DNA of 34,076 nucleotides from Marinifilum sp. D714 (GTDB taxonomy: Bacteria; Bacteroidota; Bacteroidia; Bacteroidales; Marinifilaceae), in NCBI RefSeq assembly GCF_030851345.1, contig NZ_JALPNU010000034.1, positions 1 through 34,076 on the forward strand. The letters run 5' to 3'. Position numbers and translations under genes: made by a program. Below the pieces are notes generated by a model, which saw only the letters and a program-made list of their open reading frames with translations, had not been told where the DNA came from and made no database searches. Of the stretch, positions 1 to 34,076 are shown piece by piece (positions within the stretch are counted from its first letter, which is position 1; each line of letters begins with the position of its first letter).

Positions 1-3000
1 CTAAAGCCAGGTGGAGGAAATTCAGCTCTTCAAACAGCGGGAACTGCCAATTTGGTTGTAAAATCAGATACTTATGCTGATGCAACTGTTTCACAAACCA
101 TTGGTCATGGATCAGCCACACAAATTATTGTGGTGACTCAACCTGCGGCTCCATCTGTAAATGGGGGACAGTTGGCAACACAACCAACAGTTAAATTGCA
201 AGATCAATACAATAACGATTGTACAACAGATAATGCCACAAATGTATCAGTTGCGAAAGGTGATGCAGGAAACTGGACCCTTGGAGGGGATCTATCATCC
301 AGCGTTAGTTCAGGATCACTATCATTCACCAACTTAACAGCAAGTAGTAACGAGGCAATTACTGATGCTTACTTAAGCTTTAGTAGTTCTGGTTTAACTG
401 GTGCAGATTCAGATACATTTAACTTAGGACTGAATTCATCACCTTCTGATTTAACGGCTGCCAGTAATGCAGATGTTGACGGAGATTTTACCATTACATT
501 TACGGATGTTGACGGTTGGCAATCAAAAATATCAAGTATTACTTATAATGGAAATGGTGTTGATGCTGGAGCATATAATACCTCTACGTCAGGACAAATA
601 ACTTTTACTCCGTCTTTGTCAGTTGCTTTACAAACAGCAGGAACTGCTGATTTTGTATTTGTTTCAGATGGCTTTAATGATGCCAGCTTATCTCAAACCA
701 TTAATCATGGCGCTGCAAACAAGCTTTCGGTTTCTACTCAACCAGGATCTCCAACATCTAATGGTGGAGAGTTGAATCCTCAGCCTGTAGTTGAAGTGCT
801 TGACCAATACGATAATTTGTGTAGTACCGATGGTGCGAGAACCATTACTGCAGCAAAAGGTGATGCAGGAAACTGGACGTTGGGAGGAACATTGGGCCAA
901 AGTGCGAATTCGGGTACGCTTACTTTTGCTGGTTTGACAGCAAGTAGTAATGAGGAAATAACTGATGCAAATATTAGTTTTAGTTCAGCAGGCTTAACCG
1001 GTATTACTTCGGCAAACTTTAACCTGGGATTAAATACGCCACCAGATTTAACAGCGGCTTCCGGAGCTACAGTTGATGCTGCATTTGAAATTTCATATGT
1101 TGATAATGTGGATTGGGAATCTAATATTTCTGCCATAACTTTTGATGGAAATACAGTATCTACTGCTGCATATACTGTGAATTCAACAACCAATAAAATT
1201 ACTTTTGATCCTGCGGATGACTCTGTTTTACAAACTGCAAAAACAGGGGATATCGTAATTTCGGTTGATGGGTATAGTCCTGCAACAGTATTGCAAACCA
1301 TAGGACATGGAGCGGAGACCAAATTAATTGTGACAACAGAACCGGTGGCTCCAGCCAATAATGGAGATGCATTCCAAACTCAACCGATAGTTGAGGTACA
1401 AGATCAGTACAGTAATGTTTGCACCTCAAACAACTCTTTAGCTGTTACTGCAGCAGAAAACGATCCTGTTGCATGGGATTTGCAAGGAACTTTAAGTGTA
1501 GCTGCATCTTCAGGTGTGATAACTTTTTCAGATTTAACAGCTTCAAGTACTGATGTTGTAAATGGTGCTTTTATTGCGTTTAGCGCTACTGGAGTAACAG
1601 GAATTAATTCAACTACATTTGATTTAGGACTGAATTCACCTCCTGATTTAACTGCAGCAAGCAATGCAACGGTTGATAATGGTTTTATCATTACCTTTAC
1701 GGATTCTAATTCATGGCAATCTAAGATTTCAGCAATAACTTATGGTGGAAATACGGTTGATTCAGAAGCTTATGATACCAGTGTAGGAGATCAGATAACT
1801 TTTGATCCATCGAAATCTACGGCTCTTCAAACTGCTGGAACAGCAGACTTTGTTTTTTCTTCTGATGGTTTTAACGATAAAACATTGTCGCAGGAGATAG
1901 GACACGGTGCTCCAGCTTCCATTTATATCGCAATACAGCCAAGTGCACCAACTCAAAATGGTGGATTATTGGCTACTCAACCAAAAGTTGGAAGCAAAGA
2001 TCAATATGGAAACAATTGTACGGGAGACAATGCCACTGCAATATCTGTTGCAAAAGGTGATGGTGGAGATTGGTCTTTGGGAGGTTCTCCAAATCAAACA
2101 TTGGTTTCCGGAGAATTTACATACACCGATTTAACTGCTACAAGTGATGAAGCGGTAACAGGAGCTTACCTTACTTTTTCTTCTGGAAGTTTTGCTTCGG
2201 TTAATTCCGATACTTTTGACATTCCTGTAAATGCAACGCCTGCTCTTTCTGCTGCAGGCAATGCAACGGTTGATAATGATTTTTTCATCAGCTTTGCTGA
2301 AGATGGAAGTTGGAGAGGAAGTATTAGTTCAATTCAATATGGTGATGAAACATTACCGAATGCTTCTTATGATACTAGTGCGGCAGGAAGAATAACATTT
2401 ACACCTTCGCAAACCTCAATATTACAAGCTGCGGGAACCAAAACAATTACAGTTATAGCAAGTGGTTATGCCAATGCTACGGTTGAACAGGAAATTGGTC
2501 ATGGTTTGGCCAGTGCATTGTTTATTTCAACTCAGCCAGTTGGGCCTGGATCTAATGGTGCGGCTTTGGCTACTCAGCCTGTTGTTCAAATTCACGATCA
2601 ATATGCGAATGTTGTTACATCTGATAACACAACAAATCTTACTGCTGCATCTTCAGGTGGAGTATGGACTATTGGAGGAACACTGGAATTAACTGCAACA
2701 GCAGGTGAAATTTCATTTACAGATTTAACTGCAAGCAGCGATAATGAAGTGACCGATGCAACTATCACATTTTCATCACTCTCTTTGAGTGATGTAATTT
2801 CAGATGCTTTCACTATTCCTGCTTTAGATGCTTCACCTAGTTTGTTGGCTTCTTCAAATGCTACTGTTGATGCTACGTTTGAAATAACATTTGTGGCAAA
2901 TCCTACCTGGCAATTGTCTATAGATTCAATTCATTACGGAGGAAATCTGATTTCAGAATCAGCTTATGACAAAACACAAGGAGAGAAAATTATATTCGAT

Positions 3001-6000
3001 CCATCACAGGATACAGATTTGCAGCTTGCAGGAACCAAGGATATAGAGGTTTTTGCACAAGGATATGCAACAGCTAGTGTTTCACAGGAGATAAAACATG
3101 GTGCTGCTGCGGAGATGATTATTGCCCTTCAACCAGCTGCACCAGCAGAGAATGGTGATGAATTGGCTACGCAACCAGGAATTACCTTGCGAGATCAATA
3201 TGGAAATGACTGTACCAGTGAAAACTCTATAGAAGTTACCGCGTCAAAAGGAGATACCAATGATTGGACACTTGGAGGAACAGTTAGCAAAACCGTGGCC
3301 AGTGGTTCGGTTAGTTATACTGATTTAACAGCCTCAAGTCCGGGACCAGTAACAGGTGCTTTTATTAGCTTTTCTGCAACAGATTTAACAACTGTTAATT
3401 CAAATACATTTGATATCCCTGATTTAAATGCAGGTCCCGTATTAACCGCTGCTACGAATGCAACGGTTGATAATGATTTTGAAATTACTTTTACAGATAA
3501 TGCTGACTGGCGAACAAATATTACGGAAGTTAGGTATGGTACAAATGTTCTTCCAGCTACTGCCTACGATGCAAGTGTAGCAGGTAAGATTAAATTCAAG
3601 CCAGCAGAATCCGCTAATCTTCAACAGGTAGCAAATGAATATATTTACATTACATCAACCTCCTATTTGTTGGATTCAGTCCAGCAAGAGATAGGACATG
3701 GTGTAGCAACAGATATCCTAATCACTACTCAGCCTTTTGGTCCTGAGAATAATGGTGATTTATTACAAACTCAGCCTGTAGTAAAACTGCAGGATCAATA
3801 TCAAAATGATTGTACAAATGATAATTCTACAACAGTAGAAGCAAATGCAAGTGGAGGAAGTTGGACTCTTGAAGGATCTGTTTCCCTAATGGTAACAAAC
3901 GGTGTTGCATCTTATACCGATCTTACTGCCGGGAGTACTGATATGGTTAGCGATGCAACAATTACATTTTCCGGCACAGGACTAACAAACGCGGAATCTG
4001 ATTCATTCTTGATTCCAGCTCCTCTGATTGCACCATCTTTAATTGCTTCTACTACCGCTACGGTAGATTCCCTCTTTGATGTTACTTTTGCTGATAATGC
4101 AGAATGGCAAGGCAAGATTGATTCCATTTCATATGGAGGTAGCATGTTGCCTGAAACATCCTATGATAAGAGTCAGGCTGGTAAAATTGTATTCGACCCT
4201 TCGCAAGATGCAGCTTTGCAAGAGGCGGCTACCAAACAAGTGCTTGTGTATTCACGAGGATATCAGGATGCTTCGGTTGATCAGGAAATTAAACATGGAG
4301 TACCTGATTCATTAATTATCGAAACACAGCCAACTGCTCCTTTGGTGAATGGTGGAGAACTTGATTTACAACCTAAAATTTCATTGCTGGATCAGTACAA
4401 CAATAGTTGTGATACAGAAAATACTTATGAAGTAGTGGCAAGAAGAGGCGGTGAAAATGATTGGACATTAGGAGGAGATACGTTGCAAGCAGTAAGTAAT
4501 GGGGTTATCAATTATCGTGCATTAACGGCATCTAGTGCTAATGCTGTTACTAGTGCATATTTAACATTCTCAGGAGATGGAATTACTTCGGTAGATTCAG
4601 ATCCCTTTGATATTCCAGTATTAAAGAATCCTCCAAATTTAACTGCTCAGTTTGATGCAACGGTTGATGCTGATTTTACAATTGATTTTTTTGATTTCGA
4701 TGATGATTGGAGAACTGAAATTACAATGATTACGTATCAAGGTGATACATTGCCTGCTTCTGCTTATACCATAAATACTGATAATATTGTATTTCGTGTT
4801 TCCGAAGAGGAATTACTTCAAAAGGCAGGCACTTTCGAAATTGTAGTTAAAGCTCTTGGTTTTAGTGATGCTACAGTAGAACAAACTGTTGGGCATGGTG
4901 TAGCAACAAGTATGCAGATTACACAACAGCCATTAGCACCTCCTTCAAATGGAGATTTGTTGGAGCAACAACCGGTTTTAGAGTTCTACGATCAGTATTC
5001 GAATTTATGTGATTCTGATAGTGATAGAATGATACAAGCTTCGAGAAGTGACGAAGGAGAGTGGGATTTGGCAGGTACTTTGGAAAAAAACTCCGAAAAT
5101 GGAGTTGTAACTTATGATGATTTATCGGCTTATTCAACAGGGCCAATTGAAGGTGCTATTATTCAGTTTAGTTCAGAAGGACTTGATGCTGTTACAGCTG
5201 ATCCATTTGATATTCCGGATGTTGCAAATCCACCTGTATTAACAGCTGCAGTTGATGCAAGTGTTGATAATCCATTTAAAATTACCTTTACGGAGGATTC
5301 TGTTTGGAGAAATAGAATTAGCGTAGTAACAGTTAATGATAGTGTGCTGGTAGCGGAGAGTTATAATTTTACTCAGCCAGGCGAATTGGAATTGATTCCT
5401 TCTGCTTCTAAATTCCTTCAAAAGAATGGATCATTCGAAATCATTGTTCAGTCTCGTGGATTTGCTCATGATACGGTTCAGCAAGATATTCAGCATGGTG
5501 TTGCCGATAGTGTTTTGGTATTGACTCAACCTGTTGGTCCGGATGTGAACGGAGAACTGTTTGCACAACAACCAGAACTGAAATTAGCAGATCAATATTT
5601 GAATGATTGTACTACAGATAATTCTACACAGGTAAGCGTTGAAAAGTATGACAACAAGACTTGGGAATTAATTGGAACCCTGGAAGTTCAATCTTCGGAA
5701 GGGAAAGTTCTATTTACAGATTTGATTGCAAGAAGCGAAATTGCTATTGATTCAGCTTATCTGCAATTTTCTTTTGCAGGAGACTCAATTGTATCTGATT
5801 TGTTTACAATTCCGGTACCAATCATAGAACTAATTGCCGCAGAAAACGCAACAGTTGATAATGAATTTGTAATTCAGGCAAGTGACAATGCAAGCTGGAG
5901 AGATTCCATTTCCTCCATTAGTTTTGCAGGACAAGTTTTGGTAGATACCTCTTATCTGATTGAAGCTGGTTCGATAACATTCTATCCTGAAAGAGACTCA

Positions 6001-7803
6001 ACCTTGTTCATTGCCAGAACAGATACCATTGTTGTAATTGCAAATGGTTATGCCGATGCAAAAGTCGAACAAAAAATCGGACATGGAGTAACAACTGAGA
6101 TGTTATTGGTAGATCAGCCAATTGGACCTGAAAACAATGGAGATACTTTGGTGCAGCAACCAAAAATACAATTACGAGATAAGTATGAAAACAACTGTAC
6201 AACCGATAATGGTACAGAGGTTTTGGTAGATAAATATGCCGATCCGGATAATGATAATTCTGCATTGTGGAACTTGGGAGGAATAAAAACTATCACCGCA
6301 TTGGAAGGAGTAGTTGAGTATACGAATTTAAGTGCTACTAGCGAAGATGAAGTAATTGGCGCAAGGTTATTATTCACTTCTAATGGACTTCCAAATGTAG
6401 TTTCGGATAGCTTTGATATTGTAAGGCCACCGGCACCAATAATAACACCTGCTGCCAATGCTAATGTTGATGAAATGTTTACGGTTACATTTACGGAAAA
6501 TACAACTTGGCGCGAAAAGATATTTGACATTCGCTATGGTATTCGAAGTTTAGAAGGAAAATATGACAAATCTGTTCCCGGTCAAATTACTTTTGATCCG
6601 GAGGTAACTTCTGTTCTTCAGAAATATGGAGTTGATTCTATGTATGTTTATTCAGGCTTGTACGATACAACTCGATTTGAGCAGCCAATTCACCATGGCA
6701 AATCAAAATATCTGGTTATCGAGAAAGAACCTTCAGCGCCTGCAAATAATGGCGAAACATTAATCAGACAACCTCAATTAAATTTACAGGATCAGTATAG
6801 AAATATTTGTGATACCGATAGTGAAACAATGATTACGGTGCGAAAAGCTGATTCTCAAGAGTGGACTTTGGGAGGTACATTAACTCAAATGGCTGTTGAT
6901 GGTCTTGTAAAATTTACCGACATAACGGCAGGTAGTGATATGGAAGTGCAAGGTGCAAGGCTGGAATTTGAAGGTCCTGGTATTATTTCAAAAATATCAA
7001 GTACGTTCACAATACCTGAACCCAAAACCAATAGGGCAGGAGAGGCAAGCGCTAATCCAGAATTGGTATGTTACGGATCTAAATCCAATATTATATTAAC
7101 AGAGTTTGATGGTAGTATTCAATGGCAGGTTTACGATGAGCTAAACGATGTTTATGAAGATCTGGATGGAGAAAATGCAGAATTGTTAGTAACTGAGGAG
7201 GTGGTAGAAAATAAGATATATCGTGCTAAGGTTTCTAAAGAAGGATTTGCTGATCAATATTCAAATTCAGTTTCGGTAAGTCCAATGGAGCCTCCTGTTG
7301 CTGATTTTACTTTCGAAACAGATCGTAATGAGGTTCACTTTACCAATTTGAGCGAACATGCAACTTCTGTTTTATGGGATTTCGGAGATGGAATCATAAG
7401 TAGTGAATTTGAACCTTCGCATTCCTTTGTATTGGATAATGCAAGTGGATCTGGCTATGTAGTCACATTAACAGCATCAAACGAAGCTTGTGGAAATAGT
7501 CAAAAATCACAGCAAGTATTTATTACTACAGGAATTGATGATTTGATTGCTGATAAGGGAATTGTAGTATATCCTAATCCTAACAGGGGGCAGTTCTTTG
7601 TTGAGCTTTCGGCTACGAATGATGATGGTTTGTTGAGGATATTCAATTCATCGGGAAGTATAGTTTTAAGTAAGGAAATTAAACGCAGCTTTAATGCTGA
7701 CCGATTGGAGTTCGATTTACAGAATCTTCCTGGAGGTATATATTTTCTTGTTATTCAGTATCCTGAAAAAGTGATAAGGACAAAACTTATTATTACAAAA
7801 TAG
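1..7803 (+). CDS. Giant T9SS-secreted repeat protein, 5' end outside window
   Basis: The frame is open from base 1, and its first residues already match the end of a repeat module, so the true start lies upstream; the TTG near base 52 is not a real start. Twelve Ig-like modules are visible, each marked by a DQY-N-x-C-T/S-x-(D/N)N motif starting near bases 202, 802, 1402, 1999, 2596, 3193, 3793, 4390, 4990, 5590, 6178 and 6790. Between them lie eleven full modules, plus one cut by the window edge, that look like DUF1533/Shr-HID: a conserved Trp followed by I-x-x-I-x-Y, then a short F-D/T-P-S strand and a final GY/GF-x-D/A-T-V strand. The tail has a PKD-like domain (VLWDFGDG) and a type A T9SS sorting domain (VYPNPNRGQFFVEL to the end). 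The product is likely a cell-surface adhesin or structural protein. Heme binding is known for some HID domains but is not shown here. Confidence 0.9.
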   Translation, partial: LKPGGGNSALQTAGTANLVVKSDTYADATVSQTIGHGSATQIIVVTQPAAPSVNGGQLATQPTVKLQDQYNNDCTTDNATNVSVAKGDAGNWTLGGDLSSSVSSGSLSFTNLTASSNEAITDAYLSFSSSGLTGADSDTFNLGLNSSPSDLTAASNADVDGDFTITFTDVDGWQSKISSITYNGNGVDAGAYNTSTSGQITFTPSLSVALQTAGTADFVFVSDGFNDASLSQTINHGAANKLSVSTQPGSPTSNGGELNPQPVVEVLDQYDNLCSTDGARTITAAKGDAGNWTLGGTLGQSANSGTLTFAGLTASSNEEITDANISFSSAGLTGITSANFNLGLNTPPDLTAASGATVDAAFEISYVDNVDWESNISAITFDGNTVSTAAYTVNSTTNKITFDPADDSVLQTAKTGDIVISVDGYSPATVLQTIGHGAETKLIVTTEPVAPANNGDAFQTQPIVEVQDQYSNVCTSNNSLAVTAAENDPVAWDLQGTLSVAASSGVITFSDLTASSTDVVNGAFIAFSATGVTGINSTTFDLGLNSPPDLTAASNATVDNGFIITFTDSNSWQSKISAITYGGNTVDSEAYDTSVGDQITFDPSKSTALQTAGTADFVFSSDGFNDKTLSQEIGHGAPASIYIAIQPSAPTQNGGLLATQPKVGSKDQYGNNCTGDNATAISVAKGDGGDWSLGGSPNQTLVSGEFTYTDLTATSDEAVTGAYLTFSSGSFASVNSDTFDIPVNATPALSAAGNATVDNDFFISFAEDGSWRGSISSIQYGDETLPNASYDTSAAGRITFTPSQTSILQAAGTKTITVIASGYANATVEQEIGHGLASALFISTQPVGPGSNGAALATQPVVQIHDQYANVVTSDNTTNLTAASSGGVWTIGGTLELTATAGEISFTDLTASSDNEVTDATITFSSLSLSDVISDAFTIPALDASPSLLASSNATVDATFEITFVANPTWQLSIDSIHYGGNLISESAYDKTQGEKIIFDPSQDTDLQLAGTKDIEVFAQGYATASVSQEIKHGAAAEMIIALQPAAPAENGDELATQPGITLRDQYGNDCTSENSIEVTASKGDTNDWTLGGTVSKTVASGSVSYTDLTASSPGPVTGAFISFSATDLTTVNSNTFDIPDLNAGPVLTAATNATVDNDFEITFTDNADWRTNITEVRYGTNVLPATAYDASVAGKIKFKPAESANLQQVANEYIYITSTSYLLDSVQQEIGHGVATDILITTQPFGPENNGDLLQTQPVVKLQDQYQNDCTNDNSTTVEANASGGSWTLEGSVSLMVTNGVASYTDLTAGSTDMVSDATITFSGTGLTNAESDSFLIPAPLIAPSLIASTTATVDSLFDVTFADNAEWQGKIDSISYGGSMLPETSYDKSQAGKIVFDPSQDAALQEAATKQVLVYSRGYQDASVDQEIKHGVPDSLIIETQPTAPLVNGGELDLQPKISLLDQYNNSCDTENTYEVVARRGGENDWTLGGDTLQAVSNGVINYRALTASSANAVTSAYLTFSGDGITSVDSDPFDIPVLKNPPNLTAQFDATVDADFTIDFFDFDDDWRTEITMITYQGDTLPASAYTINTDNIVFRVSEEELLQKAGTFEIVVKALGFSDATVEQTVGHGVATSMQITQQPLAPPSNGDLLEQQPVLEFYDQYSNLCDSDSDRMIQASRSDEGEWDLAGTLEKNSENGVVTYDDLSAYSTGPIEGAIIQFSSEGLDAVTADPFDIPDVANPPVLTAAVDASVDNPFKITFTEDSVWRNRISVVTVNDSVLVAESYNFTQPGELELIPSASKFLQKNGSFEIIVQSRGFAHDTVQQDIQHGVADSVLVLTQPVGPDVNGELFAQQPELKLADQYLNDCTTDNSTQVSVEKYDNKTWELIGTLEVQSSEGKVLFTDLIARSEIAIDSAYLQFSFAGDSIVSDLFTIPVPIIELIAAENATVDNEFVIQASDNASWRDSISSISFAGQVLVDTSYLIEAGSITFYPERDSTLFIARTDTIVVIANGYADAKVEQKIGHGVTTEMLLVDQPIGPENNGDTLVQQPKIQLRDKYENNCTTDNGTEVLVDKYADPDNDNSALWNLGGIKTITALEGVVEYTNLSATSEDEVIGARLLFTSNGLPNVVSDSFDIVRPPAPIITPAANANVDEMFTVTFTENTTWREKIFDIRYGIRSLEGKYDKSVPGQITFDPEVTSVLQKYGVDSMYVYSGLYDTTRFEQPIHHGKSKYLVIEKEPSAPANNGETLIRQPQLNLQDQYRNICDTDSETMITVRKADSQEWTLGGTLTQMAVDGLVKFTDITAGSDMEVQGARLEFEGPGIISKISSTFTIPEPKTNRAGEASANPELVCYGSKSNIILTEFDGSIQWQVYDELNDVYEDLDGENAELLVTEEVVENKIYRAKVSKEGFADQYSNSVSVSPMEPPVADFTFETDRNEVHFTNLSEHATSVLWDFGDGIISSEFEPSHSFVLDNASGSGYVVTLTASNEACGNSQKSQQVFITTGIDDLIADKGIVVYPNPNRGQFFVELSATNDDGLLRIFNSSGSIVLSKEIKRSFNADRLEFDLQNLPGGIYFLVIQYPEKVIRTKLIITK

Positions 7804-7821
7804 ATCAGTTTAAAAATAAAA

Positions 7822-7850
7822 AAGGGTGATTCCGATTTGGAGTCACCCTT
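7822..7850. terminator. Bidirectional intrinsic terminator
   Basis: A 12-bp stem (7822-7833 with 7839-7850, one G.T pair) has a 5-nt loop, A-rich sequence on the left and T-rich sequence on the right. It sits between the convergent ends of the giant repeat gene and ornithine aminotransferase and could serve both. Confidence 0.8.
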
Positions 7851-7873
7851 AATTGTATTTTATGGAGTTCTGT

Positions 7874-9103
7874 TTATTCGAACTCAGCCATTGTTTTCTT
7901 AATGATTTCAATCGCTTCACGCAATTGAGTTTCGTTAATGGTCAATGGAGGAGCAAAACGGATGATGTGTCCGTGAGTTGGCTTAGCCAATAACCCGTTG
8001 TCGCGTAAACGCATACAAACATCCCAGGCAGTTTTACCACCTTTAGGCTTAATAACAACTGCATTTAGAAGACCTTTTCCACGAACCAATTCAATCATAT
8101 CCGATTTAACGGCTTTCAATTCTTCACGGAAGATCTTACCCATTGCTTCTGCATTTTCAGCAAGATTTTCATCTTTAATCACATTAAGAGCAGCCATTGC
8201 AACTTCACAAGCAAGAGGGTTACCACCAAAAGTAGAACCATGCTCACCTGGCTTAATGCAAAGCATTACATCGTCGTCAGCTAAAACAGCAGATACTGGC
8301 ATAACACCACCAGAAATTGCTTTACCTAGAATCAATACATCCGGACGAACACCTTCGTGATCAACAGCTAATAATTTACCAGTTCTTGCAATACCAGTTT
8401 GTACCTCGTCTGCAACGAACAATACGTTATTTGCTTTACACAAATCGTAAGCTTTCTTCAAGAAACCATCTTCCGGAACGTAAACGCCTGCTTCACCTTG
8501 AATTGGTTCAACCAAAAATGCACATACATTAGGGTCTTTCAATTCTTTCTCTAAAGCTTCCGTGTCGTTGTAAGGAATTACAACAAAACCAGGAGTGTAA
8601 GGTCCAAATCCTTTGTATGAATCCGGATCGGTAGACATAGAAATGATAGTAATTGTACGACCGTGGAAGTTACCATCACAAACAATAATTTTTGCTTCAT
8701 TTTCTGGAATGCCTTTCACATCGTAACCCCAACGGCGAACCAATTTAAGTGCTGTTTCATCAGCTTCAGCACCTGTATTCATTGGCAATACTTTATCGTA
8801 TCCAAAGTAGTTGGTAACAAATTCTTCGTATTTTCCTAGGTTGTTGCTGTAGAAAGCACGTGAGGTTAGGGTTAGTTTTTGTGCTTGCTCTACTAATGCA
8901 TTAATAATTTTTGGGTGACAGTGTCCTTGATTAACAGCAGAATAAGCTGATAAGAAATCGAAATATTGCTTTCCGTCAGTATCCCAAACATAAACGCCTT
9001 CTCCGCGCTCTAAAACTACTGGAAGTGGATGATAGTTGTGTGCTCCAAACTTAGATTCCTTATCCATATAGTCCTGAGCAGTCATTGTTGCTGTATTTGT
9101 CAT
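7874..9103 (-). CDS. rocD: Ornithine aminotransferase
   Basis: This is a class III PLP-dependent aminotransferase of 409 aa that converts ornithine plus 2-oxoglutarate to glutamate semialdehyde plus glutamate in the cytoplasm, linking arginine/ornithine breakdown to proline and glutamate. Visible features are the [12 protein letters not shown] phosphate-binding segment (about 109-120), ADEVQTG with the PLP-contacting Asp (about D232) and ILGKAISGG with the Schiff-base Lys (K261). The N-terminal [16 protein letters not shown] stretch is typical of ornithine rather than acetylornithine aminotransferases. Length is normal. It starts with ATG at 9103; no strong ribosome binding site is seen, as is usual in Bacteroidota. 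No other arginine-pathway gene is nearby, so it appears to be transcribed alone or after the kinase gene 220 bp upstream. Confidence 0.93.
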
Positions 9104-9325
9104 AACTAGAACATTTATAAGATTTTTAAAATAGGATTAAATTCTGAAAATTCAGTACGCCAATTTTATAACTATTTTTTTGATTTTCCAATGCTTTTGG
9201 AAGAAAAAGTGTAGAAAAAATCGAAAAAAATATTAATCATGACTATTATCATAAATTCAATTGTTAATTCTTGTTGTGTTTATGATTATAGCTAATGTTC
9301 TATAAATATGATGTTAACAGCTGAT

Positions 9326-10837
9326 TTAAGGTAAATATCTAGACATACAAAGCAGTAAATCCGATTTGTTAAATGGTTTTGATAGATGTTCAGAACAACC
9401 AGCCTTTAATGATTTTTCTCTGTCACCCTCTAGTGCATAAGCTGTTTGAGCAATGATTGTTAGATCTGGACGTTTTTTCTTGATCAATTTTGTTGCCTCC
9501 AGTCCATTGGTATGTGGCATGTTTATGTCCATTAAAACCAGGTTTACCTCCGGGTTCTGGAGGCTTGCTGTCATGGCTTCTTTGCCTGTTTTAGCCCAAA
9601 TGATATTAATATTGGTTGGTTGTAGGTAAGCTTCTAGTATTTTGTAATTGGTAAATTGATCTTCTGCTACTACAACGGTATAATTTTCCCAATTGTATAA
9701 ATTGGTAGTGGAATCTGTATCACTAATTAACTCTTGATCGATAACGTTAGGAATGCTAAATTTTACCGTGGTTCCAATTTCTTCTTCTGATGCTATCCAA
9801 ATTTTTCCACCTAAAAGCTCAATTTCTAATCTTGATATGTATAATCCTAGCCCAGTGCCGCCAAAGTTGTTAATGCCATTTTCATCAGCTTGTCTAAAAC
9901 GTTGAAAAATATTTGACTGTGATTTGGATGGAATGCCTTTGCCAGTATCACTTACTGTAAATTCAATGGTTTGATTAATGAAGCGATATGAGCAAGTTAT
10001 ACCTCCATTTTCGGTAAATTTAACAGCGTTGTGTAGTAAGTTATTTAAGATACCGATTATTTTATTTTGATCGGATTTGATGACTTGATTCACTTCAATA
10101 TTTGGAAAATTTAATTGTAAATGATCCTTCTTGTTGTTTGATAAAAGACTGTTTGTAAGAGATTTCACATCCTTCATCATATTATGAAGGTTAAAATTTC
10201 TTTTCACAGGTTTCGCCGTTCTACTTTCCAGCATCGATACTTTAAGAAGGTCTTCAATAATCTTTAAAAGTTGAAGCCCGGAATCTTTAATAGAGCTGGC
10301 AAACCTAGGGATATCTTCTTTTATGTTTCCAGATTCAAGTAATTCGGAAAATCCAATGATTGAGTTAAGTGGAGTTCGTAATTCATGACTCATGTTGGCC
10401 AGGAAAGCATTTTTTAAGTTCTCGGCTTCGAGTGCTTTATTCCAGGCTTTTGCAATTTCAAACTCTTTAATCTTAATGTCGGTAATATCTTGAAAAAGAA
10501 CTTCTTCAATAATGTCTTCATCTTTGTAGACTTCTCCTGTAATTTTACCCAGCCTTAATTCACCATTTTTATAGAATCGGAATTCTATTTCCATTGGCTG
10601 CAATTGCATCTGTTTCAATGATTCTTCAAAAAAAACAAGGTCTTCGGGATGAATATGTTTTTTTAGAATATCTCTGGTAGGAGTAACATTTCCAGTCTGA
10701 TAGCCAAGAATTGCATGGGTTACTTCTGACCACCAAAAATCTTTAGTTGAATAATTGTATACCCAATAACCAATACCAGCTATGCTGTGTATTTTTTTTA
10801 ATTGTCTAATTTCAATTTTAGTTTTTAATTTAACCAT
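9326..10837 (-). CDS. Soluble hybrid histidine kinase (PAS-HisKA-HATPase-REC)
   Basis: This 503-aa protein has no signal peptide or membrane segment, so it is probably a cytoplasmic sensor. Residues 15-125 form a PAS-like fold ending in a PAC-type segment (FQDITDIK). A HisKA domain follows, with the phospho-acceptor His at about 151 in NMSHELRTPLNS. The HATPase_c domain has the N box (NLLHNAVKFTENG, about 266-278), the DTGKGI box and GGTGLGLYISR. The C-terminal receiver has phospho-acceptor Asp about 437 (LVLMDINMP) and the conserved Lys about 487 (SKPF). There is no DNA-binding output domain and no partner response regulator next door, so the phosphorelay target is unknown. The gene is followed by 220 bp without a clear terminator. 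Confidence 0.93.
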   Translation of the reverse strand: MVKLKTKIEIRQLKKIHSIAGIGYWVYNYSTKDFWWSEVTHAILGYQTGNVTPTRDILKKHIHPEDLVFFEESLKQMQLQPMEIEFRFYKNGELRLGKITGEVYKDEDIIEEVLFQDITDIKIKEFEIAKAWNKALEAENLKNAFLANMSHELRTPLNSIIGFSELLESGNIKEDIPRFASSIKDSGLQLLKIIEDLLKVSMLESRTAKPVKRNFNLHNMMKDVKSLTNSLLSNNKKDHLQLNFPNIEVNQVIKSDQNKIIGILNNLLHNAVKFTENGGITCSYRFINQTIEFTVSDTGKGIPSKSQSNIFQRFRQADENGINNFGGTGLGLYISRLEIELLGGKIWIASEEEIGTTVKFSIPNVIDQELISDTDSTTNLYNWENYTVVVAEDQFTNYKILEAYLQPTNINIIWAKTGKEAMTASLQNPEVNLVLMDINMPHTNGLEATKLIKKKRPDLTIIAQTAYALEGDREKSLKAGCSEHLSKPFNKSDLLLCMSRYLP

Positions 10838-10916
10838 TTGTGTTAGGGTATATGTTAAGATTATGAAGTCTAAAATATTTTATTAGAGATTTTATGGAGG
10901 ATTATAATACATGCGC

Positions 10917-12956
10917 TTATGTTTTTAATGATTTAAGTATTCCTTCAGTCACAAAGAATGTTAAAGCCAACAAAATAAATATTCTCCAATACTGTCTTCC
11001 TTCTCTTTTTTCGTTATTAAGCTCAGATAGTTTCATTTTTTCAGAAGAAATTACAGAATAGTTCTCGTGTAATGCCTTAATTTTAGTTTCAATTTCTTGT
11101 TTTTCGTAATACGAAATCTCTGATTCATTTCTGGGATAATTGAATGAACAAGTTTGAAGAATAGAGTCGTTTAGTGTAACTACATAATTTTCTGAAACCC
11201 TTAATTGATCTACAACTCTAAGCTGTGTTGAATGGTTTGAACTGTTTATTCTTAAAGGAATGATATCAATACCAATTTGTTCATTTTTAATATGGAATTG
11301 CTCGTCACTATTCGAAATAAACGAGCTTATTAATTCAATTGTATTATTTTTTCCAATTTGATGATATATTTTGCCTGAGTTTGTACTTGTCTTGCTCAAA
11401 TTGATTAAAGTAGGTACTAAAATCGGGTGTGTTATCAGGTTTGTCCATTCTCTTTTTAAATTCATACTGAATTGGTACAATTGACCTTTTCCATATTGAA
11501 TTTTTGTGAATAATTGTTCTGAACCTGCAGTTAGCCAGATAGATTCTAATGTTGGATTATTTGGTGATGATAATTTATAGTATTTATAGATATCAGGTAA
11601 ACGTGCGTTATCTTTCATATGTTGAAAGACATCCTGGTAAAGATTTGCTTTCGTTTCAATTCTTGAAATTCGTTGTTGAGTGGAGTCAATTTCCAAATAG
11701 TTTGGAGCCAAAACATCAGATAAGAACAGGTTCACACTTGTTTCAACTTTCTTATTGGGTATAAAAAGCACATTTCCACCATTTTGTAGATACATTTGAA
11801 GGCTTTGTTTAAACCCACTTTCAATATCTTCAATTTCATTTAATACAATTAACTGATATATACTAAATGTTTCATTGTGCAATTGAGCTTTATTAATATT
11901 TTTAATCTTAAAATTTTTATCTGAAGCAAAAAGCGTGTTAATGTATTGGTTTTCGGATATCTGATTGATAGATAAAATCTGGTTTACGTTATTGGTTTTG
12001 TAGGAAAAGTACAAACTGTTGTCGTAAGTAATTGGATAATCCTCTATGCTTAGTTTGGCTTGTATTATGCCTGATTGACTATCGCTATAGCGTAATTGGG
12101 TAATTTGTGATGAATTTTTATTGATATCGATACTTCCTACCGTTTTCAAACTGTCATTTACTGTCAATTGTATTGGAATCTTTTTTAAATCTTTATTGGA
12201 ATGATTTGAAATTTTAACGGATAATTCCTTTTGAGGACCAGTAAAATGTATAGGCCTTTCGAACCAACACGAGTCAAGAACTAGGTTGTTTGTTGCTTGC
12301 AACCTGAAATGAACAAAATCCACATTTAAAATACTGTCTTTTTGCAGTTTTTCTAAATCAGCTTGAGATTTTTGAAAATCAGATAGCACATAAACTTGTG
12401 ATTTTTCAAAAGGTGAATCTAGTCGAATATTAGCTAGTGTTTTTGATAATTTTAACGGATTGGGAGAGGGGGCTATTTCCTGTATTCTTGCAATGGCTTG
12501 ATTTTTATTTAAACTGGTAGAGTAGTGCTGTATATCGTTGCTGTAAATTCTGATTTTGGCATAATCAGGTAACGATTTAATCAGTTCGAATGCGTGATTT
12601 TTAGCAACCTCCAGAGCATTTCCTTTTTCAGTTTTACCATTCATGCTAAACGAATTGTCAAGGTAAATATTAATTAACTCGTTGTTTTTATTGGATAAAT
12701 TTTTTCCTGAAATGGGAATGTAAGGTTGTGCAAACGCAATGATAATACATGCTAATGCCAGCATTCTTAGTAATAGAACAAGTAAGTTTTTAAGTTTCGA
12801 TTTTCTCTTGTTCTCAGTATTTAAATTTTGTAGAAAGCGAAGGTTACTAAAAAAGATTTTTTTGTAACGCTTAAAATTAAAAAGATGTATGATGATTGGA
12901 ATCAGTAATATAAAAAGAAACCAAAGGTAATTTGGATGCAAAAAATGTATCGACAT
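10917..12956 (-). CDS. BatA-domain membrane protein with VWA-like region
   Basis: The 679-aa product begins with the aerotolerance BatA-type double-transmembrane region (membrane spans about 10-27 and 58-78, with the LHPNYLWFL and IIHLFNFKRYKKI signature between and before them). A von Willebrand A-like domain follows, with a MIDAS-type D-x-S-x-S at about 100-104 and a later LSDFQ strand. A C-terminal membrane span lies about 655-672. Most of the protein should face the periplasm. Such proteins are common in Bacteroidota and their role is poorly defined. The usual moxR/DUF58/batB partners are absent here. It lies 62 bp downstream of the TonB-dependent receptor on the same strand and could be co-transcribed with it. 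Confidence 0.85.
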   Translation of the reverse strand: MSIHFLHPNYLWFLFILLIPIIIHLFNFKRYKKIFFSNLRFLQNLNTENKRKSKLKNLLVLLLRMLALACIIIAFAQPYIPISGKNLSNKNNELINIYLDNSFSMNGKTEKGNALEVAKNHAFELIKSLPDYAKIRIYSNDIQHYSTSLNKNQAIARIQEIAPSPNPLKLSKTLANIRLDSPFEKSQVYVLSDFQKSQADLEKLQKDSILNVDFVHFRLQATNNLVLDSCWFERPIHFTGPQKELSVKISNHSNKDLKKIPIQLTVNDSLKTVGSIDINKNSSQITQLRYSDSQSGIIQAKLSIEDYPITYDNSLYFSYKTNNVNQILSINQISENQYINTLFASDKNFKIKNINKAQLHNETFSIYQLIVLNEIEDIESGFKQSLQMYLQNGGNVLFIPNKKVETSVNLFLSDVLAPNYLEIDSTQQRISRIETKANLYQDVFQHMKDNARLPDIYKYYKLSSPNNPTLESIWLTAGSEQLFTKIQYGKGQLYQFSMNLKREWTNLITHPILVPTLINLSKTSTNSGKIYHQIGKNNTIELISSFISNSDEQFHIKNEQIGIDIIPLRINSSNHSTQLRVVDQLRVSENYVVTLNDSILQTCSFNYPRNESEISYYEKQEIETKIKALHENYSVISSEKMKLSELNNEKREGRQYWRIFILLALTFFVTEGILKSLKT

Positions 12957-13018
12957 ATTTACTTAGCTTAAAAGTACTGGCAAAATAGCTAAAAACCAGC
13001 TTGGATTAAAGGATTTCT

Positions 13019-15427
13019 CTAGAATTTTGCACTCAGCTTTACATTCAATTTTCGTCCTGTAAGATAATTTGGAATTGCATATTGATTCCCCGAAATGTCG
13101 TTAATCCAAAGATAGGAAACCGTGTTGTTGATATCTAAAACATTAAACACTTCCAAGCCAATCCACATGGATTTAAAATGACGCAGTAAACCTTTGTTTT
13201 TAGATTTTTCGTCTACTAAGACTTTCGAGAAGCCCAAATCAATTCTGCGATAGTTTGGCATTCTAAAGCTTCCACCATTTTTACCTCTTTTGGGAGTCCA
13301 AACAGGAAGTTTGCCAGCATAGAATAAAGCAAGATGCATTTTGTAAGAAGGATGGTTTGGCAAATAATCCTGGAAAAACATAGAGAAATTAAACCTTTGA
13401 TCGGTAGGTCGCGGGATAAAAGACTTTTCATCTCCTTTAATGTTTTCCTCAGATTTCATGATTGATAAACTAGCCCATGATTCTGTTCCGGGAACAAATT
13501 CACCATTGATTCTCAAATCTAATCCAGTTGTGTACCCTTCTGCCTCCTGGTTGCCATAATATCGAATGCGAACATTTTCTATGTCATAAGGAGTAACTGA
13601 TAGAAGATCCTTATAGTACAGTTCGCTTGAAAATTTAAAAGGACGATTCCATGCTTTAAAGTAATATTCTTGACCTAACACGTAGTGGATTGCCTTTTGG
13701 GTATTTACATCTGGACTAATGTTTCCATTAATCATTAACATTTCTCGATAAGATGGAATCTGCTGATAAAGACCTGCTGATAGTTTGAATTTTACTTTAT
13801 TTTTCCAATTTGGGATATAGTGAATGGAACCTCTAGGTGAAAAATATCCTTTGCTATTGTAATCCCAATAATGGTAACGAAGCCCTCCTGTAAGTTGTAG
13901 TTCTCCCTTTTTCGTTTCCAGAATTTGAGTTGCCTGCGCAAATGATTTGTAATGCTTTGAACTAATTTTATTGTTAGCATTGCGATTGTATGCCAGTAAA
14001 ACTTCACTGTCGGATACCGGAACTGAGTAACCAGCAGAATCTTGGTATTGCCATTCATTAATTTGATTGCTAATATCCTCGTTTTTAACACCAACTCCCC
14101 ATTGTAAGAATAAATCACCAAAAGAATGATCTCCTTTTATATCCAAATTATAAACCTCCTGATCGAGTTTGTTTCTGGCATGATCAATAAATGTTCCGAT
14201 ACCTAAGTTTTCAACACTTTCAGATTGCGATCCTCCTTGTGATACAAATAAATCGCTCAGATAGTACTGTCCCATAATATCATATTTCTCTTCTTCAATG
14301 CTTTCGTATCTGCTTCCGATTAATCGGATAAAAGAATTTGAGTTGGGATGATACTTAAAAGTAACTGCCTGAATATTCGAGTCGAATTCATCTTTTTCGT
14401 TGCCGTCAAAATAAATGTCAAGATTCAAAGGATTACTAATGGTTCCAAATGAAGTACTTCTGTTTTCAGGTTCAAAATTGTACTTGTTTTGACTAAAGCT
14501 AGTCCATAGGTGCATGCTAAATGCCGAATTGAATTTGTAGTTAACCAGTGCCTGAAAATCGGTATAATTGGGTTCATATTCACCTTTTGTGTCCAAAGAA
14601 TTTAACAAGTAACGATTGGTTTTATATCTCAATCCAGCCATATAGGATAGTTTCCCATTTTTTGATGCATTAGCAAAATGTGTAGATGCACCCATTAAAC
14701 TCAATTCGGCTGAAGCTTCAAATTTGGTTGGAGTTTTGTACTTAATATCAAGTACGGAAGATAGTTTGTCACCGTATTTTACATCAAAACCACCTGATGA
14801 GAACTGAACTGATGAAACCAAATCAGGATTGATTATACTTAATCCTTCTTGCTGACCAGAACGAATTAAGTTGGGTCTGTAAATCTCTATTTCGTTGATA
14901 TAAACAAGGTTCTCATCGAAATTACCACCTCGAACAGAATATTGGGAACTCAGTTCATTATTGGAACTTACTCCTGGTAGTGTTTTTATAATTTGTTCAA
15001 CAACTCCACTACTGCTAACAGGAATTTGTTCAAGATGTTTTTTATCAATTGAAATGTTTTTATCTCTTATGATTTTATCTGATTCAACAGTAACTTCAGA
15101 TATTTTCTGCTCCTTTAATTTTAGTTTGATATTTAACACTTTATTTTCTGATTTTTTAAGTCGGATTGGCAATTCATAATCCTGAAAAGAGATATGCGTT
15201 ACCTTTAAAGTGAAGTTTTTATCAAAATCAATTGCTAAGTCAAAACTCCCATTGCTACTTGTGCTGGTTGCAATATTTGTTTCAATTATTTTTATATGAG
15301 CGCCTTTAATCGGATTGTTTTCGGTATCGGTTACTTTACCAGTTATTTTACTGTTATTTTGTGCAATACAACAAAAAGGGATCAGAAGAATAATGAAAAC
15401 AACTGATCTATAAAGAGTTTGAAGCAT
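13019..15427 (-). CDS. TonB-dependent outer-membrane receptor
   Basis: The 802-aa protein has an N-terminal signal peptide (about 1-22, cleavage after IAQ), a CarboxypepD_reg-like beta domain (about 28-112, GKVTDTENNPIKGAHIKI) and a plug domain (about 135-235, with SVRGGNFDENLVYINEIE). A long beta-barrel with alternating aromatic strands ends in a terminal Phe (KLSAKF), as in outer-membrane proteins. It should take up an unknown ligand with TonB energy. No SusD partner is adjacent, so a glycan-uptake role is not supported. Its neighbour downstream is the BatA-like gene. It is divergent from the M19 dipeptidase across 180 bp, so both promoters must lie in that gap. Confidence 0.92.
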   Translation of the reverse strand: MLQTLYRSVVFIILLIPFCCIAQNNSKITGKVTDTENNPIKGAHIKIIETNIATSTSSNGSFDLAIDFDKNFTLKVTHISFQDYELPIRLKKSENKVLNIKLKLKEQKISEVTVESDKIIRDKNISIDKKHLEQIPVSSSGVVEQIIKTLPGVSSNNELSSQYSVRGGNFDENLVYINEIEIYRPNLIRSGQQEGLSIINPDLVSSVQFSSGGFDVKYGDKLSSVLDIKYKTPTKFEASAELSLMGASTHFANASKNGKLSYMAGLRYKTNRYLLNSLDTKGEYEPNYTDFQALVNYKFNSAFSMHLWTSFSQNKYNFEPENRSTSFGTISNPLNLDIYFDGNEKDEFDSNIQAVTFKYHPNSNSFIRLIGSRYESIEEEKYDIMGQYYLSDLFVSQGGSQSESVENLGIGTFIDHARNKLDQEVYNLDIKGDHSFGDLFLQWGVGVKNEDISNQINEWQYQDSAGYSVPVSDSEVLLAYNRNANNKISSKHYKSFAQATQILETKKGELQLTGGLRYHYWDYNSKGYFSPRGSIHYIPNWKNKVKFKLSAGLYQQIPSYREMLMINGNISPDVNTQKAIHYVLGQEYYFKAWNRPFKFSSELYYKDLLSVTPYDIENVRIRYYGNQEAEGYTTGLDLRINGEFVPGTESWASLSIMKSEENIKGDEKSFIPRPTDQRFNFSMFFQDYLPNHPSYKMHLALFYAGKLPVWTPKRGKNGGSFRMPNYRRIDLGFSKVLVDEKSKNKGLLRHFKSMWIGLEVFNVLDINNTVSYLWINDISGNQYAIPNYLTGRKLNVKLSAKF

Positions 15428-15607
15428 GTATTTTTAGTTTAACAAGATTAAGATACCATATGAATCAGAATTCCCAATATACAAAGGAAAGACAGAAATT
15501 GAAAACTTTGCATAAAAATTAAATTATCTAATTAACAGTTCAATAACTTAGAGTTTTAAGTAAGTATCATATCTTTATATTTTCTAACCCCTAAAACTTT
15601 AAAAATC

Positions 15608-16837
15608 ATGTTTGATAAGAGTAACAAACTTTTGATTGCAAGTATGTTTTTGCTTTTTTGTTTTACTTCTTGTAAAACTCAGGAAGAAAAAGCTGCTGAA
15701 ATTCACAATCATGCTTTCACAATAGATACTCATGTTGATACACCATATCATTTGTTAGATAAAGATTTTAACATTAGTGAATATCATGCCTATAAACGAG
15801 GTGGGAGCCGCGTTGATTTTCCAAGAATGAAGAAAGGTGGTTTGGATGGAATCTTTTTCGCAGCTTTTACATCGCAAAGAGAAAGAACAGCAGAAAATAT
15901 TCAGATTGCCAGAGAAAAAGCAGATGAATTGATTGATTCGATTTACACTGTATGTGATAGATATTCAGAATTGGCTGAAGTTGCTCTTAATGTAGCGGAT
16001 GGATATCGTTTGGAAAATGAAGGGAAAAGAGCAATTTACATTGGCTTGGAGAATGGTTTTCCAATTGGAACGGAAATATCTGAAGTAGAAAGATATTTCA
16101 AGAAAGGGGTGCGTTACATTACACTATGTCATACTTCGAACAATGATATTTGCGATTCCTCGACAGATAGGCACGGTGCAGAATTCGACGGATTGAGTAA
16201 GTTTGGTGAAGAGGTAGTGAAGGAAATGAATAGATTGGGAATTTTAATAGACGTTTCGCACATCTCTGATAGCTCATTTTACGATGTGATAAAATTGTCT
16301 ACAAGTCCGGTTATAGCTTCACATTCGTGTGCAAGAGCAATTTGTGATAATCCAAGAAACTTGAGTGATGAAATGCTGAAAGCATTGGCCGAAAATGGAG
16401 GGGTTATACAAATGTGCATATTGGATGATTACGTAAGAGCTCCAGATAAGAATAGTGAACGTTATAAAAAAGAAATGGAATTGCGTGAACGCTATCGTAA
16501 AATGGGGAAAATGACCAAGGAAGAGGAGCAGAAAATTTGGGCAGAATGGAAGCAATTGCAAATAGATTATCCTAAGGACAAACCAACGGTTGCTGATGCG
16601 GTAGATCATATTGACCACATTATAAAAGTAATTGGAATTGACCACGTAGGAATTGGAACAGACTTTGATGGTGGTGGCGGATTAAAAGATTGTGCGGATG
16701 TTAGCCAGATGATGAATATTACCATTGAATTTCTGAATCGTGGCTATTCTCGAGAGGATATTCATAAAATTTGGGGGGGGAACTTTATGAGGGTTTTTAA
16801 GCAAGTTGAGGATTTGGCTGAGAAGGTAAAAGCATAA
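15608..16837 (+). CDS. M19-family membrane dipeptidase, lipoprotein
   Basis: This is a zinc-dependent dipeptidase of the renal dipeptidase family (409 aa). The N terminus is a lipoprotein signal with the lipobox ending at C22 (LFCFTSC). Probable metal ligands are visible: the HxD pair H42/D44 in IDTHVDTP, E148 in IGLENGF, H218 in IDVSHISD and H239 in IASHSC, followed by the family motif DHVGIGTDFDGG. The C-terminal IWGGNFMRVF motif is intact even though its codons run through eight consecutive G residues (around 16773-16780), a possible slippage site. It likely cleaves dipeptides at the periplasmic face. A short charged insertion around residues 275-320 (MELRERYRKMGKMTKEEEQK) is common in the bacterial branch. 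Confidence 0.92.
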   Translation: MFDKSNKLLIASMFLLFCFTSCKTQEEKAAEIHNHAFTIDTHVDTPYHLLDKDFNISEYHAYKRGGSRVDFPRMKKGGLDGIFFAAFTSQRERTAENIQIAREKADELIDSIYTVCDRYSELAEVALNVADGYRLENEGKRAIYIGLENGFPIGTEISEVERYFKKGVRYITLCHTSNNDICDSSTDRHGAEFDGLSKFGEEVVKEMNRLGILIDVSHISDSSFYDVIKLSTSPVIASHSCARAICDNPRNLSDEMLKALAENGGVIQMCILDDYVRAPDKNSERYKKEMELRERYRKMGKMTKEEEQKIWAEWKQLQIDYPKDKPTVADAVDHIDHIIKVIGIDHVGIGTDFDGGGGLKDCADVSQMMNITIEFLNRGYSREDIHKIWGGNFMRVFKQVEDLAEKVKA

Positions 16838-16864
16838 AAGATTCAAAAATTGACTGATTAATTT

Positions 16865-16872
16865 TATTTTTG
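16865..16872 (+). promoter_or_regulatory. Possible Bacteroidota -7 element
   Basis: TATTTTTG followed by C matches the Bacteroidota TAnnTTTGC -7 consensus exactly and lies 26 bp before the GTG start of the LMW-PTP-like gene. A TTG at 16850-16852 is closer than the usual -33 spacing, so the promoter call is weak. Confidence 0.35.
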
Positions 16873-16898
16873 CTCCAATTGAAAAAAAATAGAAAATT

Positions 16899-17324
16899 GT
16901 GAAGAAAGTTTTAGTAATAAGTGAGAAGAACGAAGCCCGTTCACAAATGGCCGAAAAGTGGTTGAATTACTATGGTAAAAAACATCTAAAAGTTTGGAGT
17001 GCTGGATTAGAGAAGGGAATCATTAGTGTTTTGGCACAAAAAGCCATGGCCGAAGCTGTTATGGACATTCCTGAATACAAATCGAAAGCTTTGAGTGAAA
17101 TAAAAGAGGAAAATTTCGATTACGTATTGTGTTTTGATAAAGAACTTTCAAATAGCTTGCCTGAATTAAAGGGAAATCCAGAAGTGAAAGTATTTGATGT
17201 GCCAAATCCTGCTTCAGTGGAAGGAGAGGAGAAGGTAAAATTACAAGCTTACAATGCGGTTTGCAATGTAATTGACGATGCTTGCTTTGTTTTTGTACAG
17301 GAACGCTTCCAAATTGTACCGTAA
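16899..17324 (+). CDS. ArsC/LMW-PTP-like protein lacking catalytic Cys
   Basis: The 141-aa sequence follows the low-molecular-weight phosphatase / thioredoxin-type arsenate reductase fold from end to end. It keeps the P-loop Arg (R14) and the flanking SQMAEKW of the usual C-x5-R-SQMAE signature. At the position of the nucleophilic Cys it has Ser8 (VISEKNEARSQ), and the glycines of the loop are replaced by charged residues. The Asp of the usual DP general-acid motif is Asn (DVPNPA). Classical phosphatase or arsenate reductase chemistry is therefore unlikely, and the protein may be a binding or regulatory pseudoenzyme. The start is GTG at 16899. It lies 61 bp after the dipeptidase on the same strand and is followed by a strong terminator. 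No ars genes are nearby. Confidence 0.8.
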   Translation: MKKVLVISEKNEARSQMAEKWLNYYGKKHLKVWSAGLEKGIISVLAQKAMAEAVMDIPEYKSKALSEIKEENFDYVLCFDKELSNSLPELKGNPEVKVFDVPNPASVEGEEKVKLQAYNAVCNVIDDACFVFVQERFQIVP

Positions 17325-17400
17325 GTTAACGGATTTATTGATAATAAATTTTATTTACATAGCACTTTACTTTGATAAAGTACATTGTGTTACTCTTACA

Positions 17401-17430
17401 AAGAGATCCATTTAATGGATCTCTTTTTTT
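17401..17430 (+). terminator. Intrinsic terminator
   Basis: An 11-bp perfect stem (17401-17411 with 17415-17425) around a TTA loop is followed by a run of T to 17430. It ends the dipeptidase/LMW-PTP-like transcription unit. Confidence 0.88.
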
Positions 17431-17785
17431 GTTCTGATCTAGCCTATTTTGGATGAATTAATTTGGTAAGTACCATTCTGAATTATCAATTTCATAATTG
17501 AAATTGAGTTTCAAACATTTTCATTTTCATCATATTTATTTTGTCTGAATAAGCTTTGTTTTTTACCAACTTGCTTGACATGGCTGTGATTTATTCGTAA
17601 TTTTAAAATAGATCCGATTGGGCTTCTAATGCATGAAAAATCAATATTTTATGACCTTTGTAATATTTCATATTATTATAGATATACTTCTGGAAACCGA
17701 TCGGAGTAAACCTTCTCGAAAACCTGAAAAGAATTAAGCAGTTCAATTTATTTTTTAGAATCTATTCATATAAAAGGAGGCGAAG
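17431..17785. other. Intergenic region with overlapping palindromes
   Basis: No gene is seen here. It holds a perfect 9-bp-arm palindrome at 17486-17507 (loop TAAT). A second, overlapping one at 17498-17514 (TTGAAA / TTTCAA) reuses the right arm of the first, so the two hairpins would exclude each other. The rest is AT-rich leader of the downstream gene. Confidence 0.45.
17774..17782 (+). promoter_or_regulatory. Strong Shine-Dalgarno sequence
   Basis: AAAAGGAGG lies 3-11 bp before the ATG at 17786. This is unusually strong for a Bacteroidota gene, most of which lack a clear Shine-Dalgarno, and it fixes the start of the baeRF-like gene. Confidence 0.7.
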
Positions 17786-18226
17786 ATGAAAAAAAACATT
17801 GGAGTTTGGTTAGATACCGAAAAAGCCTACATTATTACACTTGAAAATGGCAATGGCCAGATTGAAACAATTGAATCGGAAGTTGAAACAAGAGTGCGTT
17901 TTAAAGGAGAAACAAAGGCTTATTCCCGAATGGGGAATCAGTTTATTAATCCAGCAAAGCGAATGACTCACCGACGCAGACACCAGTTTAAACAGTACTT
18001 TGAAAACATAAGTTCTAAACTCGAGAATGCAGAGGAGATTTACTTGTTTGGACCAGCTGAAACAAAAGTACATCTGGCTAAGCATATTAATAAGCATACC
18101 AATCTTAATGATAGAGTGAGAAAAATTGAATCGGAAGATAATATGACCGAGAATCAAATGATTGCTCGTGTTAAAGAGATATTTAGTTCCGATCCTGTAA
18201 AGGTTAAAGCAAGGATCAGACATTGA
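17786..18226 (+). CDS. baeRF-like (eRF1-domain-related) small protein
   Basis: This 146-aa protein starts with GVWLDTEKAYIITL, matching the x-W-x-D-x-x-x-A-x-I/V opening of small bacterial proteins annotated as translational machinery, eRF1-domain or baeRF-type. The second half fits the same family: a helix and strand ending in EEIYLFGPAETKVHLAKHI (about 86-104), then a linker and the C-terminal TENQMIARVKEIF helix. The family is thought to be related to peptide release factor domains, but its bacterial role is largely inferred; I assign no reaction. The middle is rich in Arg/Lys (MTHRRRHQFKQYF), suggesting nucleic acid or ribosome contact. It is followed by a long hairpin terminator and then yjbQ. 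Confidence 0.7.
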   Translation: MKKNIGVWLDTEKAYIITLENGNGQIETIESEVETRVRFKGETKAYSRMGNQFINPAKRMTHRRRHQFKQYFENISSKLENAEEIYLFGPAETKVHLAKHINKHTNLNDRVRKIESEDNMTENQMIARVKEIFSSDPVKVKARIRH

Positions 18227-18265
18227 GATATAGTAGATTAGCATATCAATAGGTAAGTAAGGCGG

Positions 18266-18330
18266 TTCCCGGTTTTGAATATTTTGCATGATTGCCATCG
18301 AAGCAAAATTCAAAGCCGGGAATTTCTTTT
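18266..18330 (+). terminator. Long hairpin, probable terminator
   Basis: The arms at 18266-18287 and 18303-18322 pair over about 20 bp with one G.U pair and a 2-nt bulge, around a 15-nt loop, and are followed by TTTCTTTT. The position, 40 bp after the baeRF-like stop codon, fits termination. The stem is longer than the other terminators here, so it may derive from a mobile palindrome. Confidence 0.65.
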
Positions 18331-18478
18331 CACAGTGATCAATAATTGGCATACTAATAGTTAAAGTTTCTAAGATTGTTGTATCAGACTTGAAGCTGAT
18401 AGTTGAATACTTGCTATTACTTGCACGAATTTCTAAATTAGCATGCATATTAATTTTTGAAGAAACCATAAACAAGTA

Positions 18479-18889
18479 ATGATCCAACAGATAGAAATCA
18501 CCTTACCCGCATATTCGAGAGGATATCACTTAATTGACTCGGAAATAAGAAGAAATTTACCTGATTTACCAGAAACAGGAATGATGCACCTGTTTATCAA
18601 ACACACGTCAGCAGCATTAACCATTAACGAGAATGCTGATCCTTCGGTTCGTGATGATTTTGAGTCGATTATGAATTGTTTGGTGCCAGAAAATGAAGCT
18701 TATTATACACATGTTTTCGAAGGGGCAGATGATATGCCGGCACATGTAAAAGCTTCAATAATGGGAACAGAGCTTACTATTCCCATTACAAAACATCAAT
18801 TAAATATGGGAACTTGGCAGGGGATTTATTTGTGCGAATTTAGAAATAGAGGAGGACGTCGTAAAATTGTTGTTACAATATATTCATAA
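18479..18889 (+). CDS. yjbQ: YjbQ / UPF0047 family protein
   Basis: The 136-aa protein matches the YjbQ (UPF0047) family along its length. It has FIKHTSAALTINENAD with the conserved His (about 42-57), HVKASIMGTELTIPI in the middle, and the C-terminal GTWQGIYLCEFRNRGGRRKI signature. Family members form small trimeric beta-barrel-like proteins; weak thiamine-phosphate synthase activity has been reported for the E. coli protein, but its physiological role is not settled. Start is ATG at 18479 with no clear Shine-Dalgarno. It is probably cytoplasmic and transcribed separately from the baeRF-like gene because of the hairpin between them. Confidence 0.92.
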   Translation: MIQQIEITLPAYSRGYHLIDSEIRRNLPDLPETGMMHLFIKHTSAALTINENADPSVRDDFESIMNCLVPENEAYYTHVFEGADDMPAHVKASIMGTELTIPITKHQLNMGTWQGIYLCEFRNRGGRRKIVVTIYS

Positions 18890-18916
18890 AAAACGCCTCA
18901 TTTCGAGGCGTTTTTT
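18888..18916. terminator. Bidirectional terminator
   Basis: A 6-bp GC-rich stem (18894-18899 with 18905-18910) is extended by A6/T6 on its sides. It lies between the convergent ends of yjbQ and the aminopeptidase gene and can act on both strands. Confidence 0.88.
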
Positions 18917-18918
18917 CT

Positions 18919-20691
18919 TTATATAGCTTGTGTTTTTTCTCGTAACCATGCTCTGTGTTTCTCATCCAGATCTAGAGAAAGAATATCGTATACCTTTTGG
19001 TGATAATTATTCAGCCAGTATCTTTCTTCTTGGGTTAATAATTCAACTATGATGCCTTTGGTTTCGAAATGACAAAGTGTGATGGTTTCAAACTCCAAAT
19101 AATCACCAAATTCCGATGAGCCCGCATCTTTACAAAGAATTAAATTTTCGTGGCGAATTCCATATTTTCCATCTCGGTACAATGCTGGTTCATTCGACGT
19201 AATCATACCTTTTAAAATAGCTTGATCTTTAAGTTCCTGTCGAATGCTTTGAGGACCTTCGTGTACATTCATAAAGCAACCAACTCCATGACCTGTTCCG
19301 TGCCCGTAATTGCGCAGGTTTTTCCACAAATCCATTCGTGCTAAAGCATCAATGTTGCAACCACGAGTTCCTACAGGAAAAACAGCCATTGACAGTTGAA
19401 TCATTCCTTTTAACACCAAGGTATAATCTATTTTTTGTTCTTCGCTTAAATCTCCAAGTGGAATAGTTCTGGTAATATCTGTTGTTCCATCAAGATATTG
19501 AGCACCAGAATCAATTAAAAGAATGCTTTCTTTTTCAATCTCAACATTACTTTCTTTTGTTGTATGATAATGTGGTTGTGCTCCATGAGCTTTATAACCA
19601 CAAATGGTTCCAAAACTTTCACCTTTAAAACCTTCTTGCTGAGAACGGAACTCTTTTAATTTTTCCATTACCGTAAATTCGGTAACTTTTGTATTTCCAA
19701 GATTTTCTTCCAACCAATAGTAGAAATGTGTTAAAGCAACACCATCTTTTTTCATGGCATTTTTCATTCCTTCAATTTCTACATCATTCTTAGTGCTTTT
19801 AAAAAGTTGTGTTGGATTTTCTCTTTCAATGATGTTTGCCGAAATGGAATTGTAGATTCTTAAGTTTGTTCGATTGATATCCAATAGAACATTGGCAGAA
19901 CCTGGAATTTCTTCCAAATCAGAGAAAATTCTTCCGTAGCCAGCAATCTCAATTTCATCTTCAAGCAAAGTTTTAGCAAGACTATCTGGTACTTTTGCTT
20001 CGTTCAAATAAATGGTGGCCTTTTCTTTTTCAATAAGTGCGTAAGTCAATGCAAGTGGGTTGTAATCAACATCGCTTCCACGTAAATTAAAGATCCATGC
20101 AACATCATCCATACTTCCTACAAAATGATAATTGCAATCTAATTCTGCCATTTTTTTGCGAATCTTGGTAAGCTTAGCATATCTGGTTTTGCCAGAATAT
20201 TTTAAATCATGATCAAAGATTTCTCCATTAGGTAAAGCAGGGCGATCTTCCCAAATCTCATTGATTAAATCAAATTCTTCAACAATATGAATTCCTAAAT
20301 CTCCTAAGTTGTTCTTTAAGTTGCGTGTCTCAGCAACAGAAAAGCAAGTTCCATCAAATCCAATATTTGCATCTACATTCAGTTCGGACGTTAGCCACTG
20401 ATAAGGATTAGGAGTATTCTCGGTGCCCATTTTAAACAGCTCAATACCACTGTCAGTCAATTCTTTTTCGGCTTGTAAAAAATATCTGGAATCAGTCCAA
20501 AGACCAGCTTTGTTTTCGGTGATAACAACAGTTCCTGCCGATCCGGTAAATCCTGAAATCCATTGACGACCGGTCCATCTTTCAGGAACGTATTCGCTCA
20601 TATGTGGGTCTGAGCTGGTAATGATGTAGGCGTTAATTTCTTTTTCATTCATTAGAAAACGCAATGCGTTTACTCTTTCGGAAATAGTCAT
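18919..20691 (-). CDS. Xaa-Pro aminopeptidase (M24B, three-domain type)
   Basis: A 590-aa aminopeptidase P that removes N-terminal residues before proline, with the eukaryotic-like three-domain length of the XPNPEP1 group. Two creatinase-like N-terminal domains (about 1-300, with SSDPHMSEYVPERWTGRQW and the GTAGTVV-like TGSAGTVVIT segment) precede the pita-bread catalytic domain. Dinuclear metal ligands are visible: Asp in LLIDSGAQY, Asp in GTTDITRT, His in GHGTGHGVG, Glu in TSNEPALY and Glu in the final EFETITL. No signal peptide is seen, so it is cytoplasmic. Start is ATG at 20691. It appears to be transcribed alone, separated from the DUF4097 operon upstream by a terminator. Confidence 0.93.
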   Translation of the reverse strand: MTISERVNALRFLMNEKEINAYIITSSDPHMSEYVPERWTGRQWISGFTGSAGTVVITENKAGLWTDSRYFLQAEKELTDSGIELFKMGTENTPNPYQWLTSELNVDANIGFDGTCFSVAETRNLKNNLGDLGIHIVEEFDLINEIWEDRPALPNGEIFDHDLKYSGKTRYAKLTKIRKKMAELDCNYHFVGSMDDVAWIFNLRGSDVDYNPLALTYALIEKEKATIYLNEAKVPDSLAKTLLEDEIEIAGYGRIFSDLEEIPGSANVLLDINRTNLRIYNSISANIIERENPTQLFKSTKNDVEIEGMKNAMKKDGVALTHFYYWLEENLGNTKVTEFTVMEKLKEFRSQQEGFKGESFGTICGYKAHGAQPHYHTTKESNVEIEKESILLIDSGAQYLDGTTDITRTIPLGDLSEEQKIDYTLVLKGMIQLSMAVFPVGTRGCNIDALARMDLWKNLRNYGHGTGHGVGCFMNVHEGPQSIRQELKDQAILKGMITSNEPALYRDGKYGIRHENLILCKDAGSSEFGDYLEFETITLCHFETKGIIVELLTQEERYWLNNYHQKVYDILSLDLDEKHRAWLREKTQAI

Positions 20692-20790
20692 TTTTAGGTT
20701 TGTTATTGTTTAGGCCATAAAATTACAATAATATGAAGGAATTGAGACGATTCCTTTCTTAAAAAAATCAATGAAAATATGATTTTATAC

Positions 20791-20822
20791 AAAAAAACCT
20801 CTTTCTCATAAGAAAAAGAGGC
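20791..20822 (-). terminator. Terminator of the sigma/anti-sigma/DUF4097 operon
   Basis: On the minus strand a 7-bp stem (20815-20821 with 20798-20804, partly extended inward) is followed at once by seven T. It lies just after the stop of the DUF4097-like gene. Confidence 0.85.
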
Positions 20823-20842
20823 TTCTTCGAATTGTATTTTTT

Positions 20843-21904
20843 TTATCTTAAACTAACATTTCCATATTGGCTGTTAATTTTTACTTTTCCTTTAGGATCA
20901 TTTGAATTTCCTACGATTACTTTCAAGTAAGTTTCCGAGTTGTCAACGATCTTTTGAATTACTTGTGCATTATCAGGATAATTGATACCACAATATTTGG
21001 TTTCTGCCTCAAGTGAATACGAAGCACCTTCTTCAATTGCAATTTTACTTGCTACGTATTGGTTATCCACTTTAATACTTTCAAAATCTTTAGAAACATT
21101 GTCGATTTTACAATTACCATATTTAAGAGTCAACTCCAATGCTTTGTTTACATTTTCAATTCTAAAGTCGGAATATTGTCCCATATTAACTCTAAATACA
21201 TCTGTATTTACAATGTTGAAAGCGTCATATTTTGAATCGGCAAAAACAGTTTCATTATTATCCAAATGCAGTTTAGAATAACGACTAACTACAATTAATG
21301 CCTTGCTTATTCCAATATTCATTTTCGAATACTTTAAAGTAAGTTTTGTTCTATTGCACTCTTCAATAGTTGCTTTTGCATATGCTAGGTTAATAGTACT
21401 TACAGGTTTTTCTTCTGGATATAGAAGCTTTACTGCTTTTAGATTTCCATAGCTTAGATTAATGTTAGCTTTCTCTTTAAGCGATTGAATAAAGATATTT
21501 CCAAATTTATTGACTACATCAAGTTTAATATAATCTGGCATAAAAATTTCATAATCGATACTGAATTTTTTACCAGTTTTAAACTTTGTAGACATTCTGG
21601 TTTCTGCTTTAATTACATCACCAATTTTATCCATATTGATATCGATATTGGTGAAAAGTAACTTTGCCTTTTCCTCACTGGTAGTTTCAATGGTAATTAA
21701 AACCTTTACCGAAACTGAATCTTTTTCCCAATTATGGATATCAACATCACCATATTTGTTGCTAATTTTTAATTCAGTTCCTTGCTTGGCTGAGAATACT
21801 TCGATAATTTCTTTCTCATATTCATCTGTAGCAAAGGAATTAAATCCAAATCCCATAACTAAAATCAGTAGGATAGCCGAAAATTTAAATTTAAATGCTT
21901 TCAT
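20843..21904 (-). CDS. DUF4097-like periplasmic beta-repeat protein
   Basis: The 353-aa protein has a signal peptide (about 1-25, ending NSFA) and then repeated short beta segments of the type K-Y-G-N/D-V/I. KYGDVDI, KFGNIFIQ, SYGNLKAV, KYSKMNI, RYSKLHL, KYDAFNI, KYGNCKI and QYGNVSL recur about every 20-30 residues. This is typical of the DUF4097/DUF2807 right-handed beta-helix-like adhesin family. It is the third gene of a sigma factor, anti-sigma factor, DUF4097 operon, a recurring order in Bacteroidota, so it is likely a target or envelope sensor component of that ECF system. Its exact role is unknown. Confidence 0.82.
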   Translation of the reverse strand: MKAFKFKFSAILLILVMGFGFNSFATDEYEKEIIEVFSAKQGTELKISNKYGDVDIHNWEKDSVSVKVLITIETTSEEKAKLLFTNIDINMDKIGDVIKAETRMSTKFKTGKKFSIDYEIFMPDYIKLDVVNKFGNIFIQSLKEKANINLSYGNLKAVKLLYPEEKPVSTINLAYAKATIEECNRTKLTLKYSKMNIGISKALIVVSRYSKLHLDNNETVFADSKYDAFNIVNTDVFRVNMGQYSDFRIENVNKALELTLKYGNCKIDNVSKDFESIKVDNQYVASKIAIEEGASYSLEAETKYCGINYPDNAQVIQKIVDNSETYLKVIVGNSNDPKGKVKINSQYGNVSLR

Positions 21905-21958
21905 CGTTGTTCTATTTTTATGCTTTTAAATTCTTGTTATTAGTGGTTGTTTTCTGAA

Positions 21959-22507
21959 TTATGCCGAGACATTCAGGTTTGTTTTCGTTTGCTTTCTTAC
22001 CTGATACAATTGCTCAATAATTCTGTTTAAAATATTGGTTTTTACCTGGTAATATTCAATCATTGCCTGAATTACTCTGTCATCATCAGGATGCAATTTT
22101 AATTCTTGTTTTAGTTGATTGTAGCGTTTATCCATCTCTTTCAGTTCTTCTGATAAAATGTTTTGGTGTTCTTTGTTATCAAAGCTTCCCATTCGCTCAA
22201 TCATCCTCAACTGGCTGTCGATATTTGATGTGTAAAACAATTCAACTTCCTGATATTCCGGAGATATTGCTCCAAGTCCTAATTCTGCAGGAGATTGCAT
22301 TTTACGAATCTGATATCCGGTAATCCCCGAAATGACCACAAAAATAGCTATTGTTGCCACTTTTAAAAGTCTTGACATCCCAAATAGAGATTTCTTTTTT
22401 TGTTCGTTGTTCAATTTTCCTAGAAAGTTTTCAAAATGATCACTCCCAGGATCATGATCATCGAATACTTCCTTGTGTTCCCTAAGTACTTTTTCCAATT
22501 CTTTCAT
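21959..22507 (-). CDS. Probable anti-sigma factor, single membrane span
   Basis: The 182-aa protein has a charged cytoplasmic N-terminal region (about 1-45), one membrane span about 47-67 (VATIAIFVVISGITGY) and a periplasmic helical, coiled-coil-prone part (about 85-175). No zinc-finger anti-sigma motif is seen, so the call rests mainly on its place between an ECF sigma gene and a DUF4097 gene and on its topology. It likely binds the sigma factor at the membrane and releases it under envelope stress; that is an inference. Confidence 0.7.
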   Translation of the reverse strand: MKELEKVLREHKEVFDDHDPGSDHFENFLGKLNNEQKKKSLFGMSRLLKVATIAIFVVISGITGYQIRKMQSPAELGLGAISPEYQEVELFYTSNIDSQLRMIERMGSFDNKEHQNILSEELKEMDKRYNQLKQELKLHPDDDRVIQAMIEYYQVKTNILNRIIEQLYQVRKQTKTNLNVSA

Positions 22508-22610
22508 ACAAACAAGTTTTATTCGAATTGTTGTACGTAACCTTCTTTTTTTAATGTTAATACTTCATGTTGGTGTAGTCATTTGGTATTAACGGCAATA
22601 AGAGAACGGT

Positions 22611-23177
22611 TTACAGCAATTTTTTGGTTTTCTCTTTTTCTAATAATTGAATCAGTTTCTTTTTGGCTCTCAAAAATTGTGATCTTGATGTTGATGCATT
22701 TACATTCATAACTTTTGCTATCTCTTCATGATCGTATCCTTCCAATAAGTACAGGTTCAATATAATACGGTAACCTGTTGGTAGCAGGTTTATAGCTTGT
22801 TTAATTAAATCAATTTGTTCCTTGGTATCCTCGATCTCATAACTGCTTTCCTCTTCTTTTAGCTTATATAACTCATCTTCCAATGGGAAAAGTTCAAGCT
22901 TTCTCTTTTTTAGGCTATCCAAAGAACGATTTATAACGATTCGTTTTAACCAGGCACCAAAGCTAACTTCACCTTTATACTTTTTGATATTTTTAAAAGC
23001 TGATAAAAACGCTTCCTGCATAATATCTTCGGCTTCCGATTCGTCTTTTACGATGCGCAAAGACGAATTATACATTGCCTTGTAGTATAATTTATAAATC
23101 TTAAATTGTGCTTTGGGGTCGTTTTTCCCGCAAAGCTCAATTAAATCCTGGTGAATGTTTTGGTACAATGAGCTCAT
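22611..23177 (-). CDS. ECF-type RNA polymerase sigma factor
   Basis: The 188-aa protein has sigma region 2 (about 25-95), including EAEDIMQEAFLSAFKNIKKYKG and the promoter-melting FGAWLKRIVINRSLD segment. Sigma region 4 (about 125-180) has LPTGYRIILNLYLLEGYDHEEIA, the helix-turn-helix of which ends in STSRSQFLRAKKKL. There is no sigma region 3 or 1.1, as expected for ECF sigmas. It is the first gene of the operon with the anti-sigma and DUF4097 genes. A 103-bp gap to the anti-sigma gene is wider than usual but shows no terminator. Confidence 0.93.
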   Translation of the reverse strand: MSSLYQNIHQDLIELCGKNDPKAQFKIYKLYYKAMYNSSLRIVKDESEAEDIMQEAFLSAFKNIKKYKGEVSFGAWLKRIVINRSLDSLKKRKLELFPLEDELYKLKEEESSYEIEDTKEQIDLIKQAINLLPTGYRIILNLYLLEGYDHEEIAKVMNVNASTSRSQFLRAKKKLIQLLEKEKTKKLL

Positions 23178-23328
23178 TAATCAATTTCTATTCTAATGAC
23201 GATTGCGGGAATCATGCGTTGCATGTCTTTTTAATTATTTGAGAGAATAAATATAATTAAAAAGAAATACCAAGACAGTATCAGGGTAAGAATATTTTGT
23301 AAATAACAGATATTGATGTAATTGATGA

Positions 23329-25149
23329 TTAAAAAAGTGAACTGGCACGTAAAAGAATATTTTTTGCAAATTCTTTAAATGTTGATCTAAGAATTTTCAA
23401 ACTACGTTTAAATTGGTATTCAAACTCATTTCTTTCCAGTTTTTGCTCCTTGATATTTTCAATTGTGGAGATCAGCTCATTAGCCATATTTTCATAAACC
23501 GACCTTTTGTAATGTCTGATGCTATGATTGATATCAGTTTCGCTAATAAATTCTCTTACATCAAGAATGTAAGTGTCCTTGTGAGAATTGCAGAATTGTT
23601 CCAAGGCATTATTCATTTTCTCATGTCTGATTCTGGCTTTTCCATATTCTGATTTATTTGCAGCAGGTGTGTCAACTTCTGCACCATTAATAAAAATGAT
23701 TGGCTTTTTAACCTTCTTTCGAATGGTTTTGAGGTTTTTGATTAATTGATTTTCTGTAATCTGCCCAATAAAATCATATTCAGTGCTGAAAAAATCATAA
23801 AAGACTTCATTCATATTTTTGAATTCGTGTTTTTTGCACCGAGCAACAAATTCTGCTTTCGATTCATTTACAAAATCGGAATAAGATTCGTAAGGGATTT
23901 TTATTCCAGATGATTTTGACTGATACAAATCCATTGTATAATCAACCAGGAGACTGTACACCAAAATATCGTAATTACTGGAAAATACATCGGTGTCGAA
24001 AACCTGTTGATCTAAGAATGGAAAGGAAGCTATCAATTCACTTTTACTTTCTTCATCCAAACTTTCCGATTGAAGAAGAATTTCGGTATGCGCTTTTGGA
24101 ATGGGGTGATTGTTCTGGTTTACATTATTATATTCGGTGTCTACTTCCAGATCTTTATACGATAAATAATGAGCCATTTGTCTTAAATCGCATGCACCTT
24201 TTAAAAATATTTTGGTTGATGAAGAACCCTTGTTCTGATTATCGTTTGTCCAATCATTAACCTCCTTGATCCAGTGAGGGTGATCTTTTGAGTTCAATTC
24301 AACCGTAACATCACCCACTCGTTGTAATTCTGGGAAATTGAGTTTGGCATACATGTATTGCTCTAAGCCAATATTCATCGAACGGCAGGAAAAGAGAAAA
24401 TGTTCCAGCTGGTTTTTTCTTTTAAGCAAGGCATAGAATCCAACAATTCCATATTCTCCAAATCGATCTTTTACTTTTACTGCTTTACATTCATAATCAG
24501 AATCTTTAAGTAATACTTCCAATTCATTTTTATCAATTCTTTTCTTGGTATAGTTAATTTGGTTGGTTCGGTTTATGAGTTCGTGAATTCTATCGATTAT
24601 AGGTTCTAAATTTTCAATAATTGCCAAGTGAATATCCGATGACTCCAGAAAATGGATGTTGTCTGAAAAATGTTCTTTTTCCTTCTCTTTTTCCTCTAAG
24701 ATTTTATATTGCTGCAATCTGGTAAGTGCGGTGTCATCCTTTCCTGTAAAAGCTTTGTGTTTGCTAATTTCTGGTATGAAATCAGGTTCTTTTGTAAAAA
24801 TGCCTTGGTTGTAAAATTCTACTTCAGCCAGATTTAAATGATTGTCGTCGAGAAATAAAACATTCGCAGGGCGAAGCTGTGCCGAACTAATAATTTGCTT
24901 GACGTTTTTTCCTTTGGGATTCCAGTTGATCTGCGGGAAAACAAAATAATCCCAAACTCCTAATTCGAGCAGTTTGGCTTTTGCTGTTTCAAATTCATTT
25001 TTAGAAGCAATTGAATTGATAATTCCTCTTGAGCTTAGGTGTTTAATTAGTTGAATGTTTTCATTTATAGGAATAATGCCTTCTTCTGATAAAGTTCCTT
25101 TCCAAAAAGTTTCATCCAAATCCCAAATTATCAGCTTAATTGACTCCAT
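23329..25149 (-). CDS. FkbH-like HAD-IIIC protein with extra C-terminal domain
   Basis: The 606-aa protein begins with a HAD-IIIC domain (about 1-150): DLDET with catalytic Asp10 and Asp12, SIASKNE and FLDDNHLN. A GNAT-like FkbH part follows (about 165-300), with NRTNQINYTKKR, VKDRFGEYGIVGF and SCRSMNIGLEQY. FkbH proteins dephosphorylate and transfer glyceryl units onto acyl carrier proteins in some pathways. The C-terminal half (about 310-570) looks SGNH-like: GACDLR as a possible nucleophile block (with Cys/Asp in place of the usual Ser), FINGAE as block III, and an NHSIRHY segment near the end; this part is inferred. No carrier-protein, polyketide or peptide-synthetase gene is nearby, so the substrate is unknown. 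Confidence 0.8.
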   Translation of the reverse strand: MESIKLIIWDLDETFWKGTLSEEGIIPINENIQLIKHLSSRGIINSIASKNEFETAKAKLLELGVWDYFVFPQINWNPKGKNVKQIISSAQLRPANVLFLDDNHLNLAEVEFYNQGIFTKEPDFIPEISKHKAFTGKDDTALTRLQQYKILEEKEKEKEHFSDNIHFLESSDIHLAIIENLEPIIDRIHELINRTNQINYTKKRIDKNELEVLLKDSDYECKAVKVKDRFGEYGIVGFYALLKRKNQLEHFLFSCRSMNIGLEQYMYAKLNFPELQRVGDVTVELNSKDHPHWIKEVNDWTNDNQNKGSSSTKIFLKGACDLRQMAHYLSYKDLEVDTEYNNVNQNNHPIPKAHTEILLQSESLDEESKSELIASFPFLDQQVFDTDVFSSNYDILVYSLLVDYTMDLYQSKSSGIKIPYESYSDFVNESKAEFVARCKKHEFKNMNEVFYDFFSTEYDFIGQITENQLIKNLKTIRKKVKKPIIFINGAEVDTPAANKSEYGKARIRHEKMNNALEQFCNSHKDTYILDVREFISETDINHSIRHYKRSVYENMANELISTIENIKEQKLERNEFEYQFKRSLKILRSTFKEFAKNILLRASSLF

Positions 25150-25505
25150 ATTGAAAACTTAATTGTTTACTCTAAATTTATATAGAATAAATAAAAATAA
25201 CAATCAATCAAAGTGTTGTTCATGAGGAGAATAGGAGGGTTTATCAAAATAGATATAAGTCTGCATAGAGGTAAAGAAATGATTTTGATCGTCATAGAGT
25301 CTTCATTATTAAGAGTCAAAATAGGTGCAGAGCACCGTAATATTCACTGATAAAATGAGAATCCCAACAGAAATGAAAGGTTTTTGTGATTTTGCTATTG
25401 TGTGAATTTGGAATGGGAACTACTCGGCAGTACTTAAATTGAATTGGCTTTGGAATTTTACAACTTTTCTATTTTTTCACTATTCAAACTTTTCTAGACT
25501 TTCAG
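25150..25505. other. Intergenic region, no gene seen
   Basis: AT-rich and without a convincing gene. A 42-codon frame at 25222-25350 (+) has no ribosome binding site or recognisable sequence. The right end runs into the terminator of tRNA-Lys. Confidence 0.5.
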
Positions 25506-25536
25506 AAAAAAGAGTCACCAATATTTTGGCAACTCT
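25506..25536 (-). terminator. tRNA-Lys terminator, copy 1
   Basis: Read on the minus strand, an 11-bp stem (25526-25536 with 25511-25521) containing two G.U pairs surrounds an AATA loop and is followed by six T. On the plus strand the two wobble pairs become C.A mismatches, so it works best for the tRNA. An identical copy lies at 33857-33888. Confidence 0.85.
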
Positions 25537-25546
25537 CGTTTATAAG

Positions 25547-25619
25547 TGATCCCTCTGGGGTTCGAACCCAGGACCCCAACATTAAAAGTGTTGTGCTCTA
25601 CCAGCTGAGCTAAGGAATC
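25547..25619 (-). tRNA. tRNA-Lys(UUU), copy 1
   Basis: A 73-nt cloverleaf without encoded CCA: acceptor stem of 7 bp with one G.U, D arm GCTC-AGCTGGTA-GAGC, anticodon stem CAACA/TGTTG around CTTTTAA (anticodon UUU) and T arm CTGGG-TTCGAAC-CCCAG. It matches the other two copies in the window at every base I compared. Confidence 0.97.
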
Positions 25620-25837
25620 AGGATCCCTAAATTACTGAAAAAAATGAATTTTTGAAAATAAATTGCTGGCAAATGAATTAATGGGCATTTGCTTATTGTT
25701 TGATTGTTTTGTGGTTACAATTTTACTTTGTTTTCAATGCTGATAAAAAAAATATAATTAGGGTATTGCATAATTGGATTACGTACCTTTACGTTTACTT
25801 ACAAGTGAAATTATAAATAATAAGCAATTTTTGTTAT

Positions 25838-27205
25838 ATGTACGAAAAACTACTTACAATCCTGTTTTTCCTAATCTCGCTGGTAGCGGTTGGACAAGAT
25901 AAAATGAGTTTGAAAGGTGAAATGTTGAATTATAAAGGTGAAGATTTCTTGCTTTTAACTGGTGATGATGGAGGAGTTTTTATTGTAGATAGTGCCCAGG
26001 TTGATTTTAATGGTATAATTCGATTTAATTGGGAAGGAAGTCCGGGATTTTATCGAATAGCCAATGCGAGTAGTAAGATTGATATTAAGATTGATAGAAA
26101 AGATTTTTGGTTCTCCTTGTCAGGTTCAATGGAAGAAGGAGAGTTGCAGTTTACAGAAAATGATGAAAACTACCAATACCAATATTATTTATCCGAATTT
26201 TCGATTTTGAATGAATCGATAGAGGACTTGCGTGAAGATTTGCTGAATTTAAATGAGAAAGATTCTTTATTTAAAGAGAAGTATTCGCAATTTAAAAAGC
26301 TAAAAAAATCGAAACGCAATTTGCTTAAGGATTTATGGGGGGCGCATATTGATTCATGGTCGGCTCGTTTTGCCTTGGCTCAGCAGGAATTGATTCCTGA
26401 TGTAAAACTGAAAGGGCAAAAAGCTAATGAATATTATCTGAAACACTTTTTTGATTATTTTGCCTTTTCGGATTCGCTACTTACCGGAACACCGGTGTAT
26501 TACGATAAAGTATCTAAATACCTGAAGGCACATCAGATTAATGATTTTATAAGTAGTGGCAATTATAAAGAAATTAAGGAGTTAATTGGCAATTTGTTCT
26601 GGTTGACTGAACTAGATCCAGGATCGCAAAAATACATGGCCAATTACCTGATGAATCGTTTCCCTGCAGAAGAGTATTTGGAAGTGTACCACATTGTAAG
26701 TGATGCCTATCGAGTACTAAATACTTGTGAATATGTTTTGAATACCAAAACAATAAAGCGCAGAATCAATAATTTTAAAGCCATCACAAAAGGTTGGCAA
26801 GTGCCTGACATTCCTTTGTATCATACCAACAATGGAAGGGTGCAGAATTTAAGCAATGTGAATAGCGAGGTAACTCTTTTAATTGTGTGGTCGGGGAGTT
26901 GTAAGCACAGTGTGAATATGCTTTCACAAATCTCAGAGATATACTATACTTATAAAGAACTCGGTTTAGAGGTTGTGGCGGTTTCTTTGGATAGCAATCT
27001 GAATTATTGGAAAACGGCTGTAATGAATGGGAATTATCCATGGATAAATTCTTGTGATACCGATGGATTACATGGAACAGTTGCCAATCAATTAAATACA
27101 TTTGTTACACCAAGTATGTTTTTAATCGATTCTTCGCTAAAGGTGATGGCATTGCCTCACACTTTTTTCCAATTGGAACAGAAGTTGAACGAGCTTTTTA
27201 ATTGA
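25838..27205 (+). CDS. TlpA-like thioredoxin-fold protein with CXXS
   Basis: The 455-aa protein has a signal peptide (about 1-19, ending AVGQ). A large N-terminal part of beta strands followed by helices (about 25-315) resembles the DUF4369-type leader of Bacteroidota disulfide proteins, and a C-terminal redoxin domain follows (about 320-455). In that domain the active site reads WSGSCKHS: Cys355 is kept, but Ser358 replaces the resolving Cys of WCGPC. The cis-Pro loop is intact (FVTPSMFLID, P424). It is therefore likely a monothiol thiol-isomerase or binding protein in the periplasm rather than a classical reductase. It is the first of three co-directional genes with a LytTR regulator and an outer-membrane receptor. 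Confidence 0.85.
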   Translation: MYEKLLTILFFLISLVAVGQDKMSLKGEMLNYKGEDFLLLTGDDGGVFIVDSAQVDFNGIIRFNWEGSPGFYRIANASSKIDIKIDRKDFWFSLSGSMEEGELQFTENDENYQYQYYLSEFSILNESIEDLREDLLNLNEKDSLFKEKYSQFKKLKKSKRNLLKDLWGAHIDSWSARFALAQQELIPDVKLKGQKANEYYLKHFFDYFAFSDSLLTGTPVYYDKVSKYLKAHQINDFISSGNYKEIKELIGNLFWLTELDPGSQKYMANYLMNRFPAEEYLEVYHIVSDAYRVLNTCEYVLNTKTIKRRINNFKAITKGWQVPDIPLYHTNNGRVQNLSNVNSEVTLLIVWSGSCKHSVNMLSQISEIYYTYKELGLEVVAVSLDSNLNYWKTAVMNGNYPWINSCDTDGLHGTVANQLNTFVTPSMFLIDSSLKVMALPHTFFQLEQKLNELFN

Positions 27206-27356
27206 TAAGATTAAGCTTCGCACATAAAGAAGAAAGTACTGGTTCAATGTCTTTTGTTGTGTAGTTTTTGGATTGGTTATCGTAGAAATTTGTGTTTATC
27301 GATATTCTGATATTATACTTATCTTTACATACTGTAAAACCTAATAGCTATTCCAA

Positions 27357-28247
27357 ATGATGAACTATCGTGCTTTAAATTGGTTCAAACAGAAATTTCC
27401 GCAAAATTACATTCTACGCAAGCCTTTTATTGGAATGATAATCGTTGCTGTATTTTGTTACCTGTTTACCATTTTATACAAACCGCGACATACCAACAGT
27501 TCGGATCCGTTTAGTTATGAAGTTACAATGGCAATATATCTATTGGCCCTAATGCCACCGCTCTATATCACAATTAGAGCATTAAAACTATTTCCGGTTT
27601 TTAAGAGTAAGGAGAGTTGGACTCTTTTAAAAGAACTTGGATTCCCTTTAATACTTTTTCTGATTTTAGGTGTATGGAATTACTTTTTTGGATTTATAAT
27701 GGAAAACACAGAAGGGAGATGGAATATTTATACTTTTCTGGATTCTGTAAGAAGTACGCTCATTACAGGTACGCTTCCATACTTTCTGTTTACCATTCAA
27801 AATAGCAGGTATTTACTTTTGACAAAGGCTAGTGATCCAAATAAGGACAATCATATAAATGAGAAGTGTGAACTGATTCACATCAACTCAAAATTAAAAA
27901 AAGGAGACATTCGTTTCAATCCTGAATCATTTCTATATGCAGAGTCAAATGGGAATTATGTGATTTTCTATTTTCTTAAAAATGACAAGATCGAGAAAGA
28001 AATGGTTCGAAACTCGATAGGAGATATTGAGAATCAATTGAGCGAAATGCCTTACCTAATGAGAACACATAGGGCATTTATTGTGAATTTAAAAATGGTA
28101 ATTCTTAAAAAAGGAAACAGTTCTGGCTATCGTTTAAAACTTGTCGGAACAGATGCCGAATTGCCTGTTTCAAGACAAAATATTACCAACTTCGATAAGG
28201 TTGAGCAGGATTTACAAAAATCTCAGCTTGCCATTGGTACCAATTAA
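27357..28247 (+). CDS. Membrane-anchored LytTR transcription regulator
   Basis: The 296-aa protein has four probable membrane spans (about 24-41, 58-77, 94-114, 130-148) followed by a cytoplasmic LytTR DNA-binding domain (about 190-285). That domain shows FLYAESNGNYVIFYF, the MRTHRAFIVNLKMV segment and the PVSRQNITNFDKV recognition region. It has no receiver domain, so signalling must come through the membrane part or a partner. This layout is common in Bacteroidota, where such regulators often lie beside the envelope genes they control. Start is ATG at 27357, the first of two adjacent Met codons. It precedes the outer-membrane receptor gene by 151 bp. Confidence 0.9.
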   Translation: MMNYRALNWFKQKFPQNYILRKPFIGMIIVAVFCYLFTILYKPRHTNSSDPFSYEVTMAIYLLALMPPLYITIRALKLFPVFKSKESWTLLKELGFPLILFLILGVWNYFFGFIMENTEGRWNIYTFLDSVRSTLITGTLPYFLFTIQNSRYLLLTKASDPNKDNHINEKCELIHINSKLKKGDIRFNPESFLYAESNGNYVIFYFLKNDKIEKEMVRNSIGDIENQLSEMPYLMRTHRAFIVNLKMVILKKGNSSGYRLKLVGTDAELPVSRQNITNFDKVEQDLQKSQLAIGTN

Positions 28248-28284
28248 TTGCCATTTGTAACAAGTTTAAAATTGCATTTAGAAA

Positions 28285-28308
28285 GGATTTGTTCTTCGTC
28301 ACAAATCC
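28285..28308 (+). promoter_or_regulatory. Hairpin in the leader of the receptor gene
   Basis: A perfect 8-bp stem (28285-28292 with 28301-28308) with an 8-nt loop sits 90 bp before the receptor start. No T run follows, so it is not a plain terminator; it may be a leader element or an operator. Confidence 0.4.
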
Positions 28309-28398
28309 CTGATGTCTGTACCACAATTTTGCCTCTTGAGCCTTTATTTACTGACTTTGCAATGAATATCAACTGTAAAAATAAATCAGTCAGGAAAT

Positions 28399-30750
28399 AT
28401 GAATTGTTACCATCTAATAAATTTAAAAAGCTTTTTGTTGTTGGCTTTTATTCTTCTAGTATGTGAAGTATACGCTACAGAAAGAAAACAAAAAATGCAT
28501 GGGGTAGTATGCGACCAGAAGGATAAAAGTCCGATTGCTTTTGCTACAGTCTCCTTGCATCAGCAGAGAGATACCTCTTTGATAACAGGAACTACAAGCA
28601 ATCAAGATGGCTATTTTGAAATCGACCAGGTAAAAAATGGGAGTTACCTACTTCGTATTAGCTTTATAGGATACCAGACATACATGCTACCTGTCAGGCT
28701 CGATAAGAATCATAATTTCAATTTGGGAACAGTTTCTTTACACGAGGAAACCATCCATATGGCAGAGACTGTAGTGGTTGGTGAGCGAATTAAAGCAAAG
28801 ACCATCGATAACGGAACAAGTTTCTTGATGAATAAAAAAATCTACAGCAACTCCAATTCGGGGGTTGATATCCTGAAACATGTTCCGGGAGTTCAGATAG
28901 ATCTGATGAAGAATATCAGTTTGGATGGTAGTTCGAACATTAAAATATTGGTGGATGGAAAGGAGCGTGATAAGCAATACCTGGAGCAATTAAATGCCAA
29001 GCAGATTGATAGAGTAGAAATCATTCGAGATCCTGGAGCAAATTATGATGCGAGTATTACGGGGGTAATTCATGTCATCCTAAAAGAAAGAGAGCTAGGG
29101 ATGAGTGGACACATTTTTTCTGAAATTCCGACCAATTCGAAGGAAATATTCCTGGATCCAACTTTTGGGTTGAACTACAACAATAGGAAATTGAATTTAT
29201 ACACTTCATACAACGGAAATCTACGTTATTTCGACAATACCGAAGAGAATATTAAAATACTGAACACCCCAAATGGATTGCACACTTTTTATTCAGCTAT
29301 GGATTTGAGGCAAAAAAACTGGAAACACAATATCCATATGGGAGCCGATTACTATCTTGATTCGCGAAATCAGTTTAGTTTGTATGCATTTCTCTGTCCG
29401 GAGAATCAGAGTTTTGAGGGGAGATCAGAAATGCAGGGAAGTACCAATGAGAAGATCAATTTGCAAGAAACAAGTGCCAGGATAGAGAAAAACGACTACA
29501 TTTTGTCGCATTATTCCATGTATTACAAACATCTGTTTAACAGGAAAGGAAGAGAGATTGCTTTCGATTTAAATTACTTTCGATTGCGAGGGGAGCATTC
29601 CATCTGGTACGAAAATCAGGAAAACACGGAACTTAATGGAATAAAACCCCAGAATCAGTTTGTTGGTTTTCGTATGGATTACACTTCTCCTGTCGGATCA
29701 GATTTAAAATTGGATGCAGGATGGAAGAGTCAACTGCGAAAAATGGAAGATCGCAATTCCACAGATTTTAATTACCAGGAAGATATACATGCTGCATACA
29801 TGGCATTATCAGGTAAAAAAAATAAAATAAAGGCCAGCATTGGATTACGAGGCGAGTATTCTTACTCGGGTTTAAATGTGGGCGAGAAAAATGAAGAAAT
29901 TTCGTTCTTGCCTAACCTACAACTGACCTGGCAAGTTTCCAAGAAGCAGCGTTTTCGATTCAATTATCGAAAAAGCATTACTCGCCCGCATGTATACCAA
30001 TTATCGCCTATTGCTACTCGAATCGATCCGGTAAGTATCAAACGAGGAAATCCCGATTTGATTCCAGCCATTCATCATCACATTGGTTTGAATTATTCCG
30101 GTGCTATAGGCAAGAGCTATGTTTCTGTTCAAATGTATCATAGCATTTCAAACGATTTGATACAGAACTATGCCTTTGTCAATCAAGAACAATTGTTGGA
30201 GAATAACATCGCCAATTTAGCAGACAGAAAGGAATATGGACTAAAGTTGAGTGCCACCCTTAGTTTAGATAAATCCATTGGAATCACTCCTTACCTAAAA
30301 ATGTATCATCGGTCTGACCGTCCGAATACCTTGGCGCGGCAATTGGATATTTCAGCGAAAAACAGTTCTGGGTACGAATTTGGCTGTTCATCGCGAGTGA
30401 AGCTGACCAATGAACTTTCTGCCTCATGTACTTTTCAATACATTAGCCCTACATACGATTTGCAGAATAGACGTTACTACAATGCCATCTACATTTGTTC
30501 GCTTAATCAGTCCTTTAAAAGTGGTTTGAAACTTGGAATCTCATCAACCATTCCATTGAAAAAAGATTTTACTTATTCGGCAGTAAGAAGTTCAGGACCA
30601 GATTACCACTCCAACACAAAAGGGCAGGTGCATGTGTCGACCTTCTTTATTCGTCTTCAGGCCAGTTACCAGTTTAAATGGGGAAAGCAGAGAGCCAAAA
30701 TTGAAAGACAAAATCGAGTAGAGGAGGGAAAGCAGGAGAAGGGTTTTTAA
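28399..30750 (+). CDS. OMP_b-brl_3-type TonB-dependent receptor
   Basis: The 783-aa protein has a signal peptide (about 1-26, ending VYA), a CarboxypepD_reg domain (about 32-115, GVVCDQKDKSPIAFATVSL) and a plug-like domain (about 120-230, ILKHVPGVQIDLMKN and VDRVEIIRDPGA-like sequence). An outer-membrane beta-barrel of the OMP_b-brl_3 family follows, with the RFNYRKSITRPHVYQLSP motif about 525-542. A 22-residue, highly charged tail follows the last barrel strand, which is unusual because the terminal strand normally ends the protein. It is probably co-regulated with the LytTR gene. Its ligand is unknown; related receptors are often linked to peptide or oxidative-stress functions. Confidence 0.88.
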   Translation: MNCYHLINLKSFLLLAFILLVCEVYATERKQKMHGVVCDQKDKSPIAFATVSLHQQRDTSLITGTTSNQDGYFEIDQVKNGSYLLRISFIGYQTYMLPVRLDKNHNFNLGTVSLHEETIHMAETVVVGERIKAKTIDNGTSFLMNKKIYSNSNSGVDILKHVPGVQIDLMKNISLDGSSNIKILVDGKERDKQYLEQLNAKQIDRVEIIRDPGANYDASITGVIHVILKERELGMSGHIFSEIPTNSKEIFLDPTFGLNYNNRKLNLYTSYNGNLRYFDNTEENIKILNTPNGLHTFYSAMDLRQKNWKHNIHMGADYYLDSRNQFSLYAFLCPENQSFEGRSEMQGSTNEKINLQETSARIEKNDYILSHYSMYYKHLFNRKGREIAFDLNYFRLRGEHSIWYENQENTELNGIKPQNQFVGFRMDYTSPVGSDLKLDAGWKSQLRKMEDRNSTDFNYQEDIHAAYMALSGKKNKIKASIGLRGEYSYSGLNVGEKNEEISFLPNLQLTWQVSKKQRFRFNYRKSITRPHVYQLSPIATRIDPVSIKRGNPDLIPAIHHHIGLNYSGAIGKSYVSVQMYHSISNDLIQNYAFVNQEQLLENNIANLADRKEYGLKLSATLSLDKSIGITPYLKMYHRSDRPNTLARQLDISAKNSSGYEFGCSSRVKLTNELSASCTFQYISPTYDLQNRRYYNAIYICSLNQSFKSGLKLGISSTIPLKKDFTYSAVRSSGPDYHSNTKGQVHVSTFFIRLQASYQFKWGKQRAKIERQNRVEEGKQEKGF

Positions 30751-30832
30751 TTGAGGCAGTAGCATTGCATCTTTGGTAGATCATTTGATAAATGTGGGTG
30801 TTCGCAATTGTAGATGTTTTGATATATTTGGT

Positions 30833-30861
30833 GTAGGGACGTAGCAATGCTACATCCTTAC
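30833..30861 (+). repeat. REP palindrome, copy 1
   Basis: A 29-nt imperfect palindrome starting GTAGGGACGTAGC and ending GCTACATCCTTAC, lying 39 bp beyond the 3' end of the RAYT gene. It is in the same orientation as copies 2 and 3 and also shares about 20 bp of left flank (ATGTTTTGATRTATTTGGT) with copy 3. Confidence 0.9.
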
Positions 30862-30899
30862 TGTGTGATATCTAACTGACTGTCATTTTATTATTGCTT

Positions 30900-31409
30900 T
30901 TATTTCCCCCATCTCTTTGGATTCATTCGAATGTATTCTTCAATTCTATCAAATTCTGATTGACTGCGAATTATTCTATCATGGAAGCGAGGCAACCAAT
31001 CAAATAAAGAATATCCATTCTGTCTGCACCATTTGGTCAATGCCGATTTATAGGATCGTATCACTATAGATAAACTACCCGGTTTGGGTGCTATGGACGA
31101 CATGTATTGGTTTTTGCTTGTGTCGTTGGGACGTTGCAGTGCAACGTCCTTACAATCATTCACAATACCTATTATACCATGTATATGATCGGGCATAATA
31201 ACAAATTCGCCCAATTCTACATGTTTATTGTATATGGCAATATTTTTCCAAAAGTTTTCAGCCTGTTTTCCTATGGCTGATAACTGCACTTTACCATCAA
31301 CAATGTTTCCAAAGAAAGCTTCTTTATCTTTGGTGCTGATGGTTATAAAATACCATCCCGGCTCCGAGTAATCATGATTTCGTTTGCGAATGGATTTGCG
31401 GTTTTTCAT
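30900..31409 (-). CDS. REP-associated tyrosine transposase (RAYT, TnpA_REP)
   Basis: The 169-aa protein is a Y1/HUH transposase. It has the HUH motif VIMPDHIHGII (H75, H77) and the catalytic Tyr about 159 in EEYIRMNPKRW. The N-terminal YFITISTKDKEAFFG is typical of the RAYT branch, which is domesticated, not flanked by IS ends, and cuts REP palindromes. Nine residues (about 87-95, KDVALQRPN) are encoded by a REP palindrome lying inside the gene in frame, between the HUH and Tyr motifs. REP copies also lie on both sides. Start is ATG at 31409. The protein looks intact and may still act on these repeats. Confidence 0.93.
   Translation of the reverse strand: MKNRKSIRKRNHDYSEPGWYFITISTKDKEAFFGNIVDGKVQLSAIGKQAENFWKNIAIYNKHVELGEFVIMPDHIHGIIGIVNDCKDVALQRPNDTSKNQYMSSIAPKPGSLSIVIRSYKSALTKWCRQNGYSLFDWLPRFHDRIIRSQSEFDRIEEYIRMNPKRWGK
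31125..31153 (+). repeat. REP palindrome, copy 2, inside the RAYT gene
   Basis: A 29-nt palindrome with a 13-bp near-perfect stem (GGGACGTTGC / GCAACGTCC). It is the same length and orientation as the flanking copies and keeps the GGGACGT...ACGTCCTTAC ends. It inserts nine codons into the transposase without breaking its frame. Confidence 0.88.
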
Positions 31410-31446
31410 TCCAATGGGATGTTGTGAATGTTTTGATGTATTTGGT

Positions 31447-31487
31447 GTAGGGACTGCCGTAGGGACGTAGCACTGCTACGTCCTTAC
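31447..31487 (+). repeat. REP palindrome, copy 3, with partial duplicate
   Basis: A 29-nt palindrome at 31459-31487 is preceded by a truncated copy of its first 8 bases (GTAGGGAC at 31447-31454), probably a relic of REP insertion into a REP. It lies 38 bp upstream of the RAYT start. Confidence 0.9.
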
Positions 31488-31603
31488 TCTACCTGTATAT
31501 TCGTTGGTTTAATCTTTTCGCTGTATTTTAAAAGTTTATTGTTTTTGTTACATTATCTTGTCGGGCGTCACCATCCTTAAGTTTTAACTTTTGTAGTGGG
31601 TAG

Positions 31604-31984
31604 TTATTTGTTAATTTCAGTAGGTTTAATTATTGGTTCATGTAATGAAAACACTGAAACACAATAATCGATTCCTTCAATAAGAAATTCTCTTAATTCA
31701 AACATTTCATCTGAGATTAATGAACGGGACTTTTCCTGATCTAACCACCCGCCTTCAGTTATTTCGAGAATCCAGTTGTCAGTTAAGGTCTTATAATTCC
31801 AATAGTCCATCATATCTCTTTCGTGTATACATTTAAAACCAAAGGGATTCTCAAAACGGATTAAATATTCATCTGCTTTATCTGCAGAGTATTTTATATC
31901 TAAATTATCAAGGTCATAATTAATTGCAAGAATTTCAGGAGTGATATACTTCTGAATAATTGTATGAAGTACTTTTGCTTTCAA
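31604..31984 (-). CDS. Hypothetical small protein
   Basis: A 126-aa acidic, soluble protein that I do not recognise. It begins with TTG at 31984; no ATG or clear ribosome binding site is available near there, so the start is uncertain. Visible features are an aromatic, charged middle (FENPFGFKCIHERDMMDYW and GGWLDQE) and a helical C-terminal part, but no signal peptide or membrane span. The shape is reminiscent of small immunity-like proteins, though no toxin gene is adjacent, so no function is assigned. It is divergent from the DUF6261-like gene, with the 41-bp hairpin array between them. Confidence 0.6.
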   Translation of the reverse strand: MKAKVLHTIIQKYITPEILAINYDLDNLDIKYSADKADEYLIRFENPFGFKCIHERDMMDYWNYKTLTDNWILEITEGGWLDQEKSRSLISDEMFELREFLIEGIDYCVSVFSLHEPIIKPTEINK

Positions 31985-32145
31985 TTTGTTCCGTTTTTTT
32001 AGTTCAGTTTAATTACCCACTTCTTATTTGTGTATTGTATCAATCTTTAAAATTGACTTCTTGAATTTATAAAACAATAATTGCTAAACAAAATAAACAA
32101 ATGGTAATCTTATTGTAAGGTTCAAAATCATATTAGGCATTTCTC
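31985..32145. other. Intergenic region left of the array
   Basis: AT-rich leader of the unknown gene on the minus strand. No gene or clear promoter is seen. Confidence 0.4.
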
Positions 32146-32555
32146 AAAAAAGTATTTCCTGAATTGGTTCAGATGCTCATTTTCCCAAAAAAGTACCTCC
32201 TCAACTGGCAGAGGAGCTCGTTTTTCCAAAAAAGTACTTCCTCAATTGGCTGAGGAGCTCATTTTCCCAAAAAAGTATCTCCTCAATTGGTTGAGGAGCT
32301 TGTTTTCTCAAAAAAGTACCTCCTGAATTGGTTGAGGAGCTTGTTTTCTCAAAAAAGTACCTCCTCAATTGGTTGAGGAGCTTGTTTTCTCAAAAAAGTA
32401 CCTCCTCAATTGGCTGAGGATCTCATTTTCCTCAAAAAGCACCTCCTCAATTGGCTGAGGAGCTCGTTTTCTCAAAAAAGTACTTCCTCAATTGGTTGAG
32501 GAACTCATCTTGCAAAAAAACAATTTCTTCAATGAGGTGAAGAGCTTGTTGTCTC
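32146..32555. repeat. Ten tandem 41-bp hairpin units
   Basis: Ten units start at 32146, 32187, 32228, 32269, 32310, 32351, 32392, 32433, 32474 and 32515, exactly 41 bp apart without any indel; a fragment of an eleventh begins at 32556. Each unit reads AAAAAAGTA, then a palindrome with arms CTCCTCAA and TTGAGGAG around TTGG, then AGCTYRTTTTCYC. The outer units 1 and 10 are the most diverged, but their stems stay paired through compensatory changes (positions 7-16 in unit 1, 2-21 in unit 9, 5-18 in unit 10, counted from the base after GTA). The whole unit repeats, so it is not a CRISPR. The period is not a multiple of 3 and stops occur in all frames, so it is non-coding. Confidence 0.95.
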
Positions 32556-32843
32556 AAAAGCTTATTTCTTCGTTTTCTTTTAGCAAAGGAATGATTCAAA
32601 ATTCGGTAGATTCTATTTTGTGAACTTGTAATTGTATTTTACGATAGGTAAGAGTGATGATGTTTTTAAGTAAATTAAATTTAGAGGTGTGAAATTATGA
32701 GAGTTTGTATTACTCCTTATATATAATAGGAATAGGTGCTTCGGTAAAAAATGTTAAAAAAGTTTTATTGCTTTACAAAATAAATTAAATTTATAATGGT
32801 TTTAATAATAATGCTGTTGGTTCACATCATAAAAAAATAGAAT
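32556..32843. other. Intergenic leader of the DUF6261-like gene
   Basis: AT-rich, no gene. A TTGCTT / TATAAT pair with an 18-bp spacer (32768-32797) lies 46 bp before the ATG. It resembles a sigma70-type promoter, but Bacteroidota use a different consensus, so support is weak. Confidence 0.35.
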
Positions 32844-33587
32844 ATGATAGAACAAATGAATTTTTCAAAGCTGCACTTAAATGAGTTTTTAAGTTACTGC
32901 GGCGAAATATCAACTTATCTAAAATCGATCGATAAGGAAGGATTACAAATTGTATCTGCTATTGATCAGTTTGCAGCCAGGTACGAGGTGGCTGTTGAGG
33001 TGTCGAATCGTACTCGATCCAGTAAGTTTACGGATATGCTAAAAGCAAAAGACCATCGTCGTGATGAGTCTTACCTTGCATTTAGAAACTTGATTGAAGC
33101 ATGCTCTCATCGAAAGAATGCAACAACTGCTGAGAAAGCAGAAAGTCTGTTGAGAATAATCAGGTCTCATGGATGGTCGTTACAAATTGAGAGTAGGGCA
33201 GATCAATCGGCTAAAATGGCCAGTTTAATTAAAGAACTCAGCTCCGCTGAAAATACCAGTTTAATAGAGCAACTGTCTGCTACCGATTGGTATCAGGATA
33301 TGGTTGATGACAATGCAGAATATTTGAAACTGCAGGAAGATAAAACTGTTGCTGAATCATCGGAAACGGAGTATGACACTTTAGAGGTGTACAAGAATTT
33401 AAGAGTGAGTTGTGAGCAACTTTTCGAGGCTATTGAGGTGTTGAATCGCATAGCTCCTAACGAAAAGTACGATCAGATGGAAGCTTTCATTAACGATTGT
33501 ACACAGCGCTATCAAACCATTGTGAAAACACGCACTACCAAAAACGAAAACGCTAAAGAAGAACAAACCCAGGAACAGGAGGCATAA
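32844..33587 (+). CDS. DUF6261-like protein
   Basis: A 247-aa soluble, mostly alpha-helical protein resembling the DUF6261 family, a group of Bacteroidota proteins of unknown function. Features in order are an N-terminal NFSKLHLNEFLSYCGEI segment, a central KAKDHRRDESYLAFRNLIEACS helix that matches the family's most conserved part (about 69-90), a coiled-coil-prone second half (EVYKNLRVSCEQLFEAI), and a Gln/Glu/Lys-rich tail (NAKEEQTQEQEA). There is no signal peptide or membrane span. It is preceded by the hairpin array and followed by a structured 3' region and a terminator. Confidence 0.7.
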   Translation: MIEQMNFSKLHLNEFLSYCGEISTYLKSIDKEGLQIVSAIDQFAARYEVAVEVSNRTRSSKFTDMLKAKDHRRDESYLAFRNLIEACSHRKNATTAEKAESLLRIIRSHGWSLQIESRADQSAKMASLIKELSSAENTSLIEQLSATDWYQDMVDDNAEYLKLQEDKTVAESSETEYDTLEVYKNLRVSCEQLFEAIEVLNRIAPNEKYDQMEAFINDCTQRYQTIVKTRTTKNENAKEEQTQEQEA

Positions 33588-33596
33588 ATAAAAAAA

Positions 33597-33662
33597 GCAG
33601 AGGCTCCACAAATTCTCGAGTTAAACCGACGAAAGTTTCAAAAGGGAATTAAGGGCCTCGGC
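33597..33662 (+). ncRNA. Structured RNA candidate in the 3' region
   Basis: Three nested stems can form: 33597-33604 with 33655-33662 (7 bp, one A.G mismatch), 33611-33617 with 33644-33650 (7 bp, one G.U) and 33623-33626 with 33635-33638 (4 bp). A separate 7-bp hairpin lies at 33667-33689. I do not recognise the fold. It may be a 3'-UTR element or a small RNA that ends at the terminator at 33779. Confidence 0.45.
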
Positions 33663-33742
33663 TTAGGACAAAAATATAACCATTTTGTCAGTATTTATCT
33701 ATCCTCTATAATTTTTATACCAACAGCATTTATTTTAAGACT

Positions 33743-33779
33743 AAACCTCCTTTTTAACGAAAGGAGGTTTTTATTTTTT
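33743..33779 (+). terminator. Intrinsic terminator
   Basis: An 11-bp perfect stem (33743-33753 with 33760-33770), a 6-nt loop and a long T run follow the DUF6261-like gene and its structured 3' region. Confidence 0.9.
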
Positions 33780-33856
33780 AGATGATTTAAAATTCACTAA
33801 TTCTGAATAGGAGAGAGCATAGACATCTTATTAAGATGCCTTAAAATTTACTGCAC

Positions 33857-33888
33857 AAAAAAAGAGTCACCAATATTTTGGCAACTCT
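33857..33888 (-). terminator. tRNA-Lys terminator, copy 2
   Basis: The same stem, loop and T run as at 25506-25536, located just beyond the 3' end of the second tRNA-Lys gene. The short linker between terminator and tRNA has diverged between copies while terminator and tRNA have not. Confidence 0.85.
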
Positions 33889-33901
33889 TCATTTCTTTAA
33901 G

Positions 33902-33974
33902 TGATCCCTCTGGGGTTCGAACCCAGGACCCCAACATTAAAAGTGTTGTGCTCTACCAGCTGAGCTAAGGAATC
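33902..33974 (-). tRNA. tRNA-Lys(UUU), copy 2
   Basis: The same 73-nt cloverleaf as copy 1, with anticodon UUU and no encoded CCA. It is the last tRNA of a tandem cluster read from the right, followed by the terminator at 33857-33888. Confidence 0.97.
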
Positions 33975-34011
33975 ATCCTGATTTTTTATGAAAGACTTTG
34001 GTTGTCTTTAG

Positions 34012-34076
34012 TGATCCCTCTGGGGTTCGAACCCAGGACCCCAACATTAAAAGTGTTGTGCTCTACCAGCTGAGCT
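34012..34076 (-). tRNA. tRNA-Lys(UUU), copy 3, cut by the window end
   Basis: The 3' 65 nt of a third identical tRNA-Lys gene; its 5' end lies about 8 nt beyond the window. A 37-bp spacer separates it from copy 2. More copies may follow. Confidence 0.93.

What the first reader, a model, noticed from the sequence alone, without database searches (positions are those of the whole stretch)
32146..32555. Tandem array of ten 41-bp hairpin units kept in perfect register, with compensatory stem changes
Ten units repeat at exactly 41 bp with no indel although their sequence has drifted. Each holds a palindrome (arms CTCCTCAA / TTGAGGAG, loop TTGG) next to an A6 and a T4 tract. Three diverged units show paired substitutions that restore the stem: C-G to G-C in unit 1, C-G to T-A in unit 9, C-G to T-A in unit 10. 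Unit 5 shows a half-way state (G.G) of the unit 1 change. This points to selection on a folded RNA or a dyad-symmetric protein site. 41 bp is close to four helical turns, so units would face the same side of DNA. The array lies between divergent genes and upstream of a DUF6261-like gene, and it is neither CRISPR, coding nor REP. It could be a multi-site operator, a repeated small RNA or an attenuator-like leader.
Basis: partly seen in the sequence, partly recalled or inferred. Interest (0 to 1): 0.85.

Follow-up and report, generated by a model that had tools for sequence, protein, structure and literature searches.

The report
DUF6261 genes with private repeat arrays
The repeat array is real and belongs to a recurring, apparently undescribed module: most sampled genes of a bacterial protein family of unknown function (DUF6261) carry just upstream a tandem array of their own, whose sequence differs from gene to gene but whose unit is almost always 41 or 42 base pairs, about four turns of DNA.

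Summary
The array is as described: ten 41-bp units, 288 bp upstream of a DUF6261 gene. Two things lie beyond the finding. (1) The same unit forms arrays at five further sites of this Marinifilum genome, no DUF6261 in the fetched flanks; sites B-D are orthologous between species, with varying unit number. (2) The architecture, not the sequence, follows DUF6261. Of 106 upstreams tested, 80 reach z>=6, all 80 with best lag 40-43 or 81-86, against 1 of 270 other upstreams, itself this gene's ortholog. Array sequences are otherwise unrelated (6 of 3160 pairs similar). On the protein tree the period changes between 41 and 42 at least 18 times. I infer selection on about four helical turns, and that each DUF6261 recognises its own array, most likely as DNA; binding is untested. 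Compensatory changes exist, but 3 of 12 pairs exceed a within-array permutation, and mismatch bias is mixed. CRISPR, TIGR, ToxIN and RAYT/REP each failed a defining feature at sequence level.

The parts
32146..32555 (+). tandem array, ten 41-bp units (cis array of the DUF6261 gene)
   Evidence: model R1, built partly from these units, finds all ten
32156..32175 (+). dyad of unit 1 (columns 11-30); the same 20-bp element recurs every 41 bp to 32525-32544
32556..32843 (+). 288-bp spacer between array and gene; the 420 bp from the array's end are 90.7% identical in M. flexuosum and 91.0% in M. breve
32772..32799 (+). conserved promoter-like stretch TTTACAAAATAAATTAAATTTATAATGG, alignable in paralogs whose arrays are unrelated (function inferred)
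32844..33587 (+). DUF6261 gene, 247 aa, predicted all-helical (low-confidence model)

Best explanation
The array is the cis half of a two-part module: a DUF6261 gene plus an upstream tandem array whose units it recognises. Shown: the association, the 41-42 bp period, the locus-specific sequence, enriched dyads, tandem turnover, and daughter arrays of the same unit elsewhere without the gene in the fetched flanks. Inferred: DUF6261 binds duplex DNA at the dyads. Units four turns apart put the binding sites on one face, so bound protein could oligomerise along the array and control the gene from upstream of its promoter. Each paralog and its array would form a private pair. Daughter arrays at gene 3' ends would be spread copies that titrate the protein and are sometimes reused as terminator hairpins.
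For: 85 of 106 DUF6261 upstreams exceed all 40 dinucleotide shuffles, 83 of the 85 at best lag 40-43 or 81-86 with lags 20-100 scanned. z>=6 in 80 of 106, all 80 at those lags, against 1 of 270 upstreams of other ORFs, the one being the ortholog of this gene. Of the 26 with z<6, 13 still have 40-43 as top lag, against about 3 expected. Whole-array period 41 in 39, 42 in 37, 43 in 2, 40 in 1 of 80 (array borders were set with lags 40-43 and 81-85, so one search is the unbiased measure). At least 18 changes between dominant period 41 and 42 on the protein tree, 13 forced by supported branches. Arrays similar in 6 of 3160 pairs, all 6 with proteins at least 44% identical. Window gene v its paralog L018: protein 68%, 74% over 93 of the last 110 bp, arrays not similar, so the array changes faster than its own flank. 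Same-unit trans arrays for 3 of 3 unit types examined in the genus. Mismatches on the gene strand in 26 cis arrays: G.T 45, A.C 37. TAnnTTTG promoter boxes are not enriched in arrays (9 in 23498 bp, 16 in 20797 bp upstream of them, 7 in 11583 bp between array and gene).
Against: No binding, transcript or phenotype was tested. In the window family pair 18-23 is 33 A.C v 3 G.T, and the minus strand folds better, so a minus-strand RNA is not excluded. A strong hairpin in the unit consensus reaches p<=0.05 in only 27 of 80 arrays, and even-centred dyads run through the centre without a loop in only 3 of 21, so a plain dimer operator is not a universal fit. In some loci the array ends close to the start codon (10th percentile 39.5 bp) and could be transcribed leader. 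26 of 106 genes lack a clear array; in G331 and G421 only 4 of 10 tested have one. Controls are not silent: 21 of 270 other upstreams and 11 of 108 DUF6261 downstreams exceed all 40 shuffles, 4 and 3 of them at lags 40-43 or 81-86. In this genome the L018 and L023 unit types have only their cis array. Of 11 trans sites, by ORF calls, 6 lie between convergent genes, 4 between codirectional ones, 1 at a contig end, none between divergent genes, which an operator does not explain. No known DNA-binding domain was found.
Confidence: 0.4

Rival explanations
1. The array works as RNA: it is transcribed, and DUF6261 binds or processes unit-length repeats, by analogy with type III toxin-antitoxin loci (tandem RNA repeats upstream of the protein gene).
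For: Same layout (repeats upstream of one small gene, locus-specific sequence); ToxI has about 3-5.6 repeats in five E. coli clusters (passages of PMC8860590). Stable folds, better on the minus strand. Pair 18-23 of the window family, 33 A.C v 3 G.T, would be G.U on a minus-strand RNA. Some arrays lie close to the start codon.
Against: Equal G.T and A.C over the other seven inner stem pairs (30 v 35) and no clear gene-strand bias in 26 cis arrays (45 v 37). Period held at 41-42 across unrelated sequences. Trans arrays at sites C and D lie between terminator-like hairpins of the two convergent genes (by eye), so neighbours are unlikely to read them. No ToxN-like match (PADLOC, 8 proteins; Pfam families shown).
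Confidence: 0.24
2. REP/RAYT-like hairpin element: DUF6261 (or a nearby Y1 transposase) handles single-stranded hairpins and spreads the units; any gene control is secondary.
For: One gene with a unit cluster beside it and copies elsewhere is the REPIN-RAYT pattern (passages of PMC3116915). Trans arrays sit between convergent or codirectional genes, as REPs mostly do (passages of PMC3733652). A RAYT-like gene lies in the fetched flanks of 7 of 108 DUF6261 loci, and at 30900-31409 here, just outside locus L021.
Against: No Y1/HuH family among the Pfam matches shown for DUF6261 (25 of 53 families shown). 101 of 108 loci have no RAYT hit in the fetched flanks. No conserved GTAG tag. The palindromes beside the window RAYT are a different sequence.
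Confidence: 0.18
3. Passive tandem repeat: arrays grow and shrink by unequal recombination, the period is inherited, and location reflects tolerated intergenic space.
For: Edge units are more diverged than interior ones (9.0 v 3.3 differences from the array consensus, 26 and 73 units); unit number varies at orthologous sites; recent duplications are visible in M. breve site C. Period 41/42 is more clustered on the tree than chance (2 of 500 shuffles as low).
Against: Does not predict the DUF6261 association (80 of 106 v 1 of 270), nor many 41/42 changes that stay in range.
Confidence: 0.08
4. RNA-guided array of the TIGR-Tas stem-loop type.
For: Some Tas clades have tandem stem-loop arrays near the Tas gene (passages of PMC12045711).
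Against: No variable spacer blocks: mean 3.9 columns with majority <=50%, a variable run of 8 or more in 1 of 43 arrays (L183, whose units are of mixed length). No Nop match among the families shown (25 of 53 shown).
Confidence: 0.03

Closest known systems
REP/REPIN-RAYT system (REPtron)
   Same: one protein gene with a cluster of palindromic units beside it, copies elsewhere in the genome, gene and unit diverge together, extragenic sites mostly at gene 3' ends
   Different: no HuH/Y1 transposase match seen in DUF6261, no GTAG tag, tandem arrays with a 41-42 bp period, few sites
Type III toxin-antitoxin (ToxIN/CptIN/TenpIN)
   Same: tandem repeats upstream of a single gene, locus-specific repeat sequence
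   Different: no ToxN relative found, no clear gene-strand bias in stem mismatches, arrays in trans without the gene; a terminator between array and gene was not searched for
TIGR-Tas stem-loop arrays
   Same: tandem stem-loop units beside a protein gene, unit sequence varies between loci
   Different: no spacer blocks, no Nop match seen, found here in bacterial genomes with no phage or plasmid hit for the proteins tried
BIME-2 of enterobacteria (recalled)
   Same: tandem palindromes at gene 3' ends with variable copy number
   Different: not tied to a private protein gene per unit type
MIRU/VNTR minisatellites (recalled)
   Same: intergenic tandem units at orthologous sites with varying copy number
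   Different: no cognate gene, no common period

Membership tests
DUF6261 (Pfam PF19775), for the gene | profile match above the gathering score | tested here: met
   75.9 bits against cut-off 27; all 23 aligned members match
CRISPR array | near-identical repeats separated by unique spacers | tested here: not met
   whole units repeat, no spacer columns
REP/RAYT | cognate HuH/Y1 transposase | tested here: not met
   no Y1 family among those shown for DUF6261 (25 of 53 shown); a RAYT-like gene in the flanks of only 7 of 108 loci
REP/RAYT | tetranucleotide guide (GTAG or GTGG) at the foot of the hairpin | tested here: not met
   the four bases 5' of the window stems are GTAC, GTAT, GCAC and CAAT; mostly GAAG at sites C and D; other unit types not examined
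Type III toxin-antitoxin | ToxN/CptN/TenpN endoribonuclease | tested here: not met
   none among Pfam families shown, PADLOC (8 proteins) or PDB sequences; sequence level only
Type III toxin-antitoxin | repeat RNA transcribed and bound by the protein | not testable with these tools
   no transcript or binding data
TIGR-Tas | two variable 8-12 nt spacers per unit | tested here: not met
   variable run of 8 or more columns in 1 of 43 arrays
TIGR-Tas | Nop domain | tested here: inconclusive
   no sequence match shown; the fold model is too poor to compare (pLDDT 56.6)
Intrinsic terminator | GC stem directly followed by a T run at a gene end | tested here: inconclusive
   the edge unit at site B fits and starts at the stop codon in four species; interior units have four bases between stem and T run; sites C and D have separate terminator-like hairpins (by eye)

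The most novel reading that the evidence does not exclude
A previously undescribed class of paired protein-repeat systems in Bacteroidia: each DUF6261 paralog and its array are an orthogonal lock-and-key pair that re-diversifies quickly, with a fixed four-turn ruler (filament or looped complex on one DNA face), and the protein also maintains or seeds matching arrays in trans. Consistent but thin: the window's genome, M. flexuosum and M. breve hold the gene and multi-unit arrays at several sites, while G002 (no match at E<=1e-60) keeps one unit plus a degenerate one and G004 (best match 51% identical) a half-unit remnant. M. fragile is an open exception: arrays at four sites, but no ortholog found (best match 55%), its site A contig ending inside the array.
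Probability: 0.3. Interest if true: 0.92.

Novelty: categorically new. Interest (0 to 1): 0.8.

Why it matters
A protein family of unknown function, with at least 18 copies in some genomes (one search scored at most 18 candidates each), gains a definite partner: a private array at a predictable address. That makes function directly testable (one protein, one DNA). A period held near 41-42 bp while the sequence changes completely is an unusual natural record of a structural ruler. If each pair is orthogonal, it is also a source of many independent protein-repeat pairs and a case of fast co-evolution, comparable to RAYT-REP or toxin-antitoxin pairs but with an unknown fold. I found no account of the link: in the library searched, one paper holds the word DUF6261, as a table row; preprints and most subscription papers are not held.

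Tried and rejected
Considered and dropped: (a) all arrays as terminators: sites C and D have separate terminator-like hairpins of both neighbours (by eye). (b) RNA covariation as proof: high pair counts shrink under within-array permutation and beside linkage of non-pairing columns. (c) Coding repeat: 41 is not a multiple of three (42-bp arrays can be open in frame). (d) Known RNA family: only tRNAs in the window reach Rfam thresholds. (e) Phage or plasmid origin: one DUF6261 protein each gave no tblastn match in phages and in plasmids, and two found no relative in viral contigs. (f) Conserved partner gene: the most recurrent neighbour is a RAYT-like gene, in 6 loci by protein and 7 by tblastn of 108. 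(g) Weak family hits to DUF6261 (PHROGs down to E 2e-4, PADLOC 0.02, PDB 0.006) are scattered over single members and were not followed. (h) Fold search: not run, because the model built on three near-identical sequences is poor. (i) Outgroup genera: no array seen by eye in the printed 420 or 330 bases downstream of the two genes of sites C and D, and no model match in 52 non-genus genomes.

Limits of the survey: 101 of the 132 matches, all 3 of G099 and 4 loci were read (108 loci, 26 genomes). The 31 left out are 10 in G331, 9 in G421, 6 in G340, 3 in G306 and 3 elsewhere; as G331 and G421 show arrays in only 4 of 10 tested, the share of 80 of 106 is probably somewhat high. L207 (upstream too short) and L234 (script filter) were dropped before the test. 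The 270 control upstreams come from the genus and from the site C and D loci of family genomes, not from the order genomes. Literature: ten searches; six papers were seen in passages only, none whole. MIRU and BIME details are recalled.

Full report
What is in the window. Ten 41-bp units fill 32146-32555. The unit is an A6 tract, a four-base internal segment, a stem CTCCTSAA/TTSAGGAG around TTGG, four more bases and a T4 tract. The gene 288 bp to the right (32844-33587) is DUF6261. The genome belongs with Marinifilum: a strict unit pattern scanned over the 84,980-species collection hits 14 stretches, all in M. flexuosum, M. fragile and M. breve (the window's own record may be left out there).

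The unit family. In this genome the unit forms arrays at six sites (two of the eight hits are the opposite strand of the same arrays): A (window), B (C17), C (C9), D (C61:174k, one unit), E (C15, beside infB) and F (C61:254k, near a contig end). A covariance model finds no copy outside these sites up to E 1, and matches in 4 of 57 genomes, this one and three others of the five of the genus. Flanks show that sites A-D are orthologous between species, while unit number differs: A 10/10/10 in G000, M. flexuosum and M. breve, at least 3 in a broken M. fragile contig; B 6/2/6; C 6/6/13, 5 in M. fragile, 1 in G002; D 1/8/7; B and D of M. fragile are split over contigs. Of 100 successive spacings 95 are 41. 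Edge units are more diverged than interior ones (9.0 v 3.3 differences from the array consensus). In G002 site C keeps one unit plus a degenerate one whose stem is still complementary by eye; G004 keeps a half-unit remnant; outgroup genera show none in the stretches printed.

Compensatory changes. Over 105 distinct units pair 16-25 is G-C in 47, C-G in 46, something else in 12. It is the top column pair by corrected mutual information, but the next two (10-31, 8-31) do not pair. Shuffling 3' letters within each array leaves an excess of Watson-Crick cells for 16-25 (99 v 75.7), 14-27 (99 v 91.4) and 4-37 (101 v 95.8); the other 9 of 12 pairs show none. Ranked by within-array linkage, 16-25 is only sixth and 14-27 seventeenth, with non-pairing columns above. 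So the stem is kept to a degree, but much covariation is linkage of unit types. G.T and A.C mismatches are equal over the seven pairs 11-17/24-30 (30 v 35), nearly so in the outer helix (14 v 10), but the loop-closing pair 18-23 has 33 A.C v 3 G.T. On the minus strand that would be G.U, and the minus strand also folds better.

The turn in the case. DUF6261 has twelve copies in this genome, and only the window one has this unit. A repeat scan of the other copies' flanks found different tandem arrays, mostly of 41-42 bp, upstream of several, and by eye upstream of more, also in other families. I therefore tested 106 DUF6261 upstreams from 26 genomes, lags 20-100. 85 exceed all 40 dinucleotide shuffles; the best lag is 40-43 in 65 of these and 81-86 in 18. 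80 of 106 reach z>=6, all at those lags. Controls: upstreams of other ORFs reach z>=6 in 1 of 270, and that one is the M. flexuosum ortholog of this very gene; by the looser shuffle criterion 21 of 270 pass, 4 at those lags; downstream of DUF6261, 11 of 108 pass, 3 at those lags. Of the 26 weaker upstreams 13 still peak at 40-43. Arrays have a median of 279 bp and end a median of 131 bp before the start codon.

Period held, sequence not. Across 80 clear arrays the dominant period is 41 (39), 42 (37), 43 (2), 40 (1); one is unclear (borders were set with lags near 41 and 82, so the count is the unbiased one). On the protein tree of the 76 arrays at 41 or 42 the state changes at least 18 times, 13 of them forced by supported branches, though it is more clustered than chance (2 of 500 shuffles as low). 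Sequence similarity between arrays exists in 6 of 3160 pairs. The window gene and its paralog L018 share 68% of the protein and 74% over 93 of the last 110 bp, including a promoter-like stretch, but not the array. A neutral inherited length would hardly change back and forth by one base and stay within 40-43. About 41.5 bp is four turns at 10.4 bp per turn. This is the strongest hint of a DNA-level ruler, but a protein that measures RNA could also fix a length.

Symmetry. A dyad with six of six arm pairs that recurs one period away is found in 27 of 80 arrays, against a mean of 2.2 in column-permuted controls. Hairpins in unit consensuses score 5.9 against 4.1 shuffled, p<=0.05 in 27 of 80. 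So dyads are enriched but not universal at this stringency.

Arrays in trans. Two other unit types were searched in the five genus genomes. The L018 type has a cis array and three further sites in M. flexuosum and one in M. fragile; the L023 type has gene-less sites in M. flexuosum, G002 and M. fragile; in the window's genome both have only the cis array. No DUF6261 lies in the flanks fetched around the trans arrays (about 1.5 kb each for these two types). Matches of 21 bases and one array at a contig start (L275) were not counted as sites. Of 11 distinct trans sites of the three types, by ORF calls, 6 lie between convergent genes, 4 between codirectional genes, 1 at a contig end and none between divergent genes. 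At sites C and D the array sits between terminator-like hairpins of both neighbours; at site B the edge unit begins at the stop codon and looks like the gene's own terminator (by eye).

What it probably is. A DUF6261 protein with a private array in cis and, for some types, spread copies in trans. The cis position upstream of a conserved promoter-like stretch and the fixed phase favour DNA binding and control of its own gene; the trans sites suggest spread or titration. Against known kinds: no transposase match seen (RAYT), no ToxN relative (type III TA), no spacer blocks (CRISPR, TIGR). The fold could not be settled: the allowed alignment has three near-identical sequences and gives an all-helical model of pLDDT 56.6. 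Binding, transcription and function remain untested.

Noticed in passing
window 30900-31409 (-), 31128-31149, 31462-31483: RAYT-like gene (NF047646 at 48 bits, below its cut-off of 80) with palindromes GGGACGTWGCANTGCWACGTCC, one inside the coding frame and one just 5' of the gene. REP insertions inside tnpAREP genes are reported for subclass 2.4, abundant in Cyanobacteria and Bacteroidetes (passages of PMC6006769).
   Followed up: partly
window about 30900-32145 and L093, L051, L099: The DNA left of the site A array differs between species (RAYT-like gene, a 446-aa protein without family match, a 1217-aa YobI-like NTPase), while the right side is conserved where it is held: a possible insertion hotspot.
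   Followed up: partly
window 33902-34076 (-) and L093:4683-5207: Tandem tRNA genes of about 110-bp period at the window end; M. flexuosum has about 4.7 copies of such a unit beside the same DUF6261 gene.
   Followed up: no
L269, L264: Edge units of L018-type trans arrays at neighbouring gene ends form AATAAGCTCT...AGAGCTTATT hairpins, terminator-like shapes made from array units (by eye).
   Followed up: no
L278 (G002:C60 end), L275 (G002:C77 start), L097, L098, L099, L101, L102: Several contigs of G002 and M. fragile end or begin inside arrays of this kind, so assemblies will under-count unit numbers.
   Followed up: no
L231 and L249 downstream of DUF6261: Repeats with lag 41 and 43 lie downstream of the gene; L231 lacks a clear upstream one.
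   Followed up: no
L162, L163 (G003:C21): mnmA of M. fragile matches in two frames in this assembly.
   Followed up: no
L106:45-374 (G000:C61 near 241k): A further tandem repeat of period 71, about 4.7 copies.
   Followed up: no
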